Part shown: positions 1 through 64,000 of the stretch, one piece after another
Position numbering within the stretch: the stretch's first letter is position 1
How the letters are laid out: the number at the start of each line of letters is the position of its first letter
Assembly: GCA_001447805.1 (NCBI GenBank)
Contig: CP013099.1
Coordinates: 868,001 to 932,000 of the forward strand
Reading direction: 5' to 3'
DNA from: Candidatus Tenderia electrophaga
GTDB taxonomy: Bacteria > Pseudomonadota > Gammaproteobacteria > Tenderiales > Tenderiaceae
DNA length: 64,000 nucleotides
Position numbers and translations under genes: made by a program
Notes under the pieces: model-generated
Told to the model about the DNA's origin: nothing
The model's database searches: none
Seen by the model: only the letters and a program-made list of their open reading frames with translations

Positions 1-1
1 G

Positions 2-2455
<2,454 letters not shown>

Positions 2456-2475
2456 ATCCGCACGAGATTGCGGAA

Positions 2476-2516
2476 ACAGCGGCGCCAGTAGTCTCTACCG
2501 GCGCCGCTGTTGATTT
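2476..2516 (+). terminator. Probable terminator or attenuator after rpoC
   Basis: An 11-bp GC-rich stem (2476-2486 with 2500-2510) encloses a loop that holds a further small GTAG/CTAC stem. TGATTTA follows, a weak U-tract. It begins 20 bases after the rpoC stop. A second short hairpin (GGGGCT/AGCCCC) lies at 2521-2536. Together they would end or attenuate rpoBC transcription before the str promoter. Confidence 0.6.
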
Positions 2517-2564
2517 ATCAGGGGCTGCTCAGCCCCAAATATGACAGCGGGATGAAGATGGCGC

Positions 2565-2593
2565 TTGACAGTCGTCTTCCACATCACTAAAAT
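2565..2593 (+). promoter_or_regulatory. Sigma-70 promoter of the str operon
   Basis: Perfect -35 TTGACA at 2565-2570, a 17-base spacer and -10 TAAAAT at 2588-2593. Transcription would start near 2600, leaving a leader of about 140 bases before rpsL. The position between the rpoC hairpin and rpsL is what one expects for the main str promoter. Confidence 0.75.
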
Positions 2594-2743
2594 TCCCGCT
2601 TCTTGAATGGCAGGTCCCGATTTTGTGGGGCCGAAAAAAGCTAAGTTAATGATTTTCGACCGCTTGTTGTCTGTGAGCTGGATGCAGAGCATGACGACAA
2701 GGGGTTTTTGCATATTTCCGAGATTAGATTTTAGGTGGTCTAA

Positions 2744-3118
<375 letters not shown>

Positions 3119-3154
3119 TTGTTCAGGCTTTTAATTAAAGATTAGGTAACAGCG

Positions 3155-3625
3155 ATGCCAAGAAGAAGAGAAGTCCCCAAGCGCGAGATCCTGCCGGATC
3201 CCAAATTCGGCAGCGAAACGCTGGCGAAGTTTGTCAACGTGGTCATGAAAAGCGGCAAGAAGTCCGTTGCCGAGCGCATCGTCTACGGCGCATTGGATGT
3301 GGTCGGCCAGCGCAGCAAGAAAGACTCGCTGGAGATGTTTGAAAAGGCGTTGGAGAATGTCAGTCCCCTGGTGGAGGTCAAGTCCCGTCGTGTGGGCGGC
3401 GCCACCTACCAGGTGCCGGTTGAAGTGCGTCCCGCCCGCCGCATGGCTCTGGCCATGCGTTGGTTGAGCGACGCTGCCCGGGCCCGTGGCGAGAAGTCCA
3501 TGGGCTTGCGCCTGGCGGGCGAGATTGTTGATGCTGCGGAGAGTCGCGGCAATGCGGTCAAGAAGCGTGAGGACACGCATCGCATGGCTGAAGCGAATAA
3601 GGCGTTCTCGCACTATCGCTGGTAG
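3155..3625 (+). CDS. rpsG: 30S ribosomal protein S7
   Basis: Primary binder of the 16S 3' major domain, forming the head of the 30S subunit near the E site; 156 residues. The N-terminus [20 protein letters not shown] and the [20 protein letters not shown] beta-hairpin region are diagnostic. In E. coli S7 is the translational repressor of the str operon, but no leader target was resolved here. It lies between rpsL and fusA with a 62-base gap to fusA. Confidence 0.97.
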
Positions 3626-3687
3626 TAGATTTTCGTTGTAAAGTTTTTTGTTCTTTGACAATTCGGTAAGTAAGGGAAGCTAGCTAG

Positions 3688-5781
3688 GTGGCACGTAAAA
3701 CACCAATCGAGCGTTATCGTAATATCGGCATCATGGCGCATATTGATGCCGGCAAGACGACTACGACCGAACGCGTACTGTTTTACACCGGGATCTCGCA
3801 CAAGATAGGCGAGGTGCACGACGGTGCCGCCGTTATGGACTGGATGGAGCAGGAGCAGGAGCGTGGTATCACCATCACCTCGGCCGCCACCACTTGTTTT
3901 TGGAGCGGGATGGACAAGCAGTACCCTGAACACCGAATCAATATTATTGACACGCCGGGGCATGTCGACTTCACCATCGAGGTGGAGCGCTCGCTGCGTG
4001 TTCTCGACGGTGCCTGCGCCGTGTTCTGTGCAGTAGGCGGCGTGCAGCCGCAGTCGGAAACCGTCTGGCGTCAAGCAAACAAATATCACGTGCCACGCAT
4101 GGCGTTCGTCAACAAGATGGACCGCCAGGGCGCCGATTTTTTCCGCGTCATGGGTCAGATCAAAAAGCGCCTGGGCGGTAACCCCGTGCCGGTGGTGATT
4201 CCCATCGGCGCCGAAGAACACTTCGAAGGCGTAGTCGATCTGATTCGCATGAAGGCGATCTACTGGGACGAGACCGGCATGGGCGCGACCTATGACGCCC
4301 GCGACATCCCCGCCGAGCTGCAGGCCCAGGCGCAGGAGTATCGCGAAAAGATGGTCGAGGCCGCTGCCGAAGCTTCTGAAGAGCTGATGGAGACATACCT
4401 GGAAGAGGGTGATCTGTCGGCCGACGAGATCCGTCGGGGGTTGCGTGCGCGCACCATTATTAATGAAATCGTACCGGCCCTGTGCGGTAGCGCGTTTAAG
4501 AATAAAGGCGTACAGGCGATGTTGGACGCCATCATTGACTACATGCCGGCCCCGACCGACGTCTACGCCATCAAAGGCATTAATGAGGATGAGAGCGAGG
4601 GTGAGCGCCACAGCTCGGACGATGAGCCCTTTGCCGCCTTGGCGTTCAAGATCGCAACTGATCCGTTCGTCGGCACCCTGACCTTCTTCCGCTGCTATTC
4701 CGGCGTGGTCAAGGCCGGCGATACCGTCTTTAATCCGGTCAAGGGCAAGAAGGAGCGCATCGGCCGTATGGTGCAGATGCATGCCAACAGTCGTGAAGAG
4801 CTCAAGGAAGTGCGCGCCGGTGATATTGCCGCGGCGGTGGGGCTGAAGGATGTGACCACTGGCGACACCTTGTGTGATCCGACTGGCATTATCACCCTGG
4901 AGCGCATGGAGTTTCCGGCGCCGGTGATCTCGGTGGCCATTGAGCCGCGCACCAAGACCGACCAGGAAAAGATGGGCCTGGCCCTGTCCAAACTGGCGCA
5001 GGAAGACCCGTCCTTTCGTGTGCATACCGACGAGGAGTCGGGTCAGACGATCATCTCGGGTATGGGCGAGCTGCACCTGGAGATTATCGTTGATCGCATG
5101 AAGCGCGAGTTCAAAGTCGAGGCCAATGTGGGTGCTCCCCAGGTGGCCTATCGCGAGACACTGCGCAAGAAGGTCGAGGTGGAAGGCAAATTTGTACGCC
5201 AGTCCGGCGGTCGCGGCCAGTATGGCCACGTCTGGCTGCGCCTCGAACCGTTAGCGTCGGGTTCGGGTTATCAGTTTGAAAATGCCGTTGTCGGCGGCGC
5301 CGTCCCGCGTGAATATATACCCGCGGTGGATAAAGGCATCCAGGAGGCGAAGGAAAGTGGTGTATTGGCCGGTTATCCCGTAGTCGATTTTAAGGCGACC
5401 CTGTTCGACGGTTCGTACCATGATGTTGACTCTAATGAAAATGCCTTTAAGATTGCCGGCTCCATGGCGTTTAAAGAGGGTTTCATGAAGGCCGATCCCG
5501 TGCTGCTTGAACCGATTATGAAGGTTGAGGCGGTGACCCCGGAAGAATACATGGGGGATGTGATTGGCGACTTGAACCGACGTCGTGGGTTGGTGCAGGG
5601 GATGGAAGAATCGCCGGCTGGCAAGCTGGTGACTGCTGAAGTGCCGTTGGCTGAGATGTTTGGCTATGCAACCTCGTTGCGTTCCATGTCTCAGGGGCGC
5701 GCCACCTACAGCATGGAGTTTGAGAAATATGCTGAGACGCCTTCCAATGTCGCCAACGCGATAATGAAGCAGTCAGCCTGA
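3688..5781 (+). CDS. fusA: Translation elongation factor G
   Basis: GTPase that drives translocation of tRNA and mRNA on the ribosome; 697 residues, close to the usual 700. It starts at GTG 3688, giving [20 protein letters not shown]. The P-loop [12 protein letters not shown], switch [10 protein letters not shown] and NKMD motifs are present, followed by domains II-V with [16 protein letters not shown] and [20 protein letters not shown]. It sits in the classic str order rpsL-rpsG-fusA-tuf, with 42 bases before tuf. No anomaly was noted. Confidence 0.98.
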
Positions 5782-5823
5782 TCAGTAGTTTTAGTGAAAG
5801 ACAGATAAAAGAGGGTTTGAGTC

Positions 5824-7014
<1,191 letters not shown>

Positions 7015-7020
7015 GGCAAG

Positions 7021-7335
7021 ATGACTGCTAATCAGAAAATCCGTATCCGTTTAAAAGCCTTTGATTATCGTTTGATCGATCAATCGGCCCGTGAAATTGT
7101 GGAAACCGCCAAGCGCACCGGTGCACAGGTGAAAGGTCCGATTCCGCTGCCGACCAAGAAAGAACGCTTTACCGTGTTGATCTCGCCGCATGTGAATAAG
7201 GATGCCCGTGATCAGTACGAAATCCGCACGCACAAGCGCCTGATGGACATTGTCGATCCGACTGACAAAACAGTCGATGCCTTGATGAAGCTGGATCTGG
7301 CTGCTGGCGTAGACGTTCAGATTAAATTGACATAA
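7021..7335 (+). CDS. rpsJ: 30S ribosomal protein S10
   Basis: Small-subunit head protein that also binds NusB/NusG in antitermination; 104 residues. [28 protein letters not shown] and the loop [27 protein letters not shown] are clear. Start at ATG 7021, with AAGGCA just upstream. There is no room between tuf and rpsJ for the long S10 leader that in E. coli mediates L4 autoregulation, so this gene is probably read through from the str promoter. Confidence 0.97.
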
Positions 7336-7395
7336 AGGGTATAGCGAGCGGCGTAGAGCCGTCGTGGATAGCTGAGAAGCTAGGAGTAAAGAAAA

Positions 7396-8040
7396 ATGGC
7401 GATTGGTGTAGTAGGTCGAAAAGCTGGAATGACGCGTGTCTTTACCGATGCGGGCGAGTCGATTCCGGTGACTGTTGTTGAGGTAGAACCCAACCGTGTC
7501 ACGCAGCTGCGCGATATGGATCGTGATGGCTATCGCGCCTACCAGGTGACCCTGGGGCAGCGTAAGGCCAACCGTGTCTCCAAGCCGCTGGCGGGTCATT
7601 TCGCCAAGGCCGGCGTGGATGCGGGTCGCGGCCTATGGGAATTCCGCCTCGGTCAAGGTGAAGGTGACGAGATTGCCATCGGCAATGAAATCAAGGTCGA
7701 TGTCTTCGAGGCGGGCCAGAAGGTGGACGTGATCGGACGCAGCATCGGTAAAGGTTTTGCCGGTACGGTCAAGCGTCACAATTTCCGTATGCAGGATGCG
7801 ACGCACGGTAATTCATTGTCGCATCGCGCCCCCGGCTCCATCGGTCACTGTCAGACCCCGGGCCGTGTGTTCAAGGGCAAAAAGATGTCAGGCCATATGG
7901 GCGCGGTGCGCAATACGGTCCAGAACCTCGAGGTTGTTCGTGTTGATCTCGAGCGCAATCTTTTGTTGATCAAGGGTGCGGTTCCTGGCGCCAAGGGCGG
8001 TGACCTGATTATTCGCCCGTCCATCAAGGCGCGTTCGTAA
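7396..8040 (+). CDS. rplC: 50S ribosomal protein L3
   Basis: Early-assembly protein of the large subunit near the peptidyl-transferase centre; 214 residues. [22 protein letters not shown] opens the protein. The central extension with [23 protein letters not shown] contains the glutamine that is methylated in the E. coli protein. It follows rpsJ after 60 bases, with TAGGAG upstream of the start, and precedes rplD by 12 bases. Confidence 0.97.
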
Positions 8041-8052
8041 GGAGTTAGGGAA

Positions 8053-8676
8053 ATGGAACTGAAACTGGTTACAAAAACTGGCAAAGAATCGACCAAGAGC
8101 GTTGACCTGTCTGAGGACACCTTCGGTAAGGAGTTCAATGAGGCCCTGGTTCACCAAGTGATTACCGCCTATCTGGCCGGTGCCCGCGCCGGCACCCGCG
8201 CGCACAAGAATCGCGCCGCGGTTCGGGGCGGCGGTGCAAAACCCTGGCGACAAAAGGGGACAGGCCGCGCAAGAGCTGGTACAATACGCTCCCCTTTGTG
8301 GCGGAGTGGCGGCAAAACCTTTGCTGCGGTACCGCAGGATCATTCGCAAAAGGTGAATAAAAAGATGTATCGCGGTGCTATGCGCGCGATATTGTCCGAG
8401 TTGTTGCGTCAGGACCGATTGGTTGCGATAGACGGTATCCAGCTCGATGCGCCCAAGACCAAAGAGCTGAAAGAGAAGCTTAAGGCAATGGGGCTTCAGG
8501 ATAATATCCTGTTGGTGACCGATGCCGAAGACGCGTCATTGTCGCTGGCGGCGCGCAACATGGCTAATGTCCAGGTTGCCGAAGCCCGTGATATTGATCC
8601 GGTCAGTTTGGTCGGCGCAGACAAAGTGTTAATGACGTCAGCGGCACTGAAGCAAGTAGAGGAGATGTTCGCATGA
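8053..8676 (+). CDS. rplD: 50S ribosomal protein L4
   Basis: Large-subunit protein lining the exit tunnel; 207 residues. The tunnel loop is recognisable in [21 protein letters not shown] and [12 protein letters not shown]. In E. coli L4 represses the S10 operon, but the leader it uses there has no counterpart here. Its 3' end overlaps the rplW start by 4 bases (ATGA), implying translational coupling. Confidence 0.96.
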
Positions 8677-8969
8677 GAAAAGAGCGTTTGATGAAGGTGT
8701 TGTTGGCGCCGCACGTCTCCGAAAAATCTACTGTTGCGGCCGATGCCAATCAACAGTTTGTTTTCAAGGTTGTGCCTGATGCGAACAAGCTTGAAATAAA
8801 AAAGGCCGTTGAGCTGATGTTCGACGTCAAGGTCGACTCGGTGCAGGTTACCAATGTGAAGGGTAAGCGTAAGCGCTTTGGTCAAATTGCCGGCCGCCGC
8901 GCCGACTGGAAAAAGGCGTACGTAAAACTGCAGCCGGGCCAGGATATTGACTTCATGGGTGCGCAGTAA
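8673..8969 (+). CDS. rplW: 50S ribosomal protein L23
   Basis: Tunnel-exit protein that docks trigger factor and SRP; 98 residues. [24 protein letters not shown] and [11 protein letters not shown]-type residues (here [26 protein letters not shown]) are diagnostic. The start overlaps the rplD stop (ATGA, 8673-8676). An alternative start at Met7 ([12 protein letters not shown], 8691) is possible, but the coupled ATG is preferred. Confidence 0.95.
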
Positions 8970-9003
8970 GCGTTGAACGAGCGAGTATAAGGATTCTAGA
9001 GTC

Positions 9004-9828
9004 ATGGCATTAGTAAAAGCAAAACCGACTTCAGCGGGCCGCCGGTTTGTTGTCAGGGTTGTGACGCCTGAGCTTTACAAAGGGGAGCCCCACGCACCCC
9101 TGTTGGAAAAGAAGATTAAGTCGTCCGGCCGCAACAATGCAGGGCGGATTACCGTGCGTCGCCGCGGAGGCGGTCACAAGAAGCACTATCGTGTGGTTGA
9201 TTTTCGTCGTCATGACAAGGACGGAGTTCCCGCGCGCGTTGAGCATCTGGAATATGATCCCAACCGCAGCGCCCACCTGGCCTTGGTTTTGTATGCCGAC
9301 GGCGAGCGTCGTTACATCATTGCTCCCAAGGGTGTGAGTGCGGGTAGCGAGATTGCTTCGGGCGTCGACGCCCCGATCAAGGCGGGGAACTGTTTGCCGC
9401 TGCGCAATATTCCGGTCGGTACCATGGTGCACTGTATTGAACTGAAGCCGGGCAAGGGTGCGCAAATCGCACGCAGCGCCGGCGCCGCCATACAGTTGGT
9501 GGCCAAAGAAGGCGCGCAGGCGACGCTGCGTTTGCGCTCCGGCGAAATGCGCAAAGTGTTGGCCGATTGCCGTGCCACTATTGGCGAAGTGGGTAACTCG
9601 GAACATTCACTGCGTTCGCTGGGTAAGGCTGGCGCCGCGCGCTGGCGCGGTAAGCGCCCCACCGTCCGCGGCGTAGCCATGAACCCGGTCGATCACCCGC
9701 ATGGTGGTGGTGAAGGTCGTACATCCGGTGGTCGTCATCCAGTGACACCGTGGGGCGTGCCGACCAAGGGTTATAAGACGCGTAAGAATAAGCGTACGGA
9801 CAAAATGATTGTTCGTCGTCGTAAGTAA
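9004..9828 (+). CDS. rplB: 50S ribosomal protein L2
   Basis: Large-subunit protein needed for subunit association and peptidyl-transferase activity; 274 residues. The RNA-binding core ([25 protein letters not shown]) and the C-terminal [18 protein letters not shown] loop with its essential histidine are present. Spacing in the S10 cluster is normal: 34 bases after rplW and 22 before rpsS. Confidence 0.98.
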
Positions 9829-9850
9829 CTACAGATAGGGGACTAGAAAC

Positions 9851-10123
9851 GTGCCACGTTCAGTCAAAAAAGGTCCATTCATTGATGCGCATCTGCTTAA
9901 GAAAGTGGATGACGCTGTGGAAAAGAATGATCGTCGTCCAATCAAAACCTGGTCACGCCGCTCGATGGTCGTGCCGCAAATGGTTGGGTTGACTATTGCT
10001 GTACATAACGGTCGTCAACATGTGCCGGTGCTGGTTAACGAAAATATGGTTGGCCACAAGCTGGGTGAGTTCGCTGCAACTCGCACCTATAGAGGTCATG
10101 TTGCTGACAAGAAGTCAAGGTAA
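9851..10123 (+). CDS. rpsS: 30S ribosomal protein S19
   Basis: Head protein that contacts 23S rRNA and the A-site tRNA; 90 residues. GTG start at 9851 giving [19 protein letters not shown]; the preceding AGGGGACTAG supplies the ribosome binding site. [22 protein letters not shown] and [16 protein letters not shown] are diagnostic. Confidence 0.97.
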
Positions 10124-10138
10124 CGGAGTCTGATAATA

Positions 10139-10471
10139 ATGGAAACGACTGCAACTTTGAGATATGCGCGTATTTCGCCCCAGAAGGCGCGTTTAGTCGC
10201 AGATCAAATTCGTGGCATGCGGGTCGAACCGGCGCTGCAGGCGCTGCAGTTCAGCGCTAACAAAGCTGCCGCTATCGTCAGAAAGCTGCTCGAGTCTGCG
10301 ATTGCGAATGCCGAGCATAACGATGGCGCAGATATCGACGAGCTAAAGGTCTCGACAGTCTTCGTTAATGAAGGGCCGACGCACAAGCGTATCCAGGCAC
10401 GTGCCAAAGGTCGTGCAAACCGAATTCTGAAACGCACCAGCCACATCACTGTGGCCGTTGCTGAGAAGTAA
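10139..10471 (+). CDS. rplV: 50S ribosomal protein L22
   Basis: Tunnel-constriction protein of the large subunit; 110 residues. [17 protein letters not shown] at the N-terminus and the C-terminal [27 protein letters not shown] hairpin match the family. S10-cluster position between rpsS and rpsC, with 11 bases before rpsC. Confidence 0.97.
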
Positions 10472-10482
10472 GAGAGGCGATT

Positions 10483-11163
10483 ATGGGTCAAAAAGTTCAT
10501 CCAACCGGGATACGTCTTGGTATTGTCAAAGATTGGACATCCAAGTGGTATGCGGACAGCAAGGATTTCGGCGGTTTTCTGTACACCGATCTGAAAGTGC
10601 GAGACTTCCTTCAGAAGGAGTTGTCTCAGGCATCCGTTAGCCGCATTCAGATTGAACGCCCCGCGCGCAATGCCCGTATTACCATTCACACTGCCCGGCC
10701 GGGTATCGTGATCGGTAAGAAGGGTGAGGACATCGAGAAGCTGCGCCACAAACTTGCCAAGATGATGGATCTGCCCGTTGCTGCGGTGCATGTCAATATC
10801 GAAGAGATCCGTAAGCCTGAGTTGGATGCGACCCTGGTGGCCCAGAGTGTGGCTCAGCAGTTAGAGCGTCGTATTATGTTTCGCCGCGCCATGAAGCGTG
10901 CTGTCACCAATACCATGCGGTTGGGCGGTCAAGGCATCAGGATCCAGGTGTCCGGTCGTCTGAACGGCGCCGAGATCGCGCGTACCGAATGGTACCGCGA
11001 GGGTCGCGTACCGCTTCATACTTTGCGCGCGGACATTGATTACGGCGTAGCTTCTGCACATACGCCTTCCGGCGTGATCGGGATCAAGGTCTGGATATTT
11101 AAGGGCGAGGTTTTCGGCGATGAGGACATGGCTGAATCTCAGGAAAAAGCCGCTGCTAAGTAA
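10483..11163 (+). CDS. rpsC: 30S ribosomal protein S3
   Basis: mRNA-entry protein with helicase role in the 30S head; 226 residues. [17 protein letters not shown] opens it. The KH domain carries [17 protein letters not shown], and the C-terminal domain carries [40 protein letters not shown] lies before ATG 10483. Confidence 0.98.
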
Positions 11164-11177
11164 TAGGATAGATAGAG

Positions 11178-11591
11178 ATGTTGCAACCTAAGAAAACTAA
11201 ATTCCGCAAGGTACACAAAGGTCGCAATCGCGGAAATGCCCTGCGTGGCAACAAGGTCAGCTTTGGTGAATATGGTCTCAAGGCAACCGCCCGCGGTCGT
11301 ATTACCGCGCGCCAGATCGAGGCCGCGCGTCGCGCCATGACGCGCCACATTAAACGTGGCGGACGTATTTGGATTAGGATTTTTCCTGACAAGCCTATCA
11401 CCAAGAAGCCTTTGGAAGTGCGCATGGGTAGCGGTAAGGGTAACGTCGAATACTGGGTCGCTGAGATTCAGCCGGGCCGCATGCTTTATGAAATGGAAGG
11501 TGTATCCGAAGACTTGGCGCGTGAGGCATTCCGTCTCGCCGCCGCCAAGCTTCCGGTCAAGACCACCTTTGTATCTCGGAGCGTAATGTAA
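11178..11591 (+). CDS. rplP: 50S ribosomal protein L16
   Basis: Large-subunit protein at the A-site tRNA elbow; 137 residues. [19 protein letters not shown] and [34 protein letters not shown] are family hallmarks. Its stop codon shares one base with the rpmC start at 11591, so the two are translationally coupled. Confidence 0.97.
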
Positions 11592-11782
11592 TGAAAGCGA
11601 GTGAACTGAGAGATAAAAGTGCTGACGAGCTGACTAACGAGCTCGAAGAGCTGCTGCGGGAAGGTTTTAACCTGCGCATGCAACACGCCACCGGTCAGAT
11701 GGCTCAAAATCATTTGCTGAAGGTGAATCGCCGCAACATTGCGCGAGTCAAGACCGTTTTGAGACAGAAAGCGAGTAGCTGA
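11591..11782 (+). CDS. rpmC: 50S ribosomal protein L29
   Basis: Small tunnel-exit protein of two helices; 63 residues, family length. [37 protein letters not shown] is characteristic. It overlaps rplP by one base and precedes rpsQ by 2 bases. Confidence 0.95.
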
Positions 11783-11784
11783 TC

Positions 11785-12054
11785 ATGAGTGAAGAGAATA
11801 AGGCAGCGCGGGAAATTGTCGGTCGTGTGGTCAGTAACAAAATGGACAAAACCATCACGGTACTGGTTGAGCGACGCGAAAAGCACCCCGTTTACAAGAA
11901 GTTCATTAAGCGTTCAACCAAGTTGCATGCGCATGATGAAAGCAACGAGTGTAATGAAGGCGATCTTGTCACTATTGCTCAATGCCGTCCGTTGGCAAAA
12001 AGCAAATCATGGCGGTTGGTCCGCATAGATGAACGTGCGCCGTTGATCGACTAA
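11785..12054 (+). CDS. rpsQ: 30S ribosomal protein S17
   Basis: Small-subunit body protein of the OB fold; 89 residues. [34 protein letters not shown] and [17 protein letters not shown] are typical. Last gene of the S10 cluster; rplN follows after 43 bases without a visible terminator, so spc genes are probably cotranscribed. Confidence 0.97.
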
Positions 12055-12097
12055 AGCACGTTACTGGATAGCGCAAAGAATTTAGCGGAGACGAAAC

Positions 12098-12466
12098 ATG
12101 ATTCAGATGCAGTCTAACTTGGATGTGGCCGACAATAGTGGCGCCCGTCGTCTGCAATGCATCAAGGTGTTAGGCGGTTCACGCCGTCGATATGCCGGCA
12201 TTGGTGACATCATCAAGGTCAGCGTGAAAGAAGCGATTCCACGCGGCAAGGTCAAAAAGGGTGAAGTTTACAACGCAGTGGTTGTGCGCACCCGAAAAGG
12301 CGTGCGCCGTGCCGATGGATCGCTGATTCGCTTCGACGGTAACGCGGCGGTGTTGTTGAACAACAACTTGCAGCCGATCGGAACTCGTATCTTCGGCCCG
12401 GTGACCCGCGAACTGCGTACCGAGCAGTTTATGAAGATCGTGTCACTGGCGCCGGAAGTGCTCTAA
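12098..12466 (+). CDS. rplN: 50S ribosomal protein L14
   Basis: Intersubunit-bridge protein; 122 residues. [37 protein letters not shown] is diagnostic. First gene of the spc cluster. GCGGAGA upstream of the ATG provides the ribosome binding site. Confidence 0.97.
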
Positions 12467-12502
12467 CAAAGATTATCGCGGATTAAGGCTAGGTATAAAA
12501 CG

Positions 12503-12820
12503 ATGCGTAAGATAAAAAAGGGCGATGATGTCATCGTGCTGACTGGTAAGGATAAAGGCAAGCGTGGCAACGTGTTGCGTGTGAGCGCCGACGACCGAGT
12601 GGTTGTCGAAAATGTCAACATGGTAAAGCGTCACACCAAGCCTAATCCGCAGCGCGGTGTTGCCGGTGGCATCGTCGAGAAAGAAGCGGCCATTGATGTA
12701 TCAAACGTCGCATTGTTCAACCCGGTGACGAAGAAGGCCGATCGAGTGGGTTTTCGTGTTCTGGAGGACGGTCGCAAGGTTCGTTACTTCAAGTCAAACA
12801 ACGAAGTAGTTGACATTTAA
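12503..12820 (+). CDS. rplX: 50S ribosomal protein L24
   Basis: Assembly-initiator protein of the large subunit with a KOW motif ([26 protein letters not shown]); 105 residues. The [36 protein letters not shown] region follows the family. Located 36 bases after rplN and 17 before rplE. Confidence 0.97.
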
Positions 12821-12837
12821 GCGTAAGGTTTTTAGCA

Positions 12838-13377
12838 ATGGCTAGATTGTTGAATCACTATAAAGATACGGTCGTTAAGCAGCTCATGGAGCAGTTTAAC
12901 TATGACAGTGTTATGGAAGTGCCGCGCATCACCAAGATCACCCTGAATATGGGACTGGGCGAAGCGGTCGGTGACAAAAAAGTTATCCAGAACGCGATGG
13001 CTGATATGGAAAAGATCGCCGGGCAAAAGTCTGTGTCCACGCTCGCGCGAAAATCCATCGCCGGCTTTAAGATTCGTGACGGTTGGCCCATTGGTTGTAA
13101 GGTGACCTTGCGCCGTGCCCGTATGTACGAGTTCCTGGATCGCTTGATTACAGTAGCGATCCCGCGTATTCGAGACTTTCGCGGCGTGAGCGCCAAGGCC
13201 TTCGACGGTAGCGGCAACTACAGCATGGGTGTGCAGGAGCAGATCATCTTTCCTGAGATCGACTATGACAAGATCGATGCTTTGCGTGGCATGGATATCA
13301 CCATTACCACAACTGCAAAAACAAACGAAGAAGGCCGTGCATTGCTGGCTGCATTCAACTTTCCATTTAAGGGTTAA
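12838..13377 (+). CDS. rplE: 50S ribosomal protein L5
   Basis: 5S-rRNA binding protein of the central protuberance; 179 residues. [23 protein letters not shown] and RVRGFRGV-equivalent [33 protein letters not shown] are clear. rpsN begins 5 bases after its stop. Confidence 0.97.
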
Positions 13378-13382
13378 GAGTT

Positions 13383-13688
13383 ATGGCAAAGAAGTCCATG
13401 GTAAATCGCGAAATCAAACGCCAACGCACCGTTGCCAGATACGCAGCAAAACGCGCCGAGCTTAAGCGCAAGATGCTGGATACGAACCTGAGTGAGGAAG
13501 AGCGCGAAGACGCGCAGCGCAAGTTTCATGCACTGCCGCGCGACGCGAGCCCGGTGCGCTTGCGAAATCGCTGTAGCCTGAGCGGTCGCCCGCACGGTTA
13601 TTATCGTAAATTCGGTTTGGCGCGTAACAAGCTGCGCGAAGCCGCCATGCGCGGTGATGTGCCCGGCTTGGTTAAGGCCAGTTGGTAA
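13383..13688 (+). CDS. rpsN: 30S ribosomal protein S14 (zinc-free long form)
   Basis: Head protein of the 30S subunit; 101 residues. It is the long form: the C-terminal [33 protein letters not shown] lacks the paired CxxC motifs of zinc-binding S14. It follows rplE by 5 bases. A 70-base gap to rpsH shows no clear hairpin. Confidence 0.96.
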
Positions 13689-13758
13689 TAGATTGATCCA
13701 TGGGCTGTGCCTTAAATCCTATAGCCCTGATGATACGAGACTTTGGAGTAAAACATAA

Positions 13759-14154
13759 ATGAGCATGACTGATCCAATTGCTGACATGTTGACCCGGATT
13801 CGCAATGGTCAAGCGGCCGAGAAGTCACAAGTGTCTATGCCGTCATCAAAGCTCAAAGCTTCGGTTGCCGAAGTGTTGAAAAGCGAGGGCTATATTGCGG
13901 ATTACAAGGTGGACGACCAAGGCGGTAAACCCGTTATGGTGGTTGATCTGAAGTACTATCAAGGCAAGCCGGTAATTGCGACGATTCAGCGAGCCAGTCG
14001 TCCGGGCGTGCGCATGTACAAGCCCAAGGATGAAATACCTCAGGTTGAAGCAGGTCTTGGGATAGCGATTATCTCCACGCCTCAGGGTGTTATGACGGAT
14101 CGCGCCGCCCGTTCTGCCGGTGTCGGCGGCGAAGTTATTTGTTACGTATCGTAA
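13759..14154 (+). CDS. rpsH: 30S ribosomal protein S8
   Basis: Central-domain protein and, in E. coli, translational repressor of the spc operon; 131 residues. [18 protein letters not shown] opens it, and [33 protein letters not shown] closes it. rplF starts 13 bases after its stop. Confidence 0.97.
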
Positions 14155-14167
14155 GTGGTGGGCCCCA

Positions 14168-14704
14168 ATGTCTAGAGTTGCAAAAAAACCTATTCCTGTC
14201 CCAAGCGGTGTAGATGTCACCATCGCCGGGCAGATGATTACCGTTAAAGGCGGTAAAGGACAGCTTCAGGAATCCTTGAGCGACCTGGTCGATATCGCCA
14301 AGAACGACGCCAATGAGCTGGTTGTTTCCGTGCGTGAAGAGAGCAAGGAAAGCTGGGCCATGGCAGGGACCGTTCGTGCTGTTGTCAGTAACCTCGTGAC
14401 TGGCGTGAACGAAGGCTTCGAGAAAAAGCTACAGCTGGTCGGTGTCGGCTATCGCGCACAAGCTCAGGGAAATGTGCTGAATCTATCACTGGGGTTTTCG
14501 CACCCGGTAAATTATCAGTTGCCGGAAGGCGTGACCGCTGAAACCCCAAGTCAGACCGAGATTGTGGTCAGGGGCATCGATAAGCAGCAGGTTGGCCAGG
14601 TGGCCGCTGAAATTCGCGCCTATCGACCGCCTGAGCCTTATAAGGGCAAAGGTGTGCGTTACGCCGATGAGCATGTGGTCCGCAAAGAGGCCAAGAAGAA
14701 ATAA
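14168..14704 (+). CDS. rplF: 50S ribosomal protein L6
   Basis: Large-subunit protein near the GTPase centre, two repeated domains; 178 residues from the ATG at 14168, giving [17 protein letters not shown]. An in-frame extension back to 14120 would overlap rpsH and adds residues with no family counterpart, so 14168 is chosen. [31 protein letters not shown] and the C-terminal [14 protein letters not shown] are diagnostic. Confidence 0.96.
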
Positions 14705-14719
14705 TTATTGGATATGGTT

Positions 14720-15073
14720 ATGGATAAGAAATCATCTCGTTTACGTCGTGCCCGTCGTGCCCGCGCTAAGATTCGCGAATTGGGCACATATCGTTTGGCC
14801 GTGCATCGTACGCCCAAGCATATTTACGCCCAGGTGATCGCGCCGAACGGTAGCGAAGTACTGGCCAGCGCCTCGACGCTGGATGCCGAAGTCAAGAAGG
14901 AAGCTGCGGCCACGGGTAATGCTGATGCCGCCAAGGCTGTCGGTCGGATGGTCGCCGAACGCGCCAAATCCGCCGGTATCAACCACGTGGCGTTCGATCG
15001 TTCCGGTTTTAAATATCACGGCCGCATCAAGGCGCTTGCCGATGCCGCTCGTGAAAATGGTCTTGAATTCTAA
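14720..15073 (+). CDS. rplR: 50S ribosomal protein L18
   Basis: 5S-rRNA binding protein; 117 residues from the ATG at 14720 ([21 protein letters not shown]), exactly the E. coli length. Upstream in-frame TTG (14708) and ATG (14714) exist but lack family support. [21 protein letters not shown] and the C-terminal [26 protein letters not shown] are characteristic. Confidence 0.96.
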
Positions 15074-15085
15074 AGGATTGTAACG

Positions 15086-15589
15086 ATGGCAAAATTTGAA
15101 CAGGCGACCGGTGATGGTCTGCAGGAAAAGCTTGTATCTGTCCGCCGTGTGGCCAAAGTGGTCAAGGGTGGCCGCATTTTCGGCTTTTCCGCGCTGACAG
15201 TGGTTGGCGACGGCAAGGGGCGAGTAGGTTACGGTACCGGTAAGGCGCGCGAAGTGCCCGCTGCAATTCAGAAGGCGATGGAAGCTGCGCGCAAGAATAT
15301 GGTCCAGGTGAATCTGAAAGAGGGTACCCTGCAGCATGCCCTGACCGGGATTCACGGAGCCGCAAAAGTCTATATGCAGCCAGCGTCTGATGGTACCGGT
15401 ATCATTGCCGGCGGTGCGATGCGCGCTGTATTTGAAGTTGTGGGCGTGCACGATGTTCTGGCCAAATGTATTGGCTCCAGCAACCCGATTAACGTGGTCC
15501 AGGCGACCATCAAGGGTCTGGATAACATGGCTGATCCGGAATCAGTGGCAGCCAAGCGCGGTAAAACAGTCGCAGAAATTTTGGGTTAA
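15086..15589 (+). CDS. rpsE: 30S ribosomal protein S5
   Basis: Small-subunit protein of the mRNA channel and decoding fidelity; 167 residues. [43 protein letters not shown] carries the dsRNA-binding-like fold, including the loop where spectinomycin-resistance mutations map in E. coli. It is followed after 3 bases by rpmD. Confidence 0.97.
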
Positions 15590-15592
15590 GGC

Positions 15593-15778
15593 ATGACGGA
15601 TAAAAATCTAAAAGTTACCTTGGTACGCAGCACGAACGGCCGTTCAGCGTCACACAAGGCCTGTGTTGCTGGTTTGGGATTGCGTCGCATGCATCAGACG
15701 GTGGAGGTTCAAGACTCTCCCAGCGTGCGTGGCATGATCAATAAAGTGAATTATTTGGTAAAGGTTGAGGACGTTTGA
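15593..15778 (+). CDS. rpmD: 50S ribosomal protein L30
   Basis: Small large-subunit protein; 61 residues, family length. [46 protein letters not shown] is diagnostic. The rplO ATG follows 2 bases after its stop. Confidence 0.95.
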
Positions 15779-15780
15779 TC

Positions 15781-16215
15781 ATGCGCTTGAATACACTTAA
15801 GCCGGGCGCCGGCTCTAAATCCGCGCCCAAACGCGTCGGTCGCGGCATCGGTTCCGGCCTGGGTAAGACCTGCGGCCGTGGTCATAAGGGCCAGCATGCT
15901 CGTTCCGGCGGCTTCCACAAGGTTGGTTTCGAGGGCGGCCAGATGCCCTTGCAGCGCCGTCTGCCCAAGGTCGGGTTTAATTCCCGCGTCGGTCGCACCA
16001 CAGCCGAGGTTCGCCTCGGCGAGCTGAATAAGCTGGGTGCGGAGGTGATTGACCTGCTCGCATTGAAAGCCGCCAACATTGTCGGCCAGCACATCGAGCG
16101 GGCCAAAGTCATCGCTTCCGGCAGCATTGAGCGCGCCGTGACTGTGAAAGGTGTGGCAGTCACGAAGGGCGCCCGTGCCGCAATCGAAGCCGCAGGTGGA
16201 AAGGTCGAGGACTAA
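15781..16215 (+). CDS. rplO: 50S ribosomal protein L15
   Basis: Late-assembly protein of the large subunit; 144 residues from ATG 15781 ([38 protein letters not shown]), exactly the E. coli length. A TTG at 15775 is in frame but overlaps rpmD and is not needed. The stop abuts the secY GTG with no spacer. Confidence 0.96.
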
Positions 16216-17574
16216 GTGGCTTTATCGGGTGCAGGACAAGTAGGCGGCTTGGCCGCGGCGGGGCGTTTCAGTGAACTGAAGCGCCGTTTGCTTTTTGTGC
16301 TGGGCGCACTGATTGTGTTCCGCATCGGTGCCCATGTGCCTGTGCCGGGGGTTGACCCGGTTGCGCTCGCGGATCTGTTCGATCAGCAGCGTGGCACCAT
16401 TATCGACATGTTCAACATGTTCTCCGGCGGCGCCTTGTCGCGTTTTACGGTATTTGCGATTGGTATTATGCCGTACATTTCGGCCTCGATTATCATCCAG
16501 CTGCTTACCGCCGTGGTGCCAAAGTTGGAGCAACTTAAAAAAGAGGGCGAGGCCGGGCGTCGTAAGATCAGCCAATACACGCGTTATTTCACCGTGGTCT
16601 TGGCGACGATCCAGGCCGGCGGCGTGGCGTATGCCTTGCAAAATCAACAGTTTGGCGGTGTTCCGGTGGTGCTAGAGCCCGGCCCCGCGTTTCTGTTTAC
16701 GGCCATCGTGACCCTCGTTGCCGGGACCATGTTTCTGGTCTGGCTGGGCGAACAAGTGACGGAACGGGGCATCGGCAACGGTATATCCATCATTATCTTC
16801 GCCGGTATCGTGGCGGGATTACCCTCAGCCGTCGGTGGTACCCTGGAGTTGGCGAGCACCGGGGAATTGAGTCTATTTATGGTGTTTTTCTTCTTGTTGT
16901 TGGCGATTGCCGTGACATTTTTCGTGGTATTCGTCGAGCGCGGTCAGCGCCGCATCACGGTGAATTACGCCAAGCGCCAGCAGGGCCGCAAGATGTACGG
17001 TGGCCACACCAGTCATCTGCCGCTCAAGGTGAACATGGCCGGGGTTATACCGCCTATTTTCGCCTCTAGTATCATTTTATTTCCGGCCACGGTTGCCGGT
17101 ATGTTCGGCCAGGGTAATGAAAACCTGGGTTGGCTGCAGGATGTGGCCTCCATGCTGTCGCCGGGACAACCGATTTACGTTATGCTTTACGCGCTGGCGA
17201 TCATCTTCTTTTGTTTCTTTTATACGGCGTTGCAGTTTAATCCCAAGGATACGGCTGACAATCTAAAGAAATCAGGCGCGTTTATCCCAGGTATTCGTCC
17301 GGGTGAACAGACTGCGCGCTATATCGACGGGGTTATGACCCGTTTGACTGTGGCCGGTGCCATTTACATCACGCTGGTGTGTTTGTTGCCCGAATTTTTG
17401 ATCGTCAACTGGAATGTGCCCTTCTATTTCGGCGGTACCTCGCTGTTGATTATTGTGGTGGTGGTCATGGATTTCATGGCCCAGATGCAGGCCCATCTTA
17501 TGTCCCATCAATATGATGGATTGATGAAGAAGGCCAACCTAAAGGGGTATGGCGGATCCGGCATCGTCCGGTAA
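16216..17574 (+). CDS. secY: Sec translocase channel SecY
   Basis: Central pore of the SecYEG protein-export channel in the inner membrane; 452 residues, about 10 membrane spans. It starts at GTG 16216, immediately after the rplO stop, so translation is probably coupled. [29 protein letters not shown], the plug region with [36 protein letters not shown], and the [39 protein letters not shown] tail are all present. Conventional spc-cluster position. Confidence 0.98.
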
Positions 17575-17604
17575 CCCTCTCCCGCCTCAACTCTAAGAAG
17601 TTTC

Positions 17605-17633
17605 TTGGGATTTGGCGTTAGCTGGAGTATAAT
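17605..17633 (+). promoter_or_regulatory. Candidate internal promoter upstream of rpmJ
   Basis: -35 TTGGGA (17605-17610), a 17-base spacer and a perfect TATAAT (17628-17633), 52 bases before rpmJ and after the secY stop. A short hairpin GGGGA/TCCCC (17651-17663) followed by CTTTT lies between it and the ribosome binding site and could act as an attenuator. Confidence 0.55.
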
Positions 17634-17685
17634 TCGCCTCACTTTTTTGAGGGGACTGTCCCCCTTTTGATTTGGAGATGTTGCA

Positions 17686-17799
17686 ATGAAAGTTCGTGCT
17701 TCTGTCAAGAAGATTTGCCGTAACTGCAAGGTGATTCGGCGTAAAGGCGTAGTTCGAGTGATCTGCAAAGACACGCGTCATAAGCAGCGTCAGGGTTAA
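17686..17799 (+). CDS. rpmJ: 50S ribosomal protein L36 (zinc form)
   Basis: Smallest large-subunit protein; 37 residues, [20 protein letters not shown] to the terminal QRQG. It keeps the zinc ligands CRNC and C-x4-H (CKDTRH), so it is the C+ form whose expression is often zinc-linked. TTGGAG nine bases upstream of the ATG is the ribosome binding site. Lies between secY and rpsM, as usual in proteobacteria. Confidence 0.96.
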
Positions 17800-17835
17800 A
17801 AACGAGAATTTTCATTCTGATAGGGGCTTGAACGC

Positions 17836-17864
17836 TTGATTTAACAAGCATTCGAAGCTAAAAT
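17836..17864 (+). promoter_or_regulatory. Candidate alpha-operon promoter upstream of rpsM
   Basis: -35 TTGATT (17836-17841), a 17-base spacer and -10 TAAAAT (17859-17864). The short leader after it contains a GGCC-TTTT-GGCC hairpin (17880-17891) before the AAAGGAG ribosome binding site. In E. coli the rpsM leader is the S4 repression target; whether this leader forms the equivalent pseudoknot cannot be judged by eye. Confidence 0.5.
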
Positions 17865-17913
17865 TCGGCGTTTTTCGATGGCCTTTTGGCCTGAGTAAAG
17901 GAGTTTGCCTGAG

Positions 17914-18270
17914 ATGGCTCGTATTGCAGGAATCAATATTCCGGTGAATAAGCATGCCGAAATTGCCTTGACGGCGATTTACGGAATTGGTCGTCCGCGT
18001 GCGCGTACTATTTGTACTGCCGCCGGTATCGACCCCACCACCAAGGTTAAGGATTTGCCCGAGGCCGAAATAGAGGCGCTGCGTGGCGAAATCGCCAAAT
18101 TGGCCGTCGAGGGCGATCTGCGCCGGGAAGTCTCCATGAACATCAAGCGCTTGATGGATCTGGGCTGCTATCGTGGGCTGCGTCATCGCCGCGGCTTGCC
18201 GCTGCGCGGTCAGCGTACCCGCACCAACGCCCGGACCCGTAAGGGCCCGCGCAAGCCGATTAAGAGATAA
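17914..18270 (+). CDS. rpsM: 30S ribosomal protein S13
   Basis: Head protein contacting the P-site tRNA; 118 residues from ATG 17914 ([30 protein letters not shown]), exactly the E. coli length. The in-frame TTG at 17905 is too close to the AAAGGAG sequence. The basic tail [21 protein letters not shown] is typical. Confidence 0.97.
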
Positions 18271-18288
18271 AGACGGGATTAAGAAGAT

Positions 18289-18678
18289 ATGGCAAAGCCA
18301 AGCACACGTACGCGTAAGCGCGTAAAGAAAGATGTAGCGGATGGGATCGCGCATATTCATGCGTCATTCAACAATACAATCATCACCATCACCGATCGCC
18401 AGGGCAATACGCTGGCTTGGGCGACCGCCGGTGGCTCTGGCTTTCGCGGATCGCGTAAGAGCACGCCCTTCGCAGCCCAGGTGGCGGCGGAAAAGGCGGG
18501 TTCCGTGGTCAAAGAATTCGGTATGAAAAATATGGATGTCATGGTCAAGGGCCCCGGTCCGGGACGTGAATCCGCTGTCCGCGCCCTCAATGCGAATGGC
18601 TTCAAAATCAATAGCATCACGGACGTAACGCCTATTCCTCATAACGGCTGTCGTCCTCCTAAGAAACGTCGCGTTTAA
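18289..18678 (+). CDS. rpsK: 30S ribosomal protein S11
   Basis: Platform protein of the 30S subunit; 129 residues. [25 protein letters not shown] and [42 protein letters not shown] are diagnostic. Alpha-cluster order rpsM-rpsK-rpsD is kept. Confidence 0.97.
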
Positions 18679-18692
18679 TTCGGAGAACTGTT

Positions 18693-19319
18693 GTGGCTAG
18701 GTATATAGGCTCGAAATGTCGTTTGTGTCGCCGCGAAGGCGAGAAGCTCTTCCTTAAAGGGGAGAAGTGCTACACGTCCAAATGCGCAATTGAAAACCGC
18801 GCTTTCCCCCCGGGTCAGCATGGCCAGCGTCGCAGCCGTCTGACCGACTACGGCCTGCAGCTGCGCGAAAAGCAAAAGCTGCGCCGCACCTACGGCATCC
18901 TGGAAGCTCAATTCCGCTCTTATTATAAAGAGGCGGACCGTCGCAAGGGATCCACCGGTGAAAACCTGCTCAAGCTGCTGGAAGGGCGTCTGGATAACGT
19001 CGTGTATCGCATGGGGTTCGGTTCATCACGTACCGAGGCCCGTCAGCTGGTGCGCCACAACGGTGTCACCGTCAACGGCGAAAAGGTCAATATTCCCAGC
19101 TACCAAGTGAATCCAAACGATACCATCGCCGTCAGCGAAAAGGCCAAGAAGCAGCTGCGCATTAAATCCGCGCTGGAATTCGCGCAGCAGCGCGGCTTGG
19201 TCGACTGGGTTGAGGTTGATGTGACCAAGATGCAGGGCCTGTTCAAGAATGTGCCTGAGCGCAGCGATTTGCCCGCAGAGATCAACGAGAGCCTGGTTGT
19301 CGAGCTGTACTCGAAGTAA
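18693..19319 (+). CDS. rpsD: 30S ribosomal protein S4, zinc-binding (C+) type
   Basis: 16S assembly initiator, S4 RNA-binding domain; 208 residues from GTG 18693. The N-terminus carries four cysteines (C9, C12, C26, C31: CRLC and CYTSKC), the zinc-binding form. The E. coli protein lacks these and has a different N-terminal motif. The remainder ([50 protein letters not shown]) is standard. In E. coli S4 represses the alpha operon. Confidence 0.97.
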
Positions 19320-19372
19320 CCGCTTTTTGTTGAATATATTTATCAGCTTCCAGATTTATACGAGGAGAGCAT

Positions 19373-20371
19373 ATGCAAGGCTCAGTAACTGAGTTTTTGA
19401 AACCCCGGGTTGTTGATGTACAGGAAATCAGCAACACACATGCCAAGGTCGCTTTGGAACCTCTGGAACGTGGTTTCGGCCATACGCTCGGTAATGCACT
19501 GCGGCGCATTCTGTTGTCTTCCATGCCGGGAGCAGCGGTCGTCGAAGCCGAGATCGAAGGTGTGCTGCATGAGTACACCAGTATCGAAGGTGTGCAAGAG
19601 GATGTCATCGAGATTCTGCTCAACCTCAAAGAGCTTGCCGTTCGTCTGCACGAAGGCAATGAAGCAACGCTGACCATCAACAAAACCGGTGCCGGTCCGG
19701 TGCGTGCCAGTGATATCCAAGTGCCGCACAATGTTGATATTGTGAACCCTGATCATATTATCGCCAATCTCACCGATGTCGGTAAGCTGAATGCCACGCT
19801 GAAGGTGACCATGGGTCGCGGCTATGTTGCCGCCACGGCGCGGGATGATTCCGAAGAGAGCCGCCCGATCGGCCATTTGCGGCTGGATGCAACGTTCAGC
19901 CCCGTGCGTCGCGTCGCCTATTCTGTCGAGCGTGCCCGTGTCGAACAGCGCACCGACCTGGATAAGCTGATTATCGACATGGAAACCAATGGTGCGATCG
20001 ACCCGGAGGAGGCCATCCGCCGTGCCGCCAACATCCTGCGTGATCAGTTGTCGATTTTCGTCGATTTGCAGGGTACTGAGGAGACCAAGTCCGAGCCCCA
20101 GGAAGCCGAGATTGATCCGATTCTGTTGCGCCCGGTGGATGATCTGGAGTTGACGGTGCGTTCCGCCAACTGCCTCAAGGCGGAGAATATTTATTACATC
20201 GGCGACCTGATTCAGCGTACTGAAGTTGAACTGCTGAAGACACCGAATCTGGGTAAAAAGTCGCTGACTGAGATCAAAGATGTATTGGCTACCCACGGCT
20301 TGTCGCTGGGTATGCGTTTGGAAAATTGGCCGCCGGCCAGCCTAAAGCGGGATGAAAAAGCCTCAGCCTAA
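19373..20371 (+). CDS. rpoA: RNA polymerase subunit alpha
   Basis: Assembly scaffold and UP-element/activator contact of RNA polymerase; 332 residues. The N-terminal domain has [29 protein letters not shown], and the C-terminal domain has [42 protein letters not shown], which includes the DNA-contacting helix. GAGGAGA precedes the ATG at good spacing. Alpha-cluster position between rpsD and rplQ. Confidence 0.98.
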
Positions 20372-20422
20372 GCTGGATTTGGCCGGACTTGTAGCTAGCT
20401 AGAAACCATAAGGAATTAAGTC

Positions 20423-20800
20423 ATGCGTCACCGCAAAAGTGGTCGTCAATTAGGACGTAACAGTACTCATCGTAAGGCGATGTTTAAGAACCTCACTGCC
20501 TCATTGATTGAGCATGAAGTGATTAAGACTACTTTGCCCAAGGCCAAGGAACTGCGTCGCCATGCAGAGCCGTTGATTACCATGGCTAAGGAAGACAGTG
20601 TCGCCAAGCGCCGTCTGGCCTTCAGCCGTCTGAGCAGCAAGCAGGCAGTGGGCAAGCTGTTTAGCGAACTGGGGCCGCGTTACAAGGCGCGTCCCGGCGG
20701 TTATCTGCGCATTCTCAAGTGTGGTTACCGGGCCGGTGACAACGCGCCTATGGCGATTGTTGAGCTGGTCGATCGTCCCGAGGCCGCTGCTGCGGAGTAA
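20423..20800 (+). CDS. rplQ: 50S ribosomal protein L17
   Basis: Tunnel-exit rim protein; 125 residues. [45 protein letters not shown] is diagnostic. AAGGAATTAAGTC precedes the ATG. Last gene of the large ribosomal run; a strong terminator follows 28 bases later. Confidence 0.97.
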
Positions 20801-20828
20801 GGCGCTGGAACATAGATATGTGAAGAAG

Positions 20829-20850
20829 CCGGGCATTGCCCGGTTTTTTT
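20829..20850 (+). terminator. Rho-independent terminator of the ribosomal run
   Basis: Perfect 6-bp stem CCGGGC/GCCCGG with a 3-base loop ATT, followed directly by seven T residues (20844-20850). It ends transcription of the alpha cluster. Confidence 0.92.
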
Positions 20851-20893
20851 ATTGGTGGCAAAGTGGTTCTTTGATTGTCGGGGGGTGGATCCC

Positions 20894-21628
20894 GTGATCA
20901 TGTTGTTTACAGACTTTGGTCTCAACGGTCCTTATGTCGGTCAGATGCAAGCGGCGATCTATGGCGTAAATCCGACCGCCCGTGTGATCAATCTATTCGC
21001 CAATGCGCCGGGGTTTAATCCCAGGGCGTCGGCGTATCTGTTGGCCGCCTATGTCGATTATGTTCCTGCGGCGACGGTGTTTCTGGCGGTGATCGATCCC
21101 GGCGTGGGCAGCGCACAGCGTCAACCCGTGGTGGTCTCGGTCGAAGACAGGTATTTTGTCGGACCGGACAACGGCCTGTTTGATGTGCTTGGCACACGGG
21201 CGCGGAGCGCGGCCAAAACAGAAATCCTGTGGCGACCGGCCAATTTGTCGGCCAGTTTTCACGGCCGCGATCTTTTTGCCCCCATCGCCGCGCATCTGGA
21301 TCAGCGCACCGTCCCCGGTGACTGGTTAGGGCCGGTTCAGCCGTTTATAGTTGACGACGTGGCGGCCGATCTTTATGAAGTGATCTATGTAGACGACTAC
21401 GGCAACGCCATGACCGGTGTGCGTGCAAGCGAGCTTCCCCCGGCGGCTGTGATCGGGGTCAATGGACAGGCGCTGAACCGCGCCCGAACATTTGCCGACG
21501 TACTGCCGGGCCAGGCGTTCTGGTATGAAAACTCCAACGGCCTGATGGAGCTGGCGGTCAATTGCGGCAGTGCGGCCAAGCAATTGTCTCTGCAAATTGG
21601 GACCAAGGTAGAAGTATTGCCGAAATAG
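20894..21628 (+). CDS. SAM hydrolase (S-adenosyl-L-methionine hydroxide adenosyltransferase, DUF62)
   Basis: Member of the chlorinase/fluorinase (DUF62) fold; the bacterial housekeeping members split S-adenosylmethionine with water into adenosine and methionine. MLFTDFGLNGPYVGQMQAAI, VFLAVIDPGVGS, DNGLFD and FHGRDLFAPIAAHL are the family motifs. About 244 residues. GTG 20894 is six bases before an ATG at 20900, and either could be used; GGGGGTGG lies upstream. It follows the rplQ terminator and stands alone before a permease gene. Physiological role unclear. Confidence 0.85.
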   Translation: MIMLFTDFGLNGPYVGQMQAAIYGVNPTARVINLFANAPGFNPRASAYLLAAYVDYVPAATVFLAVIDPGVGSAQRQPVVVSVEDRYFVGPDNGLFDVLGTRARSAAKTEILWRPANLSASFHGRDLFAPIAAHLDQRTVPGDWLGPVQPFIVDDVAADLYEVIYVDDYGNAMTGVRASELPPAAVIGVNGQALNRARTFADVLPGQAFWYENSNGLMELAVNCGSAAKQLSLQIGTKVEVLPK

Positions 21629-21693
21629 GTACGGCCAATGACGCGGTACATTAAGCGCAGTCGGCGCAGAATTTAGTCAATACAAGGATAGTG

Positions 21694-22770
21694 ATGGAAA
21701 ACGTACTGGGGCGCTGGTTTAAAAAATATTTCTCCGATCCGGAAGGTGTGATCCTGGCGGTATTGCTCATCCTCGGCTTTACTGTGGTGATCTTTTTCGG
21801 CGATATGCTTGCGCCTGTGCTTGCCAGTGTGGTGATTGCCTATCTGCTCGAGGGCGTGGTGCGGCTATTGGAAAACCACGGCATGGGACGCCTGTCGGCG
21901 GTGATGTTGGTGTTCCTGATATTCCTGACCTTCCTGTTATTCGTGTTCCTCGGTCTGGTGCCGCTGCTGTCCAAGCAGGTCGCCCAGCTGGTGCAGGAAA
22001 TTCCCAATATGGTCTCGGAGGGACAGCGCGCCTTGCTGCGCCTGCCCGAACTCTATCCCCATATATTCAGCGAAGCGCAGGTCAATGAAATTATGACCGC
22101 GATACGTTCCGGTTTAACCGAAATGGGACAAAACCTGCTGTCCTTTTCATTGGCATCCATTTCCACCCTCTTTACTATGCTGGTGTATCTGGTCTTGTTA
22201 CCGGTGTTGGTGTTTTTCTTCATGAAGGACAAACACAAGATACTCGACTGGATCACCCGCTATATGCCCAGGGAACGCGGCGTGGCGCTACGCGTCTGGC
22301 GTGAGATGGACCGCCAGATCGGTAACTATGTACGCGGCAAGTTTGCCGAGATCATGATTGTCGGGCTCGTCTCCTATGTCGTATTCGCCCTGATGGGTCT
22401 GCAATACGCCAGTCTGCTGGGGGCCGCAGTCGGCTTGTCGGTGGTGGTGCCCTATATCGGCGCCGTCGTGGTGACGGCCCCGGTGCTGTTGATCGGGTTC
22501 TTCCAATGGGGTTGGGGCGCCGATTTCGCCTATCTGGCGCTGGCCTATTTGATCATCCAGGCCGTGGACGGCAATGTGCTGGTACCCTGGCTGTTTTCGG
22601 AAGCCGTTAACCTGCATCCCATCGCCATCATCGTCGCCATCCTGATCTTCGGCGGTGTGTGGGGGTTCTGGGGCATTTTCTTTGCCATCCCGCTGGCGAC
22701 GCTGGTTAAGGCCGTCATCGACGCCTGGCCCAAGCTTTCCGACACCGTGGCAGAGACGCCGGACAACTGA
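21694..22770 (+). CDS. AI-2E family transporter (PerM-like)
   Basis: Polytopic inner-membrane protein of the AI-2 exporter-like superfamily; 358 residues, about eight hydrophobic segments. VVPYIGAVVVTAPVLLIGFFQWG, AYLIIQAVDGNVLVPWLFSEAVNLHPIAIIVAILIFGGVWGFWGIFFAIPLATLVKAV is the conserved C-terminal half. ATG 21694 follows AAGGATAG; a GTG three bases earlier is in frame. Family members act in quorum-signal export or ion transport; the substrate cannot be told here. A second, distinct family member is at 56354-57412. It converges on the PhoH gene with a 16-base gap. Confidence 0.85.
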   Translation: MENVLGRWFKKYFSDPEGVILAVLLILGFTVVIFFGDMLAPVLASVVIAYLLEGVVRLLENHGMGRLSAVMLVFLIFLTFLLFVFLGLVPLLSKQVAQLVQEIPNMVSEGQRALLRLPELYPHIFSEAQVNEIMTAIRSGLTEMGQNLLSFSLASISTLFTMLVYLVLLPVLVFFFMKDKHKILDWITRYMPRERGVALRVWREMDRQIGNYVRGKFAEIMIVGLVSYVVFALMGLQYASLLGAAVGLSVVVPYIGAVVVTAPVLLIGFFQWGWGADFAYLALAYLIIQAVDGNVLVPWLFSEAVNLHPIAIIVAILIFGGVWGFWGIFFAIPLATLVKAVIDAWPKLSDTVAETPDN

Positions 22771-22786
22771 TTTCAAAGAGTCCGGC

Positions 22787-24196
22787 TCAGAGAATTTCGG
22801 CGGCGAAGTCGGCCAGCCGCGAGCGTTCGCCGCTGATCAGGGTGATGTGACCGCTGTTCTGCCAGTTCTTGAAACGATCCACCACATAGGTCAGGCCTGA
22901 GGTGGTCTCGGTCAGATAGGGGGTGTCGATCTGGGCGATATTACCGAGACAGACCACTTTGGTGCCCGGGCCGGCGCGGGTGATGAGAGACTTCATCTGT
23001 TTCGAGGTCAGGTTCTGGGCTTCGTCGATGATGACGTACTTCTTCAAAAAGGTCCGACCGCGCATGTAGTTCAGCGAATGGATCTTGATGCGGTTGCGCA
23101 GCAGGTCGTTGGTGGCGGCCCGCCCCCATTCACCGCCCTCGCCGGTGGAGAGCACCTCCAGGTTGTCCATCAGGGCACCCATCCACGGCACCATCTTTTC
23201 CTCTTCCGTGCCCGGCAGGAAGCCGATGTCCTCGCCCATGGGTACGGTGGCGCGGGTGACGATGATCTCGTGATAGCGTTGATCGTCCAGCACCTGGGCC
23301 AGACCCGCGGCCAGGGTGAGCAGGGTTTTACCGGTACCGGCGTTGCCGAGCAGACTGACGAAATCGATCTCCGGGTCCATGAGCAGATTGAGGGCGAAAT
23401 TCTGTTCCCGGTTACGGGCGTTAATGCCCCATACCGAATGATGTGAACGGTAAAAATTCCGGCACATCTCCAGCTTGGCCTCGACGCCGTTGACCTCTCG
23501 CACCATGGCCTGAAAGGCATTGTCTTTGACGTCATAGATCAATTCGTTCGGGTACCATTCTTCCAGGTCGTCACCCGTCACCTTATAGAAGGTGCGGCCT
23601 TCCTCCATCCACGACTCCAGCTCCTTGGCGTGGTTCTCCCAGAAGTTCTCGTCCAGTTCGGTCTTGCCGGTGTAGAGCAGGCTGAGGTCATCGAGCACCT
23701 GGTCGTCCTGATAATCCTCCGCCAGAATCCCCAGTGCCGCAGCCTTGATACGCAGGTTGATGTCCTTGGAGACGATGATCACTTTAGCGTCGCTGCGCGA
23801 TTTCTGCAGTGCCAGCGCCGTGGCCAGGATATTGTTGTCGGGCATGTTGCCCGGCAGGCTGGGGGGCAGGTCGTAGGTCAGGTGACGGGTCTGAAAAAAG
23901 ACATGACCGCTTTCGTAGCTGCTATTTAGGGGTTCCGGCAGTTTGATACCCTTTTCGATATCCTTCTTCTTGGCGCCGACGATCAGGTCTTCCATGATGC
24001 GGCTGGCCTGGCGGGCGTTGCGGGCCACTTCGGAATGGCCGCGTTTGTTCTGGTCCAGTTCCTCCAGCACCACCATGGGCAGGAAGATGTCGTGTTCCTG
24101 AAATCGGTAGAGGCAGCTGGGGTCGTGCATCAACACATTGGTATCGAGCACAAAAAAGCGTTTGGGGCTGCGATCACGTATACGTTTATTGGGCAT
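22787..24196 (-). CDS. PIN domain-PhoH family ATPase
   Basis: Fusion of an N-terminal PIN endoribonuclease domain (FFVLDTNVLMHDPSCL, ILATALALQKSRSDAKVIIVSKDINLRIKAAALGI) and a C-terminal PhoH ATPase (VSLLGNAGTGKTLLTLAAGLAQ Walker A; KYVIIDEAQNLTSKQMKSLITRAGPGTKVVCLGN Walker B); 469 residues. Acidic PIN residues are intact. Related PhoH2 proteins are RNA helicase/nucleases. GGAGA lies 13 bases before the ATG. It is the last of three minus-strand genes (gcvR, prx, phoH) that may share transcription. Confidence 0.92.
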   Translation of the reverse strand: MPNKRIRDRSPKRFFVLDTNVLMHDPSCLYRFQEHDIFLPMVVLEELDQNKRGHSEVARNARQASRIMEDLIVGAKKKDIEKGIKLPEPLNSSYESGHVFFQTRHLTYDLPPSLPGNMPDNNILATALALQKSRSDAKVIIVSKDINLRIKAAALGILAEDYQDDQVLDDLSLLYTGKTELDENFWENHAKELESWMEEGRTFYKVTGDDLEEWYPNELIYDVKDNAFQAMVREVNGVEAKLEMCRNFYRSHHSVWGINARNREQNFALNLLMDPEIDFVSLLGNAGTGKTLLTLAAGLAQVLDDQRYHEIIVTRATVPMGEDIGFLPGTEEEKMVPWMGALMDNLEVLSTGEGGEWGRAATNDLLRNRIKIHSLNYMRGRTFLKKYVIIDEAQNLTSKQMKSLITRAGPGTKVVCLGNIAQIDTPYLTETTSGLTYVVDRFKNWQNSGHITLISGERSRLADFAAEIL

Positions 24197-24223
24197 ATTA
24201 ATACTAACGTCTCCGCTGTGAAT

Positions 24224-24697
24224 TTATTTATTCAATTCTTTCGCCGCCGCCAGCACCTCCTCGGCGTGGCCGTCGACCTTGACCTTGCGCCACTCCCGGC
24301 GCAACACGCCCTTGGCGTCGATCAGGAAGGTGCTGCGCTCGATGCCGCGCACCTGTTTGCCGTACATATTTTTCATCTTAATGACGTCGAATAGCGTGCA
24401 CAGCGCTTCGTCCTGATCCGACAGCAGCTCGAAAGGGAATTCCTGTTTCGCTTTGAAGTTCTCGTGTGATTTGACACTGTCGCGCGAGATGCCCAGCACC
24501 ACGGTGTTGGCGCGCTTGAACTTGTTGTAATCGTCGCGAAAGGCCTGGCCTTCCTTGGTGCAGCCCGGGGTGCTGTCCTTGGGGTAAAAATACAGCACCA
24601 GATTCTGGCCCTTGAGCTGAGACAGTTTGATATTCTGATCGCCCGTGGCGGGCAGTTCGAAGTCCGGCACTTTCTTGCCGATCGCTACGCTGCTCAT
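24224..24697 (-). CDS. bcp: Thioredoxin-dependent peroxiredoxin (PrxQ/BCP)
   Basis: Cytosolic peroxidase reducing hydroperoxides; 157 residues. The peroxidatic cysteine is C46 in YPKDSTPGCTKEG. The E. coli-type resolving cysteine five residues later is absent; C100 (EALCTLF) in the third helix is the likely partner, a known alternative in the PrxQ class. FLIDAKGVLRREWRKVKVDGHAEEVL closes the protein. GAGGAGA sits 7 bases before the ATG. It lies between gcvR and phoH. Confidence 0.92.
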   Translation of the reverse strand: MSSVAIGKKVPDFELPATGDQNIKLSQLKGQNLVLYFYPKDSTPGCTKEGQAFRDDYNKFKRANTVVLGISRDSVKSHENFKAKQEFPFELLSDQDEALCTLFDVIKMKNMYGKQVRGIERSTFLIDAKGVLRREWRKVKVDGHAEEVLAAAKELNK

Positions 24698-24724
24698 GAG
24701 TGAGTCTCCTCGCTTGGGTAGTGT

Positions 24725-25255
24725 TTAAGCGCGCACCGGCTCCATCATGCCGTCCATGTTCAGGCTGTCACAAAAATCCAGGTATTGTTCCCGGATCTGG
24801 GCGATGGATTGCGCGGATGGAATGTTGACCGTCATGCTGATGGCGAACATGGGGGTGCCGGTGTGGGCGGCATTATAGGAATCGGTATTGAGGGTTTCGA
24901 TATTGATGCCGCGACTGGAAAAAAAGTCGGCGACGCGGTGCACCAGTCCGGGTTGGTCGATGGCCAATGCGTCCACATGGTAGCTGAGCAGGTTGCCGCG
25001 CGGACTACGGCGCTCGGTGCGTTTGAGATTGAGGGTCAGACCGAGCTTGTCCGCCACGCGCGGCAGGGTTTCCTCGACTTTGGCAATGGAGCTCCAGTTG
25101 CCGGACAACAACAGAATCAGGGCGAATTCGCCGCCCAGGATGGTCATGCGGCTGTCGAGAATGTTACAGCCGCTGTCGAGAAGGTGTCTTGTCAGGTCGT
25201 TGACGATGCCGGGGCGGTCGTCGCCAACCGCGGTGATTACCAGGTGTTTTGACAT
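24725..25255 (-). CDS. gcvR: Glycine cleavage system repressor-like ACT protein
   Basis: Two tandem ACT domains in 176 residues: HLVITAVGDDRPGIVNDLTRHLLDSGCNILDSRMTILGGEFALILLLSG and SYHVDALAIDQPGLVHRVADFFSSRGINIETLNTDSY. In E. coli GcvR binds GcvA and represses the gcv operon when glycine is low. Divergent from dapA across a 138-base gap, as in several gammaproteobacteria. No DNA-binding domain is present, as expected. GcvR assignment rests on length, domain order and position. Confidence 0.85.
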   Translation of the reverse strand: MSKHLVITAVGDDRPGIVNDLTRHLLDSGCNILDSRMTILGGEFALILLLSGNWSSIAKVEETLPRVADKLGLTLNLKRTERRSPRGNLLSYHVDALAIDQPGLVHRVADFFSSRGINIETLNTDSYNAAHTGTPMFAISMTVNIPSAQSIAQIREQYLDFCDSLNMDGMMEPVRA

Positions 25256-25393
25256 GTGCTCGAACTACTTAGTTGGTTAACTCAGGCTCTACGATAATAA
25301 ATCATACGCCAGTTTCCCGGGGGGTGGAACGGGCTTGTCTTATGTCCGGGCCGGAAGTACCATGAGCGTTTTTCTGGAGCACGGGGAAAATCT

Positions 25394-26269
25394 ATGTTTC
25401 ACGGCAGTATGGTGGCCTTGGTAACGCCCATGCAGGTGGACGGCAGCCTCGATTATGCGGCGCTGGAACGCCTGGTGGAGTTCCACATCGACAACGGCAC
25501 CGACGCCATCGTTGCGGTGGGCACCACCGGTGAATCGCCCACCTTGAACGAGGCCGACCACTGCGAGGTCATCCGCAAGACGGTCGACTTTGCCGCCGGC
25601 CGGCTACCCGTCATCGCCGGTACCGGTTCCAATTCCACCCGTGAAGCCATCGATTTGACCCTGGCGGCCATGGAGGCGGGCGCCGACGCCAGCCTGCTGG
25701 TGACGCCGTACTACAACAAGCCCACCCAGGAAGGCCTGTACCAGCACTTCAAGGCCATTGCCGAGGCAGTGGCCATGCCCCAGATCCTCTACAATGTCCC
25801 CGGCCGCACCGCCTGCGACATGCTGCCCGACACTGTGGCACGGCTGGCCAAGATCTCCAACATCATCGGCCTCAAGGAGGCCACCGGCGACCTGCAGCGG
25901 GCCCAGGAAATCCTCGACCGCTGCGGCGACGGCCTCGACCTTTACAGCGGCGACGACGCCACCGCGCGCGAGTTCATGCTGATGGGCGGCAAGGGGGTGA
26001 TCTCGGTCACCGCCAATGTGGTGCCTAAGGCCATTCACGAGATGTGTGCCGCCGCCGTCGCCGGCGACCGCGCCAAGGCCGAGGAACTGGACGCCCCGCT
26101 GGCCGGCCTGCACGAAAACCTGTTTTTGGAAGCCAATCCTATCCCGGTCAAATGGGCGCTGGCGGAGATGGGGCTGATCGGCCACGGGATCCGCCTGCCC
26201 TTGACGGTATTGTCGGACCCGCACCACGACGCCGTGCGCCAGGCCCTGCGCCAGGCCGGCGTGCTCTGA
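25394..26269 (+). CDS. dapA: 4-hydroxy-tetrahydrodipicolinate synthase
   Basis: Condenses pyruvate with aspartate semialdehyde, first step of lysine/diaminopimelate synthesis; 291 residues, TIM barrel. The substrate loop GTTGESPTL, catalytic tyrosine in [13 protein letters not shown] and Schiff-base lysine in [14 protein letters not shown] are present. Start at ATG 25394. The next gene is a BamC-like lipoprotein 10 bases downstream, matching the E. coli dapA-bamC order. Confidence 0.97.
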
Positions 26270-26279
26270 TTCCCGGCTG

Positions 26280-26582
26280 ATGATGAATTCACGCTTAGGC
26301 CGGGGGGTGACCCTGCTGGGGATGGCCGCGTTATTGTCGGCCTGCAGCGGGATCGAGCAAAAGCGGCTCGAATACCGTAACAGCCAGAGTATCGCGCCGC
26401 TCAAGCTTCCGCCCGGCCTGCAGGAGCCGCAGAGTCCCACCATGTTGCCCCTGCCCGAGGTGGATACGGCCGCGGCGGTGGTGGACGTCGCTCCGCCGGT
26501 CAACCTGCCCGAGGAACTGTTGGCGGAGCCCGAGACCGCGGCTGCGGCGCGCAGCGAAAACAGCGCTCCCGACGACGAATAG
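26280..26582 (+). CDS. Short BamC (NlpB)-like lipoprotein
   Basis: Small outer-membrane lipoprotein of 100 residues with signal peptide and lipobox LSAC. After the lipid cysteine the segment RLEYRNSQSIAPLKLPPGL, then MLPLPEV and DVAPPVNLPEEL, resembles the unstructured N-terminal stretch of E. coli BamC that binds BamD (APLAELHAPAGM, ILPV, DIRPP). The two folded helix-grip domains of BamC are missing; the frame ends in an acidic tail. Position directly after dapA supports the assignment. It may be a minimal BamC; the function of such short forms is unknown. It ends one base before the MBL gene. Confidence 0.7.
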   Translation: MMNSRLGRGVTLLGMAALLSACSGIEQKRLEYRNSQSIAPLKLPPGLQEPQSPTMLPLPEVDTAAAVVDVAPPVNLPEELLAEPETAAAARSENSAPDDE

Positions 26583-26583
26583 C

Positions 26584-27345
26584 ATGCGCTTTGCATCCCT
26601 GGGCAGCGGCAGCCGCGGCAATGGCACCCTGGTTGAGGCCGGCGCCACCCTGGTGTTGCTGGACTGCGGTTTTAGCATTGCCCAGGTGGAGGCGCGTATG
26701 GCGCGGCTGGGCAAGACGCCCGCCGATCTCAGCGCCATCGTCGTCACTCACGAGCACGGCGATCATATCAAGGGCGTCGGTCCGCTGGCGCGGCGCTATC
26801 AGATTCCGGTATGGATGACGCCGGGCACGGCGCGCCACCGGCGCCTGGGCGCGCTGCCGCAGCTGTGTCATTTCAACAGCCATTCGCGCTTCGCCATCGA
26901 TGATCTGGAGCTCAGCCCCTATCCCGTCCCCCACGATGCCCGCGAACCGGCGCAGTTCGTCTTTGGCGACGGCAAGGTCCGCATCGGCATTCTGACCGAC
27001 GTGGGCTGTTGGACGCCCCATATCGAAGAGCAGCTGAGCCGCTGCGACGCCCTGATTCTGGAGTGCAACCACGACAGCGACCTGCTGCTGCACGGCGGCT
27101 ATCCGGCCGCGCTAAAACAGCGTGTCGGGGGGCGTCACGGCCATCTCAGCAACCGCCAGGCCGCCGACCTACTGGGGCGCCTGAACACCGGCAAGTTGCA
27201 GCACCTGATCGCCGCCCATCTCAGCGAGGAGAATAACCAACCGCAGCTGGCCCGGGACGCCCTGGCCGCGGTGCTCGGCTGCAGCGGCGATTGGATCGGC
27301 GTCGCCGATCAGGAACAGGGGCTGGCTTGGCGCGAAGTTGTATAA
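26584..27345 (+). CDS. MBL-fold metallohydrolase (YycJ/VicX-like)
   Basis: Metallo-beta-lactamase-fold protein of 253 residues. MRFASLGSGSRGNGTLVEAG, the metal site VTHEHGDHIKG, GILTDVGCWTPH and LECNHD are typical of the YycJ/VicX group, thought to be nucleases or phosphoesterases. Start one base after the BamC-like stop, so the two are cotranslated. Located in the dapA-bamC-mbl-purC block. Confidence 0.85.
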   Translation: MRFASLGSGSRGNGTLVEAGATLVLLDCGFSIAQVEARMARLGKTPADLSAIVVTHEHGDHIKGVGPLARRYQIPVWMTPGTARHRRLGALPQLCHFNSHSRFAIDDLELSPYPVPHDAREPAQFVFGDGKVRIGILTDVGCWTPHIEEQLSRCDALILECNHDSDLLLHGGYPAALKQRVGGRHGHLSNRQAADLLGRLNTGKLQHLIAAHLSEENNQPQLARDALAAVLGCSGDWIGVADQEQGLAWREVV

Positions 27346-27346
27346 T
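27341..27346 (+). promoter_or_regulatory. Possible -10 element of purC
   Basis: A perfect TATAAT overlaps the stop codon of the MBL gene, 31 bases before the purC start. No good -35 was found at 16-18 bases, so activity would need an activator or a weak -35. Treat as tentative. Confidence 0.3.
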
Positions 27347-27376
27347 ACGCAGTCCGAATTACGAGGTTAAATCACC

Positions 27377-28093
27377 ATGCAGAAACGCGAAGAGCTCTAT
27401 GCCGGCAAGGCCAAATCCGTCTATCTCACCGACGACCCGGACCGCCTCATCCTCGAGTTCCGCGACGACACGTCGGCCTTTGACGGCGAGAAGGTGGAAC
27501 AGCTGGCGCGCAAGGGCATGGTCAACAACTACTTCAATGTCTTTATTATGGACAGGTTGGCCGAGGCCGGCATCCCCGTCCATGTGGAGCAACGGCTTTC
27601 CGATACACAGGCCGTGGTGAAAAAGCTGGCGATGATCCCCGTGGAATGCGTGGTGCGCAACATCGCCGCCGGTAGTCTCTGTCGCCGTTTGGGTGTGCAG
27701 GAGGGCATGGATCTCAATCCCCCGACCTTCGAGTTATTCCTCAAGAACGATGCCCTGCATGATCCTATGATCAACGAGTCTCATGTCGAGACCTTCGGCT
27801 GGGCTAAGCCGGCACAGCTGGCGCGTATGAAACAGCTCACTTTCCAGGTCAACGACGTATTAAAACAGCTGTTCGCCGACGCCGGTATGCTGTTGGTGGA
27901 CTACAAACTGGAGTTCGGCGTGTTCAAGGGCGAGATCGTGCTGGGCGATGAGTTCAGCCCCGACGGCTGCCGTCTGTGGGACGCGCAGACACGCGAGAAG
28001 CTGGACAAGGATCGCTTTCGCCAGGGCCTGGGTGGGGTGGTCGAGGCCTATGAAGAAGTGGCCAAGCGGCTGGGTATCGACTTGCCGCAATAA
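27377..28093 (+). CDS. purC: SAICAR synthetase
   Basis: Phosphoribosylaminoimidazole-succinocarboxamide synthase of de novo purine synthesis; 238 residues. [37 protein letters not shown] and [29 protein letters not shown] are family signatures. GAGG precedes the ATG. Separate from purL (37181), so the purine genes are scattered. It converges on the lipoprotein gene at 28187. Confidence 0.97.
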
Positions 28094-28103
28094 CTTCAAA
28101 AAC

Positions 28104-28131
28104 AAAAAAAGGGGTGCATCCAGCACCCCTT
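28104..28131 (-). terminator. Terminator between purC and the 947-residue lipoprotein gene
   Basis: 7-bp stem GGGGTGC/GCACCCC (28111-28117 with 28123-28129) flanked by a run of A on the + strand, which makes a seven-base U tract on the minus-strand transcript. It therefore mainly terminates the minus-strand lipoprotein gene; on the + side only TTGGTTGTT follows. Confidence 0.75.
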
Positions 28132-28186
28132 GGTTGTTATTGGCGGCGATCTTGTCCCTGTCGCCTTCTTCGTCTTAGCCCAGGGT

Positions 28187-31030
28187 CTATTCGACCGCCT
28201 TGCCTTCGGTGTATTTGATGCTCGTCCCTGTCGGTACCGCGCCCATGTTGTGGGCGGTGTAGCTGGGCAGCGAGGTCAAGTCGACTGCGTTGGCGTCGCT
28301 TATATCGGGTTGCGTTCCATTGGGGAAATTTGTCACAACCCCGAGGAACAGGCTGGTATCCAGCGGCTTGACGAAATAGCGTGTGCCGTCATCACCGGTG
28401 GCCTCGGTGCCGGCCGCAATATGAACCACCTTGCCGGCGATGTCCGGTGTCATGGTCCAGCCGTTCTTTTCCAGCTCGTGGTACATGTCAGGCATGCCGT
28501 GCATCCAGCCGTCGAACTGCAGGCTGAGCGTGCCTTTGGCTGTGCCGGCGCTGTCCTGTACCGCCACGTTGTTCAGCGTGATCGGGTTGGACAGGATGAC
28601 GTAGTCGCCGTTGCTGTCTTTCAGAAAGCGCTGCTTGCCCCAGTTCTGGCCGTCACTCGGTTTTTCCCAGTTGAATTCCACCGGGCGTGTTTGACCAATG
28701 GGAAAGCCGTAGTCGTCAACCGCTACCGTTGTGCCATCGCCAGCAAGCGGGTTGCCTGACACATCGTAGGCAAACAGGCCCCATTTGGTATCGGCCACGG
28801 CGCCGACGGTGTTGTTGCCGGAGCTATCGGACAAGACTTCCAGCAGCAGATAGTTGGCGTCCGCCGGATCTTCGATCAAACTGTATTTGACATCTGTATT
28901 CCAAGGCGCCGCCAGATAAGACGTCCCTGCGGGCAGGATAGACGCCGTTGCAGACGAATCCGTGTTATCCGGATTGGCCGCATTCTGCAGTTCCCGTTTG
29001 ACATCATAGGAATTCGCAGCGTCGGCAGCATCTTTGCGTTTTACGATGTAATTGCTGCCGGCGGCGTTGATGTAGTACTCCTCATCCCGGCCCGGGTTGA
29101 ACGCAGTGTCGTTGTTGCCAAAGGTGGGCTGATTCGTAACCGGGTCTTCACCCAGATACTCTTTCTGAACCCAGCCTGTGTTGGCGCCGCTGAAATCGCC
29201 GGTGTATTGGATAAACAGCTGACCGCTGATGCCGGTGAACAGATTGTCTCCGCTTGCCGGCGTCAATTTTGCCGCCGGGCTGTTGGGCAAAGGACGACCG
29301 GTTTCGTTGTCGATATTGTCACCGGTTTCATAGAAACCCTCGCCGCTGTATGTGAAACCGCTGATGGCGGGGTCGGAGTCAAGGTACAGGTATTGCTTGA
29401 AGCTACCGTTGTCGTCACCGCCTACATATATCCAGCGTTGGTCGTTTTCCGCTAGGACCAATTGATTGAGATCGAAGGCGCTAAAGCCGTTTTCCGAACC
29501 TCCCTTGGAAGATCCATCGTGATTCTTACACTCGAGGGGATTCGCCCCCCAGTCAATCCAGCCATCCGCGCAGTAACGCCAGGCGTTGTTGATATAGAAC
29601 AGCTCATAGGATTTGTTGAGCCAGGTCTGGACCGGCACGCCTTTGATGTCGTCAAGGGTGGCGCTGACCAGATTACGTTTGGTGAACGTGCCGGCAAATT
29701 CGGCCATGGTGTAGGTCGGCGCGGTCTGGCCGGGCGGGACGTCGGCCTTGGTAAAGGTGGTGGGCGAGGCGTTAACGCCGTCGTCGACGACGAAGCCTTC
29801 CGGACCCCAGAGTTCATGACGACCCTGCCAGGCACCGTAATAGCCCCAGGCCTCGAACTGCTTAGTGTTGTCGCTGAGCGCTGTCATTTCATACCGCACG
29901 GGGAAGCCGAAGGACACCTTTTTCTCCACATTTTCGCCTTCGGCGATATTGTTGTTGGCATCACCCTCGGCGTAGAACAGGCCGTAGCGATGCACCATCT
30001 TGATTGCGCCGTCTAACTCACGGTCCTTAAAGACCGCCGGGTCGGATCCTTCCTGGACGCCGAGATAGTTGCCATTGTAAGAATATTTTGCGCTGTTGCT
30101 GGGGAAGGCGCTGAGCAGGGAGCAATCGGTGCCGCTATTGGGGTCGTAGCAGGTCTCCCAATCGGGATATTGCACCACACCGTAGCCTTCGTTAGCGCTG
30201 CGTATCAGCACACCCTTCATCTCTTCAATCAGGTCCCATTCATTGCGCATGCCGCGATCGACCACCTTCAGCGTGGTATTGCCGTTGGCGTCGATACGAG
30301 CACTGGCGGCGAAATAACCCTGCGGCGCGCTGGCGTCAACGCCCGTCGGATCGGCGTCGAAATAGACGTTCAGGTCCCATTCGCCGTAGTCTTCGAAGGA
30401 GCCATCGTCCGCCACGCTAGCGGAGGTGTAGATCTCGGCCTGTGCCTTAATGAGAGTCTCGGTGCCGTAATGGGGATCGGTCTCCGGAATCCAGAGCTGA
30501 ATCACGTTAACCTTCTGTGAGACGCCGCTGGTTGGGTGGGTGCCGTCCACCAGCTCGGACTTGACGGTCCAGGTTTGCAGTTGTTTGATATCGACGCCGT
30601 CGCTGTCTTCTTCCCAGGAGACGACGGCCTGATAGGCACCGGTGCCCACTTCGTCGGCATAGTTTGTTTGTGCCAAGGACGTCAAAATGGTTTCGATAAT
30701 ATCGAATTGCTCCAAGGCAGGTTCTTCGACAAAGGTTCTGCCCTTGGTCTTGACGTAATCTGAATCGGCCGGCAGGCCGCTGGCGGCCGCCGCTCTCGAT
30801 AAGCGATGAATGGCGTTGCTGAAACTGCCGGCGCTGGCCGCGGCGGAACTGCTGCCCGAGGCGGGAACCGCCGAAATTTCGGAGGGCAGGGTGTAACCCC
30901 TGCTGGTGGCGCTGCTACTGCTGCTGGACGAGCTACCGCCGCCCCCGCCGCCGCATGCAGTCAGACCAATGGTGATTGCCAGTGGAACGACACAGGTCAG
31001 CGGTGTCATTCGTTTATTCTTACTCTTCAT
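28187..31030 (-). CDS. Large lipoprotein of unknown function
   Basis: 947 residues. Signal peptide and lipobox LTAC are followed by a low-complexity linker of six Gly and eight Ser, then a long, aromatic- and Asp/Asn-rich secreted region. No catalytic motif is recognised. Two Cys pairs (CYDPNSGTDC and C-ADGWIDWGANPLE-C) could form disulphides, and many WG/YG and DDG turns suggest a beta-rich fold. Perfect ribosome binding site GAGGAGA lies before the ATG. No operon partner: a 384-base gap upstream and a terminator downstream. Probably outer-membrane anchored; substrate and role unknown. Confidence 0.8.
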   Translation of the reverse strand: MKSKNKRMTPLTCVVPLAITIGLTACGGGGGGSSSSSSSSATSRGYTLPSEISAVPASGSSSAAASAGSFSNAIHRLSRAAAASGLPADSDYVKTKGRTFVEEPALEQFDIIETILTSLAQTNYADEVGTGAYQAVVSWEEDSDGVDIKQLQTWTVKSELVDGTHPTSGVSQKVNVIQLWIPETDPHYGTETLIKAQAEIYTSASVADDGSFEDYGEWDLNVYFDADPTGVDASAPQGYFAASARIDANGNTTLKVVDRGMRNEWDLIEEMKGVLIRSANEGYGVVQYPDWETCYDPNSGTDCSLLSAFPSNSAKYSYNGNYLGVQEGSDPAVFKDRELDGAIKMVHRYGLFYAEGDANNNIAEGENVEKKVSFGFPVRYEMTALSDNTKQFEAWGYYGAWQGRHELWGPEGFVVDDGVNASPTTFTKADVPPGQTAPTYTMAEFAGTFTKRNLVSATLDDIKGVPVQTWLNKSYELFYINNAWRYCADGWIDWGANPLECKNHDGSSKGGSENGFSAFDLNQLVLAENDQRWIYVGGDDNGSFKQYLYLDSDPAISGFTYSGEGFYETGDNIDNETGRPLPNSPAAKLTPASGDNLFTGISGQLFIQYTGDFSGANTGWVQKEYLGEDPVTNQPTFGNNDTAFNPGRDEEYYINAAGSNYIVKRKDAADAANSYDVKRELQNAANPDNTDSSATASILPAGTSYLAAPWNTDVKYSLIEDPADANYLLLEVLSDSSGNNTVGAVADTKWGLFAYDVSGNPLAGDGTTVAVDDYGFPIGQTRPVEFNWEKPSDGQNWGKQRFLKDSNGDYVILSNPITLNNVAVQDSAGTAKGTLSLQFDGWMHGMPDMYHELEKNGWTMTPDIAGKVVHIAAGTEATGDDGTRYFVKPLDTSLFLGVVTNFPNGTQPDISDANAVDLTSLPSYTAHNMGAVPTGTSIKYTEGKAVE

Positions 31031-31414
31031 CGGGCGTATTCTCCTCGCGTTGTAACTTGGCTCAATTTGGTCAGGCCCCCAGTCGGTTTGGTGCCCCTGG
31101 GCCTGTTCTGCTTGTCCTGCCTGAGTGTCCTTTTGCCCGAGCGAGTGACGGCGGTGGTCGCCGCTGGCGTGCTTCGTCAGCCTTGACGATGGATAGGCGT
31201 CAGACCGTCCAATGTACGGTGGTTAACGGCATTTTCAGGGGGAATTTGAGCGTCAAAACAAGGGGAATAGCGGAAGTCAGTGCATGGGAATGCGCCAAGA
31301 CACGTAAGTGCTTGATCGTTAATTGATGTGCCGTGTGAGCCTGGACAAGGGGGCTGGGGTTATATGAGGGATATCGGCCGCCCTCGGCCCGGTTTCGTCG
31401 AGGATGGTGAGGGA
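31031..31414. other. Gene-free stretch upstream of the lipoprotein gene
   Basis: This 384-base gap separates the lipoprotein start from the 3' end of the EEP-family gene. It should contain the lipoprotein promoter on the minus strand. No convincing -35/-10 pair, small gene or strong hairpin was found. Confidence 0.5.
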
Positions 31415-32371
31415 TTAAAGACTAAACTGCGCCACGAACGGTGCATGATCCGACTCGGGATATTTGAGGTCCGAGGCGAAGGCGATGGATTCGTCGTGCA
31501 GCACCTCGTTGTGGATCTCCGCCGCCTGGTAATAAGTCAACAATGAACGCGAGATCATCACGTGGTCGAGCAGATTTCCTTGCCCTTCGTGCAACAAGGT
31601 GTAGCGTGAGCCACTCGGAATGGACAGACTGCAGGGCACCAGTTGGCGATGGCCGAGAGCGGCGTTGCCGGTGTTTTCCACCCGCCCGGCGATGGCCTCT
31701 ACCGGCACTTCGCCCGGTTCGGCGTTGAAGTCGCCGCAAACCATGATTTTGGCCTCCGGCTCGTTGTCGAAGAGCGCGTCGATCATGAGTCTCAGCTCCA
31801 GCGCCTGGCCGACCCGTTTCATGGAGGAAATGAAGTAGCCTTCCGCCCAGCCACTGACGCTGCGAAAGCCCCAGCCCTCCCGTTGCCCCGGGACCGCCGA
31901 GGGGCCGCGTGATTTGAGGTGGATGTTGAATACGTGGAGGGGCCCTTGCGGATGGCCGATCTTGGCGTACAGCACGGGTCGTTCCCAACGCACCTCCTTG
32001 GCCTCGTGCTCGCGCGGCGAGGCGGTGACACGGCGGTACACCAGCTCGTCCACGTATTCGTTGCGTACTTGCCGGGTTTCCAGGATGGGGTAGCGCGACA
32101 GGATGACCAGGTTGCGCTTGTCATAGGCCTGGTCCGCCGTGGTCTCGGTGGCGCTCAGGTTGTAGCCCTGGTAGGGCGTGCCTTCGATCAAGGCCTGCAA
32201 GGCCCAAAGTCCACGCGGTTGGCCCTCACGTTCCTGGCCGTGAATTTCCTGCAGGCAGAGGATGTCTGCGTTCAGGCGCAACAACTGAGGTCTCAGGATG
32301 GGAAAACGTTGTTCCAGCGAGGGAGACATGTTCTCATCCAGATTTTCGACATTGAAAGTGGCTATTCTCAT
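31415..32371 (-). CDS. Endonuclease/exonuclease/phosphatase (EEP) family protein
   Basis: 318 residues from the ATG at 32371, which has AAGGAG eight bases upstream; a longer frame to 32422 lacks such a site. Motifs of the DNase I-like fold are in order: MRIATFNVENLDE, ILCLQEIHG, FNIHLKSRG, VCGDFNAEPGE and the terminal SDHAPFVAQF. No signal peptide. Substrate unknown: DNA, RNA, phospholipid or inositol phosphate are all possible in the family. Transcribed divergently from the cytochrome genes. Confidence 0.85.
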   Translation of the reverse strand: MRIATFNVENLDENMSPSLEQRFPILRPQLLRLNADILCLQEIHGQEREGQPRGLWALQALIEGTPYQGYNLSATETTADQAYDKRNLVILSRYPILETRQVRNEYVDELVYRRVTASPREHEAKEVRWERPVLYAKIGHPQGPLHVFNIHLKSRGPSAVPGQREGWGFRSVSGWAEGYFISSMKRVGQALELRLMIDALFDNEPEAKIMVCGDFNAEPGEVPVEAIAGRVENTGNAALGHRQLVPCSLSIPSGSRYTLLHEGQGNLLDHVMISRSLLTYYQAAEIHNEVLHDESIAFASDLKYPESDHAPFVAQFSL

Positions 32372-32598
32372 GGCACCGCTCCTTGGTTGAATGTTTCGGC
32401 TGAGACCTTTTTTTAGCATCATGCGCCAACCTTTTCAGGGCTTCAAATAATTATTCAGAGCGTCATAGCGGCGGCGTTACATCGACGTTGCATTTATGGG
32501 ATAATCGCCGCCAGACGGGGTGTTTGGTCATCAAGCTTAAATACTTCGTTGTCATAATCGCCAATCAGTCCGATGCAACGATCTTTAATAGGTTTTCC

Positions 32599-33366
32599 AT
32601 GAGCCAGCGTTTTTCCCTTCATTTTTCGCACCTGCCCTTGGTGCAACGGGTCCTCTATACCTGCACCCTGTGCGTGTTGGGGCTGGGCTACACCTTTGCC
32701 ATGATCTATATCTTCGCTTCGCATCATAGTCGCGACGGCAATGACATGCTGACCGTGCAGGACATTATTATCGCCTACAGCGGCAGCAAGAGCGGCACCC
32801 GGCTGGAGGCGGCGCTGAAGGGGCCCATGTCGGGCATGTTGCCGGCCGACGAGAATCTGAAGATCATCAGCTGGGTGCGCGACGGTGCCAGTGAAAAGGA
32901 ATATCAGCAAGGTATAAAACGAATTTTCGACAACCGCTGCATCACCTGTCACAACAATCGCAATCCCCATCTGCCCAGTCTGGAGGATTACGAATCGATC
33001 AAAAAGACCGCCGAGGAAGACAAAGGCATGGATGTGTTTACGCTGGTGCGCGTGTCACACATCCATCTGTTTGGGCTGACCTTCATCTTTTTTATCGTCG
33101 CCAGTATTTTTATTCACGCCTATATCCGCCATGAGTGGCTCAAGATTACGATCATGGTGATCCCGTTTATTTCGATCATTTTTGACGTCGCCTCCTGGTA
33201 TATCACCAAGGTCTTCGAGCCCTTCGCCTGGGTGGTGATCGGCAGCGGTACACTGATGGGGATTTGTTTTGCGTTGCAGTTTTTTATCTCCCTGTACCAG
33301 ATGTGGTTCTACCAACTGCCGGATGACGTGAAGATGCGCTTCTATTGTTCCGTGGTGGATGAATAG
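32599..33366 (+). CDS. Membrane-bound monohaem cytochrome c
   Basis: 255 residues from ATG 32599. Hydrophobic segment at about 17-41, a periplasmic loop containing one haem motif CITCH (C114-H118), then three further spans (about 152-175, 182-202 and 209-232). The histidine pair SHIHLFG just before the second span is a potential ligand or quinol-side feature. Not a described enzyme subunit that I can name. It lies 17 bases upstream of the six-haem gene, so the pair is probably one operon. A role in passing electrons between the quinone pool and periplasm is inference. Confidence 0.7.
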   Translation: MSQRFSLHFSHLPLVQRVLYTCTLCVLGLGYTFAMIYIFASHHSRDGNDMLTVQDIIIAYSGSKSGTRLEAALKGPMSGMLPADENLKIISWVRDGASEKEYQQGIKRIFDNRCITCHNNRNPHLPSLEDYESIKKTAEEDKGMDVFTLVRVSHIHLFGLTFIFFIVASIFIHAYIRHEWLKITIMVIPFISIIFDVASWYITKVFEPFAWVVIGSGTLMGICFALQFFISLYQMWFYQLPDDVKMRFYCSVVDE

Positions 33367-33383
33367 CCGGCGGGATTGGATAG

Positions 33384-35105
33384 ATGTTTCGTCCGGTCCT
33401 CCTGCTATTGGCACTGCTGCTATTAAGCGGCTGTGATCCCGTTTCTATGGCCGACGACAGTCCCTCGCCGGTGGGCCTGGCGCAGCCTTTTCCGGTGGTG
33501 GGCGATCCCGACAAGGGCCGCCAGGTGGCCGGGCAATGCGCCGACTGCCACGGTCTGGACGGTGTCAAGGCCGCCAGCGGTGCGCCGTTTATCGCCGGTT
33601 TGAAACAGCCCTATTTGGTACGCTCCCTGTTGGCCTATGGCAACGGTGCCCGCTCGCATGAAGGCATGAAACAGGTCAGCGAGGATCTCAACCCCATCAC
33701 CCTGGCCGACGTCACCGCTTACTATGCCGGTTTGGACACCCCCTGGCGCGGCGCGGTGGCCGGGCAGGCATCCAAGGCCGTACTCAAGGACGCCCAGGCG
33801 CGCCGCGCCGCCCGACACATCGTCGATGCCTGTCGTTCCTGCCACAGCCAGACCGACCGTTTTCAGCGCGAGCAGGCCATACCCAGCATCGACGGCATGG
33901 CGGTGGAATATTTCGTGCCGGCCTTGAAGAGTTATGTCAGCGGTGAACGCCACAACGAGATCATGGCCCAGTTCAAGGGCAGTTTGAGCGAGCAGGACAT
34001 CTACAACCTGGCCGCCTACTTCGCTGCGCGCAAACCGCAAAAGGCACCTCCCATGGGGGACGGCGACGCGGCCCGGGGCAAACTCGCCGCGCGTGCCTGC
34101 GCCGGTTGTCACGGTTATGACGGCAATAGCCTGAATCCGCACATCCCCAACCTGGCCGGGCAGTCGGCGCGCTACCTGGTCAAGGCCATCAAGGACTATC
34201 GCGACGGCGTGCGTGAATCGCTGTTGATGCGTGCCCCGGTGCGGGGGCTGGGTGACCGCGCCATCGCCGATCTGGCCGCCTACTACAGCCGACAGACGCC
34301 GCAGTCGCCCCTGCACGCGGATATTTCCTCTCCCAGGGCCTTCGATCCTCTGGCCGACGGCGAGCGCATCGCCGCCTCCTGTAATAGCTGTCATGGCCCC
34401 GGGGGTAACAGCGAAACACCGGGCGTGCCCAATCTTACCGGCCAGCATGTGAAATATCTCAGCCGCGCCACTCAGGCCTATCAACAAGGGCGCCGCGAGC
34501 ATGCCGCCATGCAAGAGATCGTCTCCTTTTTCAGCGACACCGATATTGAAAAGGCGGCCTATTGGTATGCGGTACAGACACCGCACAGCAGTCGCCGGCC
34601 GGGCCAGGGTGACCCCGCCCGCGGCGAGACCCTGAGCGACGCCTGCAGCAGTTGCCACGGCGAGGCCGGCATCAGCCCCGATCCGGCTACCACCCCCAGC
34701 TTGGCGGGGCAGGACGGCGCCTATTTGATCCAGGCGACGCGGGCCTATGCCGATGGCGGACGTGCGCACGAAGGCATGCGTGAAGTCGCCCAGCAGCTGA
34801 CGGATCAGGACCTGCGTGATCTGGCCGCCTATTACGCCCTGCAGACGCCGCGACAGGTCAAAACCTATCTCCCCGATAATCCCCAGCAGCTGGTCGAGCA
34901 GCGCTGCAGCCGTTGTCACGGCGAGCGCGGCTACAGCGAGCAACCGGGTGTACCGCGTCTGGCCGGACAGCTGGAGCCCTACCTGGTGCAGGCGATGAAG
35001 GAGTATCAACAGGGCATACGCAAGGACTCCGCCATGGTGGCCATGGCCGATGTCCTCAGTCTGCTCGAAATCAAGGCCATCGCCGCCTACTATGCCAAGC
35101 AGTAG
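33384..35105 (+). CDS. Six-haem lipoprotein made of tandem class I cytochrome c domains
   Basis: 573 residues. Signal peptide with lipobox LSGC (C17). Six CxxCH motifs lie at C52-H56, C150-H154, C239-H243, C333-H337, C421-H425 and C508-H512, spaced 84-98 residues. Each domain ends in a run like DLAAYYA, and each has a candidate axial Met (M95, M194, M282, M376, M465, M551 or M554). Domains resemble cytochrome c4/c553 units repeated six times. Likely anchored to a membrane on the periplasmic face and passing electrons along the chain. It follows the membrane cytochrome by 17 bases. Partner oxidoreductase unknown. Confidence 0.85.
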   Translation: MFRPVLLLLALLLLSGCDPVSMADDSPSPVGLAQPFPVVGDPDKGRQVAGQCADCHGLDGVKAASGAPFIAGLKQPYLVRSLLAYGNGARSHEGMKQVSEDLNPITLADVTAYYAGLDTPWRGAVAGQASKAVLKDAQARRAARHIVDACRSCHSQTDRFQREQAIPSIDGMAVEYFVPALKSYVSGERHNEIMAQFKGSLSEQDIYNLAAYFAARKPQKAPPMGDGDAARGKLAARACAGCHGYDGNSLNPHIPNLAGQSARYLVKAIKDYRDGVRESLLMRAPVRGLGDRAIADLAAYYSRQTPQSPLHADISSPRAFDPLADGERIAASCNSCHGPGGNSETPGVPNLTGQHVKYLSRATQAYQQGRREHAAMQEIVSFFSDTDIEKAAYWYAVQTPHSSRRPGQGDPARGETLSDACSSCHGEAGISPDPATTPSLAGQDGAYLIQATRAYADGGRAHEGMREVAQQLTDQDLRDLAAYYALQTPRQVKTYLPDNPQQLVEQRCSRCHGERGYSEQPGVPRLAGQLEPYLVQAMKEYQQGIRKDSAMVAMADVLSLLEIKAIAAYYAKQ

Positions 35106-35338
35106 TCCACGCCGCTGAGGCAAGCGGGGTATTGTTTCCTGGTTGTATGCCAGGGTGAACCAGTCCTGAAAATTTTTTAATGATTGTGCTGCCGGGCGTC
35201 CATAAACGCGCTAGAATAGACCTGTAATCCATGCGGGTATTCGCGAAAGGCTTGGTGAGCGAATAAATCATTGACCTTGCGCGCCGTCCGCATCGATACC
35301 CGCCTACAAGCGGGTGCAAACCTGTTCAAGAGGCTAGG

Positions 35339-35959
35339 ATGATGAAAACAACGCTGCTGATACTGCTCACCGCACTATTTGGGGTAAACGGAATTGCCAC
35401 CGCAGTCGAGGACGAGGGCTCCATTCAACGCGGCCAGGCCAAGGCCTTTTATTGTACCGGTTGTCACGGCTACAACGGCATGGGGGTAGGGGCCGCGCCG
35501 CCGCTGGCGGGCCAGGATAAAGCCGATCTGCTCGCCAAACTGAAGGCCTTTAAGCAGAAGAAATCCTCACTCATGGGGCTGCAGCTGGCCAGGTTCGAGG
35601 AGAACGACCTGAAGGATCTGGCCGCCTATTTTTCCTCGCTCAAGTCGACGCCGCCGGGGCAGGCCAGTTATGAACGGGATATCGAGCCTATTATCCAGTG
35701 GCGTTGTATCACCTGCCACAGCGCCGGTGGCGAAGGCGCGCGCAAAAGCGGTTTGGATCTGAGTAGCTACCAGGCGTTAATGGAGGGTACCAAGGAGGAT
35801 GGCGAGCTGATCGTGCCCGGTTCTCCGGAAACCAGCAGTTTCATGGTGATGGTGACACGCAAGGATCATCTGAGAATGCCGTTTGGGGCGCCGCCGCTGG
35901 CGGACGACGAGATCCGCGTGCTCAGAACCTGGATCGAGCAGGGCGCCAAAAACAATTGA
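35339..35959 (+). CDS. Periplasmic dihaem cytochrome c (class I plus PSCyt1-like domain)
   Basis: 206 residues with signal peptide ending around ATA. First domain: CTGCH (C39-H43), Met at about 79, and a DLAAYFSSL helix. Second domain: DIEPIIQWRCITCH (C123-H127), ...KSGLDLSSYQALMEG, ...LRMPFGAPPLADDEIRVLRTWIEQGA, the pattern of the planctomycete-type cytochrome c domain. Two ATGs in tandem at 35339; GAGGCTAGG lies just upstream. A 233-base gap from the six-haem gene suggests its own promoter. Confidence 0.82.
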   Translation: MMKTTLLILLTALFGVNGIATAVEDEGSIQRGQAKAFYCTGCHGYNGMGVGAAPPLAGQDKADLLAKLKAFKQKKSSLMGLQLARFEENDLKDLAAYFSSLKSTPPGQASYERDIEPIIQWRCITCHSAGGEGARKSGLDLSSYQALMEGTKEDGELIVPGSPETSSFMVMVTRKDHLRMPFGAPPLADDEIRVLRTWIEQGAKNN

Positions 35960-35981
35960 GCGGGATCGCTGTAATGGAAGA

Positions 35982-36005
35982 AGGGGGCGGGTCAGCCCCC
36001 TCTTT
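35982..36005 (+). terminator. Terminator after the dihaem cytochrome gene
   Basis: Stem GGGGGC/GCCCCC (35983-35988 with 35995-36000), loop GGGTCA, then TCTTT. It sits 23 bases after the cytochrome stop. It also lies just downstream of the small minus-strand gene at 36009. Confidence 0.7.
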
Positions 36006-36008
36006 CAG

Positions 36009-36089
36009 CTACAGCAGAAACGCGAGAATCAGAATCAGTAGTAGCAACGTCGAAATGGTTTGCCAGATCTGTGCCGATGAGTCATTCAT
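36009..36089 (-). CDS. Small single-span membrane protein (26 residues)
   Basis: Encodes MNDSSAQIWQTISTLLLLIL followed by ILAFLL: a short polar head and one hydrophobic helix. A perfect AGGAGG lies seven bases before the ATG (36096-36102 on the + strand read in reverse). Too short for database families to be safe. Together with the 28- and 37-residue peptides nearby it forms a cluster of tiny membrane proteins; role unknown. Confidence 0.6.
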   Translation of the reverse strand: MNDSSAQIWQTISTLLLLILILAFLL

Positions 36090-36231
36090 TCGGGAACCCT
36101 CCTAAAAGTCTGCATGGACGGAATCGTCCCTGAACTTGGGGTCAGGTCCTTCTGGATGACAAGGTCATAATAACAATATCGTAACAATCGCGCCCACACT
36201 TGATCGGGCCCTGCCCGGTGGGGGCCGGCAA

Positions 36232-36263
36232 CAAAAAAGGCGGACCGCCGAAACGGGTCCGCC
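36232..36263 (-). terminator. Terminator for the 28-residue membrane peptide gene
   Basis: 8-bp stem GGCGGACC/GGTCCGCC (36239-36246 with 36256-36263), with a run of A before it on the + strand, giving a U tract on the minus-strand transcript. It lies 31 bases downstream of the small gene at 36294. Confidence 0.7.
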
Positions 36264-36293
36264 CTGGGCGACTTTATGTCATTGGTGTGAGCG

Positions 36294-36380
36294 CTAAATA
36301 ATAAAAAAGATGACCAGTAGACTCACAAGAATTGCCGCTGAAGCGATTTCAACGGTGTCGAATGAAGATGATGTGCTCAT
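36294..36380 (-). CDS. Small single-span membrane protein (28 residues)
   Basis: Encodes MSTSSSFDTVEIASAAILVS then LLVIFFII: a Ser-rich head and one C-terminal hydrophobic helix. AGGGG lies eight bases before the ATG, and a hairpin terminator follows its stop, which supports a real transcription unit. Family unknown. Confidence 0.55.
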   Translation of the reverse strand: MSTSSSFDTVEIASAAILVSLLVIFFII

Positions 36381-36583
36381 AGTCGTATCCCCTGTCCCCG
36401 AGAACGTGTCTGCGGATGTCCGCTGCCCTTCCGTAAAAAATAATAGATGAGTAATGCGCCCAATAAAACCACGATAAAAGAAAGATAATGGGCGCGTGAT
36501 CGATTTGTGAGTTTTGCGTGACAGTGTGGTGAGTCGTTGCCGCTGTAATGGACACGCTGAACCCGATCAATCAGGAGAAACCT

Positions 36584-36772
36584 ATGAACAGCAAATCAAT
36601 CAAGTTTTACACCGTTCCCGTCATGTTCGCCGCCGCCCTGGCGCTGGGTGCCTGCAGTGCTGATCCCATGATGTCGGACGACGGCATGGATAAGGGTATG
36701 GACACTCAGATGGATGACACTATGCAGGGCATGGACGGGACCATGGACGACAGCATGGATTCGAGCATGTAA
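36584..36772 (+). CDS. Small Met/Asp-rich lipoprotein
   Basis: 62 residues from ATG 36584, with AGGAG six bases upstream; an in-frame upstream ATG at 36548 lacks this and is not used. Signal peptide and lipobox LGAC (C24). The mature 38 residues after the cysteine hold 10 Met and 11 Asp in irregular GMD/TMDD repeats. Met-rich, acidic periplasmic peptides can bind Cu(I) or Ag(I), but there is no direct evidence of that here. Neighbours are cytochromes and tiny membrane proteins. Confidence 0.7.
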   Translation: MNSKSIKFYTVPVMFAAALALGACSADPMMSDDGMDKGMDTQMDDTMQGMDGTMDDSMDSSM

Positions 36773-36821
36773 GCTTGACCAGCGGGGTGGGCCGTCATGG
36801 GGCCACCCCGCCTTAAGCGCT

Positions 36822-36935
36822 TCAGGAACGCTCGTCCCGCCTGGCTTTGTTGAGACGATGATCGGCGGCGGCGATGAACAGGACCAGTGACACCAGTCCG
36901 ACCAGTGATGCGATTTGAATATATGCCCATTCCAT
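36822..36935 (-). CDS. Small single-span membrane protein (37 residues)
   Basis: Encodes MEWAYIQIASLVGLVSLVLF then IAAADHRLNKARRDERS: an N-terminal hydrophobic helix and a basic, charged tail. AAAGGAG sits eight bases before the ATG. The same frame stays open upstream to 37433, but only this start has a ribosome binding site and the upstream part overlaps purL. A 9-bp hairpin (36782-36811) separates it from the lipoprotein gene that converges on it. Confidence 0.6.
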   Translation of the reverse strand: MEWAYIQIASLVGLVSLVLFIAAADHRLNKARRDERS

Positions 36936-37180
36936 TGTGATAACTCCTTTGCGGTTAGTCGTGCAAGCTCGGGAGACATGCATTGAATTCCTGAGCTTTT
37001 CAGTCAAATAGCCTTTAGGTTTGTAAGGCCATTCCAGTGAGTGTTTCGACCGCGTTGGTACTTTCATTAGCCCTATAGGCACGTTTTTCACCCAGCGATT
37101 CTCACCGCTTAGCAATTCGCCCCAACCCACTGAATCAAGTAAAATAGCTCGCTCTCTCACTCTCAGATTCAGGAACGGTG

Positions 37181-40100
37181 ATGCTCCAACTGCGCGGTAA
37201 TCCAGCTTTATCCCCCTTTCGGCTGCAAAAACTGACCGACGCCATTCAGGCTCGCGTGCCGGCGGTGAGGCATGTTTATGCCGAATTCGTCCATTTCGCT
37301 GATCTGGAGCAGCGCCTGAGCAGTGCCGAAGAGCGCCTGCTTGAGCGCCTGCTGAGCTACGGGCCCACGCTGGCAGTCGAGCCGCCGCAGGGCGCGCTGC
37401 TGGTGGTGGTGCCGCGTCCCGGCACCATCTCACCCTGGTCCTCCAAGGCCACCGATATCGCCCGCAACTGCGGTCTGAGCAGTATCAATCGTCTCGAGCG
37501 CGGCAGTGCCTATTACATTCAGAAGGGCGACGGCGCGGCGCTGACTGACGCCGAACAGGCCGCTATCCTGCCGTTGATCCACGATCGTATGACCGAGGTG
37601 GTGTTTCCCTGTCTGGAGGAGGCCGAGGGGCTGTTCCAACACGAAGCGCCGCGCCCGCTGCGCAGCGTCGACATCCTGGGCGGCGGCCGTGACGCCCTGG
37701 CCGTGGCCAATCGCGACTGGGGCCTGGCCCTGGCCGCGGACGAGATCGACTACCTGGTGGAGAATTTCACCGCGCTGGGGCGCAACCCCAACGACATCGA
37801 GCTGATGATGTTCGCCCAGGCCAACTCGGAGCACTGCCGCCACAAGATCTTCAATGCCGACTGGATTATTGACGGTGATAGCAAGGACAAGTCGCTGTTC
37901 AAGATGATCCGCAACACCCATGAGCGGCACCCCGAGGGCATCCTGTCGGCCTATTCCGACAACTCGGCGGTGATCGAGGGCCAGCATGCCGGGCGTTTCT
38001 ACCCCGATCCCGCGACCGGTACATACGCCTATCACCCGCAGGACACCGCCATCCTGATGAAGGTGGAGACCCACAACCATCCCACCGCCATCTCGCCCTT
38101 TCCCGGCGCGGCCACCGGCGCCGGCGGCGAGATCCGCGACGAGGGCGCCACCGGGCGCGGCTCCAAGCCCAAGGCCGGGCTGTGCGGCTTTTCCGTCTCC
38201 AATCTGCGCATTCCCGGCTTTGAACAGCCCTGGGAGACGGATCATGGCAAGCCGGGCCGCATCGTCTCGGCGCTGGACATTATGATCGATGGCCCCTTGG
38301 GCGCCGCCGCCTTCAACAATGAATTCGGCCGCCCCAACATCAACGGCTATTTCCGTACCTTCGAGGAGCTCGTCCCCGGGCCGAATGGCGCCGAGCTGCG
38401 CGGCTATCACAAACCCATCATGCTGGCGGGCGGCCTGGGCAATATCCGCCCCGAACACGTGGAGAAGCAGCGCATTCCCCCCGGCGCCCAACTGGTGGTG
38501 CTGGGCGGCCCGGCGATGCTGATCGGCCTGGGCGGCGGTGCGGCCTCATCCATGGCCACCGGCGCCAGCGCCGAGGATCTGGACTTCGCCTCGGTGCAGC
38601 GCGGCAACCCCGAAATCGAGCGCCGCTGCCAGGAGGTGATCGACCGCTGCTGGCAGCTGGGCGACGCCAACCCCATCATCTCCATCCATGACGTGGGTGC
38701 CGGCGGGCTCTCCAACGCCATGCCCGAGTTGGTCAACGACGCCGGTCGCGGCGCCCGTTTCGAACTGCGCGCCGTGCCCAACGATGAGCCCGGCATGACG
38801 CCCATGGAGATCTGGTGCAATGAGGCCCAGGAGCGTTACGTCCTGGCCATCGCGCCCGAAGACATGGAACACTTCGCCGCCCTGTGCGAGCGCGAGCGTG
38901 CGCCCTTCGCCGTCATCGGCGAGGCCACCGAGGCGCGGCAGCTGATCGTCGGCGACGGCCATTTCGACAACACTCCGGTGGACATGCCCATGGAGGTGCT
39001 GCTGGGCAAGCCCCCCAAGATGCTGCGCCAGGCCCATCACAAGCCCTTTCACAAGCCCGACTTCGACACCGCCGGGATTGATATCAAAGACGCCGCCTAC
39101 CGCGTGCTGCGCCTGCCTGCGGTGGCGAGTAAAAGTTTTTTGATCACCATTGGCGACCGTACGGTTACCGGCCTGGTGGCGCGCGACCAGTTCGTCGGCC
39201 CCTGGCAGGTGCCGGTGGCCGATGTGGCCGTCACCGCCACCAGCTTCGACGGCTACCGCGGCGAGGCCATGGCCATGGGCGAGCGTACGCCCATCGCCCT
39301 GGTGGACCACGCCGCCGCGGCGCGCATGGCGGTAGGCGAGGCGCTCACCAACCTGGCGGCGGCCGACATCATCGAGCTCGGCCGGGTGGTGCTGTCGGCC
39401 AACTGGATGGCCCCGGCGGGTCATCCGGGCGAGGACGCCGGGCTCTACGAGGCGGTCAAGGCGGTGGGCATGGAGCTGTGCCCGGCGCTGGGCATCGCCA
39501 TCCCGGTGGGCAAGGATTCCATGTCCATGAAGACGGTGTGGAGCGAGGACGGCGTGCAGAAGAGCGTCACCGCGCCCATGTCGCTGATCATCTCCGCCTT
39601 CGCCCCGGTGGGCGACATCCGCCAGACCCTGACCCCGGAATTGCGCCGCGACCAGGGCGATTCCGACCTGATCCTGATCGACCTGGGCAAGGGCCGCAAG
39701 CGCTTGGCAGGCTCCTGCCTGGCGCAGGTCTACAAACAGGTGGGTCACCATGCCCCGGACGTGGACGACGCCGGCACGCTGAAGGATTTTTTCAATACCA
39801 TCCAGAATCTGAACCAGCTGGGAATGCTGCTGGCCTATCACGACCGTTCCGACGGCGGCCTGTTCGCTACCATTGCCGAAATGGCCTTCGCCGGTCATAC
39901 CGGTGTCACGGTGCAACTGGACGACTTGGGCGATGACCACGCCGCCGCCCTGTTCAACGAGGAGCTGGGGGCGGTGATCCAGGTGCGCCACAGTGACAGC
40001 GACGTGGTGATGCAGGTGCTGCACGCTGCCGGACTGGCTCAGCACAGCCACCTGATCGGTCAGTTGAACGACAGGGACGTGGTCGAGTTTACCTTCGAGC

Positions 40101-41080
40101 ACCGGCCTGTGCTGAGTGAATCGCGCATCGATCTGCAGCGCGCCTGGAGCGAGACCAGCTACCGCATTCAGGCGCTGCGCGACAACTCGGATTGCGCCCG
40201 GCAGGAATTCGATCGGCTGCTGGATGGCGACGATCCGGGCATCCACCCCCATCTCAGCTTCGACCAGGCGGAAGACGTGGCCGCGCCCTTCATCCACAGC
40301 GGCGTGCGCCCGCGCATGGCGGTGCTGCGCGAGCAGGGGGTCAACGGCCAAGTGGAGATGGCGGCGGCCTTCGAGCGCGCCGGGTTCGACAGTGTCGATG
40401 TGCACATGAGCGACATCATTGCCGGGCGCGTCTCGCTCAAGGATTTTAAGGGCCTGGCGGCCTGCGGCGGTTTCTCCTACGGCGATGTGCTGGGCGCCGG
40501 CGAGGGTTGGGCCAAGTCGATCCTGTTCAACGCCCGCGCCCGCGATGAATTTCAAACCTTCTTCGAGCGCCGCGACAGCGTCGGCCTGGGTGTCTGCAAC
40601 GGCTGCCAGATGATGTCCAATCTGCGCGAGTTGATTCCCGGCGCTGAACTCTGGCCCCACTTCGTGCGCAATACCTCGGAACAGTTCGAGGCGCGTTTCT
40701 CGCTGGTGGAAGTGCTCGAGTCGCCGTCCGTCTTTTTGCAGGGCATGGCGGGCTCGCGCATCCCCGTCGCCGTGGCCCATGGCGAGGGCCGCGCCGAATT
40801 CGGCAGCGCCGCCGGTGCGCAGCAGGCCCTGGACGCGGGTATTGTCGGACTACGTTATGTCGATAATTACGGCAAGGCCAGCGAGGCCTATCCCGCCAAT
40901 CCCAACGGTTCGCCGTTAGGCATCACCGGCCTGAGCAGCGTAGACGGGCGTTTCACCATCATGATGCCCCATCCGGAACGGGTCTTCCGTGCCGTGCAGT
41001 ATTCCTCCCGGCCGCATGACTGGGCCGAGGCCGGCCCATGGTTGCGTATGTTCCGCAATGCGCGGCTGTGGCTGGAGTAA
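37181..41080 (+). CDS. purL: Phosphoribosylformylglycinamidine synthase
   Basis: Large single-chain FGAM synthase of purine synthesis, typical of gammaproteobacteria; 1299 residues. N-terminal domain, then FGAM domains ([49 protein letters not shown]), and a C-terminal glutamine amidotransferase with [21 protein letters not shown], the catalytic cysteine in [13 protein letters not shown], and [13 protein letters not shown] 37181 has AGGAAC upstream (GTG 37178 also in frame). Monocistronic by spacing. Confidence 0.98.
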
Positions 41081-41101
41081 AAAACCAATTGGCAGGTCAA
41101 A

Positions 41102-42043
41102 ATGATCATGAAACTATCGATTAACAATATTCTAGCCTTCTTGTTTCCGTTGCTGGTGGCGCTGTTGCTGACCGGTTTTATTCCGCAAGGGGCGCGCCTG
41201 GATGAGCGTTTGCAGTTGGAACGGCTTAAAGTCTCTTCGGCCAGCGAATTGGAGGCGGCCTTTGACCGGCTGGGCTACCACTGGCCACCGCAGGGCAAGG
41301 TGCCGCCGGTGGAGGTGTCGACCCTGCCCGCCGATCTCGGCAAGATCCAGGATGTGGACAGGAAGAAGTCGCTGTTCTTTCGCGCCCTGTTGCCCATCGT
41401 GCTGGCGGAAAACGAAAAGCTACGCGAACTGCGCGGCCAAGTTGTCGAGTTGTTGGACACGGGCGTGAGACATTTGGATGACAGTCAGCGCGCCTGGCTG
41501 CAGGCCATTGCCCACCAGTACAAGATCAAGCATGACATCAAGAGCGCGCGCGCCCAGCATTTGTTGCTGCGCCGCGTTGATGTGGTGCCGCCGGCGCTGG
41601 TGCTGGCCCAGGCCGCTAATGAGAGCGCCTGGGGCACGTCGCGTTTTTCCCGCCTGGGCAATAATCTCTTCGGTCAATGGACCTATCGCGAGGCGGAGGG
41701 CATCGTGCCCCTGGGCCGTCCCGAGGGCGCCAGTTATGCGGTGCGTTCGTTTCCGTCCATCGATGCCTCGGTGCGCGCCTATCTGCGCAATCTCAACACC
41801 AATCCGGCGTATCAATCCTTGCGCGTGATGCGCGCCCAAATGCGCGATGCGGGTGGAGCCCTGGATGCCGTGGCGCTGGCCACCGGGCTGGAGGCCTATT
41901 CCGCCCGCGGTCAGGCGTATATCGATGAGCTGCAGCTGATGATGCGCGGTAACCGCTTGGTGAGCCTGCTGGACGCCGTTGAGCTGGATCGTTCCACTGC
42001 GGCCTTCAGTCAGTCCCGCCAGGGCGAATCCACGGCTGGCTGA
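41102..42043 (+). CDS. Bax-like glucosaminidase domain protein
   Basis: 313 residues: one N-terminal membrane/signal segment (ILAFLFPLLVALLLTGF), a charged linker, then a glucosaminidase domain with the catalytic glutamate in QAANESAWGTSRFSRLGNNLFGQW and the RSFPSIDASVRAYLRNLNTNPAYQSLR block, as in E. coli Bax. Probably cleaves peptidoglycan glycan strands in the periplasm. Its 3' end overlaps the convergent deacetylase gene by 38 bases. Confidence 0.88.
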   Translation: MIMKLSINNILAFLFPLLVALLLTGFIPQGARLDERLQLERLKVSSASELEAAFDRLGYHWPPQGKVPPVEVSTLPADLGKIQDVDRKKSLFFRALLPIVLAENEKLRELRGQVVELLDTGVRHLDDSQRAWLQAIAHQYKIKHDIKSARAQHLLLRRVDVVPPALVLAQAANESAWGTSRFSRLGNNLFGQWTYREAEGIVPLGRPEGASYAVRSFPSIDASVRAYLRNLNTNPAYQSLRVMRAQMRDAGGALDAVALATGLEAYSARGQAYIDELQLMMRGNRLVSLLDAVELDRSTAAFSQSRQGESTAG

Positions 42044-43052
42044 ACCAATAGAAGCGTCCTGACTCGCCCGCCGGGGCGGTGCAGTTATAGCGACTGCGTC
42101 CCGCGGGCAAATCTTTATCGGCCCGTATCTGGGCCTGGTATTCACGTACCCATTTCACCTCGATGCGTCCCTGACCGCTGGCGAAGCAGCTCAGCTGCGT
42201 GAGCGGCGCGTGTTGGCGCTCGAAGCTCAGTGTCAGGGTGGGCCGGGCCGCGTCGGTGACCGGATTCACCGGCGGCGTTTGCTGCAGCGGCATGGCCAGA
42301 CTCGACACCTTGGTGGCGAACTCATCCGGGTCGCCGAAATCCTCCGCCATGGGGAAACGCGGCAGGAAGCGGAAGTCCGAGGTGACACCCATGGCGCCCG
42401 AGTGTTGGCCCATGCCGACCATGCCCAGCGATGCCACCATTTGCGCCAGCGCCAAATTATATTCGCCATAGGGGTAGGCGATGACGTCGATAACGGCATC
42501 GAGTTCATCGTCAAGACGTTGCTGGGCGCTGCGAATGTCATCGGTGACGCGTCGACGCCATTGCGCCTCGGTTTCGCCGGGCAGGCGCCGGATCAAATGG
42601 TCGTGGCTACGCGAATGATTGCCGAAGCTGGCGCCGTGTTGTTGCATCTCACGCATCTGTTGCCAGCTCATGTAATTGGAAAAGCCCTTGTCGATGTAGT
42701 CGGTGGAAACGAACACCGTAAACGGCCAGCCGCGCTTCTTGAGGCGCGGATAGGCTTGGCTGTAGATGCTGTCGTAGGCATCGTCCATGGTGATCACCAC
42801 GGTCTTGTCGGGCAGCGTCTCGCCGGTCTGCAGGGCGTCCAACACCGTCATCAGCGGCAGTACCTTGAAGTCGCTATCTGCGAGATAGTCCAGGTGTTGC
42901 TCGAACTGTTCCAGACGAATGTTGGTGCTGGGGTATTTTTCCACGCCGAAGTGGTGATACATCAGCCCCACGGCCGAGGATTGGGCGGCGGGCAGGGCGC
43001 TGCTGTTCAGCAGGGCGAGTAGCGCGAGATTGGCTAAGGTTAGATTTCTCAT
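42006..43052 (-). CDS. Polysaccharide deacetylase family protein
   Basis: 348 residues from the ATG at 43052, which yields a clean signal peptide (MRNLTLANLALLALLNSSALPAAQS); a longer frame to 43115 is possible. NodB-type motifs: VVITMDDAYDSIYSQAYPRL (motif 1), FGNHSRSHDHLIR (metal His pair) and YPYGEY. Likely a periplasmic or secreted carbohydrate esterase acting on peptidoglycan or exopolysaccharide. C-terminal region beyond about residue 245 is an extra beta-type domain. Tail-to-tail overlap with the glucosaminidase gene. Confidence 0.85.
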   Translation of the reverse strand: MRNLTLANLALLALLNSSALPAAQSSAVGLMYHHFGVEKYPSTNIRLEQFEQHLDYLADSDFKVLPLMTVLDALQTGETLPDKTVVITMDDAYDSIYSQAYPRLKKRGWPFTVFVSTDYIDKGFSNYMSWQQMREMQQHGASFGNHSRSHDHLIRRLPGETEAQWRRRVTDDIRSAQQRLDDELDAVIDVIAYPYGEYNLALAQMVASLGMVGMGQHSGAMGVTSDFRFLPRFPMAEDFGDPDEFATKVSSLAMPLQQTPPVNPVTDAARPTLTLSFERQHAPLTQLSCFASGQGRIEVKWVREYQAQIRADKDLPAGRSRYNCTAPAGESGRFYWFSQPWIRPGGTD

Positions 43053-43162
43053 AATGACCGATAATGACTGAATGTGTGAGTCGGGCCGACACCGGCGTGT
43101 CGCTTCGTTCAGCATTATAGGAAATTACGGGGCGGGCCGTCACCCGTATCGCCGCGCCGCGA

Positions 43163-45598
43163 TCAGCGGATACACACCGCCCTGACGTGGGGCAGGTCGA
43201 GATAGCCTTGCAGGATCTTTTCGATGCCGTCCTGTTTGAGGGTGCGCATGCCTTCATTGAGCGCTTCGAAATGGAGTTCCGCCGCCGGAGTGCGCGCGAC
43301 GATCTTCTGTTTGATCTTGGGCGAAGCGATCATCAGTTCATGCAGGCCGATGCGGCCGCGGTAGCCGGTATCGTTGCAATCGTTACAGCCGGTGGGTTTG
43401 TAGAGGGTGAAGCCGCCGCGCTTGTTAGCGTGATGGTTGCGCCAGTCCGCAATCAGGTCGTCGATATACGGCTGTTGCTCCGCTGCGCCGAAATGGGGGG
43501 GCAGCATGTCCTTGATGTATTCGTGGGCCAGGTGTTGCAGCTCCTGGTCATCGGGTTGGTAGGAACGTTTGCAGTTGGGGCACAGCGTCTTGGCCAGACG
43601 TTGGGCCAAAATACCGATCAGGGCGTCGGCGAAATTAAACGGGTCCATTTCCATGTCCAACAGGCGTACCAGACTCTCCGCGGCACTGTTGGTATGCAGG
43701 GTGGAGAGCACCAGGTGACCGGTAAGCGAGGCTTCGATGCCCATGCCGGCGGTCTCGGCGTCACGCATCTCACCGACCATGATGACGTCCGGGTCGGCAC
43801 GCAGAAAGGCGCGCATGGCGGCGGCGAAGTCGAGGCCGATTTTGGGGTTGACCTGCACCTGACGCAGCCCCGGCTGGGTGATTTCGATCGGATCCTCGGC
43901 GGTCCAGATCTTGCGTTCGGCGTTGTTGAGATGGCCCAGCACCGAATGCAGGGTGGTGGTCTTGCCCGAGCCGGTGGGGCCGCATACCAGGAACAGGCCA
44001 TAGGGCTTGGAGACGGCATCCAGCAAACGGTCGCGGTTATTGATGCTCAGCCCCAGGGCGTTGACGGGGATGTTCTTGCCGCTGGTGAGAATACGCATCA
44101 CCACGTCTTCCAGCTCATTGGCCGTGGGCAGGGTGGCGACACGTAACTCGATGTTGGCCGGGCCGAACTTCTTGAAACTGATCTTGCCGTCCTGGGGTTT
44201 GCGTTTCTCCGAGATGTCCATGCGCGCCATGACCTTGATGCGCGAGATCAGGGCGTTGCGGTATTGGGCCGGGAACTTGTGGTAGACGTACAGGCTGCCG
44301 TCCTTTCTAAAACGCACCACCACCTTGGTCCTGCCCGGATTGGGTTCGATGTGTACGTCCGAGGCGCCCTGTTGATGGGCGTCGATGATGATCTTGTTGA
44401 TGATCTTGACAATGATGTTGTCGGAGATGGTGACGTCTTCCTCTTTGAAAGAGAAGCTGTCGTTGTGCGCGCCGTCGTCGAAGGCCTCTTCGTCCTCCAG
44501 GTCGTCGATGCGGTGCAGGATGTCGTCCGAGGTGTAATGGAATTGCAGCGCCCAGTTGATGTCCTCGGCGCTGGCCATCACCGGCTCGATGTATTTGTTG
44601 GTGTTGAAACGCAGGGCGTCGAGCGCGGTCCAGTCCATGGGGTTTTCGATGGCCAGGATCAGCTTGCCTTCGTGCAGCGACAGGGGCACCACCTTGTGCT
44701 TGAAGGCCAGATCGGCGGGAATCTGGTTGATGATATCCGGGGTGACCTTGAACTCCTGGATATGCACGAAGGGAATGCCCAGTTTCTTGGCCAGGGCCTG
44801 CTGAATCTGGTCACGGTTGATGATGCCCTTGTCCACCAGGATCTCCCCCAGGGGTTTCTGGCGGTTGCGCTTCTGGTGTTCCAGGGCGTCTTCAAGATCA
44901 TCCTCGGTGATCAGGCTTTCGCTGATCAGGATCTCGCCCAGTTTCAGGTTGGGCATGCTCTTCTGCCGACTCAGGGCCGCCTGGAGTTGCTTTTCGTTGA
45001 CGATCTTGTTCTCGACCAGGAATTCGCCCAGGGGTTTGGCCCGCGCCGCCTGCTGCTCCTTGACCGCCAGCTCGATCTCTTCGCTCGGCACATTGTGATC
45101 CTTGGCCAGGATGTCACCGATCTGGTCGCCGATCAGATTGCTCTCGATGGAGGATCGGGGGATGAAAATATGGATGTACTGGCGCAGATACTGGTTGCTG
45201 CCGTGCTCCTTGAACAGGTGCAGGCCGTTCTTGTCGACCCGGGTGCCGAAGGTTTTGCCGCGCAGCTTGGTATGGTCTTTAAAGGTGATCAAAAATTCCT
45301 GCAGTTCGGCGCATGTCTTCAGGCCTGATTTACTGCTTTTGATCAGGCTCATGTCCTGCACCCATTGCAGCGGCGTGGACAGGTGCATGGCCTTGATGTC
45401 GTACATCAGGATTTCGGTTTCCTGCTTGTCCTGAGCTTGCAGAATCCTGATCTTGCCTTCTTCGACCTTAAAGGCCCTGAGCTTGCCGTCCACGCGGCGG
45501 CCGTTGATATAAAATACGGTGACGGCCGAGTTGGTCAGGATGGGCGCATTGTCCCGGTCACTGAGGGGGGGCAGGGGAAGCTCAATGATATCGCTCAT
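43163..45598 (-). CDS. PilB/GspE-type secretion ATPase with three tandem MshEN-like repeats
   Basis: 811 residues, well above the usual 560-570 for PilB. N-terminal 1-150: unassigned domain with a beta-rich start. Then three repeats of the pattern LGEFLVENKI...LQAAL, LGEILISESLI...LEDALEHQ and LGEILVDKGII...IQQAL, as in c-di-GMP-binding MshEN domains. C-terminal ATPase: Walker A GPTGSGKTTTLHSV, Walker B VIMVGEMRDAETAG, His box TLHTNSAAE, and paired CPNC/CNDC zinc motifs. No other pilus gene is adjacent, so the machine it drives is unknown. Confidence 0.88.
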   Translation of the reverse strand: MSDIIELPLPPLSDRDNAPILTNSAVTVFYINGRRVDGKLRAFKVEEGKIRILQAQDKQETEILMYDIKAMHLSTPLQWVQDMSLIKSSKSGLKTCAELQEFLITFKDHTKLRGKTFGTRVDKNGLHLFKEHGSNQYLRQYIHIFIPRSSIESNLIGDQIGDILAKDHNVPSEEIELAVKEQQAARAKPLGEFLVENKIVNEKQLQAALSRQKSMPNLKLGEILISESLITEDDLEDALEHQKRNRQKPLGEILVDKGIINRDQIQQALAKKLGIPFVHIQEFKVTPDIINQIPADLAFKHKVVPLSLHEGKLILAIENPMDWTALDALRFNTNKYIEPVMASAEDINWALQFHYTSDDILHRIDDLEDEEAFDDGAHNDSFSFKEEDVTISDNIIVKIINKIIIDAHQQGASDVHIEPNPGRTKVVVRFRKDGSLYVYHKFPAQYRNALISRIKVMARMDISEKRKPQDGKISFKKFGPANIELRVATLPTANELEDVVMRILTSGKNIPVNALGLSINNRDRLLDAVSKPYGLFLVCGPTGSGKTTTLHSVLGHLNNAERKIWTAEDPIEITQPGLRQVQVNPKIGLDFAAAMRAFLRADPDVIMVGEMRDAETAGMGIEASLTGHLVLSTLHTNSAAESLVRLLDMEMDPFNFADALIGILAQRLAKTLCPNCKRSYQPDDQELQHLAHEYIKDMLPPHFGAAEQQPYIDDLIADWRNHHANKRGGFTLYKPTGCNDCNDTGYRGRIGLHELMIASPKIKQKIVARTPAAELHFEALNEGMRTLKQDGIEKILQGYLDLPHVRAVCIR

Positions 45599-45755
45599 GC
45601 GGCACTCTCTAAGTTTGGTTCAGGCTAAGATAATACAGATACTTAGATCGGTCCCAAAGCGGTAATCTGAAGCCCTGGGGAGAAATGCGGGTGAGGCTTG
45701 AATTGGCTGGGCGCTGCTTTGCGGAGGTGCGCTGGGGTCGCGGGGATGCGCTCGA

Positions 45756-46736
45756 TCAGGCCGGCGCCCCGGCTTCGCTGAAGGTAAACGGATCGGCGTG
45801 AATCTGATCGAAATTGGCGCCGGCGAGAAAGGCCTTCTTCTTGGTGTTGTTGACCATCTCCGGATGGCCGCAGAGGTAGACGCGCCAGCCGTCGAGTTTG
45901 GGGAACTGTTGCAAGGCCAGCTCATTGGCGCGACCTGCGGCGAAGCCGTGGTTGTCCGGGCCGGAGAGACAGGGGGTATAAAACATGTTGTCGTGCTGCT
46001 CGGCGAGTTGTTTCAGTTCGTCGATCAGATAGAGCTTGCCGCGCTCGCGGCCGCCGTGGAACAGGTGGATCTGGCCGCGGTGGCCGTGTGCCAGGGCATC
46101 GCGAACAATGCCGTATAGCGGTGCCAATCCCGAGCCGGTGCCGATCAACAATAAATTTTGTTCCGGGGCGCTGTCGATGTAAAAGCAATCGCCGTGCGGG
46201 CCGTCGATTTGCAGTGTCTCGCCCGCTGCCAGCTCATTTCGTATCCAAGCGCTCATGCGGCCGCCGGCAATATGTTCTACGTGCAGTTCGAGATAGCCGT
46301 CCCGGGGCAGGCTGGCGATGGAATAACTGCGTATCAGGCCGTCGTCGCGGTGCAGGTTGATGAACTGACCGGGACGGTAATCGAAGGCGGATTCCGGTTT
46401 CAGGCGCAGCCGCACAATGGTCTCGTTAAAAGGGGTCTTGTCCATCACCGTAGCGTCGCTGCGGGGCAGATCGGCCTCGTCCGCGGCGCCCACGGTCAAA
46501 TCCTCCGCCGGCGTGCAGATGCAGGCCAGGAAGTAGCCCTGTTGCTGTAGTTGGGGCTTCAGGCCCTTTTGCGCCTCGGACGGCGGTGCGCCGCTGGTGG
46601 CTTTGACCATGCAGGTTTGGCAGACGCCGGCACGACAGGAAGAAGAGAGTTCCACGCCATGCCGCGCCAGACACTCCAGCACGGATTCGTCGCTGCGACA
46701 TGCGTAGGTGTGTTCTGCATAGGTGATATTTGGCAT
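45756..46736 (-). CDS. NAD(P)H-flavin/[2Fe-2S] reductase
   Basis: 326 residues: N-terminal plant-type ferredoxin domain with C34, C39, C42 and C72 (spacing x4, x2, x29); FAD-binding barrel with RSYSIAS; NAD-binding domain with LLLIGTGSGLAPLYG and a C-terminal YLCGHPEMV. This is the layout of phenol/methane-monooxygenase-type and CDP-deoxyglucoseen-type reductases. It starts 18 bases after the truncated haemoglobin stop on the same strand, so it likely reduces that haemoglobin. Confidence 0.88.
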   Translation of the reverse strand: MPNITYAEHTYACRSDESVLECLARHGVELSSSCRAGVCQTCMVKATSGAPPSEAQKGLKPQLQQQGYFLACICTPAEDLTVGAADEADLPRSDATVMDKTPFNETIVRLRLKPESAFDYRPGQFINLHRDDGLIRSYSIASLPRDGYLELHVEHIAGGRMSAWIRNELAAGETLQIDGPHGDCFYIDSAPEQNLLLIGTGSGLAPLYGIVRDALAHGHRGQIHLFHGGRERGKLYLIDELKQLAEQHDNMFYTPCLSGPDNHGFAAGRANELALQQFPKLDGWRVYLCGHPEMVNNTKKKAFLAGANFDQIHADPFTFSEAGAPA

Positions 46737-46754
46737 GGCGTGGAAGGGGGGTGC

Positions 46755-47123
46755 TTAGCGTCCGAGGACGTCGTTACGGGTGCTTTCGGCAATGGCTGCG
46801 GCTTCGCCGATGAGATCGTCGGCAACGCCCAGCTCTTTCAGCGTGGCGCCGAGATTTTCCATGACGGCATCGAAGTGGCTGTCGTCCAACCCACGGGCGA
46901 CCAGGTGGGCGTGGGCGGCGCGCATGTCTTTGCCGCTGTAATTGGCCGGGCCACCAAAGGCGAAGGTGAGGAACGCCTTCTGCTTGGCGCGTTGCTTGTC
47001 CATATCGGTGGTTTCGAAAAACTGGTTGATGCGGTCATCGGCGAGTACTTTGCGATAGAACAGGTCGACGGCTGCGTCAACGGCGGCTTCTCCCCCGATA
47101 CGGTCATACAGGCTTTCACTCAT
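46755..47123 (-). CDS. Group I truncated haemoglobin
   Basis: 122 residues. SLYDRIGGEAAVDAAVDLFYRKVLADDRINQFF (distal B10 tyrosine in the FY pair) and FAFGGPANYSGKDMRAAHAHLVARGL (proximal histidine) are the trHbN signature. GAGGAGA precedes the ATG. Group I proteins can oxidise NO to nitrate when supplied with a reductase, which here is encoded 18 bases downstream. An NsrR-like palindrome lies 107 bases upstream of the start. Confidence 0.93.
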   Translation of the reverse strand: MSESLYDRIGGEAAVDAAVDLFYRKVLADDRINQFFETTDMDKQRAKQKAFLTFAFGGPANYSGKDMRAAHAHLVARGLDDSHFDAVMENLGATLKELGVADDLIGEAAAIAESTRNDVLGR

Positions 47124-47229
47124 GGTGCTCTCCTCGTGGTTGTTTGTATTGGATCATTGGGTGGTGCAAACAAAGTTATTGGTAGAATCTACCTTTATCT
47201 GAATGTGACTTTGGAACAGTAACATATTT

Positions 47230-47252
47230 AAAGTGTAATTCAAATACATTAT
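47230..47252 (-). promoter_or_regulatory. NsrR-like operator upstream of the haemoglobin gene
   Basis: Two 11-base half sites around one central base. On the minus strand, ATAATGTATTT matches the NsrR half-site AANATGYATTT at 10 of 11 and AATTACACTTT matches AAATRCATNTT at 9 of 11. NsrR is the nitric-oxide-sensing [Fe-S] repressor of NO-detoxifying genes. No nsrR gene is in the window. Confidence 0.5.
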
Positions 47253-47356
47253 TGAGCGGGTGCTGTATGTAAGGCCAAATTTTTTTGCAGGGGGCGGACA
47301 GACGCGTGCGAATAAGGTTAAAATCACCGCCCTTACAGTCGTAGAAACAGAGGCTT

Positions 47357-48937
47357 ATGTCCCAGCTCAGTGATCAAGCGGCATGCCGCCGCACCTTCGC
47401 CATTATCTCCCACCCCGATGCCGGTAAAACCACGCTCACGGAAAAACTGCTGCTGTTCGGCGGTGCCATTCAGCTCGCCGGCACGGTCAAGGGGCGCAAG
47501 GCGGCGCGTCACGCCACCTCTGACTGGATGGAGATGGAAAAGCAGCGCGGCATCTCGGTGACCACTTCGGTGATGCAGTTCCCCCACGGCGATAAGATCA
47601 TGAACCTGCTCGACACCCCGGGCCATGAGGATTTCTCCGAAGACACCTACCGCACGCTCACGGCGGTGGATTCGGCCCTGATGGTGATCGACTGCGCCAA
47701 GGGGGTGGAGGCGAGGACCGTCAAGCTGATGGAGGTCTGCCGCCTGCGCGACACGCCCATCATCACCTTCATCAACAAGCTCGACCGCGAAGGCCGCGAG
47801 CCGATCGAGTTGCTGGATGAAGTGGAAGACGTGCTCAAGATCCAATGCGCCCCCATCACCTGGCCCATCGGCATGGGCAAGAATTTCAAGGGCGTGTTCG
47901 ATCTCTACAACGACCGCATCCACCTGTTCAGTGCCACGCACGGCGGCAGGATCCAGCACGGCGAAGTGATCCAGGGTCTGGATAATCCGCGCCTGGATGC
48001 ATTATGGGGTACCCTGGCGGCGGAGGTGCGCGAAGAGATTGAGCTGGTGCGCGGCGCCAGTCACGCCTTCGATTTCGAGGCCTATCGCAACGGCGAGCTG
48101 ACACCGGTATTCTTCGGTTCCGCCATCAACAACTTCGGCATCAAGGAATTGCTCGATGCCTTCGCTGAATGGGCGCCGCCGCCGCAGCCGCGCGAAACGC
48201 GCACGCGCAGGGTCGAACCGGGCGAAGATAAGTTCACCGGATTCGTGTTCAAGATTCAGGCCAATATGGACCCGCAACATCGAGACCGGGTCGCCTTTAT
48301 GCGGGTCTGCTCCGGCAGCTATAACAAGGGCATGAAGATGCGTCATGTGCGCATCGCCCGCGATGTGCAGATCTCCAATGCCATCACCTTCCTGGCCAGT
48401 GATCGCGATCATGTGGAACAGGCCTTCCCCGGTGACATCATCGGCCTGCATAACCACGGCACCATCCAGATCGGCGACACCTTCACCATGGGTGAGGAGC
48501 TCAAATTCACCGGCATTCCCAACTTCGCACCGGAGCTGTTTCGGCGCGCCCAGTTGAAGGACCCTATGAAGATGAAGGCCCTGCAAAAGGGCTTGCAACA
48601 GCTCTGCGAAGAGGGCGCGACCCAGTTATACAAACCGCTCAACAACAATGATCTGATTCTCGGCGCCGTCGGTGTGTTGCAATTCGATGTGGTGGCGCAG
48701 CGACTCAAGGATGAGTACAAGGTCGATTGTATGTTTCAGCCGGTGCAAGTAGCCACCGCTCGGTGGGTGAGCTGTGAGAATGAAAAGAAGTTCGCCGAGT
48801 TCCAGAAAAAGGCGGCGGATAATCTTGCTATCGACGGGGCAGGGCAGTTGGTCTATATCGCGCCGACGCGGGTGAATCTGCAGTTAGCACAGGAGAAGTA
48901 CCCGGATGTGGCGTTTCATGCCACGCGCGAGCACTGA
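47357..48937 (+). CDS. prfC: Peptide chain release factor 3
   Basis: GTPase that recycles RF1/RF2 after termination; 526 residues. [51 protein letters not shown] and [18 protein letters not shown] are the G motifs. Domain structure is related to EF-G but specific for RF3. GAGG precedes the ATG. Divergent from the haemoglobin gene. Confidence 0.96.
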
Positions 48938-49092
48938 GTGCGCGACTACATTGGGTGCTATCTATATTCAAACGGGCAAGGCGCGCCAGGTAAGCCCCAA
49001 CAGCCCCACGCTGCAGCTGTTTCTCGCCGTCGGCGTGGGACAAGGTGGCGCTCGTTACGAAACGGCCGGGCGGCGCTGTACACCGACGCTTA

Positions 49093-49275
49093 TCAAGCGT
49101 CTTTGGGGCCGAATAATAGCCAGAGAATCAATCCCAATACGGGCAGCACCAGGATCACCACGATCCAAAGGACCTTGGCGCCAGTACCTGCAGCACTTTG
49201 AATTATCTTGACTATAGCCCATACGTCCAATACCAGAATAATTAGGCCTAATAACCCACCGACTTCAATGCCCAT
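49093..49275 (-). CDS. PLD nuclease N-terminal (PLDc_N) small membrane protein
   Basis: 60 residues from ATG 49275, with AAGGAG five bases upstream; an upstream in-frame start at 49299 has no such site. Two hydrophobic helices flank VWAIVKIIQSAAGTGAKVLWIVVILVLPVLGLILWLLFGP, the pattern of the PLDc_N family found as the N-terminus of cardiolipin synthases and as stand-alone peptides. Function of the stand-alone form is unknown. It lies next to a region with lipid-metabolism genes. Confidence 0.8.
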   Translation of the reverse strand: MGIEVGGLLGLIILVLDVWAIVKIIQSAAGTGAKVLWIVVILVLPVLGLILWLLFGPKDA

Positions 49276-49653
49276 AACATCTCCTTGTTGTGCCATCACT
49301 AATTCACCGTTGCCGTGGCCATTGTACGCCCTAGCTCGGGAAGTTGCCCGGGCGACTGGCGTGGTGACATGAACATAATAAGCATCGCGGTATTTCCTCT
49401 AGCAAAACCGATACGCGCCAGACAGGGCGTCCGCGCCCATCGCGCGCCTCCCTAAGTACCCTGGGCTCGGGTCCCCTCTTTGTCGGCGCCTGATGTGGCT
49501 TCTTTCAATGAGGCTCAGGCATTGATATTTTTCAATGCTGTCCTAAGAAAAATAATCCCAAATAACATAATGTAATCCGTGTGGGTATTGCTGATGCCCC
49601 AAATCAATGCTTGAACCAATAAGGCTGGCAACTCACAGCTGGATGTCCTGACT
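49276..49653. other. Gene-free stretch upstream of the lipid-kinase gene
   Basis: No gene was found. It contains the first copy of a 22-bp repeat (49517-49538) whose core GCATTGATATTTTTCAATGC forms a 7-bp stem (GCATTGA/TCAATGC). The repeat lies about 115 bases before the kinase start and may be its operator or promoter region. Confidence 0.5.
49517..49538 (+). repeat. 22-bp palindrome-containing repeat, copy 1
   Basis: AGG followed by CATTGATATTTTTCAATGC; the inner 20 bases fold as GCATTGA-loop-TCAATGC. An exact copy in inverted orientation lies at 60164-60185. Chance recurrence of 22 bases in a window of this size is negligible, so this is a shared element. CAATG/CATTG units also occur just upstream (49506-49510). 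Confidence 0.8.
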
Positions 49654-50549
49654 ATGATTGCGGATACCCTTTTAGTTGTGAATAAAAAGGCGCGCAAGGG
49701 GCAGTCCGATCTGTGCGCGGGAATAGATGTCTTGCGCCAAGCGGGGTGGCGCCTTAGGGAAGAATATCCCGCTCAACCGAATGAAATTCCAGAATTGATC
49801 CAGCGCTATGGTGCGGATATGGAGCGCATAATCATCGGTGGCGGCGACGGGACGCTGAACCGAGCCGCCGAGGCCTTGATTCAGTGCAAACGCCCGGTAG
49901 GTTTGATTCCGCTGGGAACAGCGAATGATTTGGCGCGCACCTTGAGTCTTCGAGCCGACATTGTCCCGGCGTGCGTTAGCCTTATCAATGGGAAGTTGCA
50001 CGAAATTGATCTGGGTAATGTCAACGGCAAGCACTTTTTTAATGTTGCCAATATCGGTGTCGGGGTTAAGGTGACGCAGAAGATATCGAAGCAGGGCAAG
50101 CAACGCTGGGGCGTGCTGGCATACTTGCGCAGTCTTTACCTTGCGCTCAAGACTCGTCACCCCTTCGAACTTACGCTTCGTGTCGATGGAAAAGAGGAAA
50201 GGGTAAGATCCATCCACGTTGCCGTGGGTAATGGACGTCACTACGGTGGTGGGGTGACCATTATGTCTGACGCCCGCATCGATACCAACAGCTGTATATG
50301 TCCAGTGTGAAGCCGCAAAGCATCGCTGGATTGGTGAAATTGATCCCGGCGCTGCGGCGTGGAGATATCCAACATAATGATCAAGTATTGTTGCGTCGGG
50401 GGCGGAATATCGACATTGAGACGGTTAAGTCAATGGTTCTTGATACCGATGGGGAATTGCTTACGCGCACGCCGGCGCATTTCACGGTTTCTCGAAAGGC
50501 CCTTACGGTAATCGTTCCCAGAGACTATCGGTCAGAAGATGAGGCTTAG
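49654..50549 (+). pseudogene. Diacylglycerol/lipid kinase, split by a frameshift
   Basis: First frame 49654-50310: GGGDGTLNRAAEALIQ and PLGTANDLARTL, the nucleotide-binding motifs of the DAGK/YegS/LCB5 family, up to GNGRHYGGGVTIMSDARIDTNS, then off-family residues and a stop. Second frame 50298-50549 continues the family pattern with LYMSSVKPQSIAGLVKLIPALRRGDI and runs to the expected end. The join is near 50283-50295 and a one-base loss (or two-base gain) would restore about 297 residues. Either a true pseudogene, a sequencing error, or frameshift decoding. No slippery run is evident at the site. Confidence 0.7.
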
Positions 50550-50569
50550 GCAATGCCTCCGGAGGGACA

Positions 50570-51010
50570 ATGATCTTGAGAAACGATGGCTCTGTAGCAT
50601 TGGATAAAATCACGCACGCATGCCAGGTCGCGGCAGACCACTACCAGAAGTTCGCCGATAGTGTCGATTCGGACGACTTAAGTAATATGTTTCGCCGCTT
50701 GGCGGCAATGCACCGAGGCCAGGTCGCCTGCCTGGATAGTCTGGTTCGAGGAATGGGTGAGCTGCCCAGCCGGCCCGATCCCGATTTGGAAACTTTGCAG
50801 CGCCTCGGCGTCTGGCTGCGCGCGGCAATGGCGGATAGAGAACGAGACGTGTTATTGCACAAGGCCGAAGACCTTGAGAGAGATGTGAAAAATGCGATTG
50901 AAGAAGCATTGCGGCATGAGCTGCCGGACGGCGAGATCTCGATAATAAACGAAATGCACGCCAACGCGGGTGCCGCGCTGGCGCAATTTTCCAGGGCGCT
51001 GCGCAAATGA
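50570..51010 (+). CDS. DUF2383 (PA2169-family) ferritin-like four-helix protein
   Basis: 146 residues, almost entirely helical. VALDKITHACQVAADHYQKFADSVDSDDLSNMFRRLAAMHRGQVACLDSLVRGMGELP matches the DUF2383/PA2169 family, which is often encoded near stress genes. The ferritin-like iron ligands cannot be confirmed by eye. It sits 20 bases after the split kinase with GGAGGGAC upstream. Confidence 0.7.
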   Translation: MILRNDGSVALDKITHACQVAADHYQKFADSVDSDDLSNMFRRLAAMHRGQVACLDSLVRGMGELPSRPDPDLETLQRLGVWLRAAMADRERDVLLHKAEDLERDVKNAIEEALRHELPDGEISIINEMHANAGAALAQFSRALRK

Positions 51011-51059
51011 AGATAGGCGGCCGAAATATCCACCACAAGCCAGCGCGAACACCTCGAGC

Positions 51060-51776
51060 ATGAAGCGGCGCCGCGCTCGCAAGGATTGGATCTACAATAA
51101 GAACACGTGGAAAACCCTGATTGTTCCAGGGGGGCTAATCCTCGCTATATTCATTCTGGGGCGGATAGTCGATCTGCAGAGCTATTTCGAAACGGCGCAG
51201 CAATGGAGCTGGAGACTGGGTGCCTGGGGACCGGTCGCCTTTGGCGCATTATATATCGTGGCGATGCTATTCTTATTGCCCGGTACGCCTTTCACTATAC
51301 TCGCCGCGCTGTTATTCGGGACGCTGTGGGGGTATGTCACCATGCTGAGTGCGACAACAATCGCCGCGACGGTGGCGTTTTTTATGTCGCGCTATGTGGC
51401 CAAGGATAGACTAGAAAAACAATTGTCGGGCCTGGACGACTATCATAAGGTTCGTCGATGGGTGGAGACCAACCATTGGCTGGCTATTCCGTTTCTAAGG
51501 GTTATGCCTATGTTTCCTTTTGCCATAAATAACTATGTGTTGGGGTTGACCAATATTCCGTTTTGGATATATATGATCGCCTCTATGGCCATTTTTGTGC
51601 CGATGACCGGTGTCATGATATTCGGTGCACAAAGCTTATACCGGGCCATGGTGGCGGGCGAAGTGGCCTGGGGCATGATCGGCGGTGCAGTTGCGGCGGG
51701 CTTGGTGATATTGCTCCTAGGGATGACCGGAAAAAAGGTGTTTATGAGGGACGATCAGGGTCAAGCTGAGCAATAA
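51060..51776 (+). CDS. TVP38/TMEM64-type VTT-domain membrane protein
   Basis: 238 residues from ATG 51060; a frame back to 50970 overlaps the previous gene and is not used. Basic N-terminus, then about five hydrophobic segments. LLPGTPFTILAALLFGTLWGYVTMLSATTIAATVAFFMSRYVAKDRLEKQ is the conserved VTT (DedA/TVP38) core, and RVMPMFPFAINNYVLGLTNIPFWIYMIAS is the second conserved block. Members act in membrane lipid translocation in other organisms. A second VTT protein is 0.8 kb downstream. Confidence 0.85.
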   Translation: MKRRRARKDWIYNKNTWKTLIVPGGLILAIFILGRIVDLQSYFETAQQWSWRLGAWGPVAFGALYIVAMLFLLPGTPFTILAALLFGTLWGYVTMLSATTIAATVAFFMSRYVAKDRLEKQLSGLDDYHKVRRWVETNHWLAIPFLRVMPMFPFAINNYVLGLTNIPFWIYMIASMAIFVPMTGVMIFGAQSLYRAMVAGEVAWGMIGGAVAAGLVILLLGMTGKKVFMRDDQGQAEQ

Positions 51777-52569
51777 CTCACGCTCTACGGGGACGAGGTG
51801 ATCCGGGTGATTGTTGGCATTGACTTCGGTGGCGATCAATTGGATCAATTATGGGGTGTGATTCGTGGCGTGCTTGATTGCATTGGCCGGCGTGTATGCT
51901 TAATGGAAAAACGGGCCGTACTTGTTGAGCCGCCCAGGCAGGTTACGGTGCCCGGGGATCGTCTATCTGACTATTGGCGGGCTGGTATCCTGGCAGTGCT
52001 GGCTAATAGGGGGCGCCACAAATGCCAAAGCCGCAATCCGGCTCCTAAAGAGTTTGCCTGCAGGGGAACATGCTATTGGCCATCGGCCTGGCGCGCTAGA
52101 GTCTGTGGCGGTCGGATGCCCTTGCATTTGGGATCTGTAGCATTCTTGAAACGCTCTATCGATGTATTCAGCCCAAGTCATAATGGTGTCATTTTTTTCA
52201 ACGCCTTCTGATTAATTGGTTACACCGGGTCTGTGCTTTGTATCATCGTCCTCTGTAACCAACACGCCAGTAGCCAATGGCGCCATTGTCTGTCTTGTAG
52301 GCCTTGGCTTTGTTCCGTTGATCGATCTCTTTATACGTTGCGATAATTTCTATATCTGCATATATCGCCAAGGCCTAAAAGACGCTTTGCCAACCATAGG
52401 CTCGGTACGCGCGGATACAAGGCGTTTTATCCGATTATAAGAATTCATGGCAATAGAATGCGATGTGTGGTTCTCGATATTTATGCCAATGCGCGCTGTT
52501 GAAAATTGTGCTAATAGTGGTGGCCTCACGCAGTCAACGAAGCAGGCGTAGCTTGTTTACAGAGCACGG
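51777..52569. other. Gene-free stretch between the two VTT genes
   Basis: 793 bases without a recognisable gene. Open frames at 51798-52211 and 52216-52440 have no recognisable motif, no good ribosome binding site and unusual composition. The stretch may be decayed DNA; nothing repeated or structured was found. Confidence 0.5.
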
Positions 52570-53169
52570 ATGAATATACATATCGTAAGCACAACTCTGC
52601 GGCAGAGATTCGAAAGGCTTGTCACTTCCAAGCATCTGGTGAGCGGCATGGCGATTGCTTCGTTTGCCGAATCGACCGTGGTGCCTGTGCCCTTGGAGGT
52701 GGTGCTCGTTCCTGCGATGCAAGCGAATCGTCAGCGTCTCTGGTGGCTGTCAGGCGCCGCCCTGGTGGGTTGCCTGTTAGGCGCAATAGTGGGGTATGCC
52801 ATCGGCTATTGGTTTGTCAGTGCGATCGGGGAGCAGATTGTGAATCTGTTCGGAAACACGCAGCAATATGAGAAAGCATTAGCGCAAATCAGAAATAACG
52901 GGTTTTGGTTTGTGCTGAGTGTCGGGCTGATACCTATCCCCTTTCAAATCGCCATGCTTGCGGCCGGTGCTGCGAAATATTCTTTGTTTGGCTACCTTTT
53001 GGCAACCTTTATATCAAGAGGAGTGCGGTATTTCAGCCTGGCGCTACTCGTATGGAAATACGGTGATGGGGCGCAGGCGCTGATTGAAAGGCACAAGTGT
53101 GCCAGCATGGCCACGATAACTGGATTAGTGATCGGCCTCTGGGGGTTAAGGTGGGTGCTTGGGAATTAG
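52570..53169 (+). CDS. YqaA-like VTT-domain membrane protein
   Basis: 199 residues. SFAESTVVPVPLEVVLVPAMQANRQRLWWLSGAALVGCLLGAIVGYAIGYW and GLIPIPFQIAMLAAGAAKYSLFGYLLATFISRGVRYF are the YqaA/SNARE-associated (VTT) motifs. About four membrane spans. It is followed 10 bases later by a phospholipase D-family gene, so they are probably one operon. Confidence 0.85.
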   Translation: MNIHIVSTTLRQRFERLVTSKHLVSGMAIASFAESTVVPVPLEVVLVPAMQANRQRLWWLSGAALVGCLLGAIVGYAIGYWFVSAIGEQIVNLFGNTQQYEKALAQIRNNGFWFVLSVGLIPIPFQIAMLAAGAAKYSLFGYLLATFISRGVRYFSLALLVWKYGDGAQALIERHKCASMATITGLVIGLWGLRWVLGN

Positions 53170-53179
53170 GTGACTTGGC

Positions 53180-54781
53180 ATGAGAAAAACAAAGATTGCA
53201 GCAGTGATTGTGCTAGGCGTCCTTGCAGGCTGGGTGATATTTAATACGTTGTTTGATTTTTACGGAGGGCGACCGGAGACACCGACTCAACTCATGCAGC
53301 TGGACAGTTACGATGAGGGCATGAGTTTAAGAGAAGTGTTTGAAACATTCCCGGCGTATGGGGCAGGGCGTGCGGATTTACGCCTTTTGAATGATAACAA
53401 TCTTGCCTGGGCAGCGCGCTGGGATCTGCTCGATAAAGCCCGGCAGAGCATCGATGTTAGCTACTTCATACTCAAGCAGGATGTATTCGGCATCGCCTTT
53501 CTAAGCCACTTATTAAAGAAGGCTAAGGAAGGTGTCAAGGTGCGTATCCTGCTTGATGCCTATGGTTCGAGGTTGTCGTGGGATTTGGAGGGAAACGATT
53601 ATCTAGATGCCCTGGTGAATACAGGCAATGTCGAGATACGGATGTACCGGCCACTGTATGATCGCGTTCTGCAGGGGATTATACACCTGAGCGTGGCGGT
53701 CGCCGTGGCGAGTGAGCACGATAAGATCCTAGTTGTGGACGGCAAACGCGCGATTACCGGCGGTAGAAACATCGCCAAGGAATATTTTTCGCACCCGGCC
53801 GATGCAGAGATGGTATTCCGGGATGTGGAAGTGGAGGTGTCGGACCAAGGCGCGGCACAAGCGCTTACGACGGCGTTCGAAACCCAGTTTCTGTCTGATG
53901 GCGCTGAACCGGTCTCAAGCGAAATATTGAACCTAAACACGCAAAAGGCGGATTTAAACCGGGCATATCAGGCCATGGATAGTTGGTTGCGTGGTGAGGG
54001 ACAGGGGCGTGTTAAGGAGATTGTGAGTGAGGCGCATGAGTGGCGGGAAGAGATGTTGGCAATGGCTCATCTAGAAGGGAATCTATCGACACCTTTGCCG
54101 CCCTACCTCAACGCTGAGATTCGCGTGCTTGACAGCGCCGCAAGGTTCGGTATGCCGGGGGATGCCATATCCCTTGCGGGTACGCGTTTGGTTAACTCTG
54201 CCCGTGAGGAAATATTTATCCAAAACCCGTATGTCATGGTGTCTGAAGAAACTCTCGGGGTGTTCGCGCAGGCATCGAAAAACGGGGTTCCCATTACCTT
54301 GTTTACCAATAGTCCGGAAGCGTCAGAAAGTATTGTGAGTCAGGCTTTTTTCCTGGAACAGTGGCCCTATATTCTTAGTGCTGTTCCGACACTAAAACTG
54401 TATGCCAATGACGATAAGCAAATGGTGCATGCCAAACTGGCTAGCTTCGACAATATTGTCAGTTTGATTGGCACCTACAACCTATCACCCTTAAGTATGG
54501 CGACTAACAGCGAAATCGTTATCGCAGTATGGTCGCGTGAATTTTCCCGGCGGCTTACACAAAGGCCACGAAAACAATTGGACCAGGGGCGGCCAGGGGT
54601 CTATCAATACCGCATCCAGCGTCATCCCGATGGCAGTGCAATGGTCAATGAAGAAGGGGCGCCTGTTGTGGCGTTTGGGCCGAAGGATCACATCGATATG
54701 GAAGACAATGAAAAAAACAAGTTTGTATTGGGGGTGATCAAGTCAGTTGGGGCGGCGGCCGGTGTGTCGCCTTTTTTTTAG
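53180..54781 (+). CDS. Phospholipase D/cardiolipin synthase-family protein, membrane-anchored
   Basis: 533 residues. N-terminal hydrophobic anchor (KIAAVIVLGVLAGWVIFNTL), then two HKD motifs: EHDKILVVDGKRAITGGRN (first) and HAKLASFDNIVSLIGTYN (second). The catalytic His, Lys and Asp of each are intact. The family includes cardiolipin synthases and other phosphatidyl-transferases; this two-domain, single-anchor form could be a hydrolase or transferase. In operon with the YqaA-like gene. Confidence 0.85.
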   Translation: MRKTKIAAVIVLGVLAGWVIFNTLFDFYGGRPETPTQLMQLDSYDEGMSLREVFETFPAYGAGRADLRLLNDNNLAWAARWDLLDKARQSIDVSYFILKQDVFGIAFLSHLLKKAKEGVKVRILLDAYGSRLSWDLEGNDYLDALVNTGNVEIRMYRPLYDRVLQGIIHLSVAVAVASEHDKILVVDGKRAITGGRNIAKEYFSHPADAEMVFRDVEVEVSDQGAAQALTTAFETQFLSDGAEPVSSEILNLNTQKADLNRAYQAMDSWLRGEGQGRVKEIVSEAHEWREEMLAMAHLEGNLSTPLPPYLNAEIRVLDSAARFGMPGDAISLAGTRLVNSAREEIFIQNPYVMVSEETLGVFAQASKNGVPITLFTNSPEASESIVSQAFFLEQWPYILSAVPTLKLYANDDKQMVHAKLASFDNIVSLIGTYNLSPLSMATNSEIVIAVWSREFSRRLTQRPRKQLDQGRPGVYQYRIQRHPDGSAMVNEEGAPVVAFGPKDHIDMEDNEKNKFVLGVIKSVGAAAGVSPFF

Positions 54782-54919
54782 CGCTCAATCTGCCGTATAA
54801 CAGCTGTTCGGGTAGGAAAGGCAGAGCTGCGGATAATGAGTCCGATGGCCCCGGCACAATGTCTGCCACAGTATGCCTCCCGGCGATATTCGGCTGACAG
54901 GCACAGGGAGCGAAACACT

Positions 54920-55057
54920 ATGAGATCGAGTGTTAAGTGGATGGAAATCTCATTGGCCGGACGGCTTGCGATGGTAATGCTCGTTATCCTACTCGTCGAG
55001 TCTTATCTGCCGCCCGCGCTCTGTATCCACACCTGTGGAAGGTCGAAGCGCCCGTGA
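54920..55057 (+). CDS. Possible small membrane protein (45 residues)
   Basis: MRSSVKWMEISLAGRLAMVM, then a hydrophobic run (LVILLVESYLPPAL) and CIHTCGRSKRP. AGGGAG lies about nine bases upstream. One membrane span, short Cys-containing tail. No family recognised; support is only the ribosome binding site and hydrophobic segment. Confidence 0.25.
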   Translation: MRSSVKWMEISLAGRLAMVMLVILLVESYLPPALCIHTCGRSKRP

Positions 55058-55084
55058 TTTCCGCATGAACGACTTCGATATAGA

Positions 55085-55264
55085 GTGGCAGGCATTCAGA
55101 TTCAGAGTGACGCTACGCTTGCGATCCTTTCGGTAAGTCTGGGCGAGGGCGAGGCGGTGTTGAAAGGCGCTGTTGCAGTCGCGTTAGCGGCGATCGCAGC
55201 GGACGTTAAATCTGCGCTTGTGGAAAATCTGCCTGTGGGGCCGCGGCTGTTGATGTGGATGTAA
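55085..55264 (+). pseudogene. Possible decayed BON-domain fragment
   Basis: Frame reading AGIQIQSDATLAILSVSLGE, then GEAVLKGAVAVALAAIAADVKSALVENLPVG, which recalls the core of BON domains (V-x-L-x-G-x-V, A-x-x-I-A, V-x-N-L). The usual first helix is missing and there is no good start. BON proteins are common in osmotic-stress gene sets. Only a resemblance; low confidence. Confidence 0.2.
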
Positions 55265-55568
55265 CGAAGGCGTGGTTACCTCGCGGAAGTTTGCCGATAG
55301 CGCGGCGATCTTGAAGATACTGGGAGCCGTCTCGAAATAGGTAGATGGATTGGAATATATCTGCAAAAAATGTTTACGTATACCCGCTATGCCCGCGAGC
55401 CAATTTCAGGCATTGGCTTGGAGTGGCGTGTGAGCGATGGGTTTATTGAGAATTGTCAATGCGAGAAGTGGATTTGTTTGAGACGATGTGACCTTGGTAT
55501 AGATAGAGAAGTCACGTCTGCATTGATGTGTTTTCGATAAACAGTTCATTCATAAAGAGGATTAGAGC

Positions 55569-55781
55569 ATGGCGATAAATAAATCCATAATTGAGGGTAA
55601 TTGGAATCAATTCCGTGGCGAAGTCCTCAGCCAGTGGGGCAAATTAACGGATGATGACGTAGATCAGGCGAAAGGGGATGTGACCAAGCTTATCGGGCGT
55701 TTGCAAGAGCTATATGGCTATGAACGCGATGAAGCTGAAAAGAAGATACAGTCGCTAGAAGGCAATTTGGGCAAGAAATAG
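55569..55781 (+). CDS. CsbD-family stress protein
   Basis: 70 residues: NKSIIEGNWNQFRGEVLSQWGKLTDDDVDQAKGDVTKLIGRLQELYGYERDEAEKKIQSL. This is the CsbD repeat pattern. CsbD is induced by sigma-B in Bacillus, and homologues are stress-responsive in proteobacteria; function unknown. AAAGAGGATTAGAGC precedes the ATG. Neighbours are other stress-associated small proteins. Confidence 0.9.
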   Translation: MAINKSIIEGNWNQFRGEVLSQWGKLTDDDVDQAKGDVTKLIGRLQELYGYERDEAEKKIQSLEGNLGKK

Positions 55782-55862
55782 ATATAACTAGAGATGCCAT
55801 TGACTACCCAGGAGAGGTATATTGCATCGGCGTGAACTCCCTATTGCATGAAATTACGTGAT

Positions 55863-55910
55863 GGGCGTGTAACTCAGGGGTAGTGGGTGCGCTGACACGT
55901 GGGGTCGTCA
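55863..55910 (+). other. tRNA-like relic
   Basis: GGGCGTGTAACTCAGGGGTA strongly resembles an acceptor arm, T8-A9 and D loop of a tRNA, and GCTGACACGTGGGGTCG resembles the anticodon region of tRNA-Val(GAC). The D and anticodon stems do not pair properly, no T loop follows, and no matching 3' acceptor strand is found nearby. It may be a tRNA fragment left by an old integration, or chance similarity. Confidence 0.25.
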
Positions 55911-55986
55911 ATCGATAATGTAGCGACTGTCCCGATCAAGTCGCCCAGCTTAAAGGTTTTCGTCTAGTCAAGAAAGGAGGTTCGTC

Positions 55987-56148
55987 ATGTTGTCTTGGGC
56001 AATAACGTTTCTCGTGATCGCATTGATTGCAGCGGTGTTGGGGTTTACCGGGATTGCCGGTACGGCCGCATGGATAGCTCAGGTACTGTTTGTTGTTTTT
56101 CTGATTGCATTTGTCATTTCACTGTTCGTCGGTCGGCGTGCGCCATAG
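55987..56148 (+). CDS. DUF1328 small membrane protein
   Basis: 53 residues, [20 protein letters not shown], then [20 protein letters not shown] and [13 protein letters not shown]: two spans with the conserved [10 protein letters not shown] turn of the DUF1328 (YtjA-like) family. A perfect AGGAGG is seven bases before the ATG. Found next to CsbD as in many environmental proteobacteria. Function unknown. Confidence 0.9.
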
Positions 56149-56353
56149 TAATAAGCGGTGAAATACGTGACAAGCATTGGCAGTCGGCGCTGATTTATGG
56201 TGCTGGAGTTTTTCATTCTGGGCATCACCGGACATTAGATTAGGTATGTATCCGCCGGACAGGGATTTTTGGAGGGCAACGGTAGGCCACGGTTGCATAG
56301 GCGCATCAACGATGTACAGCGCTTTTCATTGCCAAGTATCAGGCGCTGGCTGG

Positions 56354-57412
56354 CTATTTCTGGTTAGGGCTGTGTTCGCCGAGGAGGCGTACTGGGTCGC
56401 CAAGTATGTTTTGTACGTAGAGTATCTGAATCGTCACGATCGCGACTACTGCCAGGGGGGTGGCGATCAACACTCCAAACAGGCCATAGAATAGTCCCAT
56501 GGAAAATTGCATGGTAAGCAAGACGGCGGGAGCGAGCGCGACGGCGCGTCTCTGGATCCAAGGGGTTAGAAAGTTACCTTCGATAAACTGGACGAGGGTA
56601 TAAATAGCGATCACGTATCCGGCCGTCAGCGGAGATTCCAGTAATCCCAGCAGAATGGCGGGTACAGCCGATGCAATAGGGCCGATGTATGGCACAAAGG
56701 CGAACAGCCCGGCAATGACCCCTAGCACCAAGGCCAGCGGCATATCAATCAGCATTAGGCCGGCGGTGGTCAACACGCCGACGACTACCATTGACGCAAG
56801 GCGACCCAGCATCCACCAGCTCAAGGCGTGATTCAAAGCGCGCATGAGTTGCCGCGCCCGGTCACGGTTTACTTTTGGGACCAGGTGTAGGAAGCCGCCT
56901 AGATATAACTGTGGCTGGATGGCAATATAAAATCCGATAAGAACCGTTAGGAACATATTGGTCATGGCGCCCATGGTGGTGGAGAATATACCTGTTATCC
57001 CACTCATGATCTGTGCGCCATCCGGCTGTAGGTTTTCAAGTGGCAAATTTTTCTGAAGATCTGTCCACCAGGATTTATGCGTCACTACGGCTTGTAATCG
57101 GTCTATGGCGAGGGGTAAGCGCTCAGTCAGTTGTGCCATTTGGCTGCCGAAGCCGGGACCGATGAGCACAAAAAATAGGGTCATCAGGAAGACCAGCAGC
57201 AAGATGACTCCGACTCGTAGTATTAATGAGGGCTCGGATCGTTGAGAGGGAATTAAACTCACGATGGCGTTGATGAATACGGCCAACAATACGGCGGCGA
57301 ACAGCACTAAAAATATTTTTGAGCCTGGCCATAGCATAAACAAGGCCAGGCCGATTACAAGGATTAACCCCAGTACTGAACGCTGATTGTTCCTGAGTGA
57401 AAAATCCGGCAC
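56354..57412 (-). CDS. AI-2E family transporter, second copy
   Basis: 352 residues from GTG 57412. VLGVIAGLFAFVPYIGPIASAVPAILLGLLESPLTAGYVIAIYTLVQFIEGNFLTPWIQRRAVALAPAVLL and GLFGVLIATPLAVVAIV are the conserved C-terminal blocks; about eight membrane segments. It is not a close copy of the one at 21694. Eleven bases after the holin-like gene, so the minus-strand order is DUF883, holin-like, AI-2E. Confidence 0.82.
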   Translation of the reverse strand: MPDFSLRNNQRSVLGLILVIGLALFMLWPGSKIFLVLFAAVLLAVFINAIVSLIPSQRSEPSLILRVGVILLLVFLMTLFFVLIGPGFGSQMAQLTERLPLAIDRLQAVVTHKSWWTDLQKNLPLENLQPDGAQIMSGITGIFSTTMGAMTNMFLTVLIGFYIAIQPQLYLGGFLHLVPKVNRDRARQLMRALNHALSWWMLGRLASMVVVGVLTTAGLMLIDMPLALVLGVIAGLFAFVPYIGPIASAVPAILLGLLESPLTAGYVIAIYTLVQFIEGNFLTPWIQRRAVALAPAVLLTMQFSMGLFYGLFGVLIATPLAVVAIVTIQILYVQNILGDPVRLLGEHSPNQK

Positions 57413-57423
57413 GGAAATGGGTG

Positions 57424-57915
57424 CTATTTGGGGCGATTACGGCGATAGTGACGCCGAGGCCTTGCCGGCCCTGTGTCTATGTTGGGTCTTTGTTTACGGC
57501 GGCGCTTCTTGAGACGGTTGCGTACCGCCGGGCCGGTATTCAGGATTACACCGGCCACCAGCGCGGCGATCGCCACATCCGTGGTGCGAATGCCGCGCTG
57601 ACTCACATGCCCTCCAATGAGTTCGCCCAGATGAGCTGCGTTGTCTATCTGTACCTGGTTCGCTTTCGTAGGCGGCGCAGGAAGTGGCGCTGATGGCGAG
57701 CGGCGCTGCGTAATCCGATGTACGATTAGCCCTGCGATTACGGCCAGTATGACTATTGCCGCGCCCACCATCAGTCCGGCAAGCCACGGCGCATACGCTT
57801 CGCGTGCGGAGACGTAGGCACCCACGGCAATAAATCCCAGTCCGCCCAGTGTCGCCAGACCGAAGAATATCATCAGACCCATCTCCGCAACGCGTCTTCT
57901 ACACCAGGCGCGCAT
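57424..57915 (-). CDS. Two-span membrane protein, holin-superfamily III-like
   Basis: 163 residues from ATG 57915, which has GGTGGG just upstream; a longer TTG start at 57954 is possible. Two adjacent hydrophobic helices (GLMIFFGLATLGGLGFIAVGAYV and WLAGLMVGAAIVILAVIAGLIVHRI) resemble the Phage_holin_3_6 fold. A linker, a third weak helix and a very basic tail (RNRLKKRRRKQRP...RRHYRRNRPK) follow. No phage genes are near. In an operon with DUF883 and AI-2E genes. Confidence 0.55.
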   Translation of the reverse strand: MRAWCRRRVAEMGLMIFFGLATLGGLGFIAVGAYVSAREAYAPWLAGLMVGAAIVILAVIAGLIVHRITQRRSPSAPLPAPPTKANQVQIDNAAHLGELIGGHVSQRGIRTTDVAIAALVAGVILNTGPAVRNRLKKRRRKQRPNIDTGPARPRRHYRRNRPK

Positions 57916-57971
57916 TTTCCCACCGGGCCCTTTGTTTAAAAATTCATCCAACAAGATAGATGTCCGGCCGT

Positions 57972-58268
57972 TTAACGGCGGCGATCCAATATCATGCCGA
58001 CGGCGAAGCCTGTCGCGAACGCCGCCAGCACGCTTGTTAAAGGGCGCTGTTCTACCTCTCTGCCAATGGCGTCATAGGTGTCTTCGGCACGGTCGCGTAT
58101 CGCTTCACCGGTGCGGCGGGCACTGTCGTAGGCGCGGTCGTAATACTCCTGCCCTTGCGCAACGCCGGACGCTTTCATAGTCTGCAGCAGGGTGGCCATA
58201 TCTTCGCGCAGATCTGAGAGATCTGATTTGACCTGATCCAGTTCTTTGTTGAGTGCCTGATTATCCAT
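57972..58268 (-). CDS. DUF883 (ElaB/YqjD-like) ribosome-associated membrane protein
   Basis: 98 residues: N-terminal coiled coil (LNKELDQVKSDLSDLREDMATLLQTM), amphipathic middle, and the C-terminal glycine-rich anchor LTSVLAAFATGFAVGMILDRRR typical of YqjD/ElaB. In E. coli these inner-membrane proteins bind ribosomes in stationary phase under RpoS. AGGAG lies seven bases before the ATG. An IS element begins only 36 bases upstream of the start, probably separating the gene from its promoter. Confidence 0.88.
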   Translation of the reverse strand: MDNQALNKELDQVKSDLSDLREDMATLLQTMKASGVAQGQEYYDRAYDSARRTGEAIRDRAEDTYDAIGREVEQRPLTSVLAAFATGFAVGMILDRRR

Positions 58269-58304
58269 GGGAATCTCCTGCGCTTTGAGTTGAAATTAAA
58301 CGTT

Positions 58305-58324
58305 GAGGCTGTAGAAAAACCCCA
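58305..58324 (+). repeat. Left inverted repeat of the IS element
   Basis: GAGGCTGTAGAAAAACCCCA, matching the right end at 18 of 20 positions (mismatches at 4 and 19). Confidence 0.85.
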
Positions 58325-58371
58325 AATTTGCTAACATCACTCTATATATAAAAACATCGTCGGGGGGATTG

Positions 58372-59898
58372 ATGGCACGCTTCAAAGACTACAGCTACGA
58401 GCAGATGACCATGTTGCCGGTGTCGTTTGATCGACAGATACTTCCCGGCAGTTTCGAATACAATCTCACCTATCTCATTGAAGAGTGCCTGGACCCCTCC
58501 ATTTTTCACCATCGCTACAAAAACGATGATGGCGGGCGTCCAGCTTATGATCCAGCGATCCTGTTGAAGGTTGTTTTGTTGGCCTATTCAAAAGGGATCA
58601 CCAGCAGCCGCAAGATCGAGCAGCTGTGCCGCGATAACATTCTATTTATAGCCATATCCGCCAATAGTCAGCCTCACTTCACCACCATCGCCGATTTTAT
58701 TTCCTCCTCTCATCAAGAAATCGAAAAGCTGTTCCTCCAGGTACTGATGGTCTGTGACCAGGAAGGCCTGATCGGCAAAGACATGTTCGCCATCGATGGC
58801 TGCAAGCTGCCCAGCAATGCTAGCAAGGAGTGGAGCGGCACCCAGGCCGATCTTAAGAAAAAGAAGCTCAAAATGGAAAAGGCCGTGCGGCGCATGCTCA
58901 GCAAACATCGCGAAGTAGACAAGCATGGTCTCGATGAAACGATCGTCGAGCGGCAAAAACAACAGTGCCGAAAGCTGGCCAAGACCGCCAAAAAGATCCA
59001 GGCCTTTCTCGACAGCCACGACGACCGCAAAGGCGTCAGTGGTCGCACCGTACAGAGCAACATCACTGATAATGACAGCGCCAAGATGAAAACCAGTCAC
59101 GGCGTCATTCAAGGCTACACCGGCGTCGCCACCGTTGACGCCAAGCACCAGGTCATCGTCAGTGCTGAAGCCCACGGTCAAGGTCAGGAGCACAACCTGC
59201 TCAAGCCCAGCCTCGAATCGGCCAGTGCCAATCTCAAACTCAACAAGCAGGAGCGTCGCCAGATCAAGATCACCGCCGACAGCGGCTATCACAACCTAAG
59301 CGCCTTGCAATACCTGGATCAGGAAAAGCTCGACGGCTACATCGCCGATGTTGGCTTTCGATCACGCGATCCCCGTTTCAAGGACTACGAACGCCACAAG
59401 CCCGTCACACGGCTCAAGCCCAAAGAGCGCTTCACCTCAAATGAATTCAAGGTCGATCTCAAGCACAAAACCTGTATCTGTCCCGCCGGCAATGCCATGT
59501 GGTTGCAGTGCGAAGAGACAAAAATCGGCAACAGCCTGTTCATGAAATTCCAGGGCTATGAAAATGATTGCCGTCACTGTCATCTTAGAAAACGCTGCCT
59601 CAGATCAGAGCAACAAAAGAGCCCGCGCCAGTTTGCCGTAAAGCTAGGCAACACCAAAAAACATCAACAAACCAGTCTCATCGAGAAGATGAAACAAAAG
59701 ATCGACAGTGCCATGGGACGGCATATCTACAGCCAACGACTGGGCACTGTTGAACCTGTATTCGGAAATATCACCAGCAGTATAGGATTCAAGCGATTTA
59801 GTCTGCGAGGAAAACAGAAGGTCAACGGTCAGTGGCAATTGATTAGCATGATCCACAACATATTTAAAATACACCGATATGCGTGGAATGGGGCATAA
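58372..59898 (+). CDS. IS1182-family transposase
   Basis: 508 residues. DDE-type: first Asp in GKDMFAIDGCKLPSNAS, second in QIKITADSGYHNLSAL, Glu in RLGTVEPVFGNITSSIGFKRFSLRGKQKV. An N-terminal helical domain (GRPAYDPAILLKVVLLAYSKGITSSRKIEQLCRDN) and a Cys cluster (CICPAGN, CRHCHLRKRC) are typical of IS1182 transposases. ATG 58372; a TTG three bases earlier is in frame. Whole frame intact. Confidence 0.93.
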   Translation: MARFKDYSYEQMTMLPVSFDRQILPGSFEYNLTYLIEECLDPSIFHHRYKNDDGGRPAYDPAILLKVVLLAYSKGITSSRKIEQLCRDNILFIAISANSQPHFTTIADFISSSHQEIEKLFLQVLMVCDQEGLIGKDMFAIDGCKLPSNASKEWSGTQADLKKKKLKMEKAVRRMLSKHREVDKHGLDETIVERQKQQCRKLAKTAKKIQAFLDSHDDRKGVSGRTVQSNITDNDSAKMKTSHGVIQGYTGVATVDAKHQVIVSAEAHGQGQEHNLLKPSLESASANLKLNKQERRQIKITADSGYHNLSALQYLDQEKLDGYIADVGFRSRDPRFKDYERHKPVTRLKPKERFTSNEFKVDLKHKTCICPAGNAMWLQCEETKIGNSLFMKFQGYENDCRHCHLRKRCLRSEQQKSPRQFAVKLGNTKKHQQTSLIEKMKQKIDSAMGRHIYSQRLGTVEPVFGNITSSIGFKRFSLRGKQKVNGQWQLISMIHNIFKIHRYAWNGA

Positions 59899-60019
59899 CG
59901 AATGGAATAGGTCTCAAGTATCGGGAAGAATTGATCTGTATTATTTCTCGGTGAGGATTGGATCAAATGGGGAGTAGTAAAATATTAACTGAGGCGAGTG
60001 ATGGTGGTGAGACTTGTAT

Positions 60020-60039
60020 TTGGGTTTTTCTACAGACTC
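60020..60039 (-). repeat. Right inverted repeat of the IS element
   Basis: Read inward on the minus strand as GAGTCTGTAGAAAAACCCAA; pairs with the left end at 58305-58324. Confidence 0.85.
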
Positions 60040-60163
60040 GTTAGTCTAATGTGTGTTTTTCCGACAGTGTTTTTGGGTAAGCCCGTATCTCGGCTCGATC
60101 CCGTGCTCATATAAAGTCTGGCGTATATCGGTTAAAGCAGACTACGCGGCGTTGCTGTCAGTG

Positions 60164-60185
60164 GCATTGAAAAATATCAATGCCT
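60164..60185 (-). repeat. 22-bp palindrome-containing repeat, copy 2
   Basis: Exact inverse copy of 49517-49538. Read on the minus strand it has the same orientation relative to the DUF883 operon as copy 1 has to the lipid-kinase gene. With the IS removed it would lie about 160 bases upstream of the DUF883 start. Confidence 0.8.
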
Positions 60186-60272
60186 CATCGATGAGGCCGA
60201 TAGCAGGGCGAAGGTATCGTGCGGGCTTGTCCCAATCGACTGGACATGGACAAGATGGAGCCGCATTGGCGT

Positions 60273-61997
60273 TCAATCGGAACCGTCTTGGTTGCCGTGT
60301 TCGGCTTCGTTGGGGCGCTCGGTTCGGGAACGTTCGGCGGGATTCGTCCGGCGCTTGTTCGGGGGGCTGGCGTCCCCGTCGACGGCGCTATTGTCCTTCG
60401 CAGGCTTCTCTATAGCGTCAGTATCCGCGCCGTCACGCCACACCAGTTCTGGGGTCTCGTCAGGGTCCGTCTTGAGAACGGTGGTGTTGGTGGGGAATGC
60501 AAATTCCAGCCCCGCCTCTTTGAAGCGTTTCAGAATCTGTAGATTGATCTTGCTATCTAACTCAAGGGCATCCCAATACTCCGGCGGTTGAAAATAATAT
60601 TGCACCAGTAAACGCAGATCGTATTCACCGTAGGCCTCAAACAAGACATGTGGTGGTTGATCTTCAGGTTGTCCTTCATGGTCGTGAAGGATGTCTTTTA
60701 GAATATCCATCGCTTCGGCGACTTTCTCCGGCGGTGTGTCATAGGTCAGACTTATGCGGAAGCGACGTCGGATATAGGGTCGGGCCCCGACATTTTGGAT
60801 GGCCTCGTCAATGATTTCGCTGTTGGGGATATTGAATAGGTGGCCGTCGAAGGTGCGGAAACGTACGGCCCTGAAGCCGATGTCTTCCACACGTCCCCAG
60901 TAATCCTTGTAGATCATGAGATCGCCGACTCTGATCGGTTTGTCGCCAAATAAGGTGAAGGCCGCAGCTAGATTCTCAATAGAACCGCGTAGGATGAAGG
61001 ATAAGGCAACACCGATAACACCCAGTCCGGTGAGCAAACCGGTCAACCCGGATGAGAGTATAACGTTGATAAGGGTGGCTGCGAGGCTGATCAGTACGAT
61101 CACCCGAAGAACTCTGAGAATAAACAATTCAATGTGATGATCGACATTGGTGTCATAGGTCTTGCCGATGATCCAGCTAATCCCCGATGCCAAGGCCTTC
61201 GCTGTACCCCATAAAAACCAGAACAAGGCGATGATGAGGGCTGACGTGATGATCTTGTCGAGCATCGGTTCGGCAATGCCGGGTATCCAAAGCGTTTCAA
61301 GGCCCAGATATATTCCAGTCGCGGCAGCGGCCATGTAAAGGGGGGCGCCCGAAGATTCCAATAGCAATGCCATGCTGCGCCAGGACTTTAAACGTAGGGC
61401 GTGGGAGATGAGGTCCATACTCTTGCTTATGAGCCAAGCGAGCATTAGCCCACCAAGTACATAGAGCGCAAAACGTCCCCAATCGATCGGGGCATTGCGC
61501 ACCTTCACCGTATAGTCAAGGACCTGTTTCGTGTAAGCCCACGCGCTGTCATACTTACGTACCAAGGGTGGCGGTGGATGCCCGTCTTGGATGGCGTCCA
61601 GCATCATTTCAAGCTCGTCCAGCAACTCCTCGCGCAGGTGGCCGAGTTTTTCCGTCACCTCGGATACTTCGAGCACGCCATCGCCTTCCAGCTCATCGAG
61701 ATGCTGGTGTAGTCGTTGGGCGAATTCCGTTCGGATTTCTGAAGCGACTTTGTCAAAGCGCTGCTGCGTCTGGGGGTCATCCACTTTGGCCGTGGCGCGC
61801 CCCTCGGCAACGAGACGTGCCGTGGTGCTTTCGAACGCCGACAATGCTTTTTCGCTGACATAGTCCGATGTAACGACCGTAACGCCCGGCTGTGATGCCG
61901 CGCCGACGGTGAAGCCTTGCGCATGTGCGGACAGCGGTAGCGTAAGGGTGAAGAAAAGTAGAATCCGACGGATCCAGAGCGTGTTGTGCAATGGCAT
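60273..61997 (-). CDS. MscS-family mechanosensitive channel, large
   Basis: 574 residues. Signal peptide (MPLHNTLWIRRILLFFTLTLPLSAHA), a long periplasmic coiled-coil region, then about five spans. The pore region is VILSSGLTGLLTGLGVIGVALSFILRGSIENLAAAFTLFGDKPIRVGD, and the beta domain has GRVEDIGFRAVRFRTFDGHLFNIPNSEI. A hydrophilic, charged C-terminal tail of about 60 residues follows. TTGGAG lies 7 bases before the ATG. Opens under membrane tension to release solutes during hypo-osmotic shock, as in the family. Confidence 0.9.
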   Translation of the reverse strand: MPLHNTLWIRRILLFFTLTLPLSAHAQGFTVGAASQPGVTVVTSDYVSEKALSAFESTTARLVAEGRATAKVDDPQTQQRFDKVASEIRTEFAQRLHQHLDELEGDGVLEVSEVTEKLGHLREELLDELEMMLDAIQDGHPPPPLVRKYDSAWAYTKQVLDYTVKVRNAPIDWGRFALYVLGGLMLAWLISKSMDLISHALRLKSWRSMALLLESSGAPLYMAAAATGIYLGLETLWIPGIAEPMLDKIITSALIIALFWFLWGTAKALASGISWIIGKTYDTNVDHHIELFILRVLRVIVLISLAATLINVILSSGLTGLLTGLGVIGVALSFILRGSIENLAAAFTLFGDKPIRVGDLMIYKDYWGRVEDIGFRAVRFRTFDGHLFNIPNSEIIDEAIQNVGARPYIRRRFRISLTYDTPPEKVAEAMDILKDILHDHEGQPEDQPPHVLFEAYGEYDLRLLVQYYFQPPEYWDALELDSKINLQILKRFKEAGLEFAFPTNTTVLKTDPDETPELVWRDGADTDAIEKPAKDNSAVDGDASPPNKRRTNPAERSRTERPNEAEHGNQDGSD

Positions 61998-62498
61998 GGA
62001 TCGACTCCAAATCGTTTATGGCGAGCAGCTTGGTATGATGGATGTCATTGGCGTCTCGCGCCTGAGCAAATCGCCTTCTCCAAATATCGCTGTTTCAGGA
62101 ACAGAGTTTAGATGGATGTTTGTTCAAGTATGGTTAGCCTAGCAGACTATCGGGGAGTAGACACAATTAGCTCTTTCGTCCGGTTCTGCTACGACAGCCT
62201 GCGTGCGCATTGCCGCTGAGTCACTCCGTCGGTATGAATGCGGAACCTGCAATCTATTTCAAACGCACTGCCCGGGCTGCTCGGTTAGCTTGAGGCGGGT
62301 TGTGGCGCCTGCCTGCGTTCTGGTTGTCGGCGACGAGAAAGCGCTTGGTGACAGTAATCACTGCTCGCAGTGTTGGTCAGTTAAGGTTTGGCCATGCCAG
62401 CGCTAAACTGCGCTCAAAAAGGAGGGGTGTCGCAAGGCGGTGGGCGTGGCCGTTTGTTGATGGATGTGTCGGGACTCCTGGTCCGGCGTGCGCGGCGT
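61998..62498. other. Gene-free stretch between mscS and the DUF2914 gene
   Basis: 501 bases. A Cys-rich open frame (62203-62406) has no ribosome binding site and no recognisable family and was not accepted. No repeat or clear terminator found. The mscS promoter should be here on the minus strand. Confidence 0.5.
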
Positions 62499-62954
62499 TT
62501 AATCAGTCGCGGCGTTGATATATTCAAAGCTTTCGCTGTATATCTCTTGTCCCAACTCGTTTAATACCGACACGGTCCAGGTCCCTGTCCACTCCGGCAT
62601 GAGCGTTTTGCTGGACCATACGCGCCAGCGCGGTGCGCCGACATCAAACTTAACCTCGGCCATGGTCTGACCGTCATAGATCCAGCGATGGGTGGCGGTT
62701 TGGCCGGCCATGCCTTTGAGTTCGGTGAAATAATAGATGTGGCGCTGAGCGTTGCTCAGTTCGTTGATGGGTTCTTTGGGCTCACGGTTGACCACGGCCT
62801 GGGTGAAGGTGGAGCGGGCGACGGAACCGCTGATAACGCCGATGTTGGTTTCGGGCATTGCCTCGGGCGTGGCGGCGCGTGCCAGGTTGCCGCCGCTGAT
62901 GAGGGTGGCGAGCAAGGTGATGGTGATGCCGATGTTAAAGGCGTCTTTGTTCAT
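62499..62954 (-). CDS. DUF2914 domain protein, secreted
   Basis: 151 residues. Signal peptide (ITITLLATLISGGNLARAA), then VARSTFTQAVVNREPKEPINELSNAQRHIYYFTELKGMAGQTATHRWIYDGQTMAEVKFDVG and a WTGTWTVSVLNELGQEIYSESFEY beta end, the DUF2914 pattern. GGAGAG lies eight bases before the ATG. Family function unknown; often periplasmic or membrane-associated. Confidence 0.85.
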   Translation of the reverse strand: MNKDAFNIGITITLLATLISGGNLARAATPEAMPETNIGVISGSVARSTFTQAVVNREPKEPINELSNAQRHIYYFTELKGMAGQTATHRWIYDGQTMAEVKFDVGAPRWRVWSSKTLMPEWTGTWTVSVLNELGQEIYSESFEYINAATD

Positions 62955-63042
62955 GATGCGCTCTCCCCAAAGCCGATGGGAAGACAGTGTAGTGCAAGCG
63001 CAGCTAAAAGAATAGCCGGCGCTGCCCTGGCGCTAGCAGGCC

Positions 63043-64000
63043 CTAGAGCGCCGCGATGCGTAGAATCTGCTGTTTCAGATTATCGAGCGATTTTTTCATC
63101 TCGACCACTTTCTGACGCTCTTTGTCCACCACCGCCTCGGGTGCTTTGCTGACGAAGTGTTCATTGTTGAGCTTGCCCTCGGTGCGAACCAAGTCTTTTT
63201 CCAGTTTTTCCACTTGCTTGTTGAGGCGCGCGAGCTCGTCGTCTTTATCGATCAGACCGGCCATGGGAATCAGCACCTTCATCTCGCCCACCAGGGCGGT
63301 GGCGCTTTCCGGCGCGCTGTCGGGCTCGTCCAGCCAGGTAGTGGATTCCAGCCGCGCCAGGGCGTGGAGGTAGCCGCTGTGCCGTTCCAGCAGACGGGCA
63401 TCCTGATCCGAACCGTTGGCCAGTAGCACCGGCAGGGGCTTGCCCGGCGGGATATTCATCTCGCCGCGAATGGTGCGCACGCCCAGGATGAAGCTCTGCA
63501 CCCAGTGCATTTCGGTTTCGCTGTCGTGATCGATCTGTGTCGAGTCGACCGTCGGGTAAGCTTGGAGCATGATGGTGGCCGCTTCCGGCGTCCTGTCTCC
63601 CGCGGCACGCGTACTTTCCTGTCCCTCGTCGCCGTTGACGCCGGCGAGCGGCGCCACGCGCTGCCAGATCTCCTCGGTGATATAGGGCATCAGCGGATGA
63701 CTCAGGCGCAGCAGGCTTTCCAATACATTGACCAAGGTGTGGCGCGTACCGCGCAGCTTGGTCGCGCTGCTGCCGTCGTCGTTGAGGACGACCTTGGACA
63801 GCTCCAGGTACCAGTCGCAGTATTCGTTCCAGGTGAATTCATAAATGGCCTGGGCGGCTTGATCGAAGCGGTAGTGTTCGATGGCCTGGGTGACTTCTTG
63901 GACTGTCGCTTGCAGGCGGCTGAGGATCCAGCGATCGGCCAGGCTCAGTTCCAGCTCGCCACCCTGTTGACCGCAGTCGTTGCCTTCGGTGTTCATCAAC
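63043..64000 (-). CDS. valS: Valyl-tRNA synthetase, C-terminal part (truncated by window edge)
   Basis: About 319 C-terminal residues are present; the catalytic domain lies outside. The visible part has the anticodon-binding helical domain (LADRWILSRLQATVQEVTQAIEHYRFDQAAQAIYEFTWNEYCDWYLELSK, HPLMPYITEEIWQ) and the C-terminal coiled-coil arm (LNKQVEKLEKDLVRTEGKLNNEHFVSKAPEAVVDKERQKV) that contacts tRNA. It ends at 63043 on the minus strand, next to the DUF2914 gene. Confidence 0.96.
   Translation of the reverse strand, partial: LMNTEGNDCGQQGGELELSLADRWILSRLQATVQEVTQAIEHYRFDQAAQAIYEFTWNEYCDWYLELSKVVLNDDGSSATKLRGTRHTLVNVLESLLRLSHPLMPYITEEIWQRVAPLAGVNGDEGQESTRAAGDRTPEAATIMLQAYPTVDSTQIDHDSETEMHWVQSFILGVRTIRGEMNIPPGKPLPVLLANGSDQDARLLERHSGYLHALARLESTTWLDEPDSAPESATALVGEMKVLIPMAGLIDKDDELARLNKQVEKLEKDLVRTEGKLNNEHFVSKAPEAVVDKERQKVVEMKKSLDNLKQQILRIAAL

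Follow-up and report, generated by a model that had tools for sequence, protein, structure and literature searches.

The dodecahaem GSU1996-type protein of Geobacter is a periplasmic nanowire built from c7-type trihaem repeats with bis-His ligation. Cytochrome c4, at about 190–200 aa, has two class I domains in tandem, each with a CXXCH motif and a distal Met, and the quinone-linked proteins NapC, NrfH and CymA hold their c haems on the periplasmic face of the inner membrane, in a multi-haem domain with one transmembrane (TM) anchor. In Candidatus Tenderia electrophaga, a predicted hexaheme lipoprotein, Tel_04230, has been proposed as a route of extracellular electron transfer on account of its haem number; its transcripts cluster with those of cyc2, yet show no differential expression, and the roles of the candidate links into the membrane chain were called unclear (PMC5371394). 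The passages of that paper that deal with Tel_04230 describe no six-domain c4-like architecture, membrane partner or co-occurrence.

Here, we analyze three cytochrome genes, P0001, P0002, and P0003, from a 64,000-nucleotide stretch of Ca. Tenderia electrophaga DNA (the window). P0002 is almost certainly Tel_04230, since two landmarks agree: 142 called genes lie between the Cyc2-like gene and P0002, where the tags Tel_03480 and Tel_04230 are 150 apart, and the genome (G000) carries an 11-haem gene with trihaem neighbors at 3.60–3.61 Mb, as the corresponding passage describes for Tel_16515-16545 (PMC5371394). An earlier note on this DNA had called the set undescribed, which does not hold for P0002 given the published account of Tel_04230 (PMC5371394) but stands for P0001, for which neither Pfam nor NCBIfam has a family above threshold. 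The novelty lies in the P0001 family, with its apparently permuted haem domain, and in its invariable presence where the multi-domain protein occurs.

RESULTS

Three genes carry nine haem attachment sites

The features of the locus are collected in Table 1. All three genes score as coding and are conserved at 35–89% identity, and we therefore regard them as real; the ATG of P0001 is backed by homologues that begin at the same residue. Counting CXXCH motifs gives 1 + 6 + 2 across P0001, P0002, and P0003, all on the + strand, which matches the nine haems over three genes that had been claimed from the sequence. P0002 begins 17 bases past the P0001 stop, and a gap of 233 bases separates it from P0003. 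A scan of this gap for promoters and terminators gave none that was convincing, with counts near those of shuffled sequence; P0003 may be a separate transcript from P0001 and P0002.

Table 1 Features of the three-gene cytochrome locus (positions in the window)
Feature	Position	Strand	Remarks
P0001 gene	32599..33366	+	255 aa, one haem site, homologue-supported start
Periplasmic haem domain of P0001, residues 47-147	32737..33039	+	profile comparison
Met77 codon of P0001	32827..32829	+	invariant in 42 homologues
CITCH haem attachment site of P0001, C114-H118	32938..32952	+	
SHIHLFG of P0001, residues 153-159, periplasmic end of TM2	33055..33075	+	
P0002, six-domain c4-like hexahaem lipoprotein	33384..35105	+	573 aa
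P0002 lipobox Cys17, Asp at +2	33432..33434	+	
P0002 domain 1 (CADCH, Met95)	33504..33767	+	
P0002 domain 2 (CRSCH, Met194)	33795..34049	+	
P0002 domain 3 (CAGCH, Met282)	34059..34301	+	
P0002 domain 4 (CNSCH, Met376)	34347..34583	+	
P0002 domain 5 (CSSCH, Met465)	34611..34850	+	
P0002 domain 6 (CSRCH, Met551)	34875..35102	+	
P0003, secreted dihaem, c4-like domain fused to PSCyt1 domain	35339..35959	+	206 aa

P0003 is, as the earlier note had it, a dihaem protein with a PSCyt1-type second domain. Its first, c4/c553-like domain (CTGCH) is recognized by Pfam as Cytochrom_C and is homologous to the P0002 domains in profile–profile comparison, and PSCyt1 (PF07635) covers residues 123–181 (E=1.7e-9; 38.6 bits against a cut-off of 22.0). 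The element conserved beside P0001 homologues is the PSCyt1 part, the extra c4-like domain being found in Tenderia and its close kin.

A porin-cytochrome conduit of the MtrCAB, PCC, or Cyc2 type was considered and set aside, as no barrel gene was recognized alongside and the modelled proteins are helical. Two further lipoprotein-type genes lie near the trio: a small Met/Asp-rich lipoprotein-like gene with repeated MDD/GMD between P0003 and purL (36548-36772), and, at 28187-31030, a 947-aa lipoprotein, Gly/Ser-rich at its start and devoid of haem motifs, which has relatives at the same place in members of the genus (L010, L065, and L066).

P0001 is a predicted inner-membrane monohaem protein whose haem domain reads as permuted

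P0001, a member of an uncharacterized family, is predicted to cross the inner membrane four times and to hold a single c haem on the periplasmic side. Four TM helices are predicted by both the structure model (pLDDT 86.5) and hydropathy, the haem domain lies between the first two of them, and CITCH is the only CXXCH motif; the membrane monohaem protein with CITCH and SHIHLFG that had been noted just upstream of the lipoprotein is thus borne out. In an alignment of 42 homologues (35–89% identity), the invariant residues are Y60, G62, G75, M77, W92, C114, C117, and H118, followed by D141, G143, S153, H154, H156, F158, and G159, and then P189, D196, W200, T203, and G217. Met77 is the proposed distal haem ligand, judging by its invariance and position, and below the haem, close to where TM2 and TM3 reach the periplasm, are H154, H156, D196, W200, and T203. 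A PDB sequence search with P0001 returned no match, the best Foldseek matches of its model in the PDB were no better than E=2, and the plasmid collection held no P0001 match.

The near-misses of P0001 among Pfam and NCBIfam profiles are halves in the wrong order. Specifically, a C-terminal segment of MoxG matches residues 73–99 and an N-terminal segment of PccH matches residues 102–146, both below threshold. PccH and Haem_bd give weak matches, and the PSCyt1 profile (PF07635) gives no match at its curated cut-off. We then compared P0001 by profile with the PSCyt1 part of P0003 homologues. In native order, only the CXXCH half aligned, with a score of 62.8 over 39 columns; exchanging the two PSCyt1 halves raised the score to 82.4 over 56 columns, in an alignment that begins just after Met77 and runs the C-terminal helix (LPADENLKIISWVRDGA) directly into the N-terminal helix. 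The Met half alone scored 28.2, against a maximum of 20.8 across 200 column shuffles. On the strength of the swapped-order and Met-half scores, the P0001 haem domain reads as a natural circular permutant of a PSCyt1-type domain, or an equivalent fused remnant. Both halves of PSCyt1 are matched, but in P0001 they stand in swapped order, with the Met-side helix and W92 first and CXXCH second, and the whole is placed between TM1 and TM2. A search for a permuted PSCyt1 or a six-domain c4 found nothing in the collection of papers covered.

P0002 consists of six c4-like haem domains

P0002 has six CXXCH motifs behind a signal peptide that ends in the lipobox LLLSGC-DP. Its CXXCH-His/Met pairs (56/95, 154/194, 243/282, 337/376, 425/465, and 512/551) keep a His-to-Met spacing of 39 or 40, and all six motifs and all six candidate axial Met residues are invariant in 12 homologues, so that the original description of six tandem class I domains, each with its own candidate Met, is upheld. 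The domains are mutually homologous (profile–profile probability 98–99.8% for all pairs), Pfam reports repeated Cytochrom_C, and the individual domains look like electron carriers of the c4/c552 type. In the AlphaFold model (mean pLDDT 78, pTM 0.75), every domain finds matches among c4 and c552 structures, and in the plasmid collection, matches were only 30–43% identical and pieced together from other c cytochromes.

Like cytochrome c4, which provides the best solved-structure matches (28–31% identity), P0002 has tandem class I domains with CXXCH and a distal Met. Unlike c4, it has six domains over 573 aa, is usually a lipoprotein, and is always found with P0001; we therefore describe it as c4-like repeats and not as a c4. 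It shares with the GSU1996-type nanowire the layout of a single chain of repeated periplasmic cytochrome domains, but its repeats are class I His/Met monohaem domains, which makes it an analogue and not a homologue.

P0001 and P0002 co-occur more consistently than they adjoin

P0001 homologues are present in 44 of 274 gammaproteobacterial genomes, whereas multi-domain (4–6 haem) P0002 homologues are present in 14, spread over eight families; other partners of P0001 must therefore exist. The 14 genomes comprise those with full-length six-domain homologues, one with a four-domain homologue, and one in which the gene is split across contigs. The matching P0001 clade occurs in 21 of the 274 genomes overall and in every one of the 14 (hypergeometric p 1e-18, with ancestry ignored).

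The two genes are nevertheless unlinked in 6–7 of these 14 genomes. In six (G010, G043, G074, G091, G206, and G215), the hexahaem gene lies on another contig than P0001, among housekeeping genes that are uninformative as neighbors, and in G111 the two lie on short separate contigs, with the pieces at contig ends. The association is therefore one of co-occurrence more than of neighborhood. Unlinking in relatives, which the earlier note had named as an argument against its proposal, does occur, but it fails to refute a partnership between P0001 and P0002 because the two genes are found together in 14/14. A P0001 tree groups the genomes that carry a multi-haem protein in a single clade (99/97), inside which the linked pairs form a derived subclade of 12 sequences (100/100), with a P0001–P0002 spacing of 13–90 bases or a slight overlap. 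The pair thus co-occurred first and adjoined later, which fits functional coupling. No catalytic gene recurs in the neighborhoods of the pair, in agreement with the suggestion that the set is a relay without an enzyme of its own.

We also asked which metabolic genes accompany the pair. Cyc2-like genes occur in 4/14 P0002 genomes and in 36/260 others (p=0.13), and SoxB exceeds the cut-off in 5/14 P0002 genomes and in 5/14 controls (P0001-bearing genomes without P0002), so that the association with iron or sulfur oxidation genes that the earlier note proposed to check is not borne out. Canonical ccoN (cbb3 oxidase) exceeds the cut-off in 9/14 P0002 genomes, without tracking P0002. RuBisCO is present in 13/14 P0002 genomes versus 9/14 controls. 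Taken together, neither iron oxidation, sulfur oxidation, nor cbb3 oxidase specifically marks the genomes that hold P0001/P0002. The pair belongs to autotrophs, although RuBisCO is common in the controls as well, and our best reading is a general electron relay of autotrophs.

DISCUSSION

A proposed two-part periplasmic relay and its alternatives

We propose, at about even chances, that electrons are relayed in the periplasm by P0001 and P0002 together, in a two-part system to which P0003 would be an accessory donor or acceptor. Alongside the observed domain anatomy, conservation, invariant co-occurrence, and derived linkage, we infer an electron-transfer partnership, an inner-membrane site, a link to quinone, and the direction of flow. 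The six haem domains of P0002 would serve as a wire or electron buffer and would connect P0001 with periplasmic cytochromes or with a conduit in the outer membrane. P0001 in turn would deliver electrons to the membrane-bound respiratory chain or draw them from it, most probably at the quinone pool. The P0001 haem would sit above the invariant His-x-His/Asp/Trp/Thr cluster, and this cluster could be a quinone or metal site; a quinone site here is a guess based on residue conservation, as no fold in the PDB matches P0001. Inward flow, from the outer membrane through the periplasm to P0002 and on to P0001, would be favored in an electroautotroph because it suits a cathode-fed autotroph. The role proposed for P0001, that of linking quinone to a c haem on the periplasmic face of the inner membrane, resembles that of NapC, NrfH, and CymA, but P0001 has one haem and four TM helices and shares no sequence similarity with them.

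A different reading makes P0002 an enlarged c4 that donates electrons to terminal oxidases, with shared lifestyle or ancestry accounting for its co-occurrence with P0001. The c4-like character of its domains, the presence of the c4 in the bc1-cbb3 supercomplex (8smr) among the best structural matches, and the single P0001 clade shared by the co-occurring genomes would fit. We nonetheless consider this reading rather unlikely, as no canonical ccoN exceeds the cut-off in 5/14 genomes, though other oxidases are possible, and as the genes became close neighbors in the derived clade.

The proposed relay would place P0002 in the inner membrane. Under the E. coli sorting rule, Asp at +2 retains a lipoprotein in the inner membrane, although the rule may not hold in this lineage. 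In most lipidated P0002 homologues, positions +1/+2 are Cys and Asp (or Glu), which argues for tethering to the periplasmic face of the inner membrane in most members and makes the outer-surface destination put forward in the earlier note the less likely reading. Were P0002 instead an outer-membrane lipoprotein taking electrons directly from a cathode or mineral, this would agree with the naming of Tel_04230 as a possible extracellular route by haem number and with its cyc2-like transcript pattern, as given in the published passages (PMC5371394). Besides the predicted inner-membrane retention, however, the homologues at L066 and L145 have no usable lipobox, no porin or beta-barrel gene was recognized in the P0002 neighborhood, and Cyc2 is missing in 10/14 P0002 genomes, and we judge such a surface conduit to be quite improbable.

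Other contexts of the P0001 family

The partners of P0001 vary. In the window's P0001 clade, a PSCyt1 gene adjoins P0001 in 14 neighborhoods, and the adjoining c4-like genes have one, four, or six domains; P0001 relatives adjoin other class I cytochromes with one domain (L070, L082, and L083), four domains (L084), or, in family f198, three. P0001 homologues occur in nearly all sampled genomes of f198, which is almost certainly Mariprofundaceae, marine iron oxidizers. There, the gene shares a block with HemN and a monohaem cytochrome, to which a trihaem class I cytochrome is often added; elsewhere it lies within [NiFe]-hydrogenase accessory operons or adjoins genes of fatty-acid synthesis. It is very improbable that P0001 is a redox or oxygen-protection factor for oxygen-sensitive assembly (anaerobic haem synthesis or hydrogenase maturation) with the cytochromes as sinks, since, for all that other family members adjoin HemN (in f198 and Gammaproteobacteria) or sit within hydrogenase accessory operons, the close relatives of the window's P0001 (57–89% identity) show neither link and have cytochromes as their only haem-gene neighbors.

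Returning to the relay, we tentatively extend it, with low confidence, to the whole family: P0001-type proteins would be a new inner-membrane haem oxidoreductase, with a permuted c domain over a His-x-His/Asp quinone or metal site and interchangeable class I partners of 1, 3, 4, or 6 domains, in electroautotrophs and nearly all Mariprofundaceae. Models of cathode uptake and of neutrophilic iron oxidation leave open how periplasmic electrons reach the membrane chain, and the P0001 family is a concrete candidate for this step; if the extension is true, the family would be a missing link from periplasmic cytochromes to the membrane in both processes.

Several further observations concern individual loci. 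HemN adjoins the P0001-family gene in two classes (L126, L128, L132, L137-L139, and L142; L072-L074 and L088), and the hydrogenase accessory/Hyp operons of f198 that contain the gene are L129, L141, and L143, probably from Ghiorsea-like Zetaproteobacteria. In f198, the gene is also found near a CCA-adding-enzyme-like gene. Genome G000 holds an Alternative-complex-III-like operon (C1:3566076-3575304) and a cluster of 4-, 3-, 3-, and 11-haem cytochromes that is known from Ca. Tenderia electrophaga (C1:3597800-3610222). It also carries two more P0001 paralogues at 38–41% identity, at C1:767598-768335 (L063) and C1:2534864-2535565 (L064), of which the former lies downstream of a transketolase-like gene and has an isoprenylcysteine-methyltransferase-like membrane protein as its neighbor.
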